Shown in pieces: positions 1-64,000 of a stretch of 64,000 nucleotides of DNA. Both the position numbers and the translations under genes were made by a program. Below the pieces are notes generated by a model that saw nothing but the letters and a program-made list of their open reading frames with translations, searched no databases and was not told the origin of the DNA. This DNA is from Paramesorhizobium endophyticum (lineage in GTDB: Bacteria > Pseudomonadota > Alphaproteobacteria > Rhizobiales > Rhizobiaceae): positions 1 to 64,000 of the forward strand of contig NZ_BMHH01000003.1 in NCBI RefSeq assembly GCF_014640615.1. Direction: 5' to 3'. How positions within the stretch are numbered: the stretch's first letter is position 1; the number at the start of each line of letters is the position of its first letter.

Positions 1-59
1 TCTGAAAGCGAGTAGAATCAATGTCATGCACCTTGTCCAGAAATTTAAACCGGACAGCA

Positions 60-236
60 GTGGGCTTGACCCGAGGATCCACGGCTGAGGGGCACTGACC
101 TTTTCGCCTCACTGACGCAATCCAGACCGGAAGCGAACAATATCGGGGTTAATAATTCAATATCCCGTGGGGAGAGATATTACCGTCCCCGCCCCTAAGC
201 CTGGGATCCTCGGGTCAAGCCCGAGGATGACGGCGG
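60..236. repeat. Family H inverted-repeat pair (CCTCGGGCTTG type)
   Basis: Two arms at about 60-85 and 199-236 read GGCTTGACCCGAGGATC and its inverted counterpart ending in GAGGATGACGGC. A second copy lies at 36911-37024. No gene is visible in bases 1-287, which hold this pair and half of a family A element. Confidence 0.7.
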
Positions 237-239
237 AGA

Positions 240-287
240 AGGGGGGGATGTCCGGCAGGACAGAGGGGGGCGCTGTCCCGCCGACAT
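240..287. repeat. Family A half element
   Basis: A single arm (GGGGATGTCCGGCAGGACAG then a G run and CGCTGTCCCGCC) of the family A repeat. It runs up to the stop codon of the methyltransferase gene that follows on the minus strand. The opposite arm is missing. Confidence 0.6.
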
Positions 288-1325
288 TTAAAATGAACCT
301 TCTAAGCCCCCCCGCCGTCCCTTCCGCTCCCGGCGGGGCGTGTCGGCGTCATTTCCGGCGGGTTTGTTGCGCAGGGGGCCGATGGCTTCGACGATCGTTT
401 CGATGGTCGGGCGCGGGCCTGGGGTGTGATTGTCCAGCGCCTGGCGCATGGCGGCGAGATGGGCGAAGGAGGTGCCGCAGCAGCCGCCGATGATCCGCGC
501 GCCGGCATTGATCGCCATATGAGCGTAGTTCGCCATCAGGTCCGGCGTGCCGGAATAATGGATTTCCGAGCCGCGAAATTCAGGAATGCCGCAATTGCCC
601 TTGACGACGATGGTGGCAGCGGGGTCCGCACCCGTCATATCGAGAAGCGAGGAGAGAATATCGGACGCGCCGACGCCGCAATTGGCGCCGACCGCCACGG
701 GCTTCTGCGCCAGTCCGTCGGCGACCTGATGGATATCCTTGGGGTGCAGACCCATCATGGTCTTGCCGGCGGTGTCGAACGAGCCGGTATAGACATAAGG
801 CAGGTCCAGCGAAATCGCAGCCTCGGCGGCGGCGCGGATTTCATCGGGAGCGGACATGGTCTCGATCCAGGCGATGTCAATGCCGCCGGCCTTCAGCCCT
901 TCGAGCTGTTCCCTAAATGCGGCGACCGCGTCCTCATAGGTGAGGGCGCCGAGCGGCACCAGCAGTTCCCCTGTCGGGCCGACGGAGCCGGCGACGATGA
1001 CTTTGCGTCCAGCCTTATCGGCGACGGCGCGGGCGAGTTCCGCCGCTTGTCTGTTGAGCTCGAATACCCGGTCCTGCGCGTGGTGCAGCTTCAGGCGATG
1101 CCGCGTGCCGCCGAAGGAATTGGTCAGGATGATATCCGCCCCGGCGTCGATGAAACCCTGATGCAGCGCCTCGATCTTCTCCGGGTTGCTCTCGTTCCAG
1201 AGTTCCGGCGCCTCGCCCGATTCCAGCCCCGCGGCGAAGAGATTGGTTCCCGTCGCGCCATCGGCAAGCAGGACGCCTTTTTCAGCGATGAGGTCGGTGA
1301 GAACGTTCGGCAAAATGGCGTTCAT
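288..1325 (-). CDS. bmt: Homocysteine S-methyltransferase (betaine-homocysteine type)
   Basis: A 345-residue cytosolic methyltransferase of the Pfam S-methyl_trans family that would move a methyl group to homocysteine to make methionine. The N-terminal DGATGTNLF motif (about residues 22-30) and the zinc-ligand motif GGCCGT near residue 280 with an earlier Cys in GANCGVGA are visible. The gene lies downstream of the choline transporter genes on the same strand, which suits betaine (from choline) as methyl donor, although the sequence does not prove the donor. The last 25 or so residues are basic and low in complexity and end inside a repeat, so the native C terminus may have been extended. Confidence 0.88.
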   Translation of the reverse strand: MNAILPNVLTDLIAEKGVLLADGATGTNLFAAGLESGEAPELWNESNPEKIEALHQGFIDAGADIILTNSFGGTRHRLKLHHAQDRVFELNRQAAELARAVADKAGRKVIVAGSVGPTGELLVPLGALTYEDAVAAFREQLEGLKAGGIDIAWIETMSAPDEIRAAAEAAISLDLPYVYTGSFDTAGKTMMGLHPKDIHQVADGLAQKPVAVGANCGVGASDILSSLLDMTGADPAATIVVKGNCGIPEFRGSEIHYSGTPDLMANYAHMAINAGARIIGGCCGTSFAHLAAMRQALDNHTPGPRPTIETIVEAIGPLRNKPAGNDADTPRRERKGRRGGLEGSF

Positions 1326-1340
1326 ATTCTTTCCGATGGA

Positions 1341-2837
1341 TCAATCAATGATGATGTAGTGCACCGGGACCGTGATGTCCGGACGGGTGCGATAGGCAAT
1401 ATTCGTGCTGCGGATTTTGCCGGCAGGGAGCATGATATGCGACGCCTGGAGGATGTCCATGAGCTTTTGCGGAGGCGTGTCGCCACCGAACCAGAGCACG
1501 AGCAGGGGCCTGGCAAGCCGCGTGGCGATATCCGGCGCCTCGGGATATGCCACCCCGAGCGATGGGTCCAACAGCCGGAAATTGCCGGGTATTTGCGGAT
1601 AATCGGCCAGAACCGTGGAAAAATTACCCGCTTCGTGCACCTGCCGGAACAATTGGGCATAATCGAGTTGACCGATGGGCGGATCGTTTCGGCTGCTGCC
1701 ATAGGTCAGGTTGACGGCCAGAATGGGCGTTACCAGACAGGCAAAGCCAATGCTTGCAATGCTGAAATCGCGTAGCGCCTGCTCCCGCAAACGATAATGA
1801 TAGAGGAGCCAGGCGAGGCAGGCGGGAAGCAGAAACAACACCGGCTGCAGCCAGCGGTCCTTGACATTGGTCGCCCCGGTCAGGGCAACGCCGACGAACA
1901 CCAGGACAAGGCCGACAATGATGATCCGCGACAGGAAAAGCTCCCCCGGAAGCGGGATGGAGGGGGCGGGGAAGGGCGTTCTCTTGCCGCGATGAAGAGC
2001 GTAGACAATAAGTGCGACCACGAGGGCGAGGGCGGCAAAGAGAAGGCTGACCTCCAGGAGGCGCCCCAGCCCCACCACGCGGTCAAGCAGGAAATTGCCC
2101 GTGGCGCCGATCTCGAACTTGCCCGAGCGGGCGAGGACACTGTTTCTGTGATTCAGCATCCAGAGAGCGGTCGGCGCAAGAAGGATGGCAAACACGCCTA
2201 TGGAAATGAAGGTCTGGCGCGAAAGAAGAGCGGTTCTATAGGCCGGAACTGTCAGCGCGGCGATCATGAGGGTTGCGATGAAGAAGCCGGCATTGAACTT
2301 GCCAAGCAAGGCGGCGGCCATCGCCAGCCCGAACAGTCCCGCCGAGAGGCTGGTGCGCGACCGCATATGCCACGCAAAGGCCAGGAACGCCCAGGCGCAG
2401 CCCGTGGTGCCGGCGACGGAGTGGGTCAGCGCGCGCTGCGATTCCCAGCCGATCTGGGGAATGAGGAACAGGCCGAGCATTCCCGCGGCTGCTACGTTGC
2501 GCGGCAGGCCCAGCAGGCGCATGCCGCCATAGACGCTGGCGAACATGTTGGCAAGCAGGCCGAACTTGACGATCTGCAGGGTCAGGAGGCTGGTGCCGAG
2601 AATTGCGGTCGCCAAGCTGCTGATCCATGTATAAAGGGGAGGCTGGGAGCCGCCATAACCCCAGGCGAGATAGCCGATATTGGCGAGTTGTTCGGCATCG
2701 TCGAGGCCCGCGCCGTTGGAAACGAAGGTGACGAAAACGGCCTGAAAAGCAAAATACATCAGGACGAACAGCAGCGCCGGATGCATGCCGAGCACGCGCC
2801 GGGGAGAGGCCGTCGATATCGTCTCGTCCGGTTTCAT
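1341..2837 (-). CDS. Glycosyltransferase family 39 (ArnT/PMT-like) membrane protein
   Basis: A protein of about 498 residues with roughly ten hydrophobic segments. The first periplasmic loop has LDDAEQ, matching the acidic pair of GT39 (C-type glycosyltransferase fold) enzymes, followed by SQPPLYTW, the usual HPPL-like turn. These enzymes transfer sugars from a polyprenyl-phosphate donor at the outer face of the inner membrane. The acceptor cannot be named. Start uncertain: the frame is open to a TTG at 2900. The ATG at 2837 is chosen because the conserved part begins soon after it and an AGGA lies 12 bases upstream. The stop lies 15 bases before the bmt start, so the two may be co-transcribed. 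Confidence 0.8.
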   Translation of the reverse strand: MKPDETISTASPRRVLGMHPALLFVLMYFAFQAVFVTFVSNGAGLDDAEQLANIGYLAWGYGGSQPPLYTWISSLATAILGTSLLTLQIVKFGLLANMFASVYGGMRLLGLPRNVAAAGMLGLFLIPQIGWESQRALTHSVAGTTGCAWAFLAFAWHMRSRTSLSAGLFGLAMAAALLGKFNAGFFIATLMIAALTVPAYRTALLSRQTFISIGVFAILLAPTALWMLNHRNSVLARSGKFEIGATGNFLLDRVVGLGRLLEVSLLFAALALVVALIVYALHRGKRTPFPAPSIPLPGELFLSRIIIVGLVLVFVGVALTGATNVKDRWLQPVLFLLPACLAWLLYHYRLREQALRDFSIASIGFACLVTPILAVNLTYGSSRNDPPIGQLDYAQLFRQVHEAGNFSTVLADYPQIPGNFRLLDPSLGVAYPEAPDIATRLARPLLVLWFGGDTPPQKLMDILQASHIMLPAGKIRSTNIAYRTRPDITVPVHYIIID

Positions 2838-3112
2838 GAACGCCGCCGATCCTGTAGAATGCATCATGCCATTCAGGAGATTAATATGCCCCTGCTCCAA
2901 TCATAACCCGCAAGCCCGCCTTTTCCCAGAATCCTGGCGGGATTACAACGGCGGAATGACAATGGCGTGGCAAGATAGCGCGATAGTGAACGGTGAATAA
3001 TGTTTAATGGATTTCGAGCGTGGCCTCCTGGATTTCACGAGCTCAGCCGAAGTAAAATGGAAGCTTAAGTGTAAAGAACTACAAGAAGAAGCCGAAACTC
3101 AATAGGATTTTC

Positions 3113-4150
3113 TTAATATCCCGTCACCATAGCGGAAAGAATGCTTTGCATATCGACATGGCCGACGGGTTTTCCGTCCGCGTCGCGTATATGGAGTTCG
3201 CCAACGCGCTCCTTCGCCATGATTCGCGCGGCCTGTTCAAGGACCGTGCCGGTGGGGACGGAGGGGAGGCTCGCACTTTCGTTATGAATGCCCGGCGTCA
3301 TGACAGCGTCGACGAGGATGACACGGCCGCGATTGACCTCCTTGACGAAGCTTTCAATATAATCGTCGGCGGGCTTCAGCACGATATCCTGCCCGGTGCC
3401 CTGCTGCACGATCTCGCCATTGCGCAGGATGGCGATGCGGTCGCCGAGGCGTAGCGCTTCGTCCAGATCATGGGTGATGAAGACGATGGTCTTTCGGATT
3501 TCCTTCTGAAGATCGAGGAGGACCGATTGCATGTCCATGCGGATCAGGGGGTCGAGCGCGGAAAACGCCTCATCCATCAGGAGGATAGGGGCGTCGTTGG
3601 CAAGCGCCCGCGCCAGCCCGACGCGCTGCTGCATGCCCCCGGATAGCTGGTTGGGATAGCTGTCCTCGAAGCCTTCCAATCCGACGCGCCCGATCCAGCG
3701 CCTTGCCGCCTCGAGCTGCTTCGCCCGGGGAACACCCTGGATTTCCAGCCCGTAGACGGTGTTTTCCAGCACGGTGCGGTGCGGTAGCAGCGCGAATTTC
3801 TGGAACACCATCGCCGTCTTGTGGCGGCGGAACTGGCGCAGTTCGCCCTCATTCATCTTCACCACATCCGTATTGTCGACCAGCACCTCGCCCGCGGTCG
3901 GGTCGATCAGGCGGTTGATATGGCGGATCAACGTGGATTTGCCCGAGCCGGACAGGCCCATCACCACCTGGATGCACCCGGCGGGCATGTCGATGTTGAT
4001 GTCCTTGAGGCCAAGCACATGACCATGGCGGGCGTTCAGCTCCGTCTTGGACATGCCCTGCTTGACGGCGTTGATATGCGCCTTGGGGTTGGGTCCGAAA
4101 ATCTTGTAGAGATTGCGGATTGTTATCCCTGTCGCCTGAATATCAGCCAT
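3113..4150 (-). CDS. choV: Choline/glycine betaine ABC transporter, ATP-binding subunit
   Basis: A 345-residue ABC ATPase of the ProV/OpuAA group. Walker A is GLSGSGKST, the signature is LSGGMQQRVGLARAL, and Walker B is ILLMDEAFSALD followed by ITHDLDEALRLGD. The C-terminal part (about 260-345) is a CBS-like region, normal for this group. The ATG at 4150 is preferred over an upstream ATG at 4186 because it overlaps the permease stop by 8 bases, indicating translational coupling, and because family similarity begins there. It powers choline uptake together with the two genes upstream. Confidence 0.92.
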   Translation of the reverse strand: MADIQATGITIRNLYKIFGPNPKAHINAVKQGMSKTELNARHGHVLGLKDINIDMPAGCIQVVMGLSGSGKSTLIRHINRLIDPTAGEVLVDNTDVVKMNEGELRQFRRHKTAMVFQKFALLPHRTVLENTVYGLEIQGVPRAKQLEAARRWIGRVGLEGFEDSYPNQLSGGMQQRVGLARALANDAPILLMDEAFSALDPLIRMDMQSVLLDLQKEIRKTIVFITHDLDEALRLGDRIAILRNGEIVQQGTGQDIVLKPADDYIESFVKEVNRGRVILVDAVMTPGIHNESASLPSVPTGTVLEQAARIMAKERVGELHIRDADGKPVGHVDMQSILSAMVTGY

Positions 4151-5030
4151 GGATCGTCTCCAGATGCTTTTGCAGGCGCTTGCCATAGGCCTGGCTAACC
4201 CGGTCGAAGATGATGGCGATGCCGACGATGGCGAGGCCGTTGAAGATGCCGAGCGTGAAATACTGGTTGGAAATGGCCTTCAGCACCGGCTGGCCCAGCC
4301 CCTGCACGCCGATCATGGAGGCGATGACGACCATGGCGAGCGCCATCATGATGGTCTGGTTGATCCCGGCCATGATGGTCGGAAGCGCCAGCGGCATCTG
4401 CACATTCTTGAGCTTCTGCCAGCTTGACGAGCCGAAGGCGTCGGCGGCCTCCAGCACATCCTTGTCCACGAGGCGAATGCCCAGATTGGTCAAGCGGATG
4501 ATCGGCGGAATGGCATAGATGACGACGGCGATGAGGCCCGGAACGCGGCCAATACCAAGCAGCATCACCACGGGGATCAGATAGACGAAGCTCGGCATCG
4601 TCTGCATCACGTCGAGCACGGGATTGATGATCCTCTGGAAACGGTCGGACCGGGACATGAGAATGCCCGTCGGGATGCCGATGGCGATGGAGAGCACGGT
4701 GCAGACGAAGATCATCGAGACCGTCTTCATCGTGTCGGTCCACATGTCGAAGAGGCCGATGAGGAGGAGGGTGACGACCGTGCCTGCCACGATCTTCCAG
4801 CTGCGGCTGGCGAACCAGGCGATGCCCGCGATGAGCGCGAGGATGATGGGCCAGGGCGTTCCGGTCATGAAACGCTCGGACTGGATCAGGAAATATTGCA
4901 GCGGATCGAACAATGCCTCGATCCTGTCGCCATAAGCGCGCGTGAACGCTCGAAAGCCCTCATCGATCGACTTCTTCAACGCGGTGAGCGTCGCGTCGTC
5001 CAGATGAGGGAAGCGGGTCAGCCATTCCAT
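4143..5030 (-). CDS. choW: Choline/glycine betaine ABC transporter permease
   Basis: A 295-residue permease of the ProW/OpuAB type. A hydrophilic N-terminal stretch of about 75 residues precedes several membrane segments. The binding-protein-dependent transport signature is present (EAADAFGSSSWQKLKNVQMP, the EAA loop that docks on the ATPase). It sits between the binding protein and the ATPase and overlaps the latter by 8 bases. The gap to choX holds a 198-bp repeat but no other gene. Confidence 0.92.
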   Translation of the reverse strand: MEWLTRFPHLDDATLTALKKSIDEGFRAFTRAYGDRIEALFDPLQYFLIQSERFMTGTPWPIILALIAGIAWFASRSWKIVAGTVVTLLLIGLFDMWTDTMKTVSMIFVCTVLSIAIGIPTGILMSRSDRFQRIINPVLDVMQTMPSFVYLIPVVMLLGIGRVPGLIAVVIYAIPPIIRLTNLGIRLVDKDVLEAADAFGSSSWQKLKNVQMPLALPTIMAGINQTIMMALAMVVIASMIGVQGLGQPVLKAISNQYFTLGIFNGLAIVGIAIIFDRVSQAYGKRLQKHLETIHG

Positions 5031-5064
5031 TGGGTGGTGGTTCTCCTTTAGCAGCGACGCCTTC

Positions 5065-5262
5065 CTTCCCCCTTGCGGGGAGGGAGGCCCGAAGGGTCGG
5101 GTGGGGGTGGCGACGTTTGCGCTAGGGTCTTCGAAGCAAGCGCAAACGTCACCACCCCCATCCGCCCGCTAACGCGGGGTTCGTTGCTGGAAAAGCCAAA
5201 TCGTTGGCTTTTCCTCGGCCTTCGGCCGAACGCTCCTCAATCCCCTCAAGGGGGAGGGAGGG
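5065..5262. repeat. Family C inverted-repeat element
   Basis: A 198-bp element between choW and choX. It starts CTTCCCCCTTGCGGGGAGGG, contains two inverted GACGTTTGCGC blocks around a short centre and ends CAAGGGGGAGGGAGGG. A related copy lies between clpX and lon (59584-59724). Because it separates the binding-protein gene from permease and ATPase, its hairpin could change the ratio of their products. Confidence 0.75.
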
Positions 5263-5270
5263 TGCGGAGT

Positions 5271-6272
5271 TTACTTCACCGCCGCCTTGATCTTTTCGGC
5301 AGCTTCCGGCGTGACCCACTTGGTCCACACATCCTCATTATTCTTGAGGAAATATTTCGCGCCGTCTTCGCCGGTGGCCTGGTTATCGGTCATCCAGGCG
5401 AGCAGCTTGTTGACGGTGGCGTTGGACCAGGAGCGGGCCTTCAAATAATCGAGCGCAGGGCCGGCGCGGTCGGCGAAGCCCTTGGTGACGAGCGTCTCGA
5501 CATTATCTTTGGGCCATTCGTTCGGCTTCGGGTCGTTGCAGGATTCGACCGTGTTGCAACGCTTCCATTCCGCTTCGTCGAAGGAAGCGGCGTGGCCGAG
5601 CTTGACCATGTCATATTTGCCGAGCAGCGCGGTCGGCTCCCAATAGAAGCCCATCCAGCCTTGCTTGCGCTCGTAAGCCCTGGCGATGGAGCCATCCAGG
5701 CCAGCTGAGGAGCCGGTATCGACCAGCACGAAGCCCGCCTTTTCGCCGCCATAAGCCTTGAAGAACTGCGTGGTGACGCGCGTGCCACCCCAGCCGGACG
5801 GACCGTTGAACACCGCGCCCTTGCCGGGCTCTTCGGGGGCGGGGAAGAGTTCCGGATGCTTCAGCGCATCGGGAATCGTCTTGATGTCGGGATGGGCGTC
5901 GGCCAGATATTTCGGAATCCACCAGCCCGAGACGCCGCCTTCAGAGAGCGCCTTGGAGACGGAGACGATCTTGCCTTGCTTCGTGCCTTCGGCAACCACA
6001 TCCGGCAGGAAGTCCACCCATCCCTCGGGCGCGATGTCCGGCTGGCCCTTTTCGATCATGGACGTGATGGTCGGCACCGTGTCGCCGACGACGATTTCGG
6101 CGGAGCAGCCATAGCCCTCGCCCAGGATTATCTTGTCGAGATTGGCCAGCACTTCGGCCGACTGCCAGTTCATGCTGGCGATGGTGACATTGCCGCATTC
6201 TGCGGCGGAGGCCATATTGGCAAATCCCACGATACCGGCAGCCAGAATCGTGGAAGCAAGCAGCTTCTTCAT
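5271..6272 (-). CDS. choX: Choline-binding periplasmic protein
   Basis: A 333-residue OpuAC/ProX-type substrate-binding protein. A signal peptide (KKLLASTILAAGIVGFANM then SAAECGN, cut near residue 23) is clear. Several aromatic residues that could build the cation-binding box are visible (MNWQSAE, PEGWVDF, WGGTRV, GFYWEPT). The ATG at 6272 is chosen over 6299 because GGGAG lies just upstream and the signal peptide then starts properly. Choline rather than proline betaine is inferred from overall resemblance to rhizobial ChoX. Confidence 0.88.
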   Translation of the reverse strand: MKKLLASTILAAGIVGFANMASAAECGNVTIASMNWQSAEVLANLDKIILGEGYGCSAEIVVGDTVPTITSMIEKGQPDIAPEGWVDFLPDVVAEGTKQGKIVSVSKALSEGGVSGWWIPKYLADAHPDIKTIPDALKHPELFPAPEEPGKGAVFNGPSGWGGTRVTTQFFKAYGGEKAGFVLVDTGSSAGLDGSIARAYERKQGWMGFYWEPTALLGKYDMVKLGHAASFDEAEWKRCNTVESCNDPKPNEWPKDNVETLVTKGFADRAGPALDYLKARSWSNATVNKLLAWMTDNQATGEDGAKYFLKNNEDVWTKWVTPEAAEKIKAAVK

Positions 6273-6993
6273 CAGGTAGTCTCCCATTTGCGACAGCACG
6301 AAAATTTATTGCGTCCGCTGGCGTGCCGTGCGGCCAGCTGACAATTTTTTCCCAAGGTCATGCAAACTCCTCGCTTGGCGAATTAGCGTCTCGATAGCGA
6401 CGGATAGTATCCCGTTCGCGACGCGCTCCAGTCGAGCACGAATAAATGCCGTCACAAGCGCCCCGCTCAACGGCATCTGTCCCAAGCATTGGCCATCGAA
6501 ACCGGAAACTCAAGGCCGATCCTCCCGATTTTTGTGCTGCAAGGGCGGCTGAAAGGTTTTTGGGCAGGCGCAGCAAAGCGCGATATCGAGGTGCCGGAAA
6601 TCGCGTCAGACTAGCCTAAATGCGACAGGCCGCGGCGAGTTTGCAGCAGCCGCGGCGCGAAAATTGGCGCATTGCAGCAGCCACCGATAAATTCGCCCCG
6701 GAGTGCGGCAATGCTTTACGTTTTCAACAGGAACGGCCGCGTTCACATCGCCTGGAATTCAACCGAGCGGAGCAAGCCGTGCGCGGACGACAACCGTTCG
6801 CGATCTCTGCTCTCGCGGGTGTCCGTGGTGTGGCGCGGTTCGGCTGGCTGACGAGCGGCATCGCGCCAAATCGCCGCACCAGGATATTCCTATGATAATT
6901 CCGCTTGCGAAAGCGAAATTGGACAATTTTCGACTGTGATTTTTTGCGTCGGCGCGCGCGTGACGATTCGTGAAAAGCAAGTTGGATACGCCT
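6273..6993. other. Gene-poor stretch upstream of choX
   Basis: About 720 bases without a gene I can support. Short open frames exist on both strands (for example 6620-6895 plus and 6358-6576 minus), but none has a good ribosome binding site, a recognisable domain or rhizobial codon use. The choX promoter should lie in the first 100 to 200 bases upstream of 6272. Confidence 0.4.
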
Positions 6994-7178
6994 GCGGGAC
7001 TGCGCCCCCCTCTGTCCTGCCGGACATCTCCCCCGCAAGGGGGGAGATTGGCTGGCATCGATGACGGTTTTCTATTCTGCAACATATGTGAGTAGCTTCA
7101 TGCGTCCACGAAGGCGCAATCTCCCCCCTTGCGGGGGAGATGGGCGGCAGCCCAGAGGGGGGGCGCTGTCCCGCCGAC
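6994..7178. repeat. Family A paired inverted repeat
   Basis: About 185 bp. The left arm reads CTGTCCTGCCGGACATCTCC then a C-rich and G-rich hairpin (CCCCCGCAAGGGGGGAGATT). The right arm is its near inverse. A variable centre of about 70 bp includes CATCGATGACGG. The arms are flanked by inverted GCGGGAC/GTCCCGC. Confidence 0.85.
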
Positions 7179-7488
7179 TTATCCGAAAATGAAGTCGTTG
7201 AAACGGCAAAAGCCGTGCGTCCCGGAGGAGAGCACGGCCTTGCCAAATTACGCATGGCGCTGTCGCGGAAACGCTGCGGCAGCGAGAGATTCAGCTCCGG
7301 TACGCAGTACCTTATCCGGAGCGGGGACGGCGTTGCTTCCGTCTTGAGTTCCTTTCTAGCGCCACATCGTTACCGTCAGGTTAGCAAGAGCTTAAGCAAA
7401 TCTGAATCCGGTCGTTTTTTGAAATTTTTCGCTGTCGGCTCCGTCGAGCGCGACCGGCCTGGCCCTCCCGCTCTACTGGCCAGCCAGC
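7179..7488. other. Intergenic stretch without recognisable feature
   Basis: About 310 bases between a family A repeat and the protease stop. I see no gene, hairpin terminator or promoter that stands out. Confidence 0.4.
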
Positions 7489-8265
7489 TTAGGGAATGCT
7501 GCTCCCCAATTGTTTTGCAAATCTCTTGATGTCATTGGAATATTTGCACAATGCGGCGAAATAGGTCATGTTGGTTACGCCGCTGCTACCATTTAAAACT
7601 CCGCTTTGTATGGGCGCGGTTCGTAGGGGGTCTTGTTGAGTCAGCATCAATGGCCCCCCTGAATCTCCTTCAATCCCAATCCTGCCGTTTGCGATCAATG
7701 CGGTGCCGCTTGCTAGACGAGATGCACCAATGCTCTCAATGGTGACATCCCTGACATCCATTTCAGATTGTGGCCACGGATCTTTAATGCCTCTCATGCG
7801 TAGAAAAACGTGCATGGGGACGTTCTTATATGCACATGCCTCCTGATCGACAATTCGAGCAGTCACCGTGCCAAGCAGGCCGTAAACCGGCGTATTCAAT
7901 TTTATCAAAGCCAGATCCACCGGGACGCCATGCTGATCGAATTTGATGAAATTCGGAGTGCTGTCGTTACGTTGGATACTATCGCTATACGAGAACCAGA
8001 AGCCGAATTGATAATAGACGGACTGCCAATCATTCTTGAGGCAATGAGAGGCAGTAAGCACCAGATCCCAGGCTACAAACGAACCGCCGCATGTACCGTC
8101 ACTTTTAGCCCCCGTGAAAAACAGCTTAACGTAATTTGTTTCCGTGGGTTGAATGATTCCCGCGGCAGCCATTTGCGGGTTCATCAAGGTCGAGATGGCG
8201 AAGATGGCTCCTCTCCAGAAGTTGGTACTTTTTCTCCCGATAGAAAGTGCGCTTTTGATATTCAT
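7489..8265 (-). CDS. Secreted trypsin-like (S1 family) serine protease
   Basis: A 258-residue protein with the full chymotrypsin-fold triad: His74 in LTASHC, Asp117 in PVDLALIKL and Ser202 in GDSGGPL. A basic then hydrophobic N terminus (to about residue 36, ending MAAAG) looks like a signal peptide, so export is expected. The ATG at 8265 is preferred over 8358 because GGAGGA lies just upstream. Base composition is clearly AT-richer and codon use more relaxed than in neighbours, suggesting recent arrival. It stands alone between a gene-poor region and cobQ. The target is unknown. Confidence 0.85.
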   Translation of the reverse strand: MNIKSALSIGRKSTNFWRGAIFAISTLMNPQMAAAGIIQPTETNYVKLFFTGAKSDGTCGGSFVAWDLVLTASHCLKNDWQSVYYQFGFWFSYSDSIQRNDSTPNFIKFDQHGVPVDLALIKLNTPVYGLLGTVTARIVDQEACAYKNVPMHVFLRMRGIKDPWPQSEMDVRDVTIESIGASRLASGTALIANGRIGIEGDSGGPLMLTQQDPLRTAPIQSGVLNGSSGVTNMTYFAALCKYSNDIKRFAKQLGSSIP

Positions 8266-8422
8266 GATGATTCCTCCGATTATCGATTTATGAAATTCAG
8301 GGTGGTTTACAATATTTATTGCAATCTGAGGTTTATAGAATTCCCATTTTCGAAGCAAGCAGTTGAATCATATGAAGGCTTGCTCTCTAGGCAGGGTGAG
8401 ACGTTTGGGATAGGCAATCGGC

Positions 8423-9874
8423 ATGACGCGCGCCATCATGTTGCAGGGAACGGGTTCGGATGTCGGCAAGACGGTGCTGGTCGCCGGGCTGTGCCGGTGG
8501 GCGGTGCGCCGGGGGCTGAAAGTGCGCCCGTTCAAGCCGCAGAACATGTCGAACAATGCCGCCGTCAGCGACGATGGTGGCGAGATCGGGCGGGCGCAAT
8601 GGCTGCAGGCGATGGCATGCGGTGTGCCGTCCTCGGTGCATATGAATCCCGTGTTGCTGAAGCCGCAATCGGAAACCGGCAGCCAGATCGTCGTTCAAGG
8701 CAAGGTGGCGGGGCAGGCCAAGGGCCGCGAATACCAGCTTTTGAAGCCCCGATTGATGGAAGCGGTGATGCAGTCCTGGGACGAGGTGCGCGCCGGGGCC
8801 GACCTCGTGATCGTGGAAGGGGCGGGTTCGCCGGCGGAGATCAACCTTCGCGCCGGGGATATCGCCAATATGGGGTTTGCGACGCGGGCGGGCGTGCCGG
8901 TGGTGCTGGTTGGCGATATCGATCGCGGCGGCGTCATCGCCTCCATCGTCGGCACCCATGCGATTCTTCCCGAGGAAGACCGGCGGATGATCGCGGGCTA
9001 TCTCATCAACAAGTTCCGTGGTGACGTCTCGCTATTTGATGACGGCCTCGCCGCGATTACGCGCTTCACCGGCTGGCGTTCCTTCGGCGTGGTGCCGTGG
9101 CTGAAAGCCGCCTCGCGCCTGCCGGCGGAGGATTCGGTGGTGCTGGAGCGGCTGGCGAAGGGCGAGGGCAGGGCGCTTAAGGTCGCCGTGCCTGTTCTCG
9201 ACCGTATCGCCAATTTCGACGATCTCGATCCGCTCAAGGCCGAGCCGCAGGTGGAGGTGGTGATGGTGCGCAGCGGCGAGCGGCTTCCTGCCGATGCCGG
9301 GCTCGTCGTTATCCCCGGCTCGAAGTCCACCATAGGCGATCTGAAGCGGTTCCGCGAGAATGGCTGGGACCGCGACCTGCAGATGCATTTGCGGCGCGGC
9401 GGTCATGTCGTCGGCCTTTGCGGCGGCTACCAGATGCTGGGCCGCATGGTGCGCGACCCCGAGGGGATCGAAGGCGACATCCGCGAAATCGAGGGGCTGG
9501 GCCTGCTCGATATCGAGACTGTCATGGAGCCGGAAAAGACCGTGCGTAATTCGACGGCGCGCTCGGTGATGTTCGACGTGCCGCTCGAGGGCTATGAAAT
9601 CCATCTCGGCCGCACCACCGGGCCCGACTGCACGCGCCCTGCCATTATCCTGAACAATGTTCCTGACGGAGCGGTGTCGCCGGATGGCCGGGTTTTCGGG
9701 ACTTATCTGCACGGGCTGTTCGGCTCCGATGCATTCCGAGCGGAATTTTTACGATCGCTCGGCGTAACCGGCGGTACTGTGTCTTATCGCGCGCAGGTGG
9801 AGCAGGCGCTGGATGAGGTGGCGGAGGAGTTGGCGGGGTGTCTGGATGTGGAGGGGTTGCTGGGGCTGGGGTAG
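8423..9874 (+). CDS. cobQ: Adenosylcobyric acid synthase (glutamine-hydrolysing)
   Basis: A 483-residue enzyme that amidates adenosylcobyrinate a,c-diamide at positions b, d, e and g, using glutamine and ATP. The N-terminal dethiobiotin-synthetase-like domain starts [14 protein letters not shown] (P-loop). The C-terminal class I glutamine amidotransferase domain has the nucleophile motif [10 protein letters not shown] (about residue 333) and a late His in [10 protein letters not shown]. Length is typical. It lies about 4 kb from the main cobalamin cluster, separated by a two-component system and envelope genes. Confidence 0.96.
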
Positions 9875-9884
9875 TGTGTCCATA

Positions 9885-9920
9885 GAAATGTTGGCGGGAC
9901 AGCGCCCCCTCTGCCCTGCC
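9885..9920. repeat. Family A fragment
   Basis: A remnant (GGCGGGACAGCGCCCCCTCT then GCCCTGCC) between the convergent cobQ and histidine kinase genes. It lacks the hairpin and the second arm. Confidence 0.5.
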
Positions 9921-9922
9921 TC

Positions 9923-11101
9923 TCAATCTTTACCCGGCAGCACCACCGTAACCACCGCCCCGCCATGTTCTCCATTCTCCAGCCGGAGCGTGCCGCCATG
10001 TGCCGTGGCGATGGCGCGGACGACGGATAGGCCGAGCCCGGTGCCGCCGGTGGCGCGGGAGCGGGAGGGGTCGCCGCGCCAGAAGGGGTCCGCGGCGGCA
10101 AGGTCCATATCCGGGGGAAAGCCGGGGCCGTGGTCGGTGAGGCGGATGATGATATGGCCGTCTGGAAGCGCGCCGGTCTCGACGTGCAGGCGCTTGCCTT
10201 CGGCGGCGTAACGGCAGGCGTTTTGCAGAAGCGCGAGGGCGGCCTGGCGGATGCGCTCGGGATCGACCGGAGCGGACGCGGGGGCGAGGCGGGTTTCGAC
10301 GGCCAGGCCGCTTGCATCGAGCATCGATCGGGCCGAGTCGAGGACGGTTTCAACCTCCTTGGCGATATCACGCGATTGCCGGTCGATCACCAGCTTCTGC
10401 CCAATGGCCAGCGACAGGGTGCGCAGATCCTCGATGAGCCGGGAGAGGCTTTCGACCTGGGTGAGCAGGCTCGACAGGGTTTTGGGCTCGGTCGGGAACA
10501 CGCCGTCGAGCATTCCCTGTATCGAGCCGCGCAGGATCGTCACCGGCGTGCGCAATTCATGCGCCACGGCCATATTGTTGAAGCGAAGGCGTTTTTCCAT
10601 CGTCTCAAGGCTGACCGCCAGCGCATTGAAGCTTTCGACTAGGCTCGCCACCTCGCGCGTGTTGGCATGCGATGCGCCGACGCGGGCTGAAAAATCGCCG
10701 GATTTCAGGCTTTCCGCCGCATCGGCTAATTTCTGGAGCGGGTGGGCAATTCGCCGGGCAAGCCAGACGCCGATCAGGCTGCACAGGATGGCCGACAGAA
10801 GGCTGCACACCAACACTGACATCTGGAGCTCAAAATCGGTGGGCTTGTCGAAATCGACGGCCCCATCGACGGATGAAAGATGGCGGAGCAATTCCTGGAG
10901 CGCCGCGGCATCGGGCACCCCGCCATTGTTTACAGCGCGGTAGGTATCCGCCATTCGCGGCGGCAGGCTGTCGACGATCGCATCTTCCAGATGGTTGGCG
11001 TACCAGTTCACGCCCAGATAGGTGAGGCTGACGCTGAGGAGCAGCATGGCCGCGGTGACGAGCGCCGTGGCTTTTGCCAGCGGCAGAGCGCGCGTTTTCA
11101 T
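9923..11101 (-). CDS. Sensor histidine kinase, BaeS-like
   Basis: A 392-residue membrane kinase. Two membrane segments (about 12-32 and 95-115) bracket a short periplasmic sensor of some 60 residues. A HAMP linker follows (about 115-170), then the HisKA helix with His181 in AVAHELRTP and the ATPase domain (LLQNACRYA, DHGPGFP, GGTGLGLSVV). The GATP-like end is complete. Its start overlaps the response regulator stop by 4 bases, so the two are coupled. The signal is unknown. Similarity to BaeS and the adjacent envelope genes suggest envelope stress. Confidence 0.9.
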   Translation of the reverse strand: MKTRALPLAKATALVTAAMLLLSVSLTYLGVNWYANHLEDAIVDSLPPRMADTYRAVNNGGVPDAAALQELLRHLSSVDGAVDFDKPTDFELQMSVLVCSLLSAILCSLIGVWLARRIAHPLQKLADAAESLKSGDFSARVGASHANTREVASLVESFNALAVSLETMEKRLRFNNMAVAHELRTPVTILRGSIQGMLDGVFPTEPKTLSSLLTQVESLSRLIEDLRTLSLAIGQKLVIDRQSRDIAKEVETVLDSARSMLDASGLAVETRLAPASAPVDPERIRQAALALLQNACRYAAEGKRLHVETGALPDGHIIIRLTDHGPGFPPDMDLAAADPFWRGDPSRSRATGGTGLGLSVVRAIATAHGGTLRLENGEHGGAVVTVVLPGKD

Positions 11102-11790
11102 TTGGGCTCCGAGAAGCGGTAACCGATGCCGCGCACGGCGGGGAACAGGCCCTTCTGCCCCAGTTCTTCCAGCTTGCGGCGAAGGTTGGAGATGTGGGTA
11201 TCGACCGTGCGGGCCAGCGCGTCGCTCTCCGGCAGGCAGGCATCGAGAATGTCGGCCCGGTCGAAGGCATGGGTGGGGCGGCGGATCATGTGGGCGAGGA
11301 TGCGGAACTCGCTCAGCGTCAGGGGGATAGGTTGGCGCGTGTCGCCCTGACGCACGAACGCCGCATGGGCATGGAAATCCACCTCGATTTCGCCGAAGCG
11401 GCGGACGCTCTCCTGCGCGCCACCCCGGGCACGGCGCAGCACGGCCTTGACCCGCGCGACGACCTCCTGCGGGTTGAAGGGCTTTACCACATAATCATCC
11501 GCGCCCAGCCGCAGCCCGCTTAAGCGATCGATGTCTTCGGCCAGCGCCGTCACCATGATGACCGGCGTGTTGCCTGCCTGGCGCAGCCTAGCGAGCACGC
11601 CGAAACCGTCGAGCTTGGGGATGCGGACGTCGAGCAGCACTAGGTCCGGGGACAGCAGCGCGTGATGCTGCAAGGCCGTCTCGCCATCCGCCGCCCGTAC
11701 CGTGCGATAACCCTCCCGCACCAGATAGGCATCCAGTATCCGGGCGATCTCCGGCTCATCCTCGACGATCAGAACGAGACTGTTGTCCAC
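11098..11790 (-). CDS. OmpR/PhoB-family response regulator, BaeR-like
   Basis: A 230-residue response regulator. The receiver domain has phospho-acceptor Asp54 (LVLLDVRIP), an acidic pocket (VEDEPE), and Lys103 (VVKPF). The segment ALAEDIDRLSGLRLGADDY is typical of BaeR. The C-terminal half is a winged-helix DNA-binding domain (LTLSEFRILAHMIRRP, LRRKLEELG). The GTG at 11790 is chosen because GGAG sits 10 bases upstream and family similarity starts there. An ATG at 11856 would add 22 poorly conserved residues. The divergent PAP2 gene starts 160 bases away and is a possible target. Confidence 0.9.
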   Translation of the reverse strand: MDNSLVLIVEDEPEIARILDAYLVREGYRTVRAADGETALQHHALLSPDLVLLDVRIPKLDGFGVLARLRQAGNTPVIMVTALAEDIDRLSGLRLGADDYVVKPFNPQEVVARVKAVLRRARGGAQESVRRFGEIEVDFHAHAAFVRQGDTRQPIPLTLSEFRILAHMIRRPTHAFDRADILDACLPESDALARTVDTHISNLRRKLEELGQKGLFPAVRGIGYRFSEPK

Positions 11791-11950
11791 GTGATTGTAG
11801 CTCCGTTCGTTGCGTCCCGTTGATAGCGTGAATGGAACCTTCCGCCTACCATTCACCGTTCACTATTGACCATTCATCGACTAGCCCTTGGCCGTTTCTT
11901 GACAATGCGCGCCCACACCGCTGCCGAGCCAACCATTCGAGGTGTTCGAT

Positions 11951-12721
11951 ATGCGGGAAACGACGTCCAGACTATATGACAGGCGGCATTGGAATGAGGC
12001 CGCGCCCGTCACGGCGTGGCTGGGGTTGATACTCCTCGCCGTCAGCTTCGTGTTCATTATCTTCCCTGGCCTCGATCTGGCGGTGACGCGCCTCGTTGCG
12101 GATGAGGTGATGTTTCCGCTGGCGGACAGTCCGTTTCTGAAGGCTTTGCGGGATTTCAATCGCGCGGTGCCTTATTGGCTGCTGCCGCTGATGGTCGTTA
12201 TCCTCGTCGCCTGTGCGCTTTCGCCCCGCCGAATGGAGTTTCTGGCTCCACACAAGGCGCTCTTCGTGATTTCCAGCTTCGCGGTCGGGCCGGGATTGCT
12301 GGTGCAGGCGGGGAAGAGCTTCATCGGACGGTCGCGCCCCACCGGCATTGTCGAATTCGGCGGAGCGGCGGAGTTTTCCCCGGTCTGGCAATTCGCCGGC
12401 TTCTGCAGCCGCAGCTGCTCGTTTCCGTCAGGCGAGGCGGCGCTGGCGGCGGCGGCTTTGTCGGTGCTGGTGTTCGTTCCCGTCGCTCTGCGCCGCAGCG
12501 TGGGAATGGTGCTCACACCCATTTTACTTGTTGTTGCGCTCAACCGGGTGTTGTTCGGCGCGCATTTCCTGTCGGACGTGCTGATCGCATGGTTCGGCAC
12601 GTTATGGGCGATGGCCTGGCTGTGGAGCCGCATCGCGCCTGACGCCGGCAGGATCGATGGCGTCATCCGCCGGACAGGGCTTCCGGTTCGCCGCGCGCTG
12701 TTCGGCCAAAGGGCCAACTGA
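11951..12721 (+). CDS. PAP2-family membrane phosphatase, LpxE/LpxF-like
   Basis: A 256-residue protein with about six membrane segments. The PAP2 motifs are Lys122 with RSRP (K-x6-RP, residues 122-130), CSFPSGE (156-162) and NRVLFGAHFLSD (Arg199, His205, Asp209). The usual His of PSGH is Glu162 here. The FSPVWQF-CSRSCSF layout recalls lipid A phosphatases rather than general phosphatidate phosphatases. The ATG at 11951 has GAGG 8 bases upstream; a GTG at 11942 is the alternative. It is divergent from the two-component pair and followed by a VirK/YbjX protein, so a role in envelope lipid modification is inferred. Confidence 0.82.
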   Translation: MRETTSRLYDRRHWNEAAPVTAWLGLILLAVSFVFIIFPGLDLAVTRLVADEVMFPLADSPFLKALRDFNRAVPYWLLPLMVVILVACALSPRRMEFLAPHKALFVISSFAVGPGLLVQAGKSFIGRSRPTGIVEFGGAAEFSPVWQFAGFCSRSCSFPSGEAALAAAALSVLVFVPVALRRSVGMVLTPILLVVALNRVLFGAHFLSDVLIAWFGTLWAMAWLWSRIAPDAGRIDGVIRRTGLPVRRALFGQRAN

Positions 12722-12757
12722 CAGGCGCTCCAATTTTCCTTTTCTGAATGGTGATAC

Positions 12758-13672
12758 ATGTTGATGCATAGGCAAGGGCGCGCCGGCCATTGGCAAGAGC
12801 CGCTCATCAATCCGATCTTGCGTCAGGCGGCGGGCCTGGGCTTCCGGCTGCGGGTGAGAAAAGCGGCGGCCTTCTGGCTGCGCTCTCTGATCTTTCCGCG
12901 GCTGACGCTGCGCTGGTTCCGGTTTCTCTCGGCCTTCAGCGAATACCAGACGCGGGTGCCGCCGCATGACGATATCCTGCGCAAATCGCTCTCGACCTTT
13001 CTGGTCTACCGGATGCCGCGGCGCGAGAAGCTCGACCTGCTGATGCAGCATTTCGAAATCGCCGGCGAAATCCTGCGGCCGAAAGCACTGGACAAGCTCT
13101 GGCAGGGCGGCACAGTGAATGCGGGGACTGTGGCCGGGCGCGACCAAGCCTACCGGCTGGAGCTTTCGCTGGCGGAGAATTGCGGCTGCCGTCATGAAGG
13201 GGCGTTCTCGCTGTGCCTGAAGCGGTCCGAGGACGGCATGGCGCTCTGCATGGCGAGCTTCATCTTCACTCGGGCGGGCGGCGGCTCCTATAGCATCGTC
13301 ATTGGCGGCATGCAGGGGCCGCGCGGAGAGGAGGCGAAGCGGGCGGTGATATCAGCCACGCGCGATCTCGGCGGCCTCAGGCCCAAGGATGCGGTGCTGT
13401 TGGCGCTCAGGGGCATGATGACGCGCAGCGCCGTATCCTACCTCATGGCGGTGTCCAATGCCCGTCACGCCATCAACCAGCGTGCGGCCAAACGGCGCTG
13501 CCGGATGCGCGCCGACCTCGACGGCTACTGGACCGAGCGGGGCGGGGTGCATTTTCCGCCCTTCGGCTTTCGCATTCCCTTCGAGCGCGCCGCGGAAGAG
13601 GGCACGGGAAGCCGGCGCGACGCCAGCAAGGCGGCCTGCATAAAGGCGGGCGCAAGCGTGCTGCGTCATTGA
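12758..13672 (+). CDS. VirK/YbjX family protein (DUF535)
   Basis: A 304-residue protein of the DUF535 family. Family features seen are the EYQTRVPPHDDILRKSLSTF region near residue 65, the REKLDLLMQHF helix, the IVIGGMQGPRG motif near residue 185, and HFPPFGFRIPFE near the end, where a GYWTE stretch precedes it. No signal peptide or membrane segment. Members such as Salmonella VirK and E. coli YbjX are linked to resistance to antimicrobial peptides and late lipid A steps, but the activity is unknown. It follows the PAP2 phosphatase by 36 bases and is probably in the same transcript. Confidence 0.8.
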   Translation: MLMHRQGRAGHWQEPLINPILRQAAGLGFRLRVRKAAAFWLRSLIFPRLTLRWFRFLSAFSEYQTRVPPHDDILRKSLSTFLVYRMPRREKLDLLMQHFEIAGEILRPKALDKLWQGGTVNAGTVAGRDQAYRLELSLAENCGCRHEGAFSLCLKRSEDGMALCMASFIFTRAGGGSYSIVIGGMQGPRGEEAKRAVISATRDLGGLRPKDAVLLALRGMMTRSAVSYLMAVSNARHAINQRAAKRRCRMRADLDGYWTERGGVHFPPFGFRIPFERAAEEGTGSRRDASKAACIKAGASVLRH

Positions 13673-13707
13673 CGGCAACAGCCATAAAACATACTGTGCA
13701 GCCATTG

Positions 13708-13935
13708 CGTTCGGTTCCTGAGGGCGGAAGCCCTAGGGATCAAAAGGGAATGCGACGGACGGACCCATGCCGGGCGTCCATATCGCAGCCGACCCCGCGA
13801 CTGTAGAGCGGATAGGATCGATGCCATGCGCCGGGATAGCCCCCGGCCGGCCACTGGGAAACCGGGAAGGCGGCGCCGATCTTCTGACCCGCGAGCCAGG
13901 AGACCTGCCGGGCGCATGAGGGCAATGGTGCCCGC
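13708..13935 (+). promoter_or_regulatory. Cobalamin riboswitch
   Basis: A complete adenosylcobalamin riboswitch ahead of cbtB. Conserved blocks in order are GGTTCCTG, AAAAGGGAATGCG, GCAGCCGACCCCGCGACTGT, CCACTGGGAAACCGGGAAGG and the B12 box AGCCAGGAGACCTGCC at 13894-13909. It should lower expression of the cobalt uptake and cobalamin genes downstream when cobalamin is abundant. The region where the expression platform would be holds a family G palindrome (13969-14011) just before the cbtB ribosome binding site. Confidence 0.95.
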
Positions 13936-13968
13936 CACCCAAGGGGAGTTCATCCCCTTGATTCGGAC

Positions 13969-14011
13969 GCATGATCTTTTCCGAAAAGTCTGCAACTTTT
14001 CGGGATCATGC
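13969..14011. repeat. Family G palindrome (GCATGATC...GATCATGC)
   Basis: A 43-bp hairpin: outer arms GCATGATC/GATCATGC and inner arms CCGAAAAGT/ACTTTTCGG around CTGCA, with a TTTT bulge. It lies between the cobalamin riboswitch and the cbtB ribosome binding site. Four more copies occur in the window. Confidence 0.9.
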
Positions 14012-14035
14012 TCCAGCGCCTGCACGGAGGTTGTC

Positions 14036-14218
14036 ATGGCTGCACGTACTGAAATTTCCCAATCGCTTTCCCTGCCGCTCGCCACCCGGCTGACGACGGC
14101 TGCCGTCTCGCTCTTTCTCGGCGCTTTCCTCATCTATGGCGTCGGGCTCGCTCAGTCCGACACGCTGCACGATTCGGCGCACGACACGCGCCATTCGTAT
14201 GGCTTTCCGTGCCATTGA
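14036..14218 (+). CDS. cbtB: Cobalt transporter subunit CbtB
   Basis: A 60-residue protein with a single membrane segment (about residues 22-40, TAAVSLFLGAFLIYGVGLA) followed by a His-rich tail (HDSAHDTRHSYGFPCH) that would bind the metal. It is the small partner of CbtA in predicted cobalt uptake. GGAGG lies 5 bases before the ATG. It is the first gene behind the cobalamin riboswitch, which fits cobalt supply for corrinoid synthesis. Confidence 0.93.
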   Translation: MAARTEISQSLSLPLATRLTTAAVSLFLGAFLIYGVGLAQSDTLHDSAHDTRHSYGFPCH

Positions 14219-14320
14219 TGTGAAACTTAACGGGATCGAAGCCGCGCCGACTGGGCTTGCACTCATTCATAAATGAACAAATGCGGACGCCAGGCAGACC
14301 TCTCTGGGTTGCTGGAATTG

Positions 14321-14472
14321 CCCCTCACCCTTACCCTCTCCCCGCGCGCGGGGAGAGGGGGACACGGACGTTTTCGCCCCATTTTTTGCTAGGTGCAGGG
14401 GAAAAGGGAGAGGCGGCAGCGTTGACGCCTCCCTCTCCCCGTTCTTCACGGGGAGAGGGTAAGGGTGAGGGG
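14321..14472. repeat. Family B paired inverted repeat
   Basis: A 152-bp element between cbtB and cbtA. It opens CCCCTCACCCTTACCCTCTC, has a CGCGCGCGGG hairpin in the left arm, a centre with GTGCAGGGG, and closes with the exact inverse AGAGGGTAAGGGTGAGGGG. Its end is joined to a stretch related to family A (GGGCGCTGTCCCGCC). Confidence 0.88.
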
Positions 14473-14557
14473 CAATCCGGCCAGACAGGAGAGGGCGCTG
14501 TCCCGCCAATGTTCAATATGATTTGCAAGGCATCAGTCCCGCTTCAAAGGGGATCGC

Positions 14558-15259
14558 ATGTATATCCGTTATCTCTTGGCCACGCTTGTTGCGGGGCTTT
14601 TCGCCGGGCTTCTCGTCACGCCCGCAATGTATCTGAAAACCGTTCCGCTGATCGTCAAGGCGGAGACCTATGAGGACGCCTCAGGCGGTCACCATCATGG
14701 GCCGGAGGCCGCGCCGCATGACCATTCCGACGCGGCGGAGGAAGGCGGGGCGGAGCTGCCGTTCGGACGCCTTGGCAACACCATTCTCGCCAATCTGGTG
14801 GCGGGCGCGGGCTTTGCGCTGGCGCTCGGCGGTGTGGCGCTGCTTCTGGGGCGGCGCATTACGGCGCGCAATGGCATTTATTGGGGGCTGGCGGGGTTCT
14901 TCGTCTTCGCCTTCGCGCCGTCGCTAGGCCTTGCGCCCGAACTGCCGGCGATGCCCGCCGCCGATCTGAGCGAGCGGCAATTGTGGTGGGTCGTGACGGT
15001 GCTCCTTTCCGCCATTGGGCTTTACCTCATCGTGCTGTGGCACGAGATCTGGGCGAGGGTGCTCGGCCTCGTCCTGATCGTGCTGCCGCATCTCTATGGC
15101 GCGCCGCATCCGGAAGACATTGCCTCGCCGGTTCCGGCGCTCATCGCCTCGCAATATGCGGTGGCGTCGCTGGCGACCAACCTTTTCATGTGGGCGGTGC
15201 TGGGGCTGGCGCTCGGCTGGCTGTTGCAGCGTTATGCGGCGGCGGAACTGGAAGGATAG
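14558..15259 (+). CDS. cbtA: Cobalt transporter subunit CbtA
   Basis: A 233-residue membrane protein with about six membrane segments. The first loop, after the N-terminal segment, is rich in His and acidic residues (GGHHHGPEAAPHDHSD, about 44-59), suited to metal capture. Conserved LPHLYGAPHPED is visible near residue 180. With CbtB it forms a predicted cobalt permease placed under cobalamin riboswitch control in many proteobacteria. A family B element separates it from cbtB and a family A element from cobP. Confidence 0.92.
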   Translation: MYIRYLLATLVAGLFAGLLVTPAMYLKTVPLIVKAETYEDASGGHHHGPEAAPHDHSDAAEEGGAELPFGRLGNTILANLVAGAGFALALGGVALLLGRRITARNGIYWGLAGFFVFAFAPSLGLAPELPAMPAADLSERQLWWVVTVLLSAIGLYLIVLWHEIWARVLGLVLIVLPHLYGAPHPEDIASPVPALIASQYAVASLATNLFMWAVLGLALGWLLQRYAAAELEG

Positions 15260-15283
15260 GGCCTTCGATGGAAGCGCGAGGCA

Positions 15284-15461
15284 ACCCCCCTCTGTCCTGC
15301 CGGACATCTCCCCCACAAGGGGGGAGATTGGCCTTCATCGATGACGGCGCTTTATCTTGCAACGCCAACAATTGGCGAACCCGTATATCACAGCCGATCT
15401 CCCCCCTTGTGGGGGAGATGCCCGCCCTTCGACTAAAGCTCAGGAGGGTAGAGGGGAGTGT
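15284..15461. repeat. Family A paired inverted repeat, right arm damaged
   Basis: Located between cbtA and cobP. Left arm complete (CTGTCCTGCCGGACATCTCC). The right arm breaks off after GGGGGAGATGCCCG and continues with a different sequence before a short GAGGGG end. Confidence 0.8.
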
Positions 15462-15504
15462 CTTGGCGCCGCCGCTTCCTGCTGAAAGTGAAGGGCTCTA
15501 ACCG

Positions 15505-16020
15505 ATGCCCGGAACAACCATTTTCGTCCTCGGCGGGGCGCGCTCGGGCAAATCCGCTTTCGCTGAAAGCATGGTCGAACAATCCGGCCTCGCGGCGGTC
15601 TATATCGCCACGGGACAAGCCTATGACGACGAGATGCGGGAGCGGATTGCGCTGCATAGGGAGCGGCGCGGGGTGATCTGGTGCACGGTCGAGGAGCCGC
15701 TCGATCTCACCGGTGCGCTGCAAGCCCATGCGGGCGAGGGGCGGGCGGTGCTTGTGGATTGCCTGACGCTCTGGGTCACCAATCTCATGATGGCGGGGCG
15801 CGACCTTGCCGATGAAACCGCTCGGCTTGTTGCGGCTATTGCCGAACTTCCGGGTACGGTGCTGTTCGTCTCCAACGAGGTAGGCCTCGGCATCGTGCCT
15901 GATAACGCAATGGCGCGGGCGTTTCGCGACCATGCCGGACGGCTCAACCAGGCGGTCGCAGCGGCCTCCAGCGAAGTTTATTTCATAGCGGCGGGATTGC
16001 CGCTGAAACTGAAAGGGTAA
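15505..16020 (+). CDS. cobP: Bifunctional adenosylcobinamide kinase / guanylyltransferase
   Basis: A 171-residue enzyme that phosphorylates adenosylcobinamide and then attaches GMP. The P-loop [12 protein letters not shown] is at residues 8-19. The conserved [13 protein letters not shown] and [12 protein letters not shown], with ARAFRDHAG after it, are typical of CobP/CobU. Length is normal. It is followed by cobW after 6 bases, so the two are tightly coupled. Confidence 0.96.
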
Positions 16021-16026
16021 TTTCCC

Positions 16027-17076
16027 ATGCAGGGACAAAAGATACCAGCAACCGTCATCACCGGCTTTCTGGGCTCTGGCAAGACGACGATGATCCGCAA
16101 TCTGCTCGAGAACGCCAATGGCAAGCGCATCGCGCTCATCATCAACGAGTTCGGCGATCTGGGCGTCGATGGCGGCATTCTCAAGGGCTGCGGCATCGAG
16201 ACGTGCCGCGAGGAGGATGTGATCGAGCTCAACAATGGCTGCATCTGCTGCACGGTGGCGGATGATTTCATCCCGACCATGACCAAGCTGCTCGACCGGC
16301 CTGACCGGCCGGACCATATCGTCATCGAAACATCGGGCCTTGCCCTGCCGCAGCCGCTTGTCGCCGCTTTCAACTGGCCGGAGATCAAGACGCAGGTGAC
16401 GGTCGATGGCGTCATCACCGTCATCGACGCTGCCGCCGTCTCCGAGGGCCGCTTCGCCGACGATCACGACAAGGTGGATGCGCAGCGCGCCGAGGATGAT
16501 GCGCTCGACCATGAAAGCCCGTTGGAAGAACTCTATGAGGACCAGATCCGCGCTGCCGATCTGATCGTGCTCAACAAGGCGGACCTCATTGATCTGGCGC
16601 AGCTTGAGAAGGTGCGCGAGGACGTCGCCGCCCGTGCCGCCCGCGTGCCGAACATGGTGCCTGCGAGCTTCGGCAAGCTCGGCGCGGATGTGCTGCTGGG
16701 CCTCGGCGTCGGCACGGAAGCCGATATAAACAACCGCAAGTCGCACCACGAGATGGAGCATGAGGCGGGCGAGGAGCACGATCATGACGAGTTCGAGAGC
16801 TTCGTCGTGGGGCTCGGTCCGGTGGCGGAGCCGAAGGCGTTTGTCGAGAAGCTGAAGAACGTGATCGCGGCGCATGACATTTTGCGGCTGAAGGGGTTTG
16901 TCGATGTGCCGGGCAAGCCGATGCGGTTGGTGGTGCAGGCGGTGGGCACGCGTATCGAGCATTATTTCGACCGGGCCTGGGGCGCGGACGAAGAGCGGGC
17001 CTCGCGGCTGGTGGTGATCGGGCTGCATGATATCGATGCGGCGGCGATTGAGCGGGCTGTGAAAGCTGCTGCGTAA
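16027..17076 (+). CDS. cobW: CobW GTP-dependent metal chaperone
   Basis: A 349-residue G3E-family GTPase thought to deliver cobalt for corrin metallation. The P-loop GFLGSGKTT (about 13-21), the metal-binding GCICCTV motif (about 76-82), ETSGLALP and NKADLID are all visible. A His and acidic stretch (HHEMEHEAGEEHDHDE, about 239-254) precedes the C-terminal CobW_C domain. Standard position immediately before cobN, the cobaltochelatase large subunit. Confidence 0.96.
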   Translation: MQGQKIPATVITGFLGSGKTTMIRNLLENANGKRIALIINEFGDLGVDGGILKGCGIETCREEDVIELNNGCICCTVADDFIPTMTKLLDRPDRPDHIVIETSGLALPQPLVAAFNWPEIKTQVTVDGVITVIDAAAVSEGRFADDHDKVDAQRAEDDALDHESPLEELYEDQIRAADLIVLNKADLIDLAQLEKVREDVAARAARVPNMVPASFGKLGADVLLGLGVGTEADINNRKSHHEMEHEAGEEHDHDEFESFVVGLGPVAEPKAFVEKLKNVIAAHDILRLKGFVDVPGKPMRLVVQAVGTRIEHYFDRAWGADEERASRLVVIGLHDIDAAAIERAVKAAA

Positions 17077-17103
17077 TTAGGACTTTATATGCTCGTCGAT
17101 CTC

Positions 17104-17263
17104 ACCCCCCTCTGTCCTGCCGGACATCTCCCCCTCAAGGGGGGAGATTACGCCTTCATCAACGCTTGGCGCCAATCTCAAACATCACAGGATGAGGGCG
17201 GCGCTTCGTGTCAGCCAATCTCCCCCCTTGAGGGGGAGATGCCCGGCAGGGCAGAGGGGGGTG
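17104..17263. repeat. Family A paired inverted repeat
   Basis: A complete 160-bp element between cobW and cobN. Both arms are intact (CTGTCCTGCCGGACATCTCC and GATGCCCGGCAGGGCAGAGG), with a centre that includes CCTTCATCAACGCTTGGCG. Confidence 0.9.
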
Positions 17264-17300
17264 TTTCGGTAAAGCCATGGCAACAGAAGGAGAGGCCTCA

Positions 17301-20300
17301 ATGCATCTTCTTCTAGCCCAGAAAGGAACCATCGCCGAAGGCGGCGAGGCGATCGATCTTGGTCAGTCGCCGGGCGATATGCTGTTCCTTTCAGCGGCGG
17401 ATACGGAATTGGCGAGCCTGGCTGCGGCCCATGCGTCCACGAGCGGCTTGACGCTGCGGCTTGCCAGCATCATGGCGCTGTCGCATCCGATGTCTGTCGA
17501 TACATACATTGAGCGTACCGCGCGGTACGCCCGCCTTATCGTCGTGCGGGTCATCGGCGGGGAGAGCTATTGGCCCTATGGGCTGGAGGCGCTGCACGCC
17601 TGTGCGGTGACGCATGGCATCAAGCTTGCCGTGCTGCCGGGCGACGACAAGCCGGATGCGGGGCTGCATCGGTTCTCCACCGTCGCGCCTGACGATCGCG
17701 ATGCGCTCTGGCATTATCTGATCGAGGGCGGGGCGCAGAACGCGCGGGGATTTCTGGATTATTGCGCGGCGCTGCTGGGGCGTGGCGAGAAGCCGGCGGA
17801 GGCTGCGCCGTTGCTCAAGGCCGGGATATGGTGGCCGGGGCGGGGTGTGGTTTCGGTGGAGGAGGTGAGAGGGCAGTGGGCTGCAACACCCCCCTCTGTC
17901 CTGCCGGACATCTCCCCCACAAGGGGGGAGATCGGCCTTCATCTGGGTTCACGTCAATCCCAAACGTTGAAGGACGAGAGCCAAGAGCCCTCCCAGCCAA
18001 TCTCCCCCCTTGTGGGGGAGATGCCCGGCAGGGCAGAGGGGGGTGATAATGGCGCTATCGTTGCAATTTGTTTTTACAGAGCCCTCGTCCAGAGCGGGCA
18101 GACCAAGGGCGTCGAGGCGCTGGTGGAGGCGCTGGCGGACAAGGGGCTAAACCCGCTGCCGGTGTTCGTGTCGAGCCTCAAGGACCCGGTATCAGTGGCG
18201 ACACTGGATTCGGTGTTTGCCGGGATGCCGCCCGATGTGGTCCTGAACGCCACCGGCTTTGCGGTTTCCGCGCCCGGTATGGACCGCGAGCCGACGGTGC
18301 TGGAAAAGCGCGGCGCTGTCGTGCTGCAGACGATTTTCTCCGGTTCGGCGGCAGAAGCGTGGGAAGCCTCGCCGCAGGGGCTCTCCGCCCGCGACCTCGC
18401 CATGAATGTGGCGCTGCCGGAGGTGGATGGCCGCGTGCTGTCGCGCGCCGTTTCGTTCAAGTCGGCGCGGCATTATGACGAGGCGGTCGAGGCCAATATC
18501 GTCACCCATGAGCCGCGCGGAGATCGGGTGGTATTTGTGGCTGAGCTTGCCGCTCGCTGGGCGCGGCTCAGGCGCAAGGCGGCGGGGGAACGGCGGGTCG
18601 CCATCGTCATGGCGAATTACCCCAACCGCGACGGGCGGCTCGGTAATGGCGTCGGGCTCGACACCCCGGCGGGGACAATGGAAGCGCTCAAGGCGATGCG
18701 GGCGGCGGGCTATCCCGTGGCCGATCTGCCCGATAGCGGCGATGCGCTGATCAACCATCTCATGGCCGGGCCGACCAATGCGGCGACGGATGGCCGCGAA
18801 ATCCGCGAAACGCTTTCCCTGAATCAATATAAGCACTTCCTAGGAAAGCTTCCTCTAAAGATTCAGGATGAAGTGACCGCGCGGTGGGGGCAGCCTGAGG
18901 CCGATCCGTTCTTCCTTGAGCGTATTGGCGGCTTCGCGCTGCCGCTGGCGCGGTTCGGCGAGACGCTGGTCGGCATCCAGCCGGCGCGCGGCTACAATAT
19001 CGATCACAAGGACAGCTATCACTCGCCCGATCTCGTCCCGCCGCATGGCTATCTTGCTTTCTACGCCTATTTGCGCGAGGCGTATGGCTCGGACGCCATC
19101 GTGCATATGGGCAAGCATGGCAATCTCGAATGGCTGCCGGGCAAGGCGCTGGCGCTGTCAGAGACCTGCTACCCGGAGGCGGTGCTGGGCGCGGTGCCGC
19201 ATGTCTATCCCTTCATCGTCAACGATCCCGGTGAGGGCACGCAGGCCAAGCGCCGCTCCGCCGCCGTGATCATCGACCATCTGACGCCGCCGCTGACCCG
19301 GGCGGAAAGCTACGGGCCTCTCAAGGACCTCGAAGCGCTGGTGGACGAATATTACGAGGCGTCCGGTGTCGATCCGCGGCGGCTGCGGCGGCTGAAAGGG
19401 CAGATATTGGATTTAGTCCGCGATATCGGTCTCGATCATGATGCGGGGATTCACGATCACGACGGCGAGGATTTGGCGCTGCAAAAGCTCGACGCCTATT
19501 TGTGTGACCTGAAGGAAATGCAGATCCGCGATGGGCTGCATGTGTTCGGGCAGTCTCCGGAAGGGCGGCTGCTGACGGATTTGCTCGTGGCGCTGGCGCG
19601 GGTGCCGCGCGGTACGCTGAACGATGCGGACATGAGTTTGCAGCGGGCGATTGCGCGGGATGCGGGGATTGCTGTGAGCGCTGGGGATAGCCCCTCACCC
19701 TTACCCTCTCCCCGTGACTTACGGGGAGAGGGGGACGTGAACGTTTTTGCCCCGCCTTTCAGCCAGGTGCAGGGGGAAGAGGGAGTGGCTGCAACGTCCA
19801 TGCCACCCTCTCCCCGCGCGCGGGGAGAGGGTAAGGGTGAGGGGCATTCCACGACCTTCGACCCCCTCGATTGCAACATGGCCGCCCCATGGACCGGGCC
19901 CAAGCCGCAAATCCTGCAAGCCGTCTCATCCGACCCATGGCGCATCACCGGCGATACGGTGGAGCGGATCGAACTTCTGGCTGCCAAGCTGGCGGCGGGC
20001 GAAGTGGCCTGTCCGGAAAACTGGACTGCCACGCGCGCGGTGCTTGATGGTATCGCCTCCCATTTGCGGCCCGTGGTGGAAGCCTGCGGAAAGGCGGAGA
20101 TGGACGCATTCCTCACCGCGCTCGATGGCCGTTTCGTCGCGCCCGGCCCGTCAGGCGCGCCGACGCGCGGGCGGCCGGATGTGCTGCCGACGGGGCGCAA
20201 TTTCTTTTCCATCGACAGCCGCGCCGTGCCGACACCGGCGGCGTGGGAGTTGGGCAAGAAATCGGCGGAACTGCTGATCACCCGTTACACGCAGGATCAT

Positions 20301-21407
20301 GGCGAATGGCCGACCTCGTTCGGGCTCACCGCCTGGGGAACGTCCAATATGCGCACTGGCGGCGACGATATCGCGCAGGCGCTGGCGCTGATCGGCGTCA
20401 AGCCGGTGTGGGACATGGCCTCGCGCCGGGTCACCGGCTATGAGATCGTGCCGCCGGCGATGCTGGGGCGTCCGCGCGTGGATGTGACGCTGCGCATATC
20501 CGGCTTCTTCCGCGATGCGTTCCCGGACCAGATCGCGCTGTTCGATCAAGCCGTGCGGGCGGTTGGTGCGCTCGGTGAAGACGAGGAGGATAACCCCATC
20601 GCCGCGCGGATGCGGCGCGAGGAGACGCGGCTCAGGGCGGAGGGCGAGGATGAGAAGGCGGCGCGGCGCAAGGCCGGTTATCGCGTGTTCGGCTCCAAGC
20701 CCGGCGCTTATGGCGCGGGCCTGCAAGCGCTGATGGACGAGAATGGCTGGCGGGAGCGGAGCGACCTTGCCGAGGCATGGCTCGTCTGGGGCGGCTATGC
20801 CTATGGCGCGGGCGAGGAGGGCAAGGCCGAGCGCGGGATGCTTGAGGAGCGGATGAAATCGGTCGAGGCGGTGGTCCAGAACCAGGACAATCGCGAGCAC
20901 GACCTTCTCGATTCCGACGATTACTACCAATTCGAGGGGGGCATGGCCGTCGCCGTCGAACATCTCACGGCCAAACGTCCGGTGATATACCACAACGACC
21001 ATTCGCGCCCGGAGCGGCCGGTGATCCGTACGCTGGAGGAGGAGGTAGGCCGGGTGGTGCGGGCGCGCGTCGTCAATCCGAAGTGGATCGCCGGGGTGAT
21101 GCGGCACGGCTACAAGGGCGCGTTCGAGATGGCTGCGACGGTGGATTACCTCTATGCCTTCGCCGCGACGACCGGGGCGGTCAAAAACCATCATTTCGAG
21201 GCCGTCTACCAGTCCTTGCTGGCCGACAACGACGTGCGCGAATTCCTTGAGGAGAAGAACCCGGCGGCGCTGGCCGAAATGGCGGAAAAGCTGTTGCAGG
21301 CGATCGACCGCGGATTGTGGGCGCCGCGTTCGAACTCCGCTCGTTTCGATTTAAGTGAAATAGCGAATTCTAATAAAATGAGTCAGGGAGCGATGCCAAA
21401 TGGCTGA
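17301..21407 (+). CDS. cobN: Aerobic cobaltochelatase large subunit CobN, with two embedded repeats
   Basis: A 1368-residue subunit that, with CobS and CobT ATPase partners, inserts cobalt into hydrogenobyrinate a,c-diamide. Recognisable family stretches include RGYNIDHKDSYHSPDLVPPH, HMGKHGNLEWLPGKALALS and FGLTAWGTSNMRTGGDDIAQ. It is about 90 residues longer than the well-known Pseudomonas denitrificans CobN (1275). The excess matches two in-frame repeat elements: family A at residues 196-248 and family B at 797-848. Both lie in linkers between conserved blocks. The ATG at 17301 has AAGGAG upstream and is preferred to an in-frame start at 17277. The gene ends overlapping cobO by 8 bases. Confidence 0.95.
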   Translation: MHLLLAQKGTIAEGGEAIDLGQSPGDMLFLSAADTELASLAAAHASTSGLTLRLASIMALSHPMSVDTYIERTARYARLIVVRVIGGESYWPYGLEALHACAVTHGIKLAVLPGDDKPDAGLHRFSTVAPDDRDALWHYLIEGGAQNARGFLDYCAALLGRGEKPAEAAPLLKAGIWWPGRGVVSVEEVRGQWAATPPSVLPDISPTRGEIGLHLGSRQSQTLKDESQEPSQPISPLVGEMPGRAEGGDNGAIVAICFYRALVQSGQTKGVEALVEALADKGLNPLPVFVSSLKDPVSVATLDSVFAGMPPDVVLNATGFAVSAPGMDREPTVLEKRGAVVLQTIFSGSAAEAWEASPQGLSARDLAMNVALPEVDGRVLSRAVSFKSARHYDEAVEANIVTHEPRGDRVVFVAELAARWARLRRKAAGERRVAIVMANYPNRDGRLGNGVGLDTPAGTMEALKAMRAAGYPVADLPDSGDALINHLMAGPTNAATDGREIRETLSLNQYKHFLGKLPLKIQDEVTARWGQPEADPFFLERIGGFALPLARFGETLVGIQPARGYNIDHKDSYHSPDLVPPHGYLAFYAYLREAYGSDAIVHMGKHGNLEWLPGKALALSETCYPEAVLGAVPHVYPFIVNDPGEGTQAKRRSAAVIIDHLTPPLTRAESYGPLKDLEALVDEYYEASGVDPRRLRRLKGQILDLVRDIGLDHDAGIHDHDGEDLALQKLDAYLCDLKEMQIRDGLHVFGQSPEGRLLTDLLVALARVPRGTLNDADMSLQRAIARDAGIAVSAGDSPSPLPSPRDLRGEGDVNVFAPPFSQVQGEEGVAATSMPPSPRARGEGKGEGHSTTFDPLDCNMAAPWTGPKPQILQAVSSDPWRITGDTVERIELLAAKLAAGEVACPENWTATRAVLDGIASHLRPVVEACGKAEMDAFLTALDGRFVAPGPSGAPTRGRPDVLPTGRNFFSIDSRAVPTPAAWELGKKSAELLITRYTQDHGEWPTSFGLTAWGTSNMRTGGDDIAQALALIGVKPVWDMASRRVTGYEIVPPAMLGRPRVDVTLRISGFFRDAFPDQIALFDQAVRAVGALGEDEEDNPIAARMRREETRLRAEGEDEKAARRKAGYRVFGSKPGAYGAGLQALMDENGWRERSDLAEAWLVWGGYAYGAGEEGKAERGMLEERMKSVEAVVQNQDNREHDLLDSDDYYQFEGGMAVAVEHLTAKRPVIYHNDHSRPERPVIRTLEEEVGRVVRARVVNPKWIAGVMRHGYKGAFEMAATVDYLYAFAATTGAVKNHHFEAVYQSLLADNDVREFLEEKNPAALAEMAEKLLQAIDRGLWAPRSNSARFDLSEIANSNKMSQGAMPNG
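17888..18045. repeat. Family A element inside cobN
   Basis: A complete 158-bp family A element within the cobN coding sequence. Both arms are intact and the frame stays open right through, adding Pro-rich and Gly-rich residues that include PPSVLPDISPTRGEIG and ISPLVGEMPGRAEGG. Confidence 0.92.
19691..19844. repeat. Family B element inside cobN
   Basis: A complete 154-bp family B element within cobN, read through as residues 797-848 (including SPLPSPRDLRGEGD and PPSPRARGEGKGEG). The same family lies between cbtB and cbtA and after cobM. Confidence 0.92.
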
Positions 21408-22038
21408 AAAATCAGAAAAACTGCTGGGCTTGAGCGAAGAGGAACTGAACCTTCGCCATGCCGATAAGATGAAGAAGAAGAAGGCCGCGCGGGACAAGAT
21501 CCTCGCCACCAAGACGGATGAGAAGGGCCTGACGATCGTCCATACCGGCAAGGGCAAGGGCAAATCGACCGCCGGTTTCGGCATGGTTTTCCGCGCGCTC
21601 GGCCATGGCATGAAGATCGGCGTGGTGCAGTTCGTCAAGGGTTCCTGGGAGACGGGCGAGCGCTCGGTGCTGGAGAAATTCCCTGAGCTCGTGACGATTT
21701 CCGCCATGGGCGAAGGCTTCACCTGGGAAACGCAGGACCGCGCCCGCGACATCGCCATGGCGCGCGATGCGTGGGAGCAGGCGAAGAAAATGATTCTCGA
21801 CGAGGAGCACGACATGGTGCTCTGCGACGAGCTGAATATCGTATTACGATATGATTATCTGCCGGTGGAGGAAGTGATCGAGGTGCTGAAGGAGAAGCCC
21901 TTCATGAAGCATGTGATCATCACCGGGCGCAACGCCAAGGACGAACTGATCGAGTTCGCCGATCTCGTGACGGAGATGGAGATGATCAAGCATCCCTTCC
22001 GCTCGGGCGTAAAGGCGCAGAAGGGGATTGAGTTCTAG
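21400..22038 (+). CDS. cobO: Cob(I)yrinic acid a,c-diamide adenosyltransferase
   Basis: A 212-residue CobA/CobO/BtuR-type enzyme that adds the 5'-deoxyadenosyl group to cob(I)yrinate a,c-diamide. The ATP-binding loop HTGKGKGKSTAGFG (about residues 48-61) and the conserved ELNIVLRYDYL are clear. An N-terminal extension rich in Lys (KMKKKKAARDK) is typical of the rhizobial form. The start overlaps the end of cobN by 8 bases, so translation is probably coupled. Confidence 0.96.
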   Translation: MAEKSEKLLGLSEEELNLRHADKMKKKKAARDKILATKTDEKGLTIVHTGKGKGKSTAGFGMVFRALGHGMKIGVVQFVKGSWETGERSVLEKFPELVTISAMGEGFTWETQDRARDIAMARDAWEQAKKMILDEEHDMVLCDELNIVLRYDYLPVEEVIEVLKEKPFMKHVIITGRNAKDELIEFADLVTEMEMIKHPFRSGVKAQKGIEF

Positions 22039-22045
22039 AAAAAGA

Positions 22046-22067
22046 GCGGGCGGCGCGAGCCGCCCGC
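22046..22067 (-). terminator. Rho-independent terminator for the 56-residue membrane protein gene
   Basis: An 8-bp perfect stem GCGGGCGG/CCGCCCGC with a 6-base loop. On the minus strand it is followed by a run of T (AAAAA on the plus strand at 22039-22043), just past the small gene's stop. In the other direction it could also slow cobO transcripts. Confidence 0.75.
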
Positions 22068-22075
22068 ATTCGGTA

Positions 22076-22246
22076 TCAAACGCCCTTGAACAGGCAGCCG
22101 GCGGCGAGAACGATATAGGCCACCAGCAGGATCCAGAACGAGGCGAGCGGAATGAACGAGAACACTCCGTAGAAGGCCAGCAGCGCCAGGATGGCGATGA
22201 TGAGGCTGAGGAAGAAGATGATCTGCGTAGGCGCGGTGAGATTCAT
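22076..22246 (-). CDS. Small two-segment membrane protein, unknown
   Basis: A 56-residue protein with two hydrophobic segments (about residues 8-30 and 36-52), separated by a short SFIPLAS turn. It begins MNLTAPTQIIFFLSL and ends CLFKGV. A strong GGAGGGG lies a few bases before the ATG, and a rho-independent hairpin with a T run follows the stop. It is on the strand opposite to the cobalamin genes, between cobO and cobE. Function unknown. The combination of ribosome binding site, terminator and GC-rich codon use supports it as a real gene. Confidence 0.8.
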   Translation of the reverse strand: MNLTAPTQIIFFLSLIIAILALLAFYGVFSFIPLASFWILLVAYIVLAAGCLFKGV

Positions 22247-22405
22247 GACGGTCCCCTCCAGGGAAAATATTCCAAGTGGATAAACAGTAACCAGCCAGAT
22301 AAACCCCTCTTAGCCGGTTACATAAAAGTGATCGCAAAACAGTAGACACGTACAAAAACAACCGATTCGCAATGCGAAGTTTAGCAGAAACAGTATTGGG
22401 CCGAA

Positions 22406-22825
22406 ATGACCCCTGATATGTCAAAAAGAAATGGCGGGACGACGCCGTTTCTGGCGCTGGGCATTGGGTGCGAACGCGGTGCGGACAGCGCGGAAATGAT
22501 CGCGCTGGCGGAGCGGGCCTTGCGGGAGTCTGGCTTTGACCGCGATGCACTCGGCGGCATTTTCTCGCTGGACAGAAAGCGGGACGAGCCTGCGATCCGC
22601 GCGCTGGCGGAGCATTTCGGATGCGAGATCGTGTTTTTCGATGCCGCGCGGCTGGAGGAGGAGACGCCTCGGCTCATCAATCCCTCCGAGGCGGTGTATC
22701 GGGCGGTGGGCTGTCATGGAGTGGCGGAAAGCGCGGCGCTGGCGGGCGCGGGGGGCGGCGCCAGGCTGATCGTGCCGAAGATGCGGGGGAAGGGCGTGAC
22801 GGTGGCGGTGGCTTTGGCGGGATGA
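22406..22825 (+). CDS. cobE: Cobalamin biosynthesis protein CobE (CbiG C-terminal domain)
   Basis: A 139-residue protein matching the C-terminal domain of CbiG. The motifs FLALGIGCERGAD near the start, GGIFSLDRKRDEPAIRALAE, and GVAESAALAGAG with LIVPKMRGKGVTVAVA at the end are characteristic. CobE accompanies aerobic corrin ring synthesis and its exact job is unsettled. A second ATG at 22418 could be the real start. A family A element separates it from cobM. Confidence 0.9.
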   Translation: MTPDMSKRNGGTTPFLALGIGCERGADSAEMIALAERALRESGFDRDALGGIFSLDRKRDEPAIRALAEHFGCEIVFFDAARLEEETPRLINPSEAVYRAVGCHGVAESAALAGAGGGARLIVPKMRGKGVTVAVALAG

Positions 22826-22857
22826 TAATGTTTGCAGGTTTGGCGCTGTAGCACCGC

Positions 22858-23015
22858 ACCCCCCTCTGTCCTGCCGGACATCTCCCCCACAAGGGGGGAG
22901 ATTGGCTGGGAGTTCCGCTTTCGCTAATCGCCGACGTTGGAGAATTGAGGGCCAACCTTGATGAAGGCCAATCTCCCCTCTTGTGGGGGAGATGCCCGGC
23001 AGGGCAGAGGGGGGT
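22858..23015. repeat. Family A paired inverted repeat
   Basis: A complete 158-bp element between cobE and cobM, ending 38 bases before the cobM start. The centre includes CGCCGACGTTGGAGAATTG. Confidence 0.9.
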
Positions 23016-23052
23016 GTTTGGCGCAACGTATGATCAATAGGAATTCCCACTC

Positions 23053-23808
23053 ATGACCATCCATTTCATCGGAGCCGGCCCTGGCGCGCCAGACCTCATC
23101 ACCGTCAGGGGCCTGCGGCTGATCGAGCGATGCCCGGTGTGCCTTTATGCCGGGTCGCTGGTGCCGCGGGAGGTGGTGGCGGCCGCGCCGGACCATGCGC
23201 GGGTGGTCGATACCTCCAGCCTGACGCTCGACGAGATTATCGCGGAACTGGAGGCGGCGCACAAAGCGGGGCACGATGTGGCGCGGGTGCATTCGGGCGA
23301 TCCGTCGATCTATGGCGCGATTGCCGAGCAGATGCGGCGGCTGGATGAACTGGGCATTCCCTACGACGTGACCCCCGGCGTGCCCGCCTTCGCCGCCGCC
23401 GCCGCCGCGCTGAAACAGGAACTGACGATACCGGAAGTCAACCAGACGGTGATCCTGACGCGCACCTCGATGAAATCCTCAGGCATGCCCGAGGGCGAGG
23501 ATCTGGCGACGCTGGGCAAATCGGGCGCGACGCTGGTGATCCATCTTTCGATCCGCAACCTCACCTATATAGAGCGCGAACTGACCCCGCTTTATGGGGA
23601 AGATTGCCCTGTCATCATCGCCTATCGTGTCGGCTGGCCGGATGAGCAGTTCATCAGGGGGACGCTGCGGGATATTGCGGAGAAGGTGGAGGCGGCGAAG
23701 CTCAGCCGCACGGCGATGATTTTTGTGGGGCGGGGACTCGATCCGCAAAATTTCCGGGATTCAGCGCTTTATCATAGGGATCATGTGCACTCGCTACGGG
23801 GTTCGTAG
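23053..23808 (+). CDS. cobM: Precorrin-4 C11-methyltransferase
   Basis: A 251-residue S-adenosylmethionine-dependent tetrapyrrole methylase acting at C-11 of precorrin-4. Family motifs: FIGAGPGAPDLITVRG at the N terminus, VARVHSGDPSIYGAIAEQ (about 77-94), DVTPGVPAFAAAAA (about 104-117) and QTVILTRTS. Length is typical for CobM/CbiF. The other ring methylases expected nearby (cobI, cobJ, cobL) are not in this window. Confidence 0.96.
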   Translation: MTIHFIGAGPGAPDLITVRGLRLIERCPVCLYAGSLVPREVVAAAPDHARVVDTSSLTLDEIIAELEAAHKAGHDVARVHSGDPSIYGAIAEQMRRLDELGIPYDVTPGVPAFAAAAAALKQELTIPEVNQTVILTRTSMKSSGMPEGEDLATLGKSGATLVIHLSIRNLTYIERELTPLYGEDCPVIIAYRVGWPDEQFIRGTLRDIAEKVEAAKLSRTAMIFVGRGLDPQNFRDSALYHRDHVHSLRGS

Positions 23809-23902
23809 CACCCTTTGTCATGCGCCATGGCGACCCCCTTCACCCTCGCCCTCCAACAAACCCAGGGCACCTCAGGAGAGGTTGCTGGAATGTCGCGGAT
23901 AG

Positions 23903-24056
23903 CCCCTCACCCTTACCCTCTCCCCGTGAATTACGGGGAGAGGGGGACATGGACGTTTTCGCTTGTTCCTTTCCGCCAGGTGCAGGGGATAAGGAAGGCG
24001 CGGCAGCGCGAATGTCCCCCTCGCCCCGCGTGCGGGGAGAGGGTAAGGGTGAGGGG
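23903..24056. repeat. Family B paired inverted repeat
   Basis: A 154-bp element between cobM and cobK (convergent genes). Both arms are intact, with the CCAGGTGCAGGGG motif in the centre. It could form the shared terminator of the two transcripts. Confidence 0.88.
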
Positions 24057-24110
24057 CTATCCACGGCAAACTGACTTGATGAGGGTGAAGGGGCGCTGAC
24101 GCTTAAGGAA

Positions 24111-24170
24111 CCCTCATGGTGAGGTGCGAATGGAGCGCAGCGGAATTCGCCTCGAACCACGAGGGCGCTG
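24111..24170. repeat. Family D half element overlapping the cobK end
   Basis: CCTCATGGTGAGGTGCGAAT then GGAATTCGCCTCGAACCACG, the same unit as at 46640-46685. The cobK stop codon and the last 15 or so codons lie inside it. Confidence 0.8.
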
Positions 24171-24953
24171 GGCACCGATAAACGCCAGCACCGCCTCCAC
24201 ATCGCCCACCGCATTCGCGAAATTTTGCGGGGGGCGGGCGATGAGGATGACGGGGATGTGTAATGCCCGCGCAGCCTCCAGCTTCGCATAGGCGGCGCTG
24301 CCACCGGAATTGCGGCAGACGATATGGGTGATCCGCCGGTCCTGCAGGAAGGCGGTTTCGTCCTCGACATTGCCGGGGCGGGCGAGGACCAGTTCATGGG
24401 AGGCGAGCGCGAGCGGCGCCTCCGGAGGGTCGATCATGCGCACGACGAAATGCACGTCGGGCCGTGTCGCGAAGCCGGCGATGTGCTGGCGGCCGAGGGC
24501 GAGGAGAACGCGACTGGCTTTATTTGGGCGCAAGCCCGGACGGAAAACCGCTTCACACTTTTCCTGGGCTTGCTTTGCCGGGATGGCGGCGGCGGCTTCG
24601 TCCAGCGAGGAGACTTCATGCCAGTCGTCGCCTTGGGTTTTCTGCCATGCCGGGCGCTCGAGGCGGATGATGGGGCGTCCGGTTAGTTCGGCTGCCTTCG
24701 CGGCATTGGGAGAAATGCGTGTGGCGAAGGGGTGGGTGGCGTCCACGATGATGTCGATGCCCTCCGCTTCGATGTAACGGGCAAGCCCCTCCACACCGCC
24801 GAACCCGCCGCTGCGCACCTCGCCGTCGAGCTTCGCCGGATCACGCGTGCGACCGGCGAGGGAGGTGATGATTCGGAATGGCAGGGGGGCGAGGCGTTTT
24901 GCCAGTTCCGCCGCTTCGGTGGTGCCGCCGAGGATGAGGATGGTGGGGGGCAT
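24114..24953 (-). CDS. cobK: Precorrin-6A reductase
   Basis: A 279-residue NADPH-dependent reductase of the CobK/CbiJ family that reduces precorrin-6A to precorrin-6B. Visible motifs: ILILGGTTEAAELA (nucleotide-binding start), DATHPFATRIS, RLERPAW and the late CRNSGGSAAYAKLEAAR. The final residues (RGSRRIPLRSIRTSP) are encoded by a family D repeat, so the native end has been replaced or extended. On the strand opposite to cobM and cobA, in the same direction as cbiD, from which it is separated by a family A element. Confidence 0.93.
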   Translation of the reverse strand: MPPTILILGGTTEAAELAKRLAPLPFRIITSLAGRTRDPAKLDGEVRSGGFGGVEGLARYIEAEGIDIIVDATHPFATRISPNAAKAAELTGRPIIRLERPAWQKTQGDDWHEVSSLDEAAAAIPAKQAQEKCEAVFRPGLRPNKASRVLLALGRQHIAGFATRPDVHFVVRMIDPPEAPLALASHELVLARPGNVEDETAFLQDRRITHIVCRNSGGSAAYAKLEAARALHIPVILIARPPQNFANAVGDVEAVLAFIGAQRPRGSRRIPLRSIRTSP

Positions 24954-24971
24954 GTCCTACATAAGAAACGC

Positions 24972-25153
24972 TGGCGGGACAGCGCCCCCCTCTGTCCTGC
25001 CGGACATCTCCCCCGCAAGGGGGGAGATTGCGCCTTCATAGATGCTCGGTGCCAATTGTAAACGTTGCAGAATGGACGGTGATCGTCGTGCCAGCCAATC
25101 TCCCCCCTTGCGGGGGAGATGCCCGGCAGGGCAGAGGGGGGCGCTGTCCCGCC
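24972..25153. repeat. Family A paired inverted repeat with outer GCGGGACAGCGC arms
   Basis: A 182-bp element between cbiD and cobK. Besides the usual arms it has the outermost inverted pair GCGGGACAGCGC/GCGCTGTCCCGC, as does the copy at 6994-7178. Confidence 0.9.
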
Positions 25154-25188
25154 GAGTTCTCCATGTCATCATGGAATGCTTTTTCCGC

Positions 25189-26298
25189 TCAAACCCGCGC
25201 AAGCACCTTCCCCTTCCGGTCCGTCACAATGATCTCCACTTCCACCGGCGCTCCCCGCAAAACTTCCAGCGCCGTATTGCGCGCGCCGACCGCTATCGGG
25301 CGCGCGAGGTCGAAACCCAAGCCTTGAGTCATTTCAAGCACTTCCAGCGCGCTGTTGGCAGAAAGAATCCGCTCTTTCATGTCAGCGGGCACGCCGATCT
25401 TTTCCGCCTCCGTCCAGAGGAAGCCCATGTCCACCTGACTGCGGGAGGAATGCAGATCCAGCGCGCCTTGGGCGAGCTTGGTCAGCTTGGCGAAGCCCCC
25501 GGCGATGGTGAGGCGGTCGATGGGGTGGGCGCGGAGATATTTGAGCAATCCACCGGCGAAGTCGCCCATGTCGAGGAGCGCGAAGTCGGGCAGGTTGTAG
25601 ATTTTCTGCGCCGCGTCCTCGGAGGTGGAGCCGGTCGCGCCCAGCACATGCTTTTGTCCGGCGGCGCGGGCGACATCGATGCCGCGATGGATGGAATGTA
25701 TCCATGAGGAGCAGGAGAAGGGGTGGACCACGCCCGTGGTGCCGAGAATGGAGATGCCGCCGATAATGCCTAAGCGCGGGTTCCAGGTCTTTTTGGCGAT
25801 TTCCTCACCGCCGGGCACCGAGATTGTAATCATCAGATCGGCGGGGAGGCCATATTCGGCGCAGATTTCCTCGCAGACGGCCTGCATCATGGCGCGGGGC
25901 ACCGGATTGATCGCCGCCTCGCCGGGCGGGATCGGCAGACCGGGGCGGGTGACGGTGCCGACGCCTTCGCCCGCGGCAAAGAGGATGCCGCTTCCGGGCG
26001 GGGCGGGGAAGACGGTGGAGATTATGGTCGCGCCGTGGGTGACATCGGGGTCGTCGCCCGCGTCCTTGACGATGCCGGCCATGGCATAGCTGTCGCCAAG
26101 GCTTTCGATGGCGAGCGCGAAATAGGGCACTTCGCCCTTGGGCAGGATGATGCCGACGGGATCGGGAAACTCACCGGTGATGAGCGCCGTCAAAGCCGCC
26201 TTGGTCGCGGCAGTGGCGCAGGCGCCGGTGGTCCAGCCGCGCCGCAGGGCTTTTTCATCGCCGGTTTTTCTTGTTCCGGCATCTGGTTCGTCGTTCAT
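25189..26298 (-). CDS. cbiD: Cobalt-precorrin-5B C1-methyltransferase, CbiD type
   Basis: A 369-residue CbiD protein. Signature stretches: RRGWTTGACATAATKAAL near residue 19, VTHGATIISTVF, GEAAINPVPR, and WNPRLGIIGGISILGTTG. CbiD carries out C-1 methylation with ring contraction steps in the anaerobic route, and it occurs in many aerobic cobalamin makers that lack CobF. Its presence among aerobic-type genes therefore suggests that it stands in for CobF. An ATG starts the frame at 26298, followed upstream by a family F repeat shared with the divergent cobA. Confidence 0.94.
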   Translation of the reverse strand: MNDEPDAGTRKTGDEKALRRGWTTGACATAATKAALTALITGEFPDPVGIILPKGEVPYFALAIESLGDSYAMAGIVKDAGDDPDVTHGATIISTVFPAPPGSGILFAAGEGVGTVTRPGLPIPPGEAAINPVPRAMMQAVCEEICAEYGLPADLMITISVPGGEEIAKKTWNPRLGIIGGISILGTTGVVHPFSCSSWIHSIHRGIDVARAAGQKHVLGATGSTSEDAAQKIYNLPDFALLDMGDFAGGLLKYLRAHPIDRLTIAGGFAKLTKLAQGALDLHSSRSQVDMGFLWTEAEKIGVPADMKERILSANSALEVLEMTQGLGFDLARPIAVGARNTALEVLRGAPVEVEIIVTDRKGKVLARV

Positions 26299-26318
26299 AG
26301 AGGCTTTATAGAGCGAAT

Positions 26319-26400
26319 GGGGAATAGTGAGTAGGGAATAGTGAGATAGTGAGTAGGGAAAAAGCCTACTAACTCACTGTTCACTACCTCACTATCTCAC
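26319..26400. repeat. Family F hairpin (GTGAGATAGTGAGTAGGGAA)
   Basis: An 82-bp imperfect hairpin between the divergent cbiD and cobA. Left side GGGAATAGTGAGATAGTGAG, right side the inverse CTCACTACC then TCACTATCTCAC, with inner AAAAGCCTAC. A second copy is at 44648-44720. Confidence 0.8.
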
Positions 26401-26421
26401 TTGGGCATCGGGAGACGCTGT

Positions 26422-27261
26422 ATGATCGCAACGAGGACGCGCATGGGCCTGCCAATCTTCGAGCCGGGCCATGTCTGGCTGGTCGGCGCGGGGCCGGGCG
26501 ATCCGGGCTTGCTCACGCTCCATGCCGTCAATGGGCTCGAGCAGGCGGATGTGATCGTCTATGACGCGCTTGTCGATGCGCAGTGCCTGGCGCTGGCGCG
26601 GGAGGGCGCGGTGCTGGAATATGCGGGCAAGCGCGGCGGCAAGCCTTCGCCGAAGCAGCGCGACATCTCCTTGCGGCTGGTGGAGCTGGCGCGGGCGGGC
26701 AAGCGAGTGCTGCGGCTCAAGGGCGGCGACCCGTTCATCTTCGGGCGCGGCGGGGAGGAAGCGCTGACGCTGGTGGAAAACGGAATCCCGTTCCGGATCG
26801 TACCCGGCGTTACCGCCGGCATTGGCGGGCTGGCCTATGCGGGCATTCCGGCGACGATGCGCGAGATCAATCACAGCGTTACCTTCCTTACCGGCCATGA
26901 CGCGACCGGTGTCGTTCCCGACACGATCGACTGGGAGGCGACGGCCAAGGGCTCCCCCGTTATCGTCATGTATATGGCGATGAAGCATATCGCCCTCATC
27001 ACGCAGCGGCTGATCGATGCAGGCCGTTCGCCCGACGAGCCGACCGCCTTCATCTGCAACGCCACCATGGCGAACCAGCGGGTCCTGGTGACAACGCTCG
27101 CGCGCGCGGAAAGCGACGTGGCGGAGGCCGGGCTGGAACCGCCGGCGGTCGTCGTCATTGGTGAAGTGGTAAGGTTACGCGAAACGCTCGACTGGATGGG
27201 GGCGGCAAGCGGCCTTATCTCTTCTATCCCCACTGGTGAAATGGAACAGACAGGCAAATGA
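26422..27261 (+). CDS. cobA: Uroporphyrinogen-III C-methyltransferase
   Basis: A 279-residue SUMT enzyme that methylates uroporphyrinogen III at C-2 and C-7 to give precorrin-2, the entry step to cobalamin and sirohaem. Motifs: VWLVGAGPGDPGLLTLHAV, VLRLKGGDPFIFGRGGEE and VPGVTAGIGGLAYAGIP. The ATG at 26422 follows GGGAG by 8 bases; the frame is open further to a TTG at 26401. It ends overlapping cobB by 4 bases. Confidence 0.95.
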   Translation: MIATRTRMGLPIFEPGHVWLVGAGPGDPGLLTLHAVNGLEQADVIVYDALVDAQCLALAREGAVLEYAGKRGGKPSPKQRDISLRLVELARAGKRVLRLKGGDPFIFGRGGEEALTLVENGIPFRIVPGVTAGIGGLAYAGIPATMREINHSVTFLTGHDATGVVPDTIDWEATAKGSPVIVMYMAMKHIALITQRLIDAGRSPDEPTAFICNATMANQRVLVTTLARAESDVAEAGLEPPAVVVIGEVVRLRETLDWMGAASGLISSIPTGEMEQTGK

Positions 27262-28622
27262 AGGGATTTCTGATCGCCGCGCCGTCCTCGGGTTCGGGCA
27301 AGACGACGGTGACGCTCGGGCTGTTGCGCGCGCTGAAAGAACGGGATGTGGCGCTTGCGCCCGCCAAGGCCGGGCCTGACTATATCGATCCGGCCTTTCA
27401 TGCGGCGGCGAGCGGCGCGCCGTGCTTCAACCTCGATCCCTGGGCAATGCGGCCTGATCTTTTAAGCGCGCTCGCCTCGCGCATGACGCAGGGCGACAAG
27501 TTGCTCGTCGCGGAGGCGATGATGGGGCTGTTCGACGGGGCCGTCGACGGGACGGGCTCGGCGGCGGACCTTGCCGTGCATCTGGGCTTACCGGTGATTC
27601 TGGTGGTGGATTGCAGCCGCCAGTCGCAATCGGTGGCGGCGCTGGTCAAAGGATTTCGCGATTTCCGGCCGAATATCCTCATCGCAGGGCTGGTGCTGAA
27701 CCGCGTCGGCAGCGCGCGGCACGAGGCGATGCTGCGGGCGGCGCTGGAGCCCTTGGGCATCTGCGTGCTGGGCGTGATCCCGCGTGATGAGAAGCTGGCT
27801 TTGCCGGAGCGGCATCTGGGCCTCGTGCAGGCGGGCGAGCATGGCGATCTCGAAGCCTTCATCGCCCATGCGGGCCGCGTGATGGGCGAGCGGCTGGATT
27901 TGAAACATATCGAAGACATTGCGCGGCAGGCTCATACGGACCCTGCGCCCGCCAATGTGCCGCGGCTGCCGCCCTTGGGGCAGAACGCAATGACCTTATC
28001 CGAAAAGTCTGCAACTTTTCCGGATCATGCTCCGGGCCAGCACATCGCGGTGGCGCGCGACGATGCCTTCGCCTTTTCCTATACGCATATTCTCGACGGC
28101 TGGCGCAGGCGCGGGGCTGCCTTGAGTTTCTTCTCGCCGCTCGCCGATGAAGCGCCTGACATTCAGGCGGATGCGATCTACCTGCCGGGCGGCTATCCGG
28201 AACTGCATGGCGGCCGGCTTGCTGCAGCAAGGACCTTCCGTGAGGGGCTGCGGCAGGCGGCGGCCAAGGGCATTGCCATCTATGGCGAGTGCGGCGGCTA
28301 TATGGTGCTGGGCGAAGGGCTGGAGGACGCAGAAGGGCGGCGGCACGAAATGCTGGGCCTTTTGCCTGTCGAGACGAGCTTTGCCCGCCGCAAGCTGCAT
28401 CTGGGCTACCGCAAGCTGACGCCGCTTGCCGGCTCGCCCTGGCAGGTGCCGCTGCGCGGCCATGAGTTCCATTATGCCAGCATCGTGCGGGAGGGGGCGG
28501 CGCAGCGCCTGTTCCGGGTTGCCGATGCGCTGGACGAGGATCTGGGCGAGGCGGGACTGCGCGTCGGCTCCGTGGCCGGCTCCTACATGCATGTGATCGA
28601 CATGGCCGGAGACGGCCTATGA
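27258..28622 (+). CDS. cobB: Hydrogenobyrinic acid a,c-diamide synthase (CobB), with an embedded repeat
   Basis: A 454-residue glutamine-dependent amidase for the a and c side chains. The N-terminal CbiA domain begins with the P-loop APSSGSGKTTVTLGLLRAL. The C-terminal glutamine amidotransferase domain has YGECGGYMVLGEGL with the catalytic Cys near residue 344. Residues 244-258 (around MTLSEKSATFPDHA) are encoded by a family G palindrome lying in the linker between the two domains. It overlaps cobA and cobC by 4 bases each (ATGA), so cobA-cobB-cobC form one coupled unit. Confidence 0.95.
   Translation: MKGFLIAAPSSGSGKTTVTLGLLRALKERDVALAPAKAGPDYIDPAFHAAASGAPCFNLDPWAMRPDLLSALASRMTQGDKLLVAEAMMGLFDGAVDGTGSAADLAVHLGLPVILVVDCSRQSQSVAALVKGFRDFRPNILIAGLVLNRVGSARHEAMLRAALEPLGICVLGVIPRDEKLALPERHLGLVQAGEHGDLEAFIAHAGRVMGERLDLKHIEDIARQAHTDPAPANVPRLPPLGQNAMTLSEKSATFPDHAPGQHIAVARDDAFAFSYTHILDGWRRRGAALSFFSPLADEAPDIQADAIYLPGGYPELHGGRLAAARTFREGLRQAAAKGIAIYGECGGYMVLGEGLEDAEGRRHEMLGLLPVETSFARRKLHLGYRKLTPLAGSPWQVPLRGHEFHYASIVREGAAQRLFRVADALDEDLGEAGLRVGSVAGSYMHVIDMAGDGL
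27987..28030. repeat. Family G palindrome inside cobB
   Basis: CTTATCCGAAAAGTCTGCAA then CTTTTCCGGATCATGC, inside the cobB coding region. The outer left arm has drifted (GCAATGACC) but the core is unchanged. The reading frame is kept. Confidence 0.9.
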
Positions 28623-29611
28623 CCATCGAGCATGGCGGGGCGCTCGACCGGGCGATTGCGCGCTTCGGCGGCGCGCGGGAAGACTGGCTCGACCTTTCCA
28701 CCGGCATCAATCCGGAGGCATTCCCCCTGCCTGACATCGCGCCCGATATCTGGAACAGGCTTCCGGATGAGTGGCTTTTGACCCGGGCGCTCGCGGCGGC
28801 GCGGGGCTATTATCGCACGGCTGACGGTGCTGCGATCATCGCCGCGCCAGGCACGCAGGCGCTGATCCAGATCGTGCCGGAACTGGTTTCGCCCGGCGAA
28901 GTCGCCATCCTGTCGCCGACCTATCAGGAGCACCACGCCGCCTTCGTGCGGGCGGGGTGGGCGGTGGTGCCTTGCGCGGATATTGGTTCCGTTCCGGCGA
29001 CGGCGAAGGCCGCCGTGGTGGTCAATCCGAACAATCCCGATGGCCGTGTCGTACCAGTCGGTGAATTGCTGGCGCTGGCGGAGCGGCTGGGGCGGCGCGG
29101 CGGGTTTCTGGTGGTGGACGAGGCGTTTGCCGATGCGCATCCGGAGGTGAGCGTTGCGGGGGCGGCGGGGAAGGATAACCTTATCGTGCTGAAATCCTTC
29201 GGGAAATTCTTCGGCCTTGCCGGGTTGCGGCTGGGTTTTGCGGTGTCCAGCGCGGGCATTGCGCGGAAATTGGCTGAACGGCTCGGGCCATGGGCGGTTT
29301 CCGGCCCGGCGCTGGCGATTGCCGTTCATGCGTTTCAGGCTGGCCCGGTTCTGGGCGCGTTTCGGGAGCGTATTTTTGTCCGCCGCGCCGGGCTGTCTAA
29401 TGTTCTTCAGCAGGCAGGCGTGGAAGAGCTCGGCGGGACGGCGCTGTTTGCGCTCATTCGGCATCCACACGCCCATGCGCTGCACGAGCATCTCTGCCGG
29501 CGGCATATCCTGACGCGCAAATTCGATTATGCGCCGGACTGGCTGCGCATCGGACTTATCCTCGATGAGTCACAGTTGCGCCGACTTGAAGACACATTGC
29601 GGGATGCATAA
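28619..29611 (+). CDS. cobC: L-threonine-O-3-phosphate decarboxylase
   Basis: A 330-residue fold-type I PLP enzyme (aminotransferase class I/II family) that supplies the aminopropanol arm of cobalamin. N-terminal HGGALDRAIARFGG with LDLSTGINPEAFP and the PLP-lysine motif LKSFGKFFGLAGLRLGF (about 192-208) are diagnostic. Start overlaps the cobB stop. Standard neighbour of cobD, with which it works. Confidence 0.94.
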   Translation: MTIEHGGALDRAIARFGGAREDWLDLSTGINPEAFPLPDIAPDIWNRLPDEWLLTRALAAARGYYRTADGAAIIAAPGTQALIQIVPELVSPGEVAILSPTYQEHHAAFVRAGWAVVPCADIGSVPATAKAAVVVNPNNPDGRVVPVGELLALAERLGRRGGFLVVDEAFADAHPEVSVAGAAGKDNLIVLKSFGKFFGLAGLRLGFAVSSAGIARKLAERLGPWAVSGPALAIAVHAFQAGPVLGAFRERIFVRRAGLSNVLQQAGVEELGGTALFALIRHPHAHALHEHLCRRHILTRKFDYAPDWLRIGLILDESQLRRLEDTLRDA

Positions 29612-29661
29612 GCCCTGCTTGCATATTGTTGCCACATTGGTCCGGTTCTTGGGGTAAGCCC

Positions 29662-30642
29662 ATGGAAATAAAGCTGATTATCCTGTTTCTCGCGCTTGTT
29701 CTCGACCGCTTTCTGGGTGATCCCGAATGGCTGTGGCGCAAGGTGCCGCATCCGGTCGTTCTCTTCGGCAACGCCATCTCCTTCATCGACAAGCGCTATA
29801 ATGATGCCCGCCAGAGCGAGGCAGAGCGGGAGAGGCTCGGCATCTGGACGATCGTCGCGCTGCTCTTGGCGGCGGTGGTGGCGGGGATGCTGCTGCAGAC
29901 CTTCCTCCGGCAACTCTCCTGGCTGGGCGCGCTCATCGAAATTGCGCTGGTGGCGATCCTGCTGGCGCAGAAGAGCCTTGCCGACCATGTGTCGCGCGTC
30001 GCCACCGCCTTGCGCGAGGAGGGGCTGGATGGAGGCCGCCGCGCCGTCGCGATGATCGTCGGGCGCGACCCGCAATCGCTCGATCAGGCCGGAGTGAGCC
30101 GCGCCGCTGTCGAGAGCCTTGCCGAGAACAGTTCGGACGGGATCATCGCGCCGGCCTTCTGGTATCTGCTGCTCGGCCTGCCGGGGCTGTTCGCCTATAA
30201 GCTACTCAACACGGCGGATTCGATGATTGGTCATCTCAACCCGCGCTATCGTGCGTTCGGGCGGTTCGCGGCGCAGCTCGATGATGCGGCGAACTGGATA
30301 CCAGCACGGCTCACCGGCTGCCTGATCGCGCTCGTCGCATCGATCCATGGCGGGCGCGGCGCGGCGCGACGTTCGTTCGGGGTGATGATGCGCGACGCCC
30401 GCCTGCACCGCTCGCCCAATGCGGGATGGCCGGAGGCGGCCTATGCCGGGGCGCTGGATGTGGCGCTGGCCGGGCCGCGTGTTTATGGAGGGGAGATCGT
30501 CAATGAGCCGATGGTGAATGGGGCAGGGCGGCATGATCTGGGGGCGGAGGATATCGGGGCGGCGCTGAAACTGTTCTGGGTATCGATGACGGTGTTTGCC
30601 GGTATCGTGCTGGTGCTCGGGGTGGCGGGGTTGGTGTTTTAG
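29662..30642 (+). CDS. cobD: Adenosylcobinamide-phosphate synthase (CbiB/CobD)
   Basis: A 326-residue inner-membrane protein that attaches the aminopropanol arm to adenosylcobyric acid. It starts with a membrane segment containing the typical LDRFLGDPEWLWRKVPHPVVLFG, and carries SLAENSSDGIIAPAFWYLLLGLPG and LNTADSMIGHLNPRY. The ATG at 29662 is chosen over 29626 because the family begins there. Last gene of the plus-strand cob run. Confidence 0.95.
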   Translation: MEIKLIILFLALVLDRFLGDPEWLWRKVPHPVVLFGNAISFIDKRYNDARQSEAERERLGIWTIVALLLAAVVAGMLLQTFLRQLSWLGALIEIALVAILLAQKSLADHVSRVATALREEGLDGGRRAVAMIVGRDPQSLDQAGVSRAAVESLAENSSDGIIAPAFWYLLLGLPGLFAYKLLNTADSMIGHLNPRYRAFGRFAAQLDDAANWIPARLTGCLIALVASIHGGRGAARRSFGVMMRDARLHRSPNAGWPEAAYAGALDVALAGPRVYGGEIVNEPMVNGAGRHDLGAEDIGAALKLFWVSMTVFAGIVLVLGVAGLVF

Positions 30643-30662
30643 GGCGTTTCGCTTTCAAATGT

Positions 30663-30834
30663 CGGCGGGACAGTAACCCCCCTCTGCCCTGCCGGGCATC
30701 TCCCCCACAAGGGGGGAGATTGGCCTTCATCGATGACGGCATACAATCGCCGACGTTCGTTGATTGGCGAAAGCAGGACTCACAGCCAATCTCCCCCCTT
30801 GTGGGGGAGATGTCCGGCAGGACAGAGGGGGGTG
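30663..30834. repeat. Family A paired inverted repeat
   Basis: A complete 172-bp element between the convergent cobD and ABC permease genes. The centre has CCTTCATCGATGACGGCATA. Confidence 0.9.
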
Positions 30835-30857
30835 TCATAGGGCACTGACGTCTCACA

Positions 30858-31655
30858 TCATTTTTTCGGGTCCAGCGCATCCCTCAGCCCGTCGCCCAGC
30901 AGATTGAGCCCCAGCACCGTCACGACAATGGCAAGGCCCGGAAACAGCGCCATGTGCGGCGCGATGCCGATCATGGTTTGCGCTTCGAACAGCATGCGGC
31001 CCCAGCTTGGGTTCGGCGGCGGTGCGCCCAGCCCCAGATAGGAGAGGCCGGCTTCGGCGAGGATGCCGAGCGCGAACTGGATGGTTGCCTGGACGATCAG
31101 CAGGCTCGCGATGTTGGGCAGGATGTGGTGAAGCGTGATGCCGCCGAGGCTTTTGCCGAGCGCCTTCGCCGCGAGAATGAACTCGCGTTGCATTACGGCC
31201 AACGCGCCGCCGCGCGCCACCCTGGCGAATACCGGAATGTTGAAGATGCCGATGGCTAGGATTGCGTTGAATGCGCCGGGCCCGAAGATCGCGGTAATCA
31301 TGATGGCGGTGATGAGGGCGGGGAAGGCGAAGACAAGATCGTTGAGGCGCATCAGCATTTCATCGAGCCAGCCGCCGCGCGCCGCCGCGAAAAGGCCGAG
31401 CGGGATGCCAAGTCCGGCACCGATGCCAACAGCCACTAACGCCACGGCGATGGAATTGCGGCTGCCCGCCATGATCATGGAGAGGAGGTCGCGCCCGAAA
31501 TGGTCAGTGCCAAGCCAATGAGCCGCTGAGGGTCCTTGCAGCTTGGCGGCGATGTCGATGGCCGTCGGGTCATAGGGCGTCCATATCAGGGAGATTATCG
31601 CCATGGCGGCGATGGCAACCGTGATAGCGAGGCCGATGAGCAGGGAGCGGGTCAT
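30858..31655 (-). CDS. Dipeptide/oligopeptide-type ABC transporter permease (DppC-like)
   Basis: A 265-residue permease with about six membrane segments. The DppC signatures HWLGTDHFGRDLLSMIMAGS and the docking loop EFILAAKALGKSLGGITLHH are seen, and it ends GDGLRDALDPKK as the family does. The ATG at 31655 overlaps the stop of the upstream permease (ATGA). A longer open frame to 31931 is only a shadow of that gene. No ATPase gene follows. Confidence 0.92.
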   Translation of the reverse strand: MTRSLLIGLAITVAIAAMAIISLIWTPYDPTAIDIAAKLQGPSAAHWLGTDHFGRDLLSMIMAGSRNSIAVALVAVGIGAGLGIPLGLFAAARGGWLDEMLMRLNDLVFAFPALITAIMITAIFGPGAFNAILAIGIFNIPVFARVARGGALAVMQREFILAAKALGKSLGGITLHHILPNIASLLIVQATIQFALGILAEAGLSYLGLGAPPPNPSWGRMLFEAQTMIGIAPHMALFPGLAIVVTVLGLNLLGDGLRDALDPKK

Positions 31656-32599
31656 CTTCTGTCTCTCAGACGCGGATCGGCCAGTGCATAGGCGAGATCC
31701 ACGATCAGGTTGACGAGGATGATGGCGGCAACCAGCACCATGATGACGCCCTCGACGACGATCAGGTCGCGCTGGGTGATGGCCTGGAAGATCAGCCGCC
31801 CAAGGCCGGGAAGGTAGAAGACGTTCTCGATAATGATAGTGCCCGCCAGCAGGAAGGAGAATTGCAGGCCCATGATTGTCAGGACCGGGATCAGGGCGTT
31901 GGGCATGGCATGGCGGCAGAGGATGGCCCATTGTCCCAGCCCCTTGGCGCGGGCGGTGCGGATATAGTCTTCCGAAAGAGTTTCGATAAGGGCCGAGCGG
32001 GTGACGCGGGCGAGGATGGCCGCTTGCGGCAGGGCGAGGGCGATGGCCGGGAGGATCAGCGCCTTCAGGGCCGGGCCGATGCCAGCGCTCCAGCCTGGAA
32101 AACCGCCTGCAGGCACGAGGCGCAGGCTGACGGCGAAAACATAGACGAGCAACAGCGCGAACCAGAAATTCGGGATGGCGACGCCGAGCTGGCTGACGCC
32201 CATGATCGTCATATCCGACGCGCGGCCATAGCGATTGGCGGCATAGAGGCCGACCGGGATGGCGATGGCTGTGGAGAGGGCGATCGCCATCAGGGCGAGG
32301 GGGAGCGATACGGCGATGCGCTCGGCGATGAGCTGGCCGACCGGCACGGCGTAGGTGTAGGAGCGGCCGAAATCGCCTGAGAGCATGTGCCCGGCCCAGG
32401 TGAGATAGCGCAGGACGAGCGGCTGGTTGAGCCCCAGCTGCTCACGCAGCGCCGCCACCGCATCCTCGCTCGCGCCGATCCCCAGCATCAGCCGCGCCGG
32501 GTCGCCGGGGAGGATTTCCAGGACGGCGAAGACGACGACGGAGGCGACGGCGAGGGTGGCGAAGGAGATGGCGAGGCGTTTCAGGAGGTGGGGGAGCAT
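31652..32599 (-). CDS. Dipeptide/oligopeptide-type ABC transporter permease (DppB-like)
   Basis: A 315-residue permease. The N-terminal segment LKRLAISFATLAVASVVVFA, LPGDPARLMLG, and the docking loop EDYIRTARAKGLGQWAILCR are typical of DppB, and it ends VDLAYALADPRLRDR. It forms the membrane channel with the downstream permease. A 165-bp family E repeat separates it from the binding protein gene upstream. Confidence 0.92.
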   Translation of the reverse strand: MLPHLLKRLAISFATLAVASVVVFAVLEILPGDPARLMLGIGASEDAVAALREQLGLNQPLVLRYLTWAGHMLSGDFGRSYTYAVPVGQLIAERIAVSLPLALMAIALSTAIAIPVGLYAANRYGRASDMTIMGVSQLGVAIPNFWFALLLVYVFAVSLRLVPAGGFPGWSAGIGPALKALILPAIALALPQAAILARVTRSALIETLSEDYIRTARAKGLGQWAILCRHAMPNALIPVLTIMGLQFSFLLAGTIIIENVFYLPGLGRLIFQAITQRDLIVVEGVIMVLVAAIILVNLIVDLAYALADPRLRDRR

Positions 32600-32672
32600 G
32601 GGATGCCTCCTGCAGCCGTTTCTCTTTTAAAGGAGCTGCTCAGATGTCCTTTCAAGACTGTCGTGGTGGTGG

Positions 32673-32837
32673 AGAGGTAGAGGAATGGATCCCAGTGACA
32701 AGCACTGGGATGACGGTAGATTGGCTGTTGCAGGCAATGTTCGACAGTCCCGTCGGCAAGACGGTCTTTCTTCGTACAACGCTGTACCAACCCCGTCATC
32801 CCAGTGCTTGTCACTGGGATCCATTCCTCTACGGTGG
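32673..32837. repeat. Family E paired inverted repeat
   Basis: Two 43-bp arms, GAGGAATGGATCCCAGTGAC then AAGCACTGGGATGACGG and the inverse, around a 70-bp unrelated centre. Each arm also contains its own small hairpin (CCCAGTGACAAGCACTGGG). A second copy is at 62999-63155. Confidence 0.9.
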
Positions 32838-32873
32838 CCCAATCGCCACGCCACGAACTAAGCCTATTCCCCT

Positions 32874-34361
32874 TCACTCCGCCCACTTCACCGCCGTCAA
32901 ATCATTCGCCGGGATGGGGTAGTTCTTCCACATGCCCTCAAGCTTCGCGTCCCATATGCCGATTTTCGGGAACTGCATCAGGAACGCCACCGGTGCGTCA
33001 TCCGCGAGAATCTTCTGCGCCTTTCCATAAAGCGCGTTGCGTTCCGGCCCCGCCTCGGTCGCCGCAATCTCGGTCATCAGCGCCTTGAAGGCCGGGCTGC
33101 GGTAGTTGAAGTAGTAATCGTCGCGGGCGAAAATGTTGAGGTCGTTCGGCTCGGTGTGGGAGATGATGGTGAGGTCGTAATCCTTGCCCTTGAATACCTG
33201 ATCGAGCCATTGCGCCCATTCGATGGGGATGATCTCAGCCTCGATGCCGACCACCTGCAATTGCGCCGCGATAATCTCGCCGCCGCGCCGGGCATAGACC
33301 GGGGGCGGGAGTTTCAGCGTCGTCTTGAAACCGTCCGGAAAGCCGGCCTCGGCGAGAAGCTTCTTCGCCAGGTCGGGATCGTATTTCCGCTCGCCGGTCA
33401 GGTCGACATAGGCCGGATGGTGCGGCGGGAAGAAGGAGCCGATGGCCGTGCCGAAGCCGAACATCGCGCCGTCGATCACCGCCTTGCGGTCGATGGCGTG
33501 GGCGATGGCCTGGCGTACCATGGGGTTGTCGAGGGGCGGGCGGGCATTGTTCTCAGCCATGATGATCTCGCCCTCGGTGGTGCCGATTTCCACCTTGAAG
33601 CGCGGATCGGCTTCGAATTGCGGCACGGCTTCCGGGGCGGGGAAGGACGGGAACGCCTGCACGTCACCGGCCAGCAGGGCGGCAGTTGCGGCGGCGGGGT
33701 CGGGGATGAAGCGGAAGGTCGCCTTGTCGAGCGCGGGTTTCGCGCCCCAGTAATCCGCGTTGCGGGTGAGGGTGATTTGCGATCCCTTGGCCCAATTCTC
33801 AAACTTGAACGGGCCGGTGCCGATGGGCTTTTCCTTGTTGGTGGCGGCGCTCTCGGGGGCAACGATCACCGCATCGCCCCAGCCCATATTATAAAGGAAA
33901 TCGCCGGAAGGCTCCCTAAGCGTGACCTTCACGGTAGCGGGGTCTATGACTTCTACCTTGTCGATGGCGGCGAACAGGCCCTTTTGGGCATTTGTGGAAT
34001 CCGGCGCGCGGGCGCGGTCGAGCGAGAATTTCACATCGCCTGCGTCGAAGTCAGTGCCGTCATGGAATTTGACATTCCGGTGCAGATGGAAAGTGTAGGT
34101 CTTCCGGTCGGGCGAGATGTCCCAGCTCTCGGCCAGCGCAGGCGCAACCGCGCCATCCGGGCCAATGCGGGTGAGCCCTTCGAAGACATTGGCGTAAAGG
34201 ATTTCGTCGATAGCCCCGGCGGCGCTCGCGGTTGGGTCGAGATGCGGCGGCTCCAGCACCATAGCCAGCGTCAGGTCGGAGCGGGCGGCAGCGGTTGCGC
34301 TCGACAGGAGAAACGCGGCCAGCGCGAGAAACGCATATTTGCGGGTGGTTGCTGATATCAT
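32874..34361 (-). CDS. ABC transporter substrate-binding protein (SBP_bac_5, dipeptide type)
   Basis: A 495-residue periplasmic binding protein of cluster C. A signal peptide (KYAFLALAAFLLSSATAAA) is followed by LTLAMVLEPPHLDPTASAAG and YANVFEGLTRIG. The family motif PALAESWDISPDRKTYTFHL and KFHDGTDFDAGDVKFSLDR follow. The ATG at 34361 with GGGGGAG upstream is preferred to an extended start at 34454. Substrate unknown; peptides, opines or similar amines are possible. Confidence 0.92.
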   Translation of the reverse strand: MISATTRKYAFLALAAFLLSSATAAARSDLTLAMVLEPPHLDPTASAAGAIDEILYANVFEGLTRIGPDGAVAPALAESWDISPDRKTYTFHLHRNVKFHDGTDFDAGDVKFSLDRARAPDSTNAQKGLFAAIDKVEVIDPATVKVTLREPSGDFLYNMGWGDAVIVAPESAATNKEKPIGTGPFKFENWAKGSQITLTRNADYWGAKPALDKATFRFIPDPAAATAALLAGDVQAFPSFPAPEAVPQFEADPRFKVEIGTTEGEIIMAENNARPPLDNPMVRQAIAHAIDRKAVIDGAMFGFGTAIGSFFPPHHPAYVDLTGERKYDPDLAKKLLAEAGFPDGFKTTLKLPPPVYARRGGEIIAAQLQVVGIEAEIIPIEWAQWLDQVFKGKDYDLTIISHTEPNDLNIFARDDYYFNYRSPAFKALMTEIAATEAGPERNALYGKAQKILADDAPVAFLMQFPKIGIWDAKLEGMWKNYPIPANDLTAVKWAE

Positions 34362-34405
34362 GATGGCTGCTCCCCCTATAGAATATTTAAACGGAACCAA
34401 CTGTG

Positions 34406-34548
34406 CGCCCTTCACCCTCGTGGTTCGAGGCTCGCTACGCTCACACCTCACCATGAGGGTGAAGGGACCGCAACGTTGCAGTAGCCCTCATCCTGAGGTG
34501 CGACCCTGAGCCTGCCGAAGGGGAGCCTCGAAGGGCGAGGGCGCTTGG
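34406..34548. repeat. Family D paired repeat
   Basis: Two inverted units: CCTTCACCCTCGTGGTTCGA then GGCTCGCTACGCTCACACC, and later CCTCATCCTGAGGTGCGACC ending GGAGCCTCGAAGGGCGAGG. It lies between the binding protein and the acyltransferase gene. The remaining 70 bases hold a short family A fragment (GGGGGGAGATTGGCT near 34599). Confidence 0.8.
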
Positions 34549-34625
34549 CTATTCCGTCACAACAAGAACCGCGCTGGATTGCGCGCAGCCTTACACGAGG
34601 GGGGAGATTGGCTCAACCCTCGCGC

Positions 34626-35549
34626 CTATCCCCAGCGCTTGTGGAACCACATCCACTGGCCGGGATATTCGCGCACCCAGCCTTCCACCGTATCGTTCAG
34701 CAATTGCGCGGTGGCTTCGACGTCGATCTGGCCCTTTTCGTCGCGGGGCAGTTCCATGCGTTCGTGAAGCTCAAGCCGGTAGCGTCCGCCGGGGAGCCGG
34801 ATGCAGCGGGCGGGGTAGACGTCGCAATCGAACTGCCGGGCGAGCTTGGCGAGAAGCGGATTGGTCCGCACCGGACGGCCAAAGAAGGTGGAGGGCACGC
34901 CGCGGCGGAATTTCTGATCCACCAGCATGCCGACATTGCCGCCATCGCCGAGCCCATGGGCGAGGGACCAGGCGGCACCCGCCTTTGATGGCACCAGATG
35001 GCCCATATTGGTGCGCCGCGCCTGCAAGACCTTCTTCGCGATGAAGGGATTGTTGGGCGGGCGGAAGAGGGCGGTGACGTTGAGGCCGAAGGTCGCGGCG
35101 CAGACGGGCAGCAATTCGAAATTGCCGGTGTGGGCGGTGAAAAAGATGTGCGGCTTCTTCTCGTCGCGCAGACGCTCGAATATTTCCCGGCCCTGGACTT
35201 CGATCAGGCCCGGCTCGGTGGCGTCGGGATCGTAGTCGAAAACCGCGTCGAGGAAGATATATTCGGCAAAAAGCCGCGCCATGCCGTCCCACATGTCGCG
35301 GGCGATGGCCTCGATCTCGGCGGGTGTCTTTTCAGGATAGGCGTTTTTCAGATTCTCGACCGCCACGCGATGGCGCGGCACGTAAGGGCCGAGCAGCCGG
35401 CCCGTTCTGGCGGCGAACTCGATGGCGCTGCGGGCGGGCAGAAGGCGCAGCAGGCCAAGCACGGCAAACACCGCCTGCGCCCATAGCCAGTAATTGGCAA
35501 GCCGCAGCTTCTGCCAGTAGCGCCAGAGGATGAGTTTGAGCTTTAGCAT
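34626..35549 (-). CDS. lpxXL: Lipid A very-long-chain acyltransferase (LpxXL, LpxL/HtrB family)
   Basis: A 307-residue lysophospholipid acyltransferase-type enzyme anchored by an N-terminal hydrophobic segment. The catalytic H-x4-E motif is HTGNFE (about residues 139-144), followed by RPPNNPFI and LVDQKFRRGVPSTFFGRP, as in LpxL proteins. As the last gene of the acpXL cluster it is expected to move the very-long-chain hydroxy fatty acid (27-hydroxyoctacosanoate in rhizobia and Brucella) from AcpXL to lipid A. Confidence 0.9.
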   Translation of the reverse strand: MLKLKLILWRYWQKLRLANYWLWAQAVFAVLGLLRLLPARSAIEFAARTGRLLGPYVPRHRVAVENLKNAYPEKTPAEIEAIARDMWDGMARLFAEYIFLDAVFDYDPDATEPGLIEVQGREIFERLRDEKKPHIFFTAHTGNFELLPVCAATFGLNVTALFRPPNNPFIAKKVLQARRTNMGHLVPSKAGAAWSLAHGLGDGGNVGMLVDQKFRRGVPSTFFGRPVRTNPLLAKLARQFDCDVYPARCIRLPGGRYRLELHERMELPRDEKGQIDVEATAQLLNDTVEGWVREYPGQWMWFHKRWG

Positions 35550-35578
35550 GGGGTGCGCGTTTTCTGTCGTTGGCGCTC

Positions 35579-35737
35579 ACCCCCCTCTGCCCTGCCGGGC
35601 ATCTCCCCCACAAGGGGGGAGATTACGCCTTCATGAACGCGCGTCACCAATCGCAAACGTCGCAAGGGGAGAGCAGCGGGCCATGTCAGCCAATCTCCCC
35701 CCTTGTGGGGGAGATGCCCGGCAGGGCAGAGGGGGGT
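35579..35737. repeat. Family A paired inverted repeat
   Basis: A complete 159-bp element between the dehydrogenase and lpxXL genes. The centre holds CCAATCGCAAACGTCGCAAG, a motif that recurs with changes in the other family A centres. Confidence 0.9.
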
Positions 35738-35770
35738 GTTCAACGCTTGACGCAAACCGAAAAGCCCCAC

Positions 35771-36799
35771 TCAATCCACACGCAAAATAATCTTGCCGAA
35801 CACATCCCGGCCTTCCATGCGCTTCAGCGCCGTGTCGATGTCGTCGAAGCCGACGACCGTATCGATTACCGGATGCACAATGCCGCGCGCCATTTTTTGC
35901 ATGGCGTCTGCCATGTTTTCCATGCGGCAGCCGAAGGAGCCGAGCAGTTTCAGCTGCTGCTGGAAGAGCATCATCAGGTTCATATTGGTGGAGACGCCCG
36001 AGGTCGAGCCGCAGGTGACGAGGCGGCCGCCGCGTTTAAGGCTCAGCATGGAGCCGGCCCAGGTGTCCGCGCCGACATGCTCGAATACCACGTCGACGCC
36101 CTTCTTCTTCGTCAGCTTGCGAACGACGCCTTCGAAGCGGTCCTCGCGATAGTTGATGACGTGATCCGCGCCGAGCGCCTTGGCCTTCTCGATCTTGTCG
36201 TCGGAGCCGACCGTGGTGATGACCGTGCAGCCCATCTTCTTGGCAAGCTGGATCGCCGCCGTGCCGATGCCGGAGCCGCCGGCCTGGATGAGGATCGTTT
36301 CGCCGGGCTCCAGCTTGGCATTGTCGAACAGCATGTGTTCGACCGTGCCGAAGGTTACGGGCGCAACCGCCGCGCCGATCTCATCGACGCCGGGAGGGGC
36401 GGGGACGAGCAGGCGGGCGGGGAGATTGACCTTCTCCTGCGCGAAGCCGTCGAGATGGAAGCCGTGGACGCCGGAGACGTGCTCGCAGAGATTGTCGCGG
36501 CCTTCGCGGCAGGGGCGGCAGAGGCCGCAGGTCTGCGCGCCGTAGATCGACACCAGCTGGCCGGGACGGATGCCCGCCACGTTGGGACCGATGGATTCCA
36601 CCACGCCGGAGGCTTCCGCGCCGATCACCAGCGGCATCTTGCGCTTGGCGAAAGCCATGCCGCGCCAGCCCCAGACATCGATATGATTGAGCGCCACCGC
36701 CTTGATGCGCACCGTCACCTCGCCAATGCCGGGGGCGGGGGGCGGGGCGATATCGGTCAGTTCCAGACGGCGGTCTTCGATGAGTTGTAATGCGCGCAT
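35771..36799 (-). CDS. Zinc-type alcohol dehydrogenase / enoyl reductase of the acpXL cluster
   Basis: A 342-residue medium-chain dehydrogenase. The N-terminal GroES-like domain carries structural-zinc cysteines in TCGLCRPCREGRDNLCEH. The NAD(P)-binding motif is QAGGSGIGTAAIQLAKKMG. It ends with VGFDDIDTALKRMEGRDVFG. The corresponding rhizobial gene (adh2XL/fabI2XL) is thought to help make the very-long-chain acyl group. The ATG at 36799 is chosen over 36835 because similarity starts at MRALQL. Confidence 0.85.
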   Translation of the reverse strand: MRALQLIEDRRLELTDIAPPPAPGIGEVTVRIKAVALNHIDVWGWRGMAFAKRKMPLVIGAEASGVVESIGPNVAGIRPGQLVSIYGAQTCGLCRPCREGRDNLCEHVSGVHGFHLDGFAQEKVNLPARLLVPAPPGVDEIGAAVAPVTFGTVEHMLFDNAKLEPGETILIQAGGSGIGTAAIQLAKKMGCTVITTVGSDDKIEKAKALGADHVINYREDRFEGVVRKLTKKKGVDVVFEHVGADTWAGSMLSLKRGGRLVTCGSTSGVSTNMNLMMLFQQQLKLLGSFGCRMENMADAMQKMARGIVHPVIDTVVGFDDIDTALKRMEGRDVFGKIILRVD

Positions 36800-36910
36800 G
36801 AGTCTTTCTTCATTTGAGAAGGGAGTAGGGGGCATGTTGGTTTTCCCTATTCAGCCATTCCCTTATTGCCCCTAGAGTTTGTCAGGACTAGCTTGAAACA
36901 GTGCCTCTTT

Positions 36911-37024
36911 CGCCGTCATTCTCGGGCTTGTCCCGAGAATCTGCCGTGGTTTAATTCGTCAGTACGGTAATCGCTTATCTTTTTCCTTATGGCAGATCCT
37001 CGGGACAAGCCCGAGGATGACGGC
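36911..37024. repeat. Family H inverted-repeat pair
   Basis: Arms CGCCGTCATTCTCGGGCTTG then TCCCGAGAATC, and CAGATCCTCGGGACAAGCCC then GAGGATGACGGC, around 35 AT-rich bases. Located in the 274-base gap between fabF1 and the dehydrogenase gene. Confidence 0.8.
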
Positions 37025-37073
37025 AGGACTATGCACTTTTCTTAACAGCGTTTCAGTTGAGTTCTGACAGATA

Positions 37074-38354
37074 CTAAAGGACCGGTTTCGAGCCCATGAC
37101 AAGGCAGGTGTTCTGGCCGCCGAAGCCGAAGGAGCTGGAGAGCACGGTCGAAACCTGCTGCTCGCGCTTCACATTCGGCACCACGTCGAGCAGGATCGTC
37201 GGGTCGGGATGGTCATAGTTGATGGTTGGCGGCAGCGTGCCGGTCTGGATGGTGAGGAGCGAGAAGGCTGCCTCGATCGCGCCTGCCGCCGTCAGGGTGT
37301 GGCCGATCATCGATTTGTTCGACGATGTGGGGATCGAGCCGATGCGGTCGGCGAAGACGGTGGAAAGCGCCAGATATTCCATCTTGTCGTTTTCGGGCGT
37401 CGAGGTGCCATGGGCGTTGATGTAGTCGATCTCGTCGGTGGTGAGGCCCGCATCGGCGAGCGCCGCCCGCACCGCCCCAATGGCGGGTGAGCCGTCGGGC
37501 TTGGAACGGGTGCGGTGGAAATCGTCGGCCTTCTCGCCGCAGCCGGTGAGGAAGCCGAGGATATCCGCACCGCGGGCGAGGGCGCTTTCGAGCGATTCCA
37601 TCACCAGCGCACCCGCGCCCTCGGCCATGACGAAGCCGTCGCGGTCCTTGGAGAAGGGTTTTGCCGACTTGTGCGCCGGGTCGTTCTGCGTGGAGAGGGC
37701 GGAAAGAAGGGAGAAGCGGATCAGCGCCTCGGCGGAAACCGAGCCGTCCGTGCCGATGGAGAGCACGCGGTCGCTCTCGCCGCGCCGGATCGCTTCGACG
37801 CCCAGCTGGATGGCCGTCGCGCCGGAGGCGCAGGCGGTCGAAAGCGTGATCGGCAGGCCGCGTGTGCCGAATTTGTCGGCGATGCGCTCGGCAATATAGC
37901 CGAACTGGGTGGAGTTGAAGAAATCCCGGTTCGGATTCTTGCGGCAAGCGGCGAGAATCCGTTCATAGCTCGCCTCGCCATCCTCGACCGTGGCGAGGTC
38001 GAGCGCGAAGCGGTCTTTCCAGTCGAGCTCGACCGGCGGAGCGGCGAGGAAGAGGGGGCCGCCAAAATCGCCCACGGACAAGCCGGACTGCGCAATGGCC
38101 TCCTCGGCGGCGAGCGCCGCGAGCTTTTCAGAGAGCGGCACCGCGCCGGCGCTGCTCTCGGGCAGGAAATCGACCGTGCCGGCAATGCGGGTGTTGAGGC
38201 CCTCGGTGGGGAAGCGGGTGATCTCGTGGATGCCGGAGCGCCCGCCGGTGAGCGCCGCCCAATTGTCTGCCTTGCCCTGCCCGAGCGAGGAGACAATGCC
38301 GATGCCGGTTACGGCAACGATCGGACGGCCAAGATGATCGGTATATTTCGCCAT
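37074..38354 (-). CDS. fabF1XL: Beta-ketoacyl-ACP synthase (FabF1XL) with full catalytic triad
   Basis: A 426-residue KAS II-type condensing enzyme. The catalytic Cys175 (STACASG), His315 (YINAHGTST) and His352 (MIGHTLTAAG) are all present, with the C-terminal GFGGQNTCLV. It begins 12 bases after fabF2 and should elongate the acyl chain on AcpXL towards C28. Confidence 0.93.
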   Translation of the reverse strand: MAKYTDHLGRPIVAVTGIGIVSSLGQGKADNWAALTGGRSGIHEITRFPTEGLNTRIAGTVDFLPESSAGAVPLSEKLAALAAEEAIAQSGLSVGDFGGPLFLAAPPVELDWKDRFALDLATVEDGEASYERILAACRKNPNRDFFNSTQFGYIAERIADKFGTRGLPITLSTACASGATAIQLGVEAIRRGESDRVLSIGTDGSVSAEALIRFSLLSALSTQNDPAHKSAKPFSKDRDGFVMAEGAGALVMESLESALARGADILGFLTGCGEKADDFHRTRSKPDGSPAIGAVRAALADAGLTTDEIDYINAHGTSTPENDKMEYLALSTVFADRIGSIPTSSNKSMIGHTLTAAGAIEAAFSLLTIQTGTLPPTINYDHPDPTILLDVVPNVKREQQVSTVLSSSFGFGGQNTCLVMGSKPVL

Positions 38355-38366
38355 CTGCTTTCTCCC

Positions 38367-39548
38367 TCAAGCTTTCACAAGACGAGCCGCACCCTCGGCG
38401 CGGGTAACGCCGATGGTGGTGGCGATGGCGGCGGTCAGGGGCTGGTCCAGCGGCTTTTCGCTCGTCTCCAGCGGGCCGAAGGCCTCGCCTTTGGAAATGC
38501 TGAGCGCAGCCAGCGCAACCGCGAGCGGGAACTGCGCCTCGCGCAAATGGCCGGTGATGCCGGAAATGCCGCGAATGGCGGCGCCGGGGAGGGCGTCGAG
38601 CGCCGCCTTTTCCGCTGATGTCGGTTCATGCGCGCCGGATGCGCCGGAAACGATGAAGGGAGCTTCGCTGCCACCCGCCACCTTTTTCAGCATCTCGCCA
38701 ATGGCCCCAGCCAGGTCGTCGCGACCGCGGCGAATCTGCCCGCAGGCAATTTGCTCGATTTCGGCATAGGCGCGCGCGCCGCGCTTGCCGGCATGTCCGG
38801 CACTTTCCAACACGAGAAACACGCCGCCCGATCCCGAGACGAGCCCGCCGCCCATGCTCCCCTGGCGCTGCCAGAGCGGGGACCAGCCATCGGATTTCAA
38901 GTATCCGCCAAGCTCGTGGCCCAGCAGCATGTTCCAATGTTCCGCATTATAGGAACTGCCTACCAGCATATGGGTGCTCTGGCCGGAGCGGATGCGGGCG
39001 GCGGCGGTCTCGATAGCGGAAATGCCGGAGGCTTCCTCACCCATGAAGGTGCGGGACGAACCCGTCACCTTATGGACGATGGAGATGTTGCCTGCGGCCA
39101 GATTGGACAATTGCGCCAGAAACAGCGTCGGGCGAAGCTCGGTGGAGAGCCTCTGGTTCAGCATCACGTCGCGGTCGTTGCTGGTGCGGCCCTCGGCGAG
39201 GATCAGCGTATCGACGGCGACGTCGCGCTCGCCGCCGCCGGCTGCCACAACCATGTCCATGGTCGCGCAGAGCGCCTCATCGTCCTTGATGCCCGCATCC
39301 TGGAGCGCGAGGCCCGCCGCATAGGTTCCCAGCCGCTGCCAGGTTTCCATCTGGCGCTGGTCGCTGCGCTTGGGGATCTGCAGGTTCCAGTCCACCTCGC
39401 CCAGCGGATGCACGGTGTAGGGCGCGAAGCGCGTGGCATCGAGCTTCGGCTCCGGCTTGCCGGTGAGCGCGTTCCAGTGGGCATCGGGGCCTTCGCCCAG
39501 AGAGGAGACGATGCCGATGCCGGTGATGAGGACTCTGTTATTCTGCAT
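38367..39548 (-). CDS. fabF2XL: Beta-ketoacyl-ACP synthase-like FabF2XL lacking the catalytic Cys
   Basis: A 393-residue thiolase-fold protein of the KAS family. Aligned by hand with its neighbour, the nucleophile position is Glu172 (MGEEASG instead of TACASG) and the first His is Ser304 (SGASGAHEP instead of INAHGTSTP). The second His is kept (His334, ITGHLREA). This pattern resembles chain-length factors (KS-beta) of type II polyketide synthases. It probably pairs with FabF1. The ATG at 39548 is preferred over 39575, which would add repeat-derived residues. A family G palindrome lies between it and acpXL. Confidence 0.9.
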   Translation of the reverse strand: MQNNRVLITGIGIVSSLGEGPDAHWNALTGKPEPKLDATRFAPYTVHPLGEVDWNLQIPKRSDQRQMETWQRLGTYAAGLALQDAGIKDDEALCATMDMVVAAGGGERDVAVDTLILAEGRTSNDRDVMLNQRLSTELRPTLFLAQLSNLAAGNISIVHKVTGSSRTFMGEEASGISAIETAAARIRSGQSTHMLVGSSYNAEHWNMLLGHELGGYLKSDGWSPLWQRQGSMGGGLVSGSGGVFLVLESAGHAGKRGARAYAEIEQIACGQIRRGRDDLAGAIGEMLKKVAGGSEAPFIVSGASGAHEPTSAEKAALDALPGAAIRGISGITGHLREAQFPLAVALAALSISKGEAFGPLETSEKPLDQPLTAAIATTIGVTRAEGAARLVKA

Positions 39549-39571
39549 GTTTCCCGAGCTTTTTAGTGGTC

Positions 39572-39614
39572 GCATGATCTTATCCGAAAAGTCTGCAACT
39601 TTTCGGGACCAAGC
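39572..39614. repeat. Family G palindrome between acpXL and fabF2XL
   Basis: GCATGATCTTATCCGAAAAG then TCTGCAACTTTTCGGGACC. The right outer arm is altered (ACCAAGC). In other rhizobia a fabZ-like gene sits at this place. Confidence 0.88.
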
Positions 39615-39619
39615 TCCGG

Positions 39620-39901
39620 TCAGGCCTTCTTGGCGGCGACCAACTCATCGATCTTGGCGCAGAGATTCTTGAGGACGAAATATTCCTCGGTCGGAACCTT
39701 GCCTTCGTTGACTTCCTGCGTCCACTTCTCGAGCGGGATCTTGATGCCGAACGCCTTGTCGATGGCGAAGACGATGTCGAGGAAGTCGAGGCTGTCGATG
39801 CCGAGATCATCGATCGTATGGCTTTCCGGCGTGATCGTGTCGCGATCGATCTCGCTGGTTTCGGAAATGATGTCGGCGACTTTGTCGAAGGTGGAGGACA
39901 C
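39620..39901 (-). CDS. acpXL: Acyl carrier protein for very-long-chain acyl groups
   Basis: A 93-residue specialised acyl carrier protein. The phosphopantetheine site is Ser37 in [13 protein letters not shown]. It differs from housekeeping AcpP by its length and by the [15 protein letters not shown] region typical of AcpXL. The GTG at 39901 ([10 protein letters not shown]) is the start because the known AcpXL proteins begin there and AGGA lies upstream; the frame is open to 39952. First gene of the lipid A long-chain cluster. The promoter should lie in the 208-base gap to the divergent permease. Confidence 0.95.
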
Positions 39902-40109
39902 TATAGCAAATCCTTTTGGCTCAAGCCCTTCAGAGGCGTCTTTTGTAATCAATCGGCGCGTGTCTAGCGTTTTTCTTGGCTGAGGGAAAGATGTGAAAGG
40001 CGATAGGGGGCTTCGCGCATCGCACCCTATGCGCGATGAGTAAAGCGTTTGCTAAAATTCCCCCTCGTTTCCCGTTGCATCCGGCCCGGCCAAATTCTAT
40101 TGCGGGGAT

Positions 40110-41066
40110 ATGGGACTCGCCGGCACGATATTCATCATCTTCGCCATCATTTTTATCGGCTATGCGGCGGCGCGGTTCCGCGTGCTTTCCGAGGCGGCGG
40201 GGGACGGGCTTTCGGAATTCGTTTTCGTCATTTCCACGCCGCTCCTTCTCTTCCGCACCACAAGCACGGCGGATTTTCACGGCAGCGCCCCATGGGCATT
40301 GTGGGTCGCCTATTTCTCCGGCGTGGTGGGAACGTGGCTGGTGTCGCATGGGGCCGTCCGCTCGCTCTTCGGGCGCGACCGGCGGGCGGGCGTGGTGGCG
40401 GGCGTCTCGGGCGCATTCTCCAATCTCGTCTATCTCGGCCTGCCGCTGATGCTGGGCGTGTTCGGGCATGACGGGGTGACGACCATCTCGCTCATTATCT
40501 CCATCCACATGCCATCAATGATGGCCGCCTCCATCGCGCTCAACGAATGGGCCACGCGGCGCGACGGGGTGGCGCAGGGCGAGACGAGCCTTGCGGCGAC
40601 GGTCACGACATTTTTCAAGAGCCTGCTGCGCAATCCGCTGGTGGTCGGCATACTCGCGGGCTGGGCGTGGCGCTTGACGGGCCTCGCCATGCCGGAATTC
40701 GGCGCGAAGCTTATTGACATGCTGGCGGGCGTCGCAGGTCCGCTGGCGCTCTTCGCCATGGGCATGGGGCTGAAGAAATTCGGCATTTCCGGCAATGTCC
40801 GCGCCGCCTGCCTCGTCGCGACACTGAAGCTCATGCTGATGCCCGCCATCGTGCTGGCGGTTGCCTATATGCTGCAACTGCCACCGCTGACCGCGAAGAT
40901 CGCCGTCACCGCCGCCGCGCTTCCCTCGGGGATCAACTCCTACCTCATTGCCACGCGGTTCGGAACGGGGCAGGCGCTCGCCTCCACTTCCATGGTGATC
41001 GCGACAGGCGTTTCGGCGCTGACGCTCGGCCTGTGGATTTCAATTGCAGAGCACATTTTTGGTTGA
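40110..41066 (+). CDS. AEC-family (auxin efflux carrier-like) transporter
   Basis: A 318-residue membrane protein with about ten hydrophobic segments arranged as two halves joined by a loop near residue 155-175. Family features: LSEFVFVISTPLLLFRTT near residue 35, GAFSNLVYLGLPLMLGVFG, and the C-terminal TAAALPSGINSYLIATRFG. Members export or import organic acids such as malate or malonate; the substrate cannot be assigned here. Divergent from acpXL. Confidence 0.88.
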   Translation: MGLAGTIFIIFAIIFIGYAAARFRVLSEAAGDGLSEFVFVISTPLLLFRTTSTADFHGSAPWALWVAYFSGVVGTWLVSHGAVRSLFGRDRRAGVVAGVSGAFSNLVYLGLPLMLGVFGHDGVTTISLIISIHMPSMMAASIALNEWATRRDGVAQGETSLAATVTTFFKSLLRNPLVVGILAGWAWRLTGLAMPEFGAKLIDMLAGVAGPLALFAMGMGLKKFGISGNVRAACLVATLKLMLMPAIVLAVAYMLQLPPLTAKIAVTAAALPSGINSYLIATRFGTGQALASTSMVIATGVSALTLGLWISIAEHIFG

Positions 41067-41161
41067 TGCAATTATAAATTGATATTCTGCGTAAATATCA
41101 CTTTAAGGTTGTGAAGACTATATTGCCTCCCGCGGCCTGACGCCCTAACGGAGGAATGACC

Positions 41162-42940
41162 ATGAATACGACAGACGATATCAAGCGCATCGTCGCCTCG
41201 ATGACTCTCGAGGAGAAAATCGGCCAGAAGATCATGCTGGATTTCATGTATTGGAACGGCGAGAAGCTGACGGCTCCGAACAGCGATATCCAGTCCCTGC
41301 TCGTCAACAACAATATCGGTGGGGTGATCCTGTTCCAGATGAACCTGAAGGATCCTACCCAGAGCAAGACTTTGACGTCCTGGCTTGCTTCGATCCAGAC
41401 GAAGCCGACGGGAACCCGGCTTTTCCTCGGTACGGACGAGGAGGGCGGGGACGTGTTCCGGCTTCCGCGCCACTATTATCCGTCCTTCTCGGGCAATATG
41501 GCGCTTGGCGCGGCGGTTTATGGCGGGGCGAGCCCCAGCCTCGCCTACCAACAGGGCAAGCGGATGGCGCAGGACTTGAAGTCGCTGCAGATCAACATGG
41601 CTTTCGCCCCTGTGGTGGACGTCAATACCAATGCGCATAACCCGGTCATCGAAGTGCGCTCATTCGGCGCGAACTGGGAATCGGTAACAAATCTCGCCGA
41701 GCAGTTGACGGCCGGCATACGCAGCGAAAAGGTGATGACCACCTACAAGCATTTTCCGGGGCATGGGGGAGCGTGGGCGGATTCGCATACGACGCTGCCG
41801 CTCATCACGCGCGATAAGCAAGATGCCTTTACCATTGATATCGCCCCTTACAAGGCGGCGATTGACAAGGGTATCGCCCCGGATCTCGTGCTGACGGCGC
41901 ATATCCAGTATCCGGCCCTCGATAAAAGCACGATCCAGGCGAGCAAGACCGGCGAGATGATCATCACCCCGGCTACCATGTCACGTGACATCCAGACAGA
42001 GCTTTTGCGCAATCAGCTGGGTTTCCGCGGCGTGACGGTTTCCGACGCGCTCAACATGGGCGCGATTACCAACTACTTCACCGAGGAGGACGCCATCTAC
42101 AGGGTGTTCGCCGCAGGCGTCGACATTTCGCTGATGCCGATTGGGATCTACAAAAAAGAGGATATGGCGCGTCTCCCCCAGTTCATCAAAACCGTGGTCG
42201 ACAAGGTCAGGGGCGGCGCGCTCCGCGAGGCCGACATCGACGCATCGGTGGAGCGGATTCTCCGCCTCAAAGCCGCCTTCGGCCTTGCCAGCGGCAGCAG
42301 CGCCTCCGTAGGCGGCGTGGAGACGGCCGTGACCGATGCGGACCCGTCCGGGATCGAAAAGGAGATCGCGGACAAGTCGGTCACGCTCCTGCGCAATGCC
42401 ACGGGCGAGCTTCCGTTCCGGTCCAACCAGACGAAGTTCTTCATTTACACGCCATATCACGAGCAGGGAGAGGGGATCGCCCAGCCGCTAAACACGTACG
42501 GATACCAGGTGAAATATGCCAAGTGGAATACCATCACCGACAACGAGCTCAATGCCAATATCAATTGGTGTGATGTATTCGTCATGGGCACGATGTCGAA
42601 AGGTCTGAACCCGGATGAAGCAGACATCGGTTGGGTAAAAGCGCTGATGCTCCGCGCCCAAAATGAGTTGAACAAGAAGGTCGTGCATGTCTCGCTGCTC
42701 GCGCCCTACGACATCATCTGGTACTATGAGATCAGAAATTGCCTTTTGACCTATGCCCGCTGGGGTTACGATGATGGCGGCTGGAACGGCCCATCGATGA
42801 AATCACTGGGGGAAATCCTGATCGGCAAGCTGAAGCCGGTGGGCAAACTGCCCGTTCCGCTCTATTGGCGCTATGACAATAACCTCAATGAGGGCGTCAT
42901 CGCCGCTCCCTATTATCTGGGTTACGGCCTGACTTATTAG
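41162..42940 (+). CDS. Glycoside hydrolase family 3 protein (NagZ-like catalytic domain)
   Basis: A 592-residue protein. The N-terminal barrel carries the GH3 motif KHFPGHGGAWADSHTTLP (about residues 194-211) and the nucleophile loop GVTVSDALNMGAI (Asp about 295). A C-terminal domain of about 220 residues follows, unlike NagZ itself, which has one domain. No clear signal peptide. Probably a beta-N-acetylglucosaminidase or related enzyme. The ATG at 41162 has GGAGG at proper distance, better than the ATG at 41156 which almost touches it. Base composition is slightly lower in GC than neighbours. Confidence 0.87.
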   Translation: MNTTDDIKRIVASMTLEEKIGQKIMLDFMYWNGEKLTAPNSDIQSLLVNNNIGGVILFQMNLKDPTQSKTLTSWLASIQTKPTGTRLFLGTDEEGGDVFRLPRHYYPSFSGNMALGAAVYGGASPSLAYQQGKRMAQDLKSLQINMAFAPVVDVNTNAHNPVIEVRSFGANWESVTNLAEQLTAGIRSEKVMTTYKHFPGHGGAWADSHTTLPLITRDKQDAFTIDIAPYKAAIDKGIAPDLVLTAHIQYPALDKSTIQASKTGEMIITPATMSRDIQTELLRNQLGFRGVTVSDALNMGAITNYFTEEDAIYRVFAAGVDISLMPIGIYKKEDMARLPQFIKTVVDKVRGGALREADIDASVERILRLKAAFGLASGSSASVGGVETAVTDADPSGIEKEIADKSVTLLRNATGELPFRSNQTKFFIYTPYHEQGEGIAQPLNTYGYQVKYAKWNTITDNELNANINWCDVFVMGTMSKGLNPDEADIGWVKALMLRAQNELNKKVVHVSLLAPYDIIWYYEIRNCLLTYARWGYDDGGWNGPSMKSLGEILIGKLKPVGKLPVPLYWRYDNNLNEGVIAAPYYLGYGLTY

Positions 42941-43063
42941 GGCGTTTCACTTTTTGATAGAAACGCTGGCAGAGGGGGCGCCTCGCGATTCCATCAAAAC
43001 ATGAAATGCTCTAAAAATCCCGCCCCAAAGGCTGGACAATCCTGAATACAGCACAAATTATCA

Positions 43064-43107
43064 GAGCGGTTCTCACTTCAAATGAATGTGAGCGCCGCTC
43101 TTTTCTT
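43064..43107 (+). terminator. Hairpin terminator after the GH3 gene
   Basis: GAGCGG and CTCAC pair with GTGAG and CCGCTC around a TTCAAATGAAT loop, followed by TTTTCTT. It lies about 125 bases past the GH3 stop and 80 bases before the dehydrogenase gene. Confidence 0.65.
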
Positions 43108-43189
43108 ATGTCGAGGCCCTTTCTTGACAATCCCCGGAATCGCTCCGAGGTTTCACCCTGACTCGAAGTAAGTCGCAAGGAGAAGTGCA

Positions 43190-44647
43190 ATGCTTCAGAA
43201 GACCAGCCATTTCATGAAACAGGCCAATCTGATCAACGGTGAATGGGTGGAGGCGGATTCCGGCGAAACCATCGACGTTATCAACCCGGCGACCGGCCTG
43301 AAGATCGGCACCGTGCCGAAATCGGGCAAGGGCGAGACGGCACGCGCCATCGAAGCGGCGGCTGCAGCCTTTGAAAGCTGGAAAAAGACGTCCGCCAGCG
43401 AGCGGGCGAAGCTGATGCGCAAGCTGCATGCATTGATTATCGAGAATCAGGATGCGCTCGCAGAACTCCTCACGCTGGAGCAGGGCAAGCCGCTGGCCGA
43501 GGCGAAGGCGGAAGTCGGCGCTTCGGCGGCCTATGTGCTGTGGTACGCGGAAGAAGCGCGGCGGGTTTATGGCGAAACGATCCCATCGCCCTGGTCCGAC
43601 CGCCGCATCATGGTGACGAAAGCGCCGGTGGGCGTGGTGGCGGCCATTACGCCGTGGAATTTCCCATCCTCGATGCTGGCGCGCAAGATCGCGCCGGCGC
43701 TGGCTTCCGGCTGCACGATCGTGACCAAGCCGGCGGAATACACGCCTTATTCCGGGCTTGCCTGGGGTGTGCTGTGCGAGGAGGCGGGCATTCCCAAGGG
43801 CGTCGTCAATATCCTCACCGGCGTCGCGTCCGAGATCGGCGGCGAGATGACGCGCAGTCCGCTGGTGCGCAAGATCACCTTCACCGGCTCCACCAGAGTG
43901 GGCAAACTGCTTCTCCGCCAAGCCGCCGATACGGTCAAGAAAGTGTCGATGGAACTGGGCGGCAACGCGCCGTTCCTTGTCTTTGACGACGCCGATCTCG
44001 ACAAGGCGGTGGAAGGCGCGATGGTGGCGAAATACCGTAATTCCGGCCAGACCTGCGTCTGCACCAACCGCTTCTATGTGCAGGCCGGGGTTTACGATGC
44101 CTTCGTCGAAAAGCTCGCGCTTGCGAGCAAAAAGCTGAAGCTTGGCAACGGCATGGACAAGGATACGCAGCAGGGGCCGCTCATCAATGAAGTTGCGGTC
44201 GAGAAAGTGGAGGAGTTGATCGAGGATGCCAAGGCCAAGGGCGCGCGGATCGTGACCGGCGGCAAGCGGTCTGACCTTGGACATACCTATTTCGAGCCGA
44301 CAGTGATTGCCGACGCCAAGCAGGATATGCGCTTTTCGAAAGAAGAAATCTTCGGCCCGGTCGCGCCGGTCTATAAGTTCGAGACCGAGCAGGAGGCGAT
44401 CGGCCTCGCCAACAGCACCGAATATGGTCTTGCCAGCTTCTTCTATACGCAGGATCTCGGCCGCGCCTTCCGGGTGCTGGAGGGGCTGAAATACGGGATG
44501 GTCGGCGTCAACGAAGGGGTCATCACGACAGTCGAGGCACCGTTCGGCGGCGTGAAGGAATCGGGCCTTGGCCGCGAAGGCGGGCATCAGGGCATCGAGG
44601 ACTATCTCGACACCAAATATGTCTGCATTGGCGGGCTGGGGATGTAA
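43190..44647 (+). CDS. gabD: NAD(P)-dependent succinate-semialdehyde dehydrogenase
   Basis: A 485-residue aldehyde dehydrogenase. Catalytic motifs: MELGGNAPF with Glu (about 260) and SGQTCVCTNRFYV with the nucleophilic Cys (about 293), plus FTGSTRVGKLL and TPWNFPSSMLARKIAPAL. The CVC arrangement after QT and the C-terminal YGMVGVNEG with APFGGVKESGLGREGG are typical of GabD, which turns succinate semialdehyde into succinate in GABA breakdown. AAGGAG precedes the ATG. Confidence 0.93.
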   Translation: MLQKTSHFMKQANLINGEWVEADSGETIDVINPATGLKIGTVPKSGKGETARAIEAAAAAFESWKKTSASERAKLMRKLHALIIENQDALAELLTLEQGKPLAEAKAEVGASAAYVLWYAEEARRVYGETIPSPWSDRRIMVTKAPVGVVAAITPWNFPSSMLARKIAPALASGCTIVTKPAEYTPYSGLAWGVLCEEAGIPKGVVNILTGVASEIGGEMTRSPLVRKITFTGSTRVGKLLLRQAADTVKKVSMELGGNAPFLVFDDADLDKAVEGAMVAKYRNSGQTCVCTNRFYVQAGVYDAFVEKLALASKKLKLGNGMDKDTQQGPLINEVAVEKVEELIEDAKAKGARIVTGGKRSDLGHTYFEPTVIADAKQDMRFSKEEIFGPVAPVYKFETEQEAIGLANSTEYGLASFFYTQDLGRAFRVLEGLKYGMVGVNEGVITTVEAPFGGVKESGLGREGGHQGIEDYLDTKYVCIGGLGM

Positions 44648-44720
44648 GTGAGATAGGGAATAGTGAGATAGTAAGTAGCAGGCTTCATCTATCTCACAGT
44701 TCACTACTCACTATCTCACT
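44648..44720. repeat. Family F hairpin
   Basis: GTGAGATAGGGAATAGTGAG on the left and TCACTACTCACTATCTCAC on the right with an inner AGCAGGCTTC. It fills most of the 91-base gap between gabD and galM. Confidence 0.8.
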
Positions 44721-44738
44721 GCAAAGGATTTTCTCATC

Positions 44739-45755
44739 GTGACATCAGAGATTTTCGGAGAGACGCCGGATGGCGAGGTGGTGCATCGCATCACCCTTAC
44801 CGGCGGGGGATTGACCGCGAAGGTGCTTACCTATGGCGCGGCGGTTCAGGATTTGCGGCTGGAGGGCCATGAGCCGTCGCTGGTGCTTGGCTATGAGGAC
44901 TTCGCCGACTATCCGGCGCATTCTCCGCATATGGGGGCGATTGCAGGGCGCTCGGCCAACCGCATCCGCAACGGCACATTCACCATCGACGACCAGACTT
45001 ACGAGGTGGACCGCAATTTCCTCGGCCAGCACAATCTGCATGGCGGGCGCAAGGGCCTCGGCAAGCGCGTCTGGCGGGTGACGGGCGAGGGGCGGGATTT
45101 CGTCACCCTCGCGATCCGCGCCGCAGACGGCGAGATGGGCTTTCCCGGCAATCTCAACGTCCACTGCACCTATATGCTGAGCCCCGAGGGGACGCTGGTG
45201 GTGCGGCTCGAGGCGGTGACCGACAAGCCGACGATCTGCAATCTGATCCACCACAGCTATTTCAACCTCGACGATGGCGGCGAGGCGGATATTCTGGATC
45301 ATCAGGTAATGATAGGGGCTGAGGCCTATCTGCCTGCCAACGAAGCGCTGATGCCTGATGGACGCGTGTTGCCTGTCGAGGGCACGGACTATGATTTCCG
45401 TCAGTTCCGTGCCGTGCGGAGGGAGCGGGACGGCGCGCAGGTGGTCTATGACAATAATTTCTGCCTGGCAGCAGCGCGCGGCCCGCTCAGGTGGTGCGCG
45501 GCGGCGAAGGGCGCGAAATCGGGCATCCGCCTCGATGTGTCGACTACCGAGCCGGGGGTGCAGTTCTATGCGGGCAACACCGTGGCGCGGCCTGCGGTGG
45601 GGCTGACCGGCAAACCGTATGAGAATTACGCCGGGCTATGCTTCGAGCCGCAGATATGGCCGGATTCGCCGAGCTTCCCGTACTTCCCGCAGGCGGTGCT
45701 GAGGCCGGGCGAGGTTTATTCGCAGACGACGCAGTATCGGTTCAGCAAAGAATAA
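44739..45755 (+). CDS. galM: Aldose 1-epimerase (galactose mutarotase)
   Basis: A 338-residue GalM-type enzyme interconverting alpha and beta forms of sugars. Key residues: NRIRNGTFTIDD with HNLHGG near residue 95, the catalytic His in CNLIHHSYFNL (about 170) and the catalytic Glu in CFEPQIWPDSP (about 307). It starts with GTG behind AAGGA. Confidence 0.92.
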   Translation: MTSEIFGETPDGEVVHRITLTGGGLTAKVLTYGAAVQDLRLEGHEPSLVLGYEDFADYPAHSPHMGAIAGRSANRIRNGTFTIDDQTYEVDRNFLGQHNLHGGRKGLGKRVWRVTGEGRDFVTLAIRAADGEMGFPGNLNVHCTYMLSPEGTLVVRLEAVTDKPTICNLIHHSYFNLDDGGEADILDHQVMIGAEAYLPANEALMPDGRVLPVEGTDYDFRQFRAVRRERDGAQVVYDNNFCLAAARGPLRWCAAAKGAKSGIRLDVSTTEPGVQFYAGNTVARPAVGLTGKPYENYAGLCFEPQIWPDSPSFPYFPQAVLRPGEVYSQTTQYRFSKE

Positions 45756-45792
45756 GCGCGCCGGTCGTGGTCCCCGCGCGCGAGGTCTTGCA

Positions 45793-46269
45793 TCAGGTAT
45801 TTGTCAAGACGGAAGCTGTCGGATAAGGACCGTAGATGTAAGCTCCCGGAATACTGCCAATGAAATAATCGACATAGGAATGCAAGTAGGGGGGAACTTT
45901 TGTTGCGATTGCGGCAAAACCTTCGGCATATTCTCGAGGTAATCTGGCTTCGGTTTTTACTATCGAACTGGCGAGCGTGGTGTTGATGATATAATCCGGG
46001 TTTGGGGGGCCATCCGCTCTTCTTTCGGACGTGCCTCTTACATAGCCGTTCATATAGAACAGAAAGGTAACTGGCTGGCCGCGATAATTTACCAGATAGG
46101 GCAGACTGACCGCAAGCCCCTCTCCCGACTTAAGCGAATTAGTATCGATAATGCCGCCGGTTTGATATAAAATACTCACTCTTGGCAAGTTGGTGGCTCG
46201 GGTGCCATCTTGCGGAGCAAGAGGCGGTCTATTTTCTTCGGAAGAATTTTCGGTATTACTGTTAGCCAT
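45793..46269 (-). CDS. Hypothetical protein, AT-rich orphan
   Basis: A 158-residue protein I do not recognise. The first 30 residues are polar and disordered-looking (rich in Asn, Ser, Glu, Pro). The rest has mixed beta-like hydrophobic stretches with many Tyr. There is no signal peptide, membrane segment or Cys pair. GGGAGG lies just before the ATG, which supports translation. Base composition is well below that of galM and the kinase next to it, so it probably came by transfer. It stands alone, convergent with galM. Confidence 0.6.
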   Translation of the reverse strand: MANSNTENSSEENRPPLAPQDGTRATNLPRVSILYQTGGIIDTNSLKSGEGLAVSLPYLVNYRGQPVTFLFYMNGYVRGTSERRADGPPNPDYIINTTLASSIVKTEARLPREYAEGFAAIATKVPPYLHSYVDYFIGSIPGAYIYGPYPTASVLTNT

Positions 46270-46559
46270 GTTGGCCTCCCTGAATATTTATAAAACCCAA
46301 GAATATCGGCGTTTCAACCATCGGGCGTATACTTAGGCGCGTTACGTTTAATGCATCCATGCAGCGCGCTTTAGGCTTTTGTTTTTTAAGCATGTCTTGC
46401 TCAGAACCGGTCCCCGCTTTTGGTAGACACACTCTAACATTATCGAGCTTACATTATCGATATCAACTTTCAGATGCAAGCGCGTTTATTATACCCGTTG
46501 AGATTGTGGATTTTATGATGAATATTCTCCAAACGAGACATCGTTATCCGTTCGCGGCT
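46270..46559. other. AT-rich intergenic stretch
   Basis: About 290 bases upstream of the orphan gene with low GC and no gene that I can support. It is followed by a family D repeat. Confidence 0.4.
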
Positions 46560-46695
46560 CGTTCCCCCTTCGACAAGCTTAGGGCACGAGCACCACAAGA
46601 TGAGGGCTACCGGAGCGCCAGTACCCTTCATCCGCATGGTGAGGTGCGAATGAAGCGCAGCGGAATTCGCCTCGAACCACGAGGATGAAGGGTCC
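46560..46695. repeat. Family D paired repeat
   Basis: A first part CGTTCCCCCTTCGACAAGCT then TAGGGCACGAG, and a second CCGCATGGTGAGGTGCGAAT then GGAATTCGCCTCGAACCACG. The second part is almost identical to the copy at the end of cobK. Confidence 0.8.
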
Positions 46696-46729
46696 CAGGA
46701 AATATCATCGTTTCCATCAAACGAGGGCT

Positions 46730-47647
46730 CTAAGCCTCAAACGCCTCCCGCGCCTCTTCCATCGGCGCCAGCGCGCCATGGAATTCCACGACACGCGCTG
46801 CCACCGCATGGGCGCGTTTGGCGGCTTCGGTGGGCGCAAAGTCGCGCAGCCGCGCGGTGAGGTAAGCGCCGTTGAAACTATCGCCCGCGCCGGTCGTATC
46901 CACCGCCTTGGCCGTCACGGCGGGTATCCGTTCTTCACCGGCCTCGGTCAGCAGCAGGGCCGGGCTGGTGCCGTCCTTCACCACGATTTCCTTGACGCCC
47001 AGGCCTGCTATGCGCCGGGCCGTCGCCTCGGGCGAGGCGTCTCCGAACAGATCCTTCTCATCCGGAAAGGTGGGGAGGGCTATGTCGGTGAGCCGCATGG
47101 CCTCGCCGATGACGGTGCGGGCGGTTTCGATATCATCCCACAGCCGGGCGCGGTAATTCGGGTCGAAGGCGATGCGGCTGCCATTGCCGCGCGCTTTTGC
47201 AATGGCGCCGAACAGTGTTTCGCGATCCGCCGGGGCGAGGATGGCGAGGGTAATGCCGGAGAAATAGACGATGTCGCGGCCATTCAGGCTGGCTGCCAGC
47301 GTTTGATCATCGTTCGCGAGCTTGCGCGCGGCGGCGTCGGCTCGCCAGTAGGTAAAGGAGCGCTCCGCACCGTCGAGCGTGATCGCATAAAGGCCGGGGC
47401 GGGCACCCGGTATGATCGGGCTGCGGGCGGTTCCAATGCCGTTTTCGGCAAAGAAATTGCGCTGTTTGACCGAGAAAGGATCATCGCCGAAAGCGCTGAC
47501 ATAATCGACCGGGTAGTCGGAGGCCGATAGCGCGCGGACATACCATGTTGTGTTGAACGTATCGCCGGCAAAGCCCATGCGCCACATATCGCCCGCCGCG
47601 CCCGAAAGCTCGATCATGCACTCGCCGATGGATGCAAATCCGCCCAC
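46730..47647 (-). CDS. PfkB-family sugar kinase, KdgK-like
   Basis: A 305-residue ribokinase-fold enzyme. The N-terminal IGECMIELSG, GFAGDTFNTTWYVRAL and the PfkB signature DTTGAGDSFNGAYL with catalytic Asp (about 249) are clear. The start with IGECM and the GDTFNT motif suit 2-keto-3-deoxygluconate kinase. The GTG at 47647 sits 8 bases after GGAGG and is preferred to an upstream start at 47671. Confidence 0.87.
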   Translation of the reverse strand: MGGFASIGECMIELSGAAGDMWRMGFAGDTFNTTWYVRALSASDYPVDYVSAFGDDPFSVKQRNFFAENGIGTARSPIIPGARPGLYAITLDGAERSFTYWRADAAARKLANDDQTLAASLNGRDIVYFSGITLAILAPADRETLFGAIAKARGNGSRIAFDPNYRARLWDDIETARTVIGEAMRLTDIALPTFPDEKDLFGDASPEATARRIAGLGVKEIVVKDGTSPALLLTEAGEERIPAVTAKAVDTTGAGDSFNGAYLTARLRDFAPTEAAKRAHAVAARVVEFHGALAPMEEAREAFEA

Positions 47648-47746
47648 TGTCTGTCCTCCGCGTCTACCCAAACAATGGGGCTTATACGGGATTTTGTTGG
47701 CATGTCATATTCGGCATGTAACAAAAAGGGGAACAAGGATTCGACC

Positions 47747-48469
47747 ATGCGCTATGCGATCTATTTCACCCCGCCGGCCGGGGATCCGCTGACGAAAGTG
47801 GCCGCCAACTGGCTTGGCCGCAATGCATTCAGCGGCGAAGCCGTCAAGGCACCGGCAATCCGCTCCTTCGAGCCGGAGGAGGTTTGGCAACTTACGGAAG
47901 AGCCGCGCCGCTACGGTTTCCACAGCACGCTGAAGGCGCCTTTCCGGCTTCACGAGACTGTTACCGAGCGCGATCTTCTCTCTGCGCTGATGCACTTCGC
48001 CTCGTCGGTCGCGCCCGTCACCATTCCCCGGCTCCATGTCACGGCGCTTGGGGACTTCTTCGCGCTTACGCCCGAGGAAGCGGTGCCGGAGCTCGACCAG
48101 CTCGCGAACGATATCGTCGTCGCCTTCGACCGCTTCCGCGCGCCGATGACTGAAAAGGAGCGCACCAAGCGCAAACCTGAAAGTTTAAGTATTTCCCAGT
48201 TGAGCAATCTCGACAGGTGGGGTTATCCTTATGTGTTCGATGACTTCCGTTTCCACATGACATTGACGGGGCGTGTCGCGGAGAAGGATAGACTTCGCGT
48301 CGCGCGAATGCTGGATACGTTTTTCGAGCCGGTGCTGAGCGAGCCGGTGGAGGTGAACCATCTGGCGCTGTTCGTGGAGGCGGAACCCGGCGCGCCGTTC
48401 GAGGTTCATTCCCTGCATCCGCTGGCCATGCCGCTGACCGGAGCAGGGCGGCCCAAGAAGAGTGCCTGA
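47747..48469 (+). CDS. DUF1045 phosphonate-operon protein (2H phosphoesterase fold)
   Basis: A 240-residue protein of the family usually found with phnM and phnN. Two H-x-T/S motifs mark the 2H phosphoesterase fold: YGFHSTLKAPFRL (about 61-73) and FRFHMTLTGRV (about 167-177). It probably acts on a cyclic ribose phosphate in the C-P lyase route, but activity is not established. AAGGA precedes the ATG at 47747. PhnM starts 45 bases after its stop. Confidence 0.88.
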   Translation: MRYAIYFTPPAGDPLTKVAANWLGRNAFSGEAVKAPAIRSFEPEEVWQLTEEPRRYGFHSTLKAPFRLHETVTERDLLSALMHFASSVAPVTIPRLHVTALGDFFALTPEEAVPELDQLANDIVVAFDRFRAPMTEKERTKRKPESLSISQLSNLDRWGYPYVFDDFRFHMTLTGRVAEKDRLRVARMLDTFFEPVLSEPVEVNHLALFVEAEPGAPFEVHSLHPLAMPLTGAGRPKKSA

Positions 48470-48514
48470 CAAGGGTTTGCGCTCGACCGAGCGCCTGAAA
48501 GAAAAGTGCATGAT

Positions 48515-49831
48515 ATGTCTCACGAATTCATACTGAAAAATGCCCGCATCATCCTCGGCGACGAGGTATTGGCGGGCTCCGTCCTGATCCGTGACGGACG
48601 GATTGCCGACATTTCCGAAGGAAACATTGCCGCCGGCGAGGATATGGAGGGCGATTTCCTCACGCCGGGCCTCGTCGAGCTCCACACCGACCATCTGGAG
48701 GGGCATTACGCGCCGCGCCCGAAGGTGCGCTGGAACCCCGTCGCCGCGGTGCAGGCGCATGACGCGCAGATATCAGCTTCCGGTATCACCACGGTGTTCG
48801 ACGCGCTGCGTGTCGGCCTCGATGCGGAGGCGGAGGTGGGCGTCGAGGACATGCGCGTGCTGGCAGGGGCGATTCTGGACAGCATCGAGGCAAAGCGGCT
48901 GCGCGCCGACCATTTCCTGCATCTGCGCTGCGAGGTTTCGGCACCCGACTGCCTCGATGCCTTCTCGCTGCTTAAGGATAATGAGCGGGTGCGCATGGCG
49001 TCGCTGATGGACCATGCGCCCGGGCAGCGGCAGTTCGCCGACCCGGAGGCCTACCGCGTCTATTACATGCGCAAGATGAAAGCCTCGGAGGAGGAGTTCC
49101 GGCAATATTGCGAAAGGCGCATGGCCGATTCGATGCGCAACTCGGCGGCGAACCGCAAGGCGATCTCCGAAGCCTGCCATCAACGCGGCATCGTGCTTGC
49201 CAGCCATGACGACGCGACCGTAGCCCATGTGGAGGAGGCGGCGGAGCAGGGCATTCGCGTGGCGGAGTTCCCGACCACGGTAAGCGCCGCCAGCGCCTCG
49301 AAGGGGGCGGGGCTGGCGGTGCTGATGGGCGCGCCCAATGTGGTGCGCGGCGGCTCGCATTCCGGCAATGTTTCCGCCCGCGAACTGGCGGAGAGGGGCT
49401 ACCTCGACATTCTTTCGTCCGACTACATTCCGTTCAGCCTGATGCAGGCGGCATTTTTCCTTGGTGATGTGGTGGACGGCATCACGCTGCCACAGGCCAT
49501 GCGGCTTGTCTCGAAGAACCCGGCGGAGGCCGTGGGGCTGGATGATCGCGGCGAGATCGCGGTGGGCAAGCGCGCCGATCTGGTGCGGGTGAGGGCCCCC
49601 GCCAGCGACCGCAGGGAGCTTAAGGGCGGGGCAGCAGGGGCCCCCGCCAGCGACCGCAGGGAGCTTAAGGGCGGGGCAGCAGGGGCCCTCGCCAGCGACC
49701 GCAGGGAGCTTAAGGGCGGGGCAGGGGGACCCGCCAGCGACCGCAGGGAGCTTAAGGGCGGGGCAGATAAGGCCATGGACCATGTGCCGGTCGTCCGCAC
49801 GGTGTGGCGCGAAGGGGAGCGGGTGATATGA
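48515..49831 (+). CDS. phnM: Alpha-D-ribose 1-methylphosphonate 5-triphosphate diphosphatase with tandem repeat insert
   Basis: A 438-residue amidohydrolase-fold enzyme that removes diphosphate from the C-P lyase intermediate. Metal-binding motif GLVELHTDHLEGHY (about 53-66), SHDDATVAHV with paired His and Asp, and SSDYIPFSLMQAAF with the late Asp are seen. Residues 361-418 consist of four copies of a 13 to 15-residue unit (core ASDRRELKGGA) inserted between LVRVRAP and VPVVRTVWREG, which are adjacent in ordinary PhnM. The ATG at 48515 is preferred; a GTG at 48506 is possible. The stop overlaps phnN. Confidence 0.93.
   Translation: MSHEFILKNARIILGDEVLAGSVLIRDGRIADISEGNIAAGEDMEGDFLTPGLVELHTDHLEGHYAPRPKVRWNPVAAVQAHDAQISASGITTVFDALRVGLDAEAEVGVEDMRVLAGAILDSIEAKRLRADHFLHLRCEVSAPDCLDAFSLLKDNERVRMASLMDHAPGQRQFADPEAYRVYYMRKMKASEEEFRQYCERRMADSMRNSAANRKAISEACHQRGIVLASHDDATVAHVEEAAEQGIRVAEFPTTVSAASASKGAGLAVLMGAPNVVRGGSHSGNVSARELAERGYLDILSSDYIPFSLMQAAFFLGDVVDGITLPQAMRLVSKNPAEAVGLDDRGEIAVGKRADLVRVRAPASDRRELKGGAAGAPASDRRELKGGAAGALASDRRELKGGAGGPASDRRELKGGADKAMDHVPVVRTVWREGERVI
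49595..49768 (+). repeat. Tandem 45-bp repeat inside phnM (four units)
   Basis: Units begin at 49595, 49640, 49685 and 49730. The core GCCAGCGACCGCAGGGAGCT then TAAGGGCGGGGCA is identical in all four. The last unit is shortened to 39 bases. All units keep the phnM frame. Confidence 0.95.
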
Positions 49832-50454
49832 TCGCGGCTGGTTGCATTGAGCGTGCCCTGGACGAGATGCGCCCCCTGCGCAATGGCGTCTTTATCGCCG
49901 TGGTGGGCCCAAGCGGTTCGGGAAAGGACACCATCCTGACTTATGCGCGGGAGCGCCTGCAGGGGCGCCCGGAATTCCATTTCGTGCGGCGGATCGTGAC
50001 GCGGGATTCGGTCGGCGACGCGGAGGAGCACGATACGCTCACCGAGGCGGCCTTCGACGCGGCGCTGGAGAAGGGTGCGTTCAGCCTCTCCTGGAACGCG
50101 CATGGCCTGCGCTATGCGCTGCCGAAATCCGTCGACCACCATGTGGAAAACGGTGCGGTGGTTGTCGCCAATGTCTCGCGCAGCGTCCTCGACGAGATCG
50201 GCTCCATCTACGCCAATGTCCGGGTGGTGCATCTCCACGCCTCACCCGACGTGCTGGCGCGCCGCCTCGCGCAGCGCGGACGCGAGGACGCAGCGGCGAT
50301 CGAGGAACGGCTCAGGCGCAGCGCCAAGGCCATGGCTCACCGCGACGGGGCGATCATGCTTGATAATTCCGGGCCGGTGGAGGTGGCGGGGGAGAGGTTC
50401 ATCGCGATATTGGAGAAGGCGGCTGCCTTCGCGACGGTGTGCGGGCAGATTTGA
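49828..50454 (+). CDS. phnN: Ribose 1,5-bisphosphate phosphokinase
   Basis: A 208-residue kinase with guanylate-kinase fold that makes PRPP from ribose 1,5-bisphosphate. The P-loop VVGPSGSGKDTIL (about 28-40), FVRRIVTRDS and LSWNAHGLRYALP are characteristic. The ATG at 49828 overlaps the phnM stop (ATGA). The core C-P lyase genes (phnG to phnL) are not in this window. Confidence 0.93.
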   Translation: MIAAGCIERALDEMRPLRNGVFIAVVGPSGSGKDTILTYARERLQGRPEFHFVRRIVTRDSVGDAEEHDTLTEAAFDAALEKGAFSLSWNAHGLRYALPKSVDHHVENGAVVVANVSRSVLDEIGSIYANVRVVHLHASPDVLARRLAQRGREDAAAIEERLRRSAKAMAHRDGAIMLDNSGPVEVAGERFIAILEKAAAFATVCGQI

Positions 50455-50500
50455 ACCATTGAATGGTAGTGTAAAGCTTGATCATGGTGTCAGTATTATT

Positions 50501-50522
50501 ATATGACTACCGGTAGTCATAT
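50501..50522. promoter_or_regulatory. Perfect 22-bp palindrome, likely Phd operator
   Basis: ATATGACTACCGGTAGTCAT then AT: a perfect palindrome that ends one base before the GGAGG of the antitoxin gene. Its place and symmetry suit autoregulation by the antitoxin-toxin complex. Confidence 0.75.
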
Positions 50523-50533
50523 GGAGGCCCGCC

Positions 50534-50785
50534 ATGAAAGAAATCCAGCTCAAGGATGTGAAGGCAACGCTTTCCGCTGCGGTCGATCGGGCGGTCGCGG
50601 GTGAGCCGACCGTGATTACCCGTCATGGACGAAAGGAGGCCGTGCTCCTTTCTTTCGACGAATGGGAACGCCTTTCCAAGGTGCCGAGCTTTGCCGATCT
50701 CCTGCTGGCCTTTCCCGGTGAGCCCGGAGATATACAAGAACGGTCGCATAAACCCTCTCGTGCGCTGCGCGAAGACGGGCTTTGA
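50534..50785 (+). CDS. Phd/YefM-family antitoxin
   Basis: An 83-residue antitoxin. The N-terminal Phd fold (MKEIQLKDVKATLSAAVDRA, TVITRHGRKEAVLLSFDEW) is typical and serves for DNA binding. The C-terminal 30 residues would wrap around the toxin. GGAGG lies 6 bases before the ATG. The gene overlaps the toxin by 4 bases. Confidence 0.9.
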   Translation: MKEIQLKDVKATLSAAVDRAVAGEPTVITRHGRKEAVLLSFDEWERLSKVPSFADLLLAFPGEPGDIQERSHKPSRALREDGL

Positions 50786-51228
50786 TCTTGTTCCTTCTCG
50801 ACACCAATGTCGTCTCGGCGGAAGCGCCGCTCAAACGCCAGACCGGCGGCGAGATGTTCGCTGCATGGATGCGGCAATATAGTGATCGGCTTTATCTTTC
50901 GACTGTGACCATAGCCGAAATAGAAGCCGGCATTGTCCGGGCTGTTCGAATAAAAGCTGCAACCAAGGCGGAGAGACTGCGCCATTGGCTGGCGGCGGTG
51001 GAGCATTTTTATGCCAGCCGTATCCTGCCGTTTGGAATTGATGAGGCGCGTTATGCCGGACTGATCCTCGACAAGGCGCGCGCTCATGATCCAGGGTTCG
51101 AGGATATTGCGATAGCGGCGACCGCTGCGGCGCACGGATTTATCGTCCTGACGGCCAATGAGCGGCACTTCAAGCCGCTCGATGTGCCATTCGCCAATCC
51201 CTTCAAGCAGTTGCCGATTGTGCAATAG
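50782..51228 (+). CDS. PIN-domain toxin (VapC-like ribonuclease)
   Basis: A 148-residue PIN-domain protein. Acidic catalytic residues: Asp in FLLDTNVVS (residue 7), Glu in TIAEIEAGI (about 46-48) and Asp in FEDIAIAATA (about 110). Start is TTG at 50782, overlapping the antitoxin stop (TTGA), or the TTG two codons later. VapC-type toxins cut tRNA or rRNA when freed from the antitoxin. No frame damage is visible, so the pair looks intact. Confidence 0.9.
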   Translation: MILFLLDTNVVSAEAPLKRQTGGEMFAAWMRQYSDRLYLSTVTIAEIEAGIVRAVRIKAATKAERLRHWLAAVEHFYASRILPFGIDEARYAGLILDKARAHDPGFEDIAIAATAAAHGFIVLTANERHFKPLDVPFANPFKQLPIVQ

Positions 51229-51290
51229 CAGCGTGGCATTGCGCCTGGCGTGCTCTTGAATTTCCCATGGTTCCGCTTTAGCTCAGGCGG

Positions 51291-52313
51291 ATGACCACAT
51301 ACCCGCGCCACAAACTCTCCATCGCACCGATGATGGACTGGACTGACCACCATTGCCGCTTTTTTCACCGGCAGATGACGCGGCAGGCGCTGCTTTATAC
51401 CGAGATGGTGGTGGCGGATGCGGCGATTCATGGCAATCGCGAGCGGCTGCTTGGGTTCTCCGAGGAGGAGCATCCGGTCGCGCTGCAATTGGGTGGGGCG
51501 GATCCCGGGAAGCTGGCCGAGGCGGCGCGGATCGGGACGGATTTCGGGTATGACGAGATCAATCTGAATGTTGGTTGCCCTTCGGATCGTGTCCAGTCCG
51601 GCACGTTCGGGGCCTGCCTGATGAAAACGCCGGAGCTGGTGGCGGCCTGTGTCGAGGCGATGAAGCAGGCGGTCGCTATTCCCGTTACCGTCAAATGCCG
51701 GATCGGGGTGGACGATCAGGACCCCGAAGTGGCGCTCGATGCGCTGGCGCGGCAGGTGTCGGAGGCCGGAGCCGATGCGCTCTGGGTCCATGCGCGCAAG
51801 GCGTGGCTGCAGGGACTATCGCCCAAGGAAAACCGGGATATTCCGCCGCTCGATTATGACCGCGTCTACCGGCTGAAGGGTGAGTATCGGGACCGGTTCG
51901 TCGGCATCAATGGCGGCATCGTCACGCTTGACGAAGCGGTCGACCATCTCGCCCATGTCGATGGCGTGATGCTGGGGCGCGCCGCCTATCACAATCCCGG
52001 CCTGCTTGTTGATGTGGACCGGCGGATTTATGGCGATGAACGCGCGCCCGTGGAGATGGCTGACCTCATCGAAATCATGTGCGATTATGCCGACCGGCAT
52101 ATTGCTGGCGGCGGCAGGCTCTCGCATGTGACGCGGCATATGGTCGGGCTGTTCCAGGGCATGCCCGGCGCAAGGCGCTGGCGACAGATATTGTCCAGCG
52201 AAGCCACGCGTCCTGACGCCGACAGCGGGGTTATCCGCAAGGCGTTTGGGGAGATCGGGGTGGGGGCTGTGGAGGCAGCTAAAACCTCACTCAGGGCTGC
52301 AATAGTCTCTTGA
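51291..52313 (+). CDS. dusA: tRNA-dihydrouridine(20/20a) synthase
   Basis: A 340-residue FMN enzyme that reduces uridine to dihydrouridine in the tRNA D-loop. Motifs: LSIAPMMDWTDHHCRFFHR at the N terminus, NVGCPSDRVQSGTFGACLM with the catalytic Cys, and TVKCRIGVDDQD. The C terminus overlaps the next gene on the opposite strand by 23 bases. Confidence 0.95.
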   Translation: MTTYPRHKLSIAPMMDWTDHHCRFFHRQMTRQALLYTEMVVADAAIHGNRERLLGFSEEEHPVALQLGGADPGKLAEAARIGTDFGYDEINLNVGCPSDRVQSGTFGACLMKTPELVAACVEAMKQAVAIPVTVKCRIGVDDQDPEVALDALARQVSEAGADALWVHARKAWLQGLSPKENRDIPPLDYDRVYRLKGEYRDRFVGINGGIVTLDEAVDHLAHVDGVMLGRAAYHNPGLLVDVDRRIYGDERAPVEMADLIEIMCDYADRHIAGGGRLSHVTRHMVGLFQGMPGARRWRQILSSEATRPDADSGVIRKAFGEIGVGAVEAAKTSLRAAIVS

Positions 52314-52656
52314 AGACAGTGCCATTTTTTCCGTACTTGCTTTCAGCAATTTCGCAAACCTTATGGTCTGGCATCATTCCGTACTTTATCGTACTGAGAT
52401 TTTTGACTTTGTTGGACTCCAGGAAGAAGCGCTCATAAAGCGTCTTTGCATCGCAATTGATCTTCAGTGTTTTGCTGATAAGACAGTATGTTAGAGCCGC
52501 GCTCTCCATGTTCACGGATTTGTACTGTGGGCACCGCGACTGAAAATACAGCGCTTCACCGTAGAAAATGTCCGTCCGGAATTCGTCCGGCATGTTCCTC
52601 GTGGCGCAGGCTGCGGCCAGAAAAGGTACGATAAAAAGTACCGGCTTCAGCTTCAT
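52291..52656 (-). CDS. Small putative lipoprotein, unknown
   Basis: A 121-residue protein with a hydrophobic start (MKLKPVLFIVPFLAAACAT) in which AAAC could be a lipobox, so export and lipid attachment at Cys16 are plausible. The mature part has four more Cys. I do not recognise a family. Lower GC than its neighbours. An ATG at 52671 would add 5 residues. Confidence 0.65.
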   Translation of the reverse strand: MKLKPVLFIVPFLAAACATRNMPDEFRTDIFYGEALYFQSRCPQYKSVNMESAALTYCLISKTLKINCDAKTLYERFFLESNKVKNLSTIKYGMMPDHKVCEIAESKYGKNGTVFKRLLQP

Positions 52657-52750
52657 AAAATCCCCCACCATAAATAATCGATACGGGCCTTCGACTCATG
52701 GCTGCAAGGCCTGCAGGGAAAATATACTTCCAGGTGGCAGGAGGCCAGCC

Positions 52751-53455
52751 TCAATCCGTCAAAATCAGCTGGTCTCCCTCCACCGAAAAGCTGCGGAGAG
52801 TATCGAGGAAATTCATGCCGAGCAGGCTGCCGATGGGCCCTGCGTCCTGGGTCACCAGAACGCGGACGTTGCGGCGGGTGATGTCGCCTATCTCAAGCGT
52901 GTCTACGGTGGCCATCGCGGCGCGGGTGCCGCCATTGGCGGTCATGATCGGTACGGAATAGGAGAGGTCGGCGGTGTCGATGCCCGCGCGCCTCGCGTCG
53001 TCCTTGGACAGCACCACCATCGATGCGCCGGTATCGACGAGGAAGGAGACACGCGCGCCATTCACCCGGCCGTTGACCTCGAAATGGCCGTTGAGGGATT
53101 TTGCCAGCGTGACCGTCAAATTGCCGCCGCTGTCCTTGCTGGAGATGGGACTGCCTGGGACGAGACCGGCGGTGATGCGGTTGGCGACGTCCTGCAATTC
53201 GTAGCGATATTGATAGCCGGCGACGAGCGCGAGGAGGATAACCACCCAGATGGCGATGGAGCGGGCGAAATCGCTCAAGGGGATGCGGGAGCCGAGCAGG
53301 GCGGCGGCGAGGACGATGCCCCATATGCCGAGATAGGCGGCCTGAGCGAACGCGTCATTGGCGAGGCCGAGCGTCGTGCCGCTATCATTGTTCGCCATCA
53401 GCAGCAGCACGACCGCGCCTATGACGGCGACTATGATCCAGAAAAGCCGGTTCAT
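52751..53455 (-). CDS. Retropepsin-like aspartic protease, membrane-anchored (TIGR02281 type)
   Basis: A 234-residue protein with three hydrophobic segments in the first 90 residues and a C-terminal retroviral-type aspartic protease domain with [15 protein letters not shown] (DTG motif, about residue 139). A single-domain form of this kind must act as a dimer, probably on the periplasmic side. The ATG at 53455 overlaps the stop of the DUF1289 gene and is preferred to an in-frame start at 53590. Confidence 0.88.
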
Positions 53456-53688
53456 GCCTCGTGCCCCTGCTTCAATCGCGCCATCCGGGAGCGCCGCGTC
53501 TCGCGCCGGGGCTTGCGCTCCACGGTTTCGAGCCGGGCGGCAAGTGTGCCCATGATTTCGCGGCGCTGTTGCGCCGTCATTGCCGACCATGTGCTGATTT
53601 CATCGATCGTGCGGCCGCAACCGAAGCAATAGCCGGTGCGGGCGTCTATCGAGCAGACGAGAATGCAGGGCGATTCGATAGAATCCAT
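53452..53688 (-). CDS. DUF1289 family protein
   Basis: A 78-residue protein with the DUF1289 Cys pattern [20 protein letters not shown] (four Cys, about 7-24) that suggests metal binding. The rest is rich in Arg. Start at 53688 is chosen because members begin close to SPC; a start at 53745 is possible. Overlaps the protease gene by 4 bases (ATGA). Confidence 0.85.
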
Positions 53689-53771
53689 CGCGGTCCAATA
53701 AATACTTCGGTTGTTCTTCGCACGAAATCGCGAAGATTTCATCAATTTCCCGAAATATCAATGTGATGGCG

Positions 53772-54548
53772 TCAGGCCATCATGACAAGCCCTATCAACA
53801 GCGCGACCGCCGCGATCTGTTGCGCCGCGCCCAGCGTGTCGCCGGTCTGGCCGCCGATCTTGTCGCGGCAGAGATTGACGAAAGCGAAGCTCGCCGCGCC
53901 GCAAAGCAGGATCGCGGTTAGCAGCCCGCCGATGCCGCCAGTCGGCACAAAGGTCACCGCAAGGGCGAGGAAGCCGGTGAGAAGGGCGGAATAGGCTGCC
54001 GTTTCGTCGGGTGCGCCCGCGGCATCGGCGACGCCGCCGGGGCGCACCGAAGGCAGCTTATGCCACATGCCGACCATGACCGCGCGGCTTGCCGCTTCGG
54101 TGCCGATCAGGGCGAGGGCGGCATATCCGGGACCGGCCCGCTCGGCGAGCGCGGCAAGGAGCAGCGTGCGCAAGCCGACCGAGAGGATGAGCGCAAGGCC
54201 GCCGAAGGTGCCGATGCGGGAATCCTTCATGATCTCGAGGCGCCGTTTCTCTGTCGCTCCGCCGAAAAAACCGTCCGCGACATCGGCAAGGCCATCCTCA
54301 TGCAGCGCGCCGGTGATGGAGGTGAGGATACCGATGGCGAGGAGAGCGGCAACTGTGGGGGGGAGATGGAGTTGGCTCGCGACAACAAGAACGAAGGCGG
54401 CGGGCAGGGCGATCAGGGCGCCCGCGAGTGGGAACACGCGGGCATTTTCCGCCAGCGATCCATTATGGCCTTCAAACCAGGCGGGGGGTATGGGCAGGCG
54501 GGTCAGGAAACCGAGCGAGCGCATGATTTCCGCCAGAAGGCCATCCAT
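53772..54548 (-). CDS. cobS: Adenosylcobinamide-GDP ribazoletransferase
   Basis: A 258-residue membrane enzyme that joins adenosylcobinamide-GDP and alpha-ribazole in the last steps of cobalamin assembly. The acidic motif HEDGLADVADGFFGG (about residues 83-97) and SVGLRTLLLAALAE are typical. About 23 kb from the main cobalamin cluster. In many rhizobia the phosphoribosyltransferase for dimethylbenzimidazole is the divergent neighbour; here that place is taken by a family G repeat and an unrelated gene. Confidence 0.94.
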   Translation of the reverse strand: MDGLLAEIMRSLGFLTRLPIPPAWFEGHNGSLAENARVFPLAGALIALPAAFVLVVASQLHLPPTVAALLAIGILTSITGALHEDGLADVADGFFGGATEKRRLEIMKDSRIGTFGGLALILSVGLRTLLLAALAERAGPGYAALALIGTEAASRAVMVGMWHKLPSVRPGGVADAAGAPDETAAYSALLTGFLALAVTFVPTGGIGGLLTAILLCGAASFAFVNLCRDKIGGQTGDTLGAAQQIAAVALLIGLVMMA

Positions 54549-54627
54549 GTCGTGATCCCTTGGAAACGACTAGAGCGTGATGCGATTAAACCCGTGCGGG
54601 CATCACGCCCTAACTCTTTGTTTTTAC

Positions 54628-54666
54628 GCATGATCCCGAAAAGTCTGCAACTTTTCGGGATCATGC
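54628..54666. repeat. Family G palindrome, perfect 17-bp stem
   Basis: GCATGATCCCGAAAAGT, CTGCA, ACTTTTCGGGATCATGC. The best preserved copy in the window. It lies between cobS and the VirK-like gene, both on the minus strand, so it may also end the upstream transcript. Confidence 0.92.
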
Positions 54667-54715
54667 TATAGAGCACCCGGCCCGAAGGCCGGATGCTTCC
54701 CATGATAGCTGATTC

Positions 54716-55195
54716 TCAGCCGTTCTCGGCGGGGATAATCCCGTGCTGCTTCGGCCCGAAGCGAAGCGCGGTGCCCACATGGCAGTTGAAGACCATCGGC
54801 TTGGAGATTTTCTTGTAATCGCCCGGTGAAAACCGGTTGGCCGTGATGGTCGCCGTATCATCGGGCATGACACGGTACTGGATGACCTCGAGAACCGGCG
54901 TCCCGTCGGGCATAACGGTCAGATGATCGTCGGAAAACCCGATATTGGGTTGGGGGCCGCGCATGATCATGAAATCCCGGATGAGGAGACCGCCAATCGG
55001 CCCGATTGCCTCGGGCTTTTTGCCGCCCTTCATCTGGCATTTGCCGAGGTCGACGATTGCTGCCGTTGGCAGGCCTGTGAGCAGCCGATGCTGCAATTGC
55101 TCATATTCGCCTGTTGGAGCAGGCAGGACGGCTTGCGCCTGCGTCACGCTGCCTAGAACGACCAGGGCCGTGAGCGCCTTGCTGAAATACCGCAT
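54716..55195 (-). CDS. Secreted protein, possibly VirK family (PF06903-like)
   Basis: A 159-residue protein with a clear signal peptide (YFSKALTALVVLGSVTQAQA, cut near residue 22). The stretch EYEQLQHRLLTGLPTAAIVDLGKCQ recalls the VirK family of Agrobacterium, and a second Cys occurs in FNCHVGTALRFGP. The family assignment is from memory of its pattern and is tentative. Function unknown. Confidence 0.7.
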   Translation of the reverse strand: MRYFSKALTALVVLGSVTQAQAVLPAPTGEYEQLQHRLLTGLPTAAIVDLGKCQMKGGKKPEAIGPIGGLLIRDFMIMRGPQPNIGFSDDHLTVMPDGTPVLEVIQYRVMPDDTATITANRFSPGDYKKISKPMVFNCHVGTALRFGPKQHGIIPAENG

Positions 55196-55269
55196 GATGA
55201 TTACCTCGCTGCGATTTTCTATCTGGACTCATATAGAAGAGCGCTTTCCATTATCCAGACCGGGTATTT

Positions 55270-57045
55270 TCAGCGTTCTCCCGACATATCCCTTCTGGCC
55301 TTGTCCAGTTCCTCGGCATAGCGGCGCAGAAGATAGCCCTCCGTGAGCAGGCCCTGCACCTTGCGGTGGGTGAAATCGTCTACGACGGCAAGCTCTTCGC
55401 TTCCGGACCGGGAAAAGAGCTCGGCGGCTTCCTTCACGTTCATCGTCGGCTTCAGCATGATGTCACCGTAGCGCAGCATCTCGGAGACGGGCTTTTCCTG
55501 CGCTTCGGGGGAAGGGGGCAGGGCGTGGACCTCGGCCACGATCAGGATGCCGGCATAGACCTTGCCCGGCTCCGTGGCGATGACGCGCTGGACGGAGCCG
55601 AGCGGTATTTCCTTGCGGAACTGCGCAACCGTGAGGTCGCTCGACACCGTGCGGATATCCTTGCGCATCATGCGCCCGACGGTCAGGCTGCGCATCCAGC
55701 CGATATCCTGCGCGCTGCGTATGGTCTCGCCGCGAAGATGGAAGCGCCAGGTGGAGAAGGAGTAGCCGAAGGTCTCGCGCACCAGCATGGCCGACATGAT
55801 GGCCGCCGCCAGCACGACGCCGGTAAGCTCGAGATTGCCGGTGGATTCCAGCGCGAGGAAGGCCATGGTCAGCGGCCCGCCCACGACGCCGACCGCCAGC
55901 GAAGTCATGCCGACGACCGCCGCGACGGTCGGATCGATGCTCATTGCCGGGAAGACGACGGCCATGATCCCGGCGAAAATCTTGCCCGCCAGCGCGCCCA
56001 GGAACAGGGAGGCGAAGAACAGGCCGCCGCGAAAACCCGATCCGAGGGAGATGGCAGATGCGAGGACCTTTAGGAGGAAAAGCGCGAAGATGACCGGCAG
56101 CGCATAATCTATCGTCAATTCCCGGTGCAATGCGCCATGGCCGCTGGAAAGCACCTGCGGGGTCAGGAGCGCAAGCAGCCCCAGGAGGCAGCCGCCGATG
56201 GCGGGGCGCAGGGTGTTGCTGATCGCAAGCTTGGTGAACAGGCGCTCGACAACGGATACCAGATGCATGATGGCGATGGAGAGCCCGCCGGCGGTGAGGC
56301 CGAGAATGAGGAAGGGCACATATTGCCGCGCTTCCATGGGCGGCAAATCGCCCAGCTCGATGGGGAAGGGCGGCGCGCCGAGATATCCGGCCACCAGCGT
56401 GGCGGAGACGGCGGCGGCCATCATCGGAGCCACATTCGCCACCGTATAGATGCCGACGATCAGTTCGAAGCCGTAGAATGCGCCGGTCAAGGGCGCGCCG
56501 AAGGCCGCGGCGATCGCTCCCCCCGCGCCGCAGCCGACGAGCAGCCGGACGTCCCCCCGGCGCAGATTGAGGAAGGCGGCAACCTTGGAGGCGATGCCCG
56601 AGCCGACCTGCGTATAGGCCGCTTCCAGCCCAACGGATGCGCCGAAGCCGCTGGAAAGGATCGTCTGCACGGCAACGACCAGCGTGTCGGTCATCGACAT
56701 GCGCCCGCCATAAAGCGCGTTGGCCTCGATGGGGTCGATGGGATGGCGCAGCTTGCCGCGGCGGACGAAGTAGATGGTGAGCCCCATCAGGATGCCGCCG
56801 ATGACAGGCACGAACGCCATGTGCCGGCTGGCGAGCTCGGCGGTGCCCGACAGGCGCTCGCCGTGCGGGATGGCGTAAAGGAGGCTGTGCAACTGGCTCA
56901 CGATCCAGCCGATCAGCATCACTCCCGCCCCGGCGAAGACGCCGACGATGCAGGCGAGCAGCACGATGGCGACGCCGCGCGCATTGAGGATGCGCAAGAC
57001 AGCAAGGGTTCGCAGGCGCAGCCTGCCTACGTCGAATTTTTGCAT
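55270..57045 (-). CDS. ClC-family chloride channel or antiporter with C-terminal CBS pair
   Basis: A 591-residue protein with 10 to 12 membrane segments. ClC selectivity motifs: GFGASVGLEAAYTQ (the gating Glu is present), GSGFRGGLFFASLFLG (the usual Pro after GGxF is absent) and AFFGAP-like AAAFGAPLTGAFYG. The last 130 residues contain two CBS domains (MRKDIRTVSSDLTV, DIMLKPTMNVKEAAELF). The start at 57045 is a close alternative to 57057. It may be an H+/Cl- exchanger, as the gating Glu suggests. Confidence 0.9.
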   Translation of the reverse strand: MQKFDVGRLRLRTLAVLRILNARGVAIVLLACIVGVFAGAGVMLIGWIVSQLHSLLYAIPHGERLSGTAELASRHMAFVPVIGGILMGLTIYFVRRGKLRHPIDPIEANALYGGRMSMTDTLVVAVQTILSSGFGASVGLEAAYTQVGSGIASKVAAFLNLRRGDVRLLVGCGAGGAIAAAFGAPLTGAFYGFELIVGIYTVANVAPMMAAAVSATLVAGYLGAPPFPIELGDLPPMEARQYVPFLILGLTAGGLSIAIMHLVSVVERLFTKLAISNTLRPAIGGCLLGLLALLTPQVLSSGHGALHRELTIDYALPVIFALFLLKVLASAISLGSGFRGGLFFASLFLGALAGKIFAGIMAVVFPAMSIDPTVAAVVGMTSLAVGVVGGPLTMAFLALESTGNLELTGVVLAAAIMSAMLVRETFGYSFSTWRFHLRGETIRSAQDIGWMRSLTVGRMMRKDIRTVSSDLTVAQFRKEIPLGSVQRVIATEPGKVYAGILIVAEVHALPPSPEAQEKPVSEMLRYGDIMLKPTMNVKEAAELFSRSGSEELAVVDDFTHRKVQGLLTEGYLLRRYAEELDKARRDMSGER

Positions 57046-57262
57046 TTCGAGGCGCACGGACGGTCCGTCTTGCAGATTCCAGTTTCAGTTCACATCCAAT
57101 CTAATGCCAGACATCTTAACGACAACAGGCGGACAAGGATGGTTTCTGCATCTTGCGGAACCGGCCTGCGTCACCTTATGTATGTGACGATCACGAATCC
57201 GATTTGCAGCCAGTTCCGGACTGCGATATCCACAGGCAATCTCCAGACATTTAGAGGCCCTT

Positions 57263-57892
57263 ATGAGAGACCCGATCGAAACAGCCATGAACCTTGTGCC
57301 GATGGTCGTCGAGCAGACCAATCGCGGCGAGCGGGCCTATGACATCTTTTCGAGGTTGCTCAAGGAACGCATCATCTTCATCACCGGGCCGATCGAGGAC
57401 GGCATGGCGTCGCTGGTCTGCGCGCAGCTTCTGTTCCTCGAGGCGGAGAACCCGAAGAAAGAGATCAACCTCTACATCAACTCGCCCGGCGGCGTGGTGA
57501 CATCGGGCATGTCGATCTACGACACGATGCAGTTCATCCGCCCGCCCGTCTCCACGCTCTGCATGGGGCAGGCGGCTTCCATGGGCTCGCTGCTGCTGAC
57601 GGCCGGTGCGACGGGGATGCGCTATGCATTGCCCAACGCGCGCATCATGCTGCACCAGCCCTCGGGTGGTTTCCAGGGCCAGGCGTCCGACATCGAGCGC
57701 CATGCGCAGGACATCATCAAGCTGAAGCGCCGGCTCAATGAGATTTATGTGAAGCACACCGGTCGTGATTATGACACGATTGAGCGTACGCTGGACCGCG
57801 ACCATTTCATGACGGCCGAGGAAGCGCGGGATTTCGGCCTCATCGACAAGGTCATCGAATCGCGGGAAGTCATCGAAGGCGTGGCGAAATAA
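57263..57892 (+). CDS. clpP: ATP-dependent Clp protease proteolytic subunit
   Basis: A 209-residue ClpP. Catalytic Ser in [11 protein letters not shown] (about 106), His in [10 protein letters not shown] (about 131), Asp in [12 protein letters not shown] (about 180). GAGG precedes the ATG. Works with ClpX, whose gene follows after 343 bases. Confidence 0.97.
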
Positions 57893-58235
57893 GCCCTTTC
57901 GAGCCCACTGACCGAAGCCGACAACCCTCCGGTGCCTTGTTCTGTGCCGGAGGTGCGGCTTTAATGTCACAAAATTGCTGTCCTTCGGGCTTGTGCATGG
58001 CGCGACAGTCGTTACGTTAAGCGAATATTGGGTTTCATCGGCCTAGCTTGGAGAAATGCTGGAAACGCTGTCGCATTCGGGTTCATGTTCGTTTGGTGGC
58101 AAAGGTTCCGCGGCAGGTTGATTTTAAGAGGGTTGCCCGGATGATCGGTGTTTTTCGGTCGGGACACCAATAGGGGCAACGGGTTTACGGCGGCATCGTT
58201 TATAACGGTGCGGCCGATTTTGAAAGGAAACTGCG
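57893..58235. other. clpP-clpX intergenic region
   Basis: A 343-base gap in which clpX is expected to have its own promoter. A short GC-rich repeat just after clpP (CCGGTGCC and GTGCCGGAGG around 57931-57955) may form a terminator hairpin. I could not single out a clear -35/-10 pair. Confidence 0.4.
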
Positions 58236-59510
58236 ATGAGCAAAGTCAGCAACAATGGTGGCGATTCGAAGAATACGCTCTATTGCTCGTTTTGCGGAAA
58301 GAGCCAGCATGAAGTCCGCAAGCTGATTGCCGGTCCGACCGTCTTCATCTGCGATGAGTGCGTCGAGCTTTGCATGGACATCATCCGCGAGGAAAACAAA
58401 TCCTCGATGGTGAAGTCCCGCGAGGGCGTGCCCACGCCGCAGGAGATCATGGCCGTTCTCGACGATTACGTCATCGGCCAGACCCATGCGAAGCGGGTTC
58501 TGTCGGTCGCCGTGCACAACCATTACAAGCGGCTGGCGCATCAGTCGAAGAACAACGAGGTGGAGTTGGCGAAGTCCAACATCCTTCTCGTCGGGCCGAC
58601 CGGCTGCGGCAAGACCTATCTCGCCCAGACGCTCGCGCGCATCATCGACGTGCCGTTCACCATGGCCGATGCGACGACGCTGACGGAAGCGGGCTATGTG
58701 GGCGAGGATGTGGAGAACATCATCCTCAAGCTGCTCCAGTCCGCCGACTACAATGTCGAACGGGCACAGCGCGGCATCGTCTATATCGACGAGGTCGACA
58801 AGATCAGCCGCAAGTCGGACAATCCCTCGATCACGCGCGACGTGTCGGGCGAGGGCGTCCAGCAGGCGCTGCTGAAGATCATGGAAGGTACGGTCGCTTC
58901 GGTTCCGCCGCAGGGCGGGCGAAAGCATCCGCAGCAGGAATTCCTGCAGGTGGACACGACCAACATCCTCTTCATCTGCGGCGGCGCTTTCGCGGGCCTC
59001 GACCGGATCATCTCGGCACGCGGGGAGAAGACGTCCATTGGCTTCGGCGCGACCGTCAAAGCTCCCGATGACCGCCGCATTGGCGCGATCTTCCGTGAGC
59101 TCGAGCCGGAGGACCTGCTGAAATTCGGCCTCATCCCCGAATTCGTCGGACGTCTGCCCGTCATCGCGACGCTGGAAGACCTCGACATAGACGCGCTGGT
59201 GCAGATCCTGTCCGAGCCGAAGAACGCGCTGGTCAAGCAGTATCAGCGGCTGTTCGAGATGGAGAATATCGAGCTGACCTTCCATGAGGACGCCCTGCGC
59301 GCTATCGCCAACAAGGCGGTGGAACGCAAGACCGGCGCGCGCGGCCTGCGCTCCATCATGGAGAAGATCCTGCTCGACACCATGTTCGACCTGCCGACGC
59401 TCGATGGCGTGCAGGAAGTGGTGATCTCCGGCGATGTGGTGGATGGCAATGCCCGTCCGCTTTACATCTACTCGGAACGGCACGAGGAAAAGGGCAACGC
59501 CTCGGCTTGA
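58236..59510 (+). CDS. clpX: ATP-dependent Clp protease ATP-binding subunit ClpX
   Basis: A 424-residue AAA+ unfoldase. The N-terminal zinc-binding domain has [11 protein letters not shown] and [10 protein letters not shown]. Walker [16 protein letters not shown] (about 116), Walker [12 protein letters not shown] (about 180), and the loop [11 protein letters not shown] are present. AAAGGA precedes the ATG. Length typical. Confidence 0.98.
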
Positions 59511-59583
59511 GGCGGGATCATGTGTGACCGAGGGCAATGGGAAGGGCTGCGCAAGCGGCCCTTTTTCGTGACCGCATGTGCCT

Positions 59584-59724
59584 CTCCCTCCCCCTTGCGG
59601 GGAGGGTGGCCCGAAGGGTCGGGTGGGGGTGGTGACGTTTGCGCCATTGTCTCCAGCAGATGCGCAAACGTCACCACCCCCATCCGCCCGCTAACGCAGG
59701 CACCTTCCCCGCAAGGGGGAAGGA
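59584..59724. repeat. Family C inverted-repeat element
   Basis: A 141-bp copy between clpX and lon: TCCCCCTTGCGGGGAGGGTG, inverted GACGTTTGCGC and GCGCAAACGTC blocks, and CCTTCCCCGCAAGGGGGAAG at the end. Confidence 0.85.
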
Positions 59725-59768
59725 GGCGCGAGCCATTTTGACACGAATCCGTGCTAATCCACCTTCGG

Positions 59769-59799
59769 CACTTGAATTGGAATCCCAAGGTCGCCAACT
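59769..59799 (+). promoter_or_regulatory. Candidate RpoH (heat-shock) promoter of lon
   Basis: CACTTGAA at 59769-59776, a 17-base spacer, then CCAACT at 59794-59799. This matches the alphaproteobacterial RpoH pattern (CNCTTGAA, about 17 bases, CCANAT) with one mismatch. It lies about 150 bases before the lon start codon. Lon is a classic heat-shock gene. Confidence 0.5.
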
Positions 59800-59889
59800 A
59801 GGAATTCTAATGCATGTTTGTGACTTGCCAATGAATGTTCCAGGGAGCACAAACACGGCAATCGGCCAAACGGCCTCCAAGTTTTGGCC

Positions 59890-59932
59890 GCATGACCACT
59901 TGCGAAAAGTCTGCGACTTTTCTGGGTCATGC
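59890..59932. repeat. Family G palindrome in the lon leader
   Basis: GCATGACCACTTGCGAAAAG then TCTGCGACTTTTCTGGGTCA, ending GC. A diverged copy ending 18 bases before the lon start, directly in front of the AAAGGA ribosome binding site. Confidence 0.85.
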
Positions 59933-59949
59933 TTCAGAAAGGACTGATG

Positions 59950-62379
59950 ATGACGGGTATTGAAAAGAAGACTCCGGCGAGTGGCAACGATGGGCTTTAT
60001 GCCGTTCTGCCGCTGCGCGATATCGTGGTCTTCCCGCATATGATCGTTCCGCTTTTCGTGGGACGGGAAAAATCGATCCGCGCGCTCGAGGAAGTGATGG
60101 GCGTGGACAAGCAGATCCTGCTTGCGACGCAGAAGAACGCCGCCGATGACGATCCGGCCTCCGACGCAATCTATGATGTCGGCACCATCGCCAATGTGTT
60201 GCAGCTCCTGAAGCTGCCTGATGGCACGGTCAAGGTGCTGGTCGAGGGAACCGCGCGGGCCAAGATAAGCCATTTCACGGATCGTGAGGATTATCACGAA
60301 GCCTATGCCGAGGTGCTTGGCGAACCGGAAGAGGATGAAGTCGAGATCGAGGCGCTCTCCCGCTCGGTGGTCGCCGATTTCGAGAATTATGTGAAGCTCA
60401 ACAAGAAGATCTCCCCGGAGGTCGTGGGCGCTGCAAGCCAGATCGAGGATTATTCCAAGCTGGCCGATACGGTCGCCTCGCATCTGGCGATCAAGATCCC
60501 CGAGAAGCAGGAGATGCTGGCGCTTCTTTCCATCCGCGAGCGGCTGGAGAAGGCGCTTTCCTTCATGGAAGCCGAAATCTCCGTGCTGCAGGTGGAAAAG
60601 CGCATCCGCAGCCGTGTCAAGCGGCAGATGGAGAAGACGCAGCGCGAATATTATCTCAATGAGCAGATGAAGGCGATCCAGAAGGAGCTTGGCGACGGCG
60701 AGGATGGCCGCGACGAGGCTGCCGAGCTGGAAGAACGCATCAACAAGACCAAGCTCACCAAGGAAGCGCGCGAGAAGGCGCAGGCGGAGCTCAAGAAGCT
60801 GCGCAGCATGAGCCCGATGTCGGCGGAGGCCACCGTCGTGCGCAATTATCTCGACTGGCTGCTCTCGATCCCCTGGGGCAAGAAGTCGAAGGTCAAGCAG
60901 GATCTGAACTTTGCGCAGGAAGTGCTCGATGAGGAGCATTTCGGCCTCGACAAGGTCAAGGAACGCATCGTCGAGTATCTCGCGGTGCAGACACGCTCGG
61001 CCAAGATCAAGGGCCCGATCATCTGCCTCGTCGGACCTCCGGGCGTCGGCAAGACCTCGCTCGCCCGCTCCATCGCCAAGGCGACGGGTCGCGAATATGT
61101 CCGCATGTCGCTGGGCGGCGTGCGTGACGAGGCGGAAATCCGCGGCCACCGCCGCACCTATATCGGCTCGATGCCCGGCAAGGTCATCCAGTCGATGAAG
61201 AAGGCGAAGAAGTCCAATCCGCTGTTCCTTCTCGACGAGATCGACAAGATGGGGCAGGATTTCCGCGGCGATCCGTCATCGGCTCTGCTGGAGGTGCTGG
61301 ATCCAGAGCAGAACTCGACCTTCATGGACCACTATCTGGAGGTGGAATACGACCTCTCGAACGTGATGTTCGTGACGACGGCGAACAGCCTGAACATCCC
61401 CGGCCCGCTGATGGACCGCATGGAGATCATCCGCATCGCCGGCTACACCGAGGACGAGAAGCTGGAGATCAGCAAGCGGCACCTGCTGCCGAAGGCGATC
61501 CGCGACCATGCACTGCAACCGAAGGAATTTTCGGTCAGCGACGAGGCGATCCGCTCCATCATCCGCCTTTATACGCGGGAAGCGGGCGTGCGCAGCCTCG
61601 AGCGCGAGCTGATGAAGCTGGCGCGCAAGGCGGTCACCGAAATCCTCAAGGCCAAGAAGAAGTCGGTGAATATCACGCAAGAAAATCTCGCCGATTATCT
61701 GGGCGTCGAGCGCTTCCGCTATGGCCAGATCGAGGGTGAGGACCAGCTTGGCGTCGTCACCGGACTTGCGTGGACGGAAGTGGGTGGTGAAATCCTGACC
61801 ATCGAAGGCGTCATGATGCCCGGCAAGGGCCGTATGACGGTGACTGGCAACCTTCGCGACGTGATGAAGGAATCGATCTCGGCGGCGGCATCCTATGTCC
61901 GCTCGCGGGCTATCGATTTCGGCATCGAGCCGCCGCTGTTCGACAAGCGCGACATCCACGTCCACGTGCCGGAAGGCGCGACGCCGAAGGACGGCCCCTC
62001 GGCGGGCGTGGCGATGGCGACCGCCATCGTCTCCATCCTTACGGGCATTCCCGTGCGCAAGGATGTGGCGATGACCGGTGAAATCACGCTCCGGGGCAGG
62101 GTGCTGCCGATCGGCGGACTGAAGGAGAAGCTGCTCGCGGCCCTGCGAGCCGGCATCACCAAGGTTCTGATCCCAGAAGAGAACGCCAAGGATCTCGCGG
62201 AGATTCCTGACAATGTGAAGAACAGCCTCGAGATCATTCCGATTTCGCGGGTGGGGGAAGCGCTGCGTCATGCGCTGGTGCGCATGCCGGAGCCGATCGA
62301 ATGGTCGGAAACGGAAGTGTCCGAAGCGCCGCTTCCCGCGGCCGCGGACGACGATGCAGTGGCCTCGGTCGCGCATTGA
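59950..62379 (+). CDS. lon: ATP-dependent protease Lon
   Basis: An 809-residue LonA. N-terminal substrate domain beginning [23 protein letters not shown]+ module with Walker [12 protein letters not shown] and Walker [12 protein letters not shown], and the C-terminal protease with Ser in [13 protein letters not shown] and Lys in [10 protein letters not shown]. The ATG at 59950 is chosen because the known Brucella protein begins MTGIE; ATGs lie also at 59947 and 59929. AAAGGA is upstream. Confidence 0.97.
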
Positions 62380-62404
62380 GGCAAATTCGAGCGTGAATTT
62401 ACGG

Positions 62405-62431
62405 AAATGCCGGGCAAAAAGCCCGGCATTT
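62405..62431 (+). terminator. Strong hairpin terminator after lon
   Basis: A perfect 11-bp stem AAATGCCGGGC/GCCCGGCATTT with an AAAAA loop, 25 bases past the lon stop. A T-rich stretch (TCTGTGTTT) follows. Confidence 0.8.
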
Positions 62432-62442
62432 CTGTGTTTAAC

Positions 62443-62462
62443 CCCGGAATTCCGGGCTTTTT
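62443..62462 (+). terminator. Second hairpin terminator after lon
   Basis: CCCGGAATTCCGGG followed by CTTTTT, 11 bases downstream of the first hairpin. The tandem arrangement should isolate hupB from lon transcription. Confidence 0.75.
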
Positions 62463-62560
62463 GGGCTTGCATGGCTTGGCGTGGGGGATGATTCGAATAA
62501 ACTCCCGCCCATGCCGGTCGAGTCGCAAGACCCGGCAAATAAAAGAAAGGAAATGCCCCT

Positions 62561-62836
62561 ATGAACAAGAACGAATTGGTTGCCGCGGTTGCGGAAAAGG
62601 CCGGCCTGACGAAGACCGATGCAGCTTCGGCTGTCGATGCCGTCCTGGAGTCGGTTACCGCTGCGCTGAAAGACGGCGGCGATGTGCGTCTTCCGGGCTT
62701 CGGCGTTTTCTCCGTTTCGCACCGCGCCGCCTCGACGGGCCGCAACCCCTCGACCGGCAAGGAAGTAGCGATCCCCGCCCGCAACGTGCCGAAGTTCTCG
62801 GCCGGCAAGGGCCTCAAGGACGCGGTGAACGGCTGA
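62561..62836 (+). CDS. hupB: DNA-binding protein HU
   Basis: A 91-residue HU protein. It starts MNKNELVAAVAEKAGLTKTD and carries the DNA-binding arm GRNPSTGKEVAIPA with GFGVFSVSHR before it. A highly expressed chromosome-organising protein. AAAGGA precedes the ATG. Normal neighbour of lon in alphaproteobacteria. Confidence 0.97.
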   Translation: MNKNELVAAVAEKAGLTKTDAASAVDAVLESVTAALKDGGDVRLPGFGVFSVSHRAASTGRNPSTGKEVAIPARNVPKFSAGKGLKDAVNG

Positions 62837-62998
62837 TCCTTCCTGCAGCGCTCGCTTTCAGTGCGAAGCGCTGCTTTCCCCTTGAGGAAGCGAATAGGGA
62901 ATAGCGAGCGGCAGATGGGATAAAACTATCTGTTAGAGCATATCACCTTTAAATGGAAACAGGTGGTTTATTCTCTTATCGTTGCGGTCACGCCGCCG

Positions 62999-63155
62999 TC
63001 GAGGAATGGATCCCAGTGACAAGCACTGGGATGACGGGTGGAGATGTTTCGTCTACCATAGGACATGCTCTGCCAAGCGGAGAGGTTGGAGATTTGGGCC
63101 AACAGCCAAGCAACCCGTCATCCCAGTGCTTGTCACTGGGATCCATTCCTCTCCC
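62999..63155. repeat. Family E paired inverted repeat
   Basis: Arms GAGGAATGGATCCCAGTGAC and the inverse CACTGGGATCCATTCCTC around a 70-bp centre unlike that of the copy at 32673-32837. It fills the gap between hupB and the convergent toxin-antitoxin genes. Confidence 0.9.
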
Positions 63156-63245
63156 TCTCCACGACACAACGATCCCAAAAAGAAATTCAAGCGATTCCAT
63201 CAAAACATGAACCGCTATAGCGCTATTTGCTTTTTGTTTTCGGCT

Positions 63246-63608
63246 CTACGCCGCCGCTTCCACGTCATATTCGAAATGTAGGCGGGTATAGGGGAATTCG
63301 ACCCCATTTTCCGTCCGGTCGATAACGCCTGAATTGATGAGCATCGTCACGTCGCGGTGCACCGCCTGCACATCGCGATTGACCCGCCGCGCCACTTCCC
63401 GGATCGAGAGGGGGCCCTGTCCGGCCAGCGCCTTGATGATGGCGAGGCGGGAGGGGGACAGAGTGCGGTACATATCCTCGTAAGAGCGGAAATTGTATGA
63501 CGGCACGGCTTGGAATGTTTCGTCGCTGGCGAGTACACGCTGTTCCGCCTCAAGAACGCGAGCTATGACATCATCCATGGTAGCAATACGCACAACCAAT
63601 GTCGTCAT
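63246..63608 (-). CDS. HTH antitoxin of TumE-type system (HVO_A0114-like)
   Basis: A 120-residue winged-helix DNA-binding protein. The middle segment LSPSRLAIIKALAGQGPLSI then REVARRVNRDVQAVHRDV (about 50-87) is a MarR/ArsR-like helix-turn-helix. The tail is acidic and aromatic (FPYTRLHFEYDVEA). Such proteins are regularly the partner of TumE toxins. Its ATG overlaps the toxin stop (ATGA). The frame is intact. Confidence 0.82.
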   Translation of the reverse strand: MTTLVVRIATMDDVIARVLEAEQRVLASDETFQAVPSYNFRSYEDMYRTLSPSRLAIIKALAGQGPLSIREVARRVNRDVQAVHRDVTMLINSGVIDRTENGVEFPYTRLHFEYDVEAAA

Positions 63609-63887
63609 CCGAGTATCCTTTCCATATCACTGCGAAAGGTAGAGAGCAGCGCTTTCAGCGACTTGAATTCGAAGGCTTCCTCCCGGTTCGCAATATGCCG
63701 ATGGTCGCCTTTCCCTCGCTCAATTATCATATCGAAGCACACATTTATCATCCACAACGAGGGCGATTCTGTATTTGTAATGATGTGTGCTGCCGGGTAC
63801 GGGATGTGGTAAGCGCCAGATGACAATTTCATAAAAGGTCGTTTCATTGACCTTCTCGCGCGTTCGTTCAATCAGTATCGCCCCCAT
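63605..63887 (-). pseudogene. TumE-family toxin, frameshifted
   Basis: Two frames together give one TumE toxin of about 93 residues. The first (MGAILIERTREKVNETTFYE to CVLRYDN) stops at a TGA at 63720-63722. The second continues with ERGKGDHRHIANREEAFEF and ends DMERILG at 63605. The family motif normally reads RYDN-E-x-GKGDHRH without interruption. Dropping one T from AATTGAG restores DNERGKGDHRH, so a single-base insertion broke the gene. The length of 283 bases (one more than a multiple of three) agrees. A sequencing error cannot be excluded. Confidence 0.78.
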
Positions 63888-63923
63888 GTTGTTATTTGTA
63901 ACAACACCCTGACGTTGTGTCAA
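63888..63923 (-). promoter_or_regulatory. Candidate promoter with overlapping palindrome in front of the toxin gene
   Basis: On the minus strand: TTGACA (63918-63923), a 17-base spacer and TACAAA (63895-63900). The -10 lies in the centre of the palindrome GTTGTTACAAATAACAAC (63888-63905), which abuts the ATG. There is no ribosome binding site in between. Confidence 0.6.
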
Positions 63924-63943
63924 TGAAGGGGAGACGCGGAATA

Positions 63944-64000
63944 TTACCGCCGCGACGACTTCATCGTCCCCACATCCACCGTGATATCGCCCGATATCGT
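63944..64000 (-). CDS. C-terminal fragment of a gene cut by the window end
   Basis: Reading the minus strand from the edge gives TISGDITVDVGTMKSSRR and a TAA stop at 63944. The residues look protein-like and the codons are GC-rich, but only 18 are visible and the frame may be accidental. No family can be named. Confidence 0.3.
   Translation of the reverse strand, partial: TISGDITVDVGTMKSSRR

Follow-up and report, generated by a model that had tools for sequence, protein, structure and literature searches.

The question raised by this locus is how cobN, the gene for the large subunit of the aerobic cobaltochelatase, comes to hold two different palindromic repeats in its reading frame, and whether they persist in the enzyme. 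The gene lies on the forward strand (17301-21407) of the window, that is, the whole stretch of 64,000 nucleotides analysed here, and its ORF is open to 21407 from a start codon at 17277 or 17301; the first residues of a solved CobN (9uk9) agree with the 17301 start. In a profile search, the product covered positions 1-1088 of the 1090 in the CobN-Mg_chel profile (PF02514), and its alignment with the 9uk9 chain (1263 aa) left two query gaps, one at 203-260 opposite chain residues 196-200 and the other at 799-860 opposite 744-746, both in the 17277-start numbering. As these gaps lie opposite such short stretches of the solved chain, the two segments explain the extra length of this CobN. The CobN of Pseudomonas denitrificans has 1275 aa.

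Two families of palindromic elements

The first segment, at the site termed S1 (residues 196-248 from the 17301 start), is a family A element of 158 nt (17888-18045, forward strand). Its left arm (17889-17932), which combines a small hairpin with a TCTCCCC/GGGGAGA hairpin, is translated as PPSVLPDISPTRGE, followed by a variable spacer (17933-17999) and a right arm (18000-18043) translated as ISPLVGEMPGRAEGG. The second segment, at site S2 (residues 797-848, same numbering), is a family B element of about 154 nt (19691-19844, forward strand), translated as PSPLPSPRDLRGEG...PPSPRARGEGKGEG. Both are inverted repeats, family A matching its own reverse strand at 77% over 164 nt and family B at 72.5% over 160 nt, and they are unrelated to each other, with common stretches of just 8-12 nt (E 0.24 or worse). 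Neither element holds a stop in the cobN frame.

The same elements recur outside cobN, several of them between B12 genes. Family A copies were found between cobW and cobN (17104-17263, ending 37 nt upstream of the 17301 start codon), after cbtA (15285-15424), between cobO and a TP_methylase gene (22857-23015), between the CbiJ/CobK and CbiD genes (24985-25144), between a lipid A acyltransferase gene and an alcohol dehydrogenase gene (35579-35738), at 30676-30834 and, in a diverged form, at 7005-7162. Family B copies lie upstream of cbtA (14317-14474) and between a TP_methylase gene and the CbiJ/CobK gene (23899-24057). The first-pass annotation, which had placed complete copies of both families inside cobN, read through without a stop and repeated nearby, and had attributed the extra length of the protein to them, is borne out on all these points. 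In the whole genome, family A occupies at least 40 places (40 of 222 candidates scored) and family B at least 28 near-full-length ones (40 of 47 candidates scored). These elements show traits of MITEs, such as inverted-repeat ends, multiple copies and a non-autonomous nature, since some 155 nt are too short for a transposase. The two CobN segments are in-frame copies of the non-autonomous, MITE-like palindromic elements of the genus. The flanks of the inserts differ between relatives, and no empty site was close enough for a comparison of target-site duplications. A RAYT/Y1 transposase (PF01797) was considered as the driver and rejected, because it is present in only two of six genomes of the genus, being absent from G001 and the sister genome G002, both rich in B copies, and because the arm motif was not found in the loci of the two Y1_Tnp genes of these six genomes.

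Two sites in CobN filled by various repeat families

Among 88 aligned CobN proteins of Rhizobiales, inserts of at least 15 aa between core blocks occur at only two internal places, S1 (54 of 88 rows) and S2 (61 of 88), which are occupied by at least five repeat families. Each of the 88 rows is a single open frame, none shorter than 1242 aa, and all 115 inserts are stop-free. For 113 of them, the 88 loci contain matching DNA elsewhere than in cobN (E 1e-4 or better), and 27 have such a match in their own locus. Compared with 30 codon-shuffled versions, 106 of the 115 fold more stably, with z below -3. The absence of the segments in relatives, foreseen as a check of their foreign nature, was found in the 15 rows that have no insert at either place (the Brucella/Ochrobactrum group and one Phyllobacterium clade), but each place is filled in most of the alignment, frequently by other repeats. 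The tree requires at least 12 occupied/empty changes per site, and 12 and 19 changes of family at the two sites, counted on pattern labels without the 7 and 3 inserts that have no label. Even sister rows may differ: L064 and L100, with a core identity of 0.96, carry A versus E at S1 and A versus D at S2, and the S2 inserts of L047 and L072 are also different. Scars of inserts are seen in P. salinisoli (GRTEGD) and in L109 (PSPTPPLWGGVGE). In the sister genome G002, S2 carries the same B insert and S1 again an A-type element; at S1 the two genomes share the A arms but have different spacers. S1 and S2 are therefore recurrently or persistently occupied, a situation not unique to this genome.

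Weakly constrained peptides and conserved arms

The core of CobN shows Ka/Ks values of 0.046-0.115, whereas the inserts have a median pN/pS of 0.77 (uncorrected; 104 comparisons with insert identity of at least 0.45). Insert amino acids are therefore weakly constrained, although a pN/pS below 1 leaves some constraint on the peptide. At the DNA level, the divergence of the arms is 0.022 and 0.066, versus 0.280 and 0.395 for fourfold core sites and 0.209 and 0.331 for the spacers, and the arms are less diverged than the fourfold sites in 15 of 15 and 36 of 36 pairs. Outside cobN, four A elements could be aligned between this genome and G002 (five of the nine window elements could not), and these show 1-5 differences in the 46 nt of an arm, with spacers differing by 28-36% in three of them. 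The contrast seen in cobN is therefore present in three of the four copies, the exception being the element at 15285, whose spacer (4 of 48 differences) is no more diverged than its right arm (5 of 46). Moreover, the arms at S1 and S2 are more alike within a genome (0.965) than between genomes (0.927; permutation p 0.001, nine genomes), which fits homogenisation.

The reading phase of the elements departs strongly from random. The S1 left arms of this genome and G002 differ at 2 of 46 positions, yet they are read in different frames, and the A left-arm phase in CobN is split 49 and 13 among 62 inserts. The A-type right arm keeps a single phase in 59 of 59 inserts at both cobN sites, whereas in 39 other genomic copies 32 of the 85 open frames use that phase. 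The A phases also differ among CobN, a PBP gene and a NadB-like gene, whereas family B keeps to one phase in all seven of its Pfam-backed hosts in this genome, a phase also favoured in the open frames of 48 other-genome copies (53 of 101). Such non-random phase suggests either that each site goes back to few founding insertions or that one peptide frame is selected for, and it weakens both the notion of many independent insertions and that of an irrelevant peptide; given the constant phase of the right arm, a model of wholly independent insertions is put forward less strongly here.

Other host genes

In this genus, in-frame elements were also found in Pfam-backed genes of twelve further kinds, and in several of these hosts the element lies between Pfam domains. 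In the present genome, Pfam-backed genes hold 7 of the 28 listed B copies and 3 of the 40 listed A copies. The scan covered 20 of the 26 element-spanning ORFs listed for this genome, the other six being alternative frames of scanned places, and 18 of 19 in other genomes, the one left out being the cobN of G002. The count excludes ORFs without Pfam support, three ORFs with the element before the first domain (L123, L183 and L222) and, as ambiguous, L229, where the element, in a different phase, just precedes an ATP-grasp_3 match beginning at profile position 59. Among the 40 plasmid records listed out of 72, two (H26 and H27) name a gene, an ABC transporter ATP-binding protein, whose start in H26 falls inside the element match; 35 others come without a listed gene and 3 without annotation. 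As these gene tables are incomplete, plasmid annotation was dropped as a survey of hosts.

A model for the CobN inserts and its alternatives

The most probable explanation, in which we have good confidence, is that two variable regions of CobN tolerate selfish palindromic elements, and that there the peptide would drift and a process acting on the element itself would keep the arms. S1 and S2 would be surface loops, and we propose that insertion there is survivable because the arms leave the frames open. Each site would have received a few or several founding insertions, after which the interior would have been swapped, eroded to scars or overlaid by other families. Either gene conversion involving the many copies in the genome or constraint on the hairpin itself would hold the arms alike, and their sameness would not come from selection on the peptide. 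Translated as Pro/Ser/Gly-rich linkers, the inserts would most likely be retained in the mature enzyme and affect it little.

An unlikely alternative is that the intragenic hairpins act at the RNA or DNA level, with an mRNA stem-loop that slows the ribosome at a domain boundary, aiding co-translational folding of a 1370-aa protein, or that affects transcript stability. Selection would then keep the arms in cobN and other genes, conserving the pairing while the protein drifts and even the frame changes. The conservation of the arms, several-fold above that of fourfold core sites, and the hosts with elements between Pfam domains agree with such a role, as does the small hairpin, whose pairing is kept through changes on both sides at two of five pairs (12 variants). 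However, its pairing score of 0.933 is inside the reach of shuffles (maximum 0.95), the arm/spacer contrast of copies outside cobN calls for no cobN-specific role, 15 rows dispense with inserts altogether, and the likeness of arms within genomes fits homogenisation. Quite improbable, in turn, is that selection keeps the peptides as adaptive segments, in the role of binding linkers or of regulatory loops that serve CobS/CobT or the substrate. The strong preference for one phase, the filling of both places in many lineages and pN/pS values mostly below 1 speak for it, but the median is far above the core value, sister rows carry different families at one place or read one arm in different frames, and entire clades are insert-free.

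Removal of the segments by self-splicing RNA, protein splicing or translational bypass seems highly improbable. Strong folding is all that favours it, and a gathering-threshold search of the whole window against Rfam matched only a cobalamin riboswitch, so that no catalogued intron or ribozyme was seen; besides, open frames in all 88 rows and 115 stop-free inserts would be unnecessary, and the lengths of A copies are mixed modulo 3 (15, 15 and 10 of the 40 listed). An error of assembly or frame is hardly conceivable. Although the genome is a draft of 83 contigs, the B insert recurs in G002, with an A-type element again at S1, and in-frame inserts are seen in dozens of further assemblies.

CobN offers a natural experiment, with one enzyme and two places seen in empty, filled, swapped and eroded states across dozens of species. 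The system allows a test of the way in which mobile repeats turn into protein segments, and of whether gene conversion or RNA structure holds their arms. For annotation it carries a warning, since the extra segments of rhizobial CobN are mostly repeats and not domains.

Comparison with known palindromic elements

The Rhizobium-specific intergenic mosaic elements (RIME), reportedly described by Osteras et al. in 1995, are palindromic in structure. In the available text of PMC2573895, where they are named, RIMEs resemble family A in being rhizobial, repeated, intergenic and, by name, mosaic, but insertion into genes is not described; as the comparison is by description and not by sequence, an identity of family A with RIME is only a lead. 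ERIC/RU-1 and Correia MITEs are, in the portion of PMC2229807 at hand, small non-autonomous repeats whose ORFs are fused in frame to genes; compared likewise by description and not by sequence, they differ in their hosts and in that no recurrent two-site occupancy is described there. The intragenic GTAG/CGTC REPs are palindromes inside ORFs, with double insertions in uvrA and uvrB and, in recB of Xanthomonas campestris and X. oryzae, different REPs at about the same site (PMC3733652, in its accessible part). The first-pass annotation considered two unrelated families in one essential-pathway gene unusual; two insertions in a single gene are thus not without precedent, but several families at the same two points in many genera do stand out. 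As far as that source goes, REPs are shorter (20-40 bp versus about 150-160 bp) and RAYT-linked, whereas no arm motif of A or B lies near the two Y1_Tnp genes of the six genomes of the genus.

A search of titles and abstract openings, with most subscription journals not covered, found no literature on palindromic inserts in rhizobial CobN. The best-known protein-coding palindromes are those of Rickettsia (RPE), reportedly described by Ogata et al. in 2000 and 2002. According to the available text of two sources, RPEs are palindromes of about 105-150 bp in several families, found between genes and in frame inside conserved genes (PMC10969869, PMC2229807), and, for a guanylate kinase that carries one, both translation and activity are reported (PMC2229807). 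The resemblance noticed by the first-pass annotation is thus upheld, as families A and B share the size class, the palindromic form, the existence of more than one family and the presence both between genes and in frame. As to the conserved peptide or constant reading frame of RPEs, the picture is mixed, with B constant in its seven hosts and A varying. On this comparison of features, not of sequences, they work like RPEs, from which they differ in their free-living hosts, in their slow arms and fast interior, and in the use of the same two protein places by several families. In-frame palindromes as in Rickettsia are here extended to free-living Rhizobiales, and what is unusual is the occurrence of several families at the same two points of CobN across many genera.

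Two unrelated repeat elements within cobN

The cobN gene of Paramesorhizobium endophyticum is an open frame from window position 17277 or 17301 to 21407, the start at 17301 agreeing with the beginning of the solved CobN chain 9uk9 (1263 aa). As claimed in the first-pass annotation, the gene contains two mutually unrelated inverted-repeat elements: one of family A at 17888-18045 (site S1), made of a left arm, a variable spacer and a right arm, and one of family B at 19691-19844 (site S2). The nearby copies, reported there as intergenic, are equally present, with A and B elements between the B12 genes of the window, and additional ones occur elsewhere in the genome. Neither extra segment is found in 9uk9, where query residues 203-260 stand opposite chain residues 196-200 and residues 799-860 opposite 744-746, and the alignment with the more distant solved CobN 7c6o is likewise broken around both sites.

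The window also holds a cobalamin riboswitch (RF00174, 88.8 bits; 13695-13926, forward strand) upstream of a B copy and cbtA, a third family of palindromes, some 50 nt long, around GAAAAGTCTGCAACTTTTC with five copies (13965, 27984, 39568, 54620 and 59886), a tandem array at 49593-49777 (four 53-nt units spaced by 42-45 nt), and a further inverted-repeat element around GGATCCCAGTGACAAGCACTGGGAT (32677-32716, 62998-63037 and 32792-32850).

Occupancy and turnover of the two sites

An alignment of 88 CobN proteins was built from the best 80 of 271 and from 8 of 30 loci of another search, these being near-complete cobN genes not duplicated in the named set. Taking as core the columns filled in at least 75% of the rows, inserts of at least 15 aa were found at two internal sites only, S1 in 54 rows and S2 in 61, with some S1 borders blurred by the alignment (rows L011-L013 and L096). 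The expected absence of the segments from relatives holds in part: neither site is filled in 15 of the 88 rows, from the Brucella/Ochrobactrum group and one Phyllobacterium clade, but elsewhere the same sites are occupied, often by other repeat families. In 13 of 24 genomes of other taxonomic families, the open frames listed as matching CobN are 1223-1290 aa long, lengths that would fit empty sites, and in the remaining 11 the matches are divergent, split or absent.

Outside cobN, the DNA of the 88 loci contains matches at E 1e-4 or better to almost all inserts (113/115), and 27 of these have a match in the locus from which they come; the exceptions are the S1 inserts of L013 and L112. Moreover, 106 of the 115 fold more stably than codon-shuffled copies (z below -3). 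At least five families are represented, A and B together with C, D and E, named by sequence patterns, and some inserts are mosaic. On plasmid p42e of Rhizobium etli, an A-like element separates hutH from hutG (L136, around 6001-6144).

A quick tree built without insert columns, in which 27 of the 85 inner branches are open, requires the occupied or empty state to change at least 12 times at each site, and the family of the labelled inserts at least 12 times at S1 and 19 at S2. These counts do not separate gain from loss or from cobN alleles having been exchanged. At a core identity of 0.96, sister rows carry different families, at both sites in L064/L100 and at S2 in L047/L072. At the same core identity, this genome and its sister genome (G002) have a common B insert at S2, with a peptide identity of 0.83. 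Their S1 inserts have A arms in both, with unlike spacers that show 26 differences in 60 nt as well as gaps. Within the genus of the window, the S2 of Phyllobacterium leguminum and P. phragmitis holds family A, and only a six-residue remnant is left at S1 of P. salinisoli.

Other host genes and reading phase

The surroundings of 40 A and 28 B copies in this genome were inspected in six frames, and Pfam checks of 20 of the 26 spanning ORFs gave Pfam-backed hosts for 3 A and 7 B copies. Besides CobN, family A lies in a penicillin-binding protein, between a Transpeptidase match (profile 2-183 of 299) and BiPBP_C, and in a FAD_binding_2/Succ_DH_flav_C protein, apparently NadB-like. In the case of family B, the hosts are CobN, two adjacent, seemingly CydDC-like ABC exporters (element ahead of the ATPase domain), a CT_C_D/CT_A_B fusion, a PfkB-DUF2090 fusion, of which a second gene lacks the segment, a CAF17-like protein and a class II aldolase. 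Another 48 B copies fetched from P. leguminum, P. phragmitis and the sister genome added an aminotransferase and a molybdopterin oxidoreductase (two genomes each), a Dus protein and a PP-loop protein, which brings the kinds of host gene other than CobN to twelve in the four genomes. Most inserts lie between domain matches or at their edges; those of the aldolase, aminotransferase and Dus proteins, and perhaps that of the penicillin-binding protein, fall inside a domain-model span. In P. leguminum and the sister genome, an Aminotran_1_2 gene, perhaps cobC, carries a B element in frame and shares its contig with cobN at a distance of about 8 kb (L206:2016-3173 and L230:2039-3268).

The B phase is identical in all seven hosts of this genome and in all ten ORFs counted for the other three genomes, the ten including several orthologues of those hosts; another phase occurs in L229 (ambiguous) and L222 (element upstream). 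This preferred phase is found in 53 of the 101 open frames of the 48 copies, hosts included. A-type right arms in CobN follow a single phase (59/59), and left arms are split into 49 and 13 of 62. Either a junction locked after few founding insertions or the rejection of Cys/Trp-bearing frames would explain the constant phase.

Loosely constrained peptides and conserved arms

The core of CobN shows Ka/Ks values of 0.046-0.115 (119 row pairs, core identity at least 0.90), well below the uncorrected pN/pS of the inserts (median 0.77, quartiles 0.61-0.87, range 0.12-1.20; 104 comparisons, insert identity at least 0.45), which indicates that the insert peptide is much freer than the core but still under some constraint. 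Divergence in six Rhizobium rows picked for their common S1 spacer is 0.022 in the arms, 0.209 in the spacer and 0.280 at fourfold core sites; the S2 values for nine R. tropici-group rows are 0.066, 0.331 and 0.395. This contrast is not specific to cobN, since among the four of nine other window elements alignable throughout to the sister genome, arms differ at 1-5 of 46 positions and spacers by 28-36% in three, the fourth, at 15285, showing no contrast (4 of 48). Between this genome and its sister, only 2 of 46 positions of the S1 left arm differ, yet the arm is read in different frames, giving PPSVLPDISPTRGE here and PPLSCRTSPPQGGR in the sister. When the arms at S1 are compared with those at S2, similarity is higher inside one genome (0.965, n=9) than across genomes (0.927; permutation p 0.001, with no further correction for relatedness), which would fit either homogenisation or a local source common to both. 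Among 12 variants, 2 of the 5 base pairs in the small hairpin of the arm stay paired despite changes on both sides, but the observed pairing of 0.933 lies below the shuffle maximum of 0.95.

Origin of the inserts and known precedents

The most economical account is a tolerated insertion of palindromic elements that keep frames open into two variable regions of CobN, probably loops. Elements would later have been swapped, eroded or overlaid, and a process acting at the level of the element would maintain the arms. As frame keeping is universal, the segments are likely retained in the protein. Judged by titles and abstract openings, the literature searches listed no publication on palindromic inserts in rhizobial CobN. 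Regarding Rickettsia palindromic elements (RPEs), a guanylate kinase carrying such an insert is described as translated and active (PMC2229807). Finally, a 2024 review notes in-frame MITE fusions in several bacteria, finds RPEs unusually frequent, and calls a comparable role in other prokaryotes conceivable (PMC10969869).
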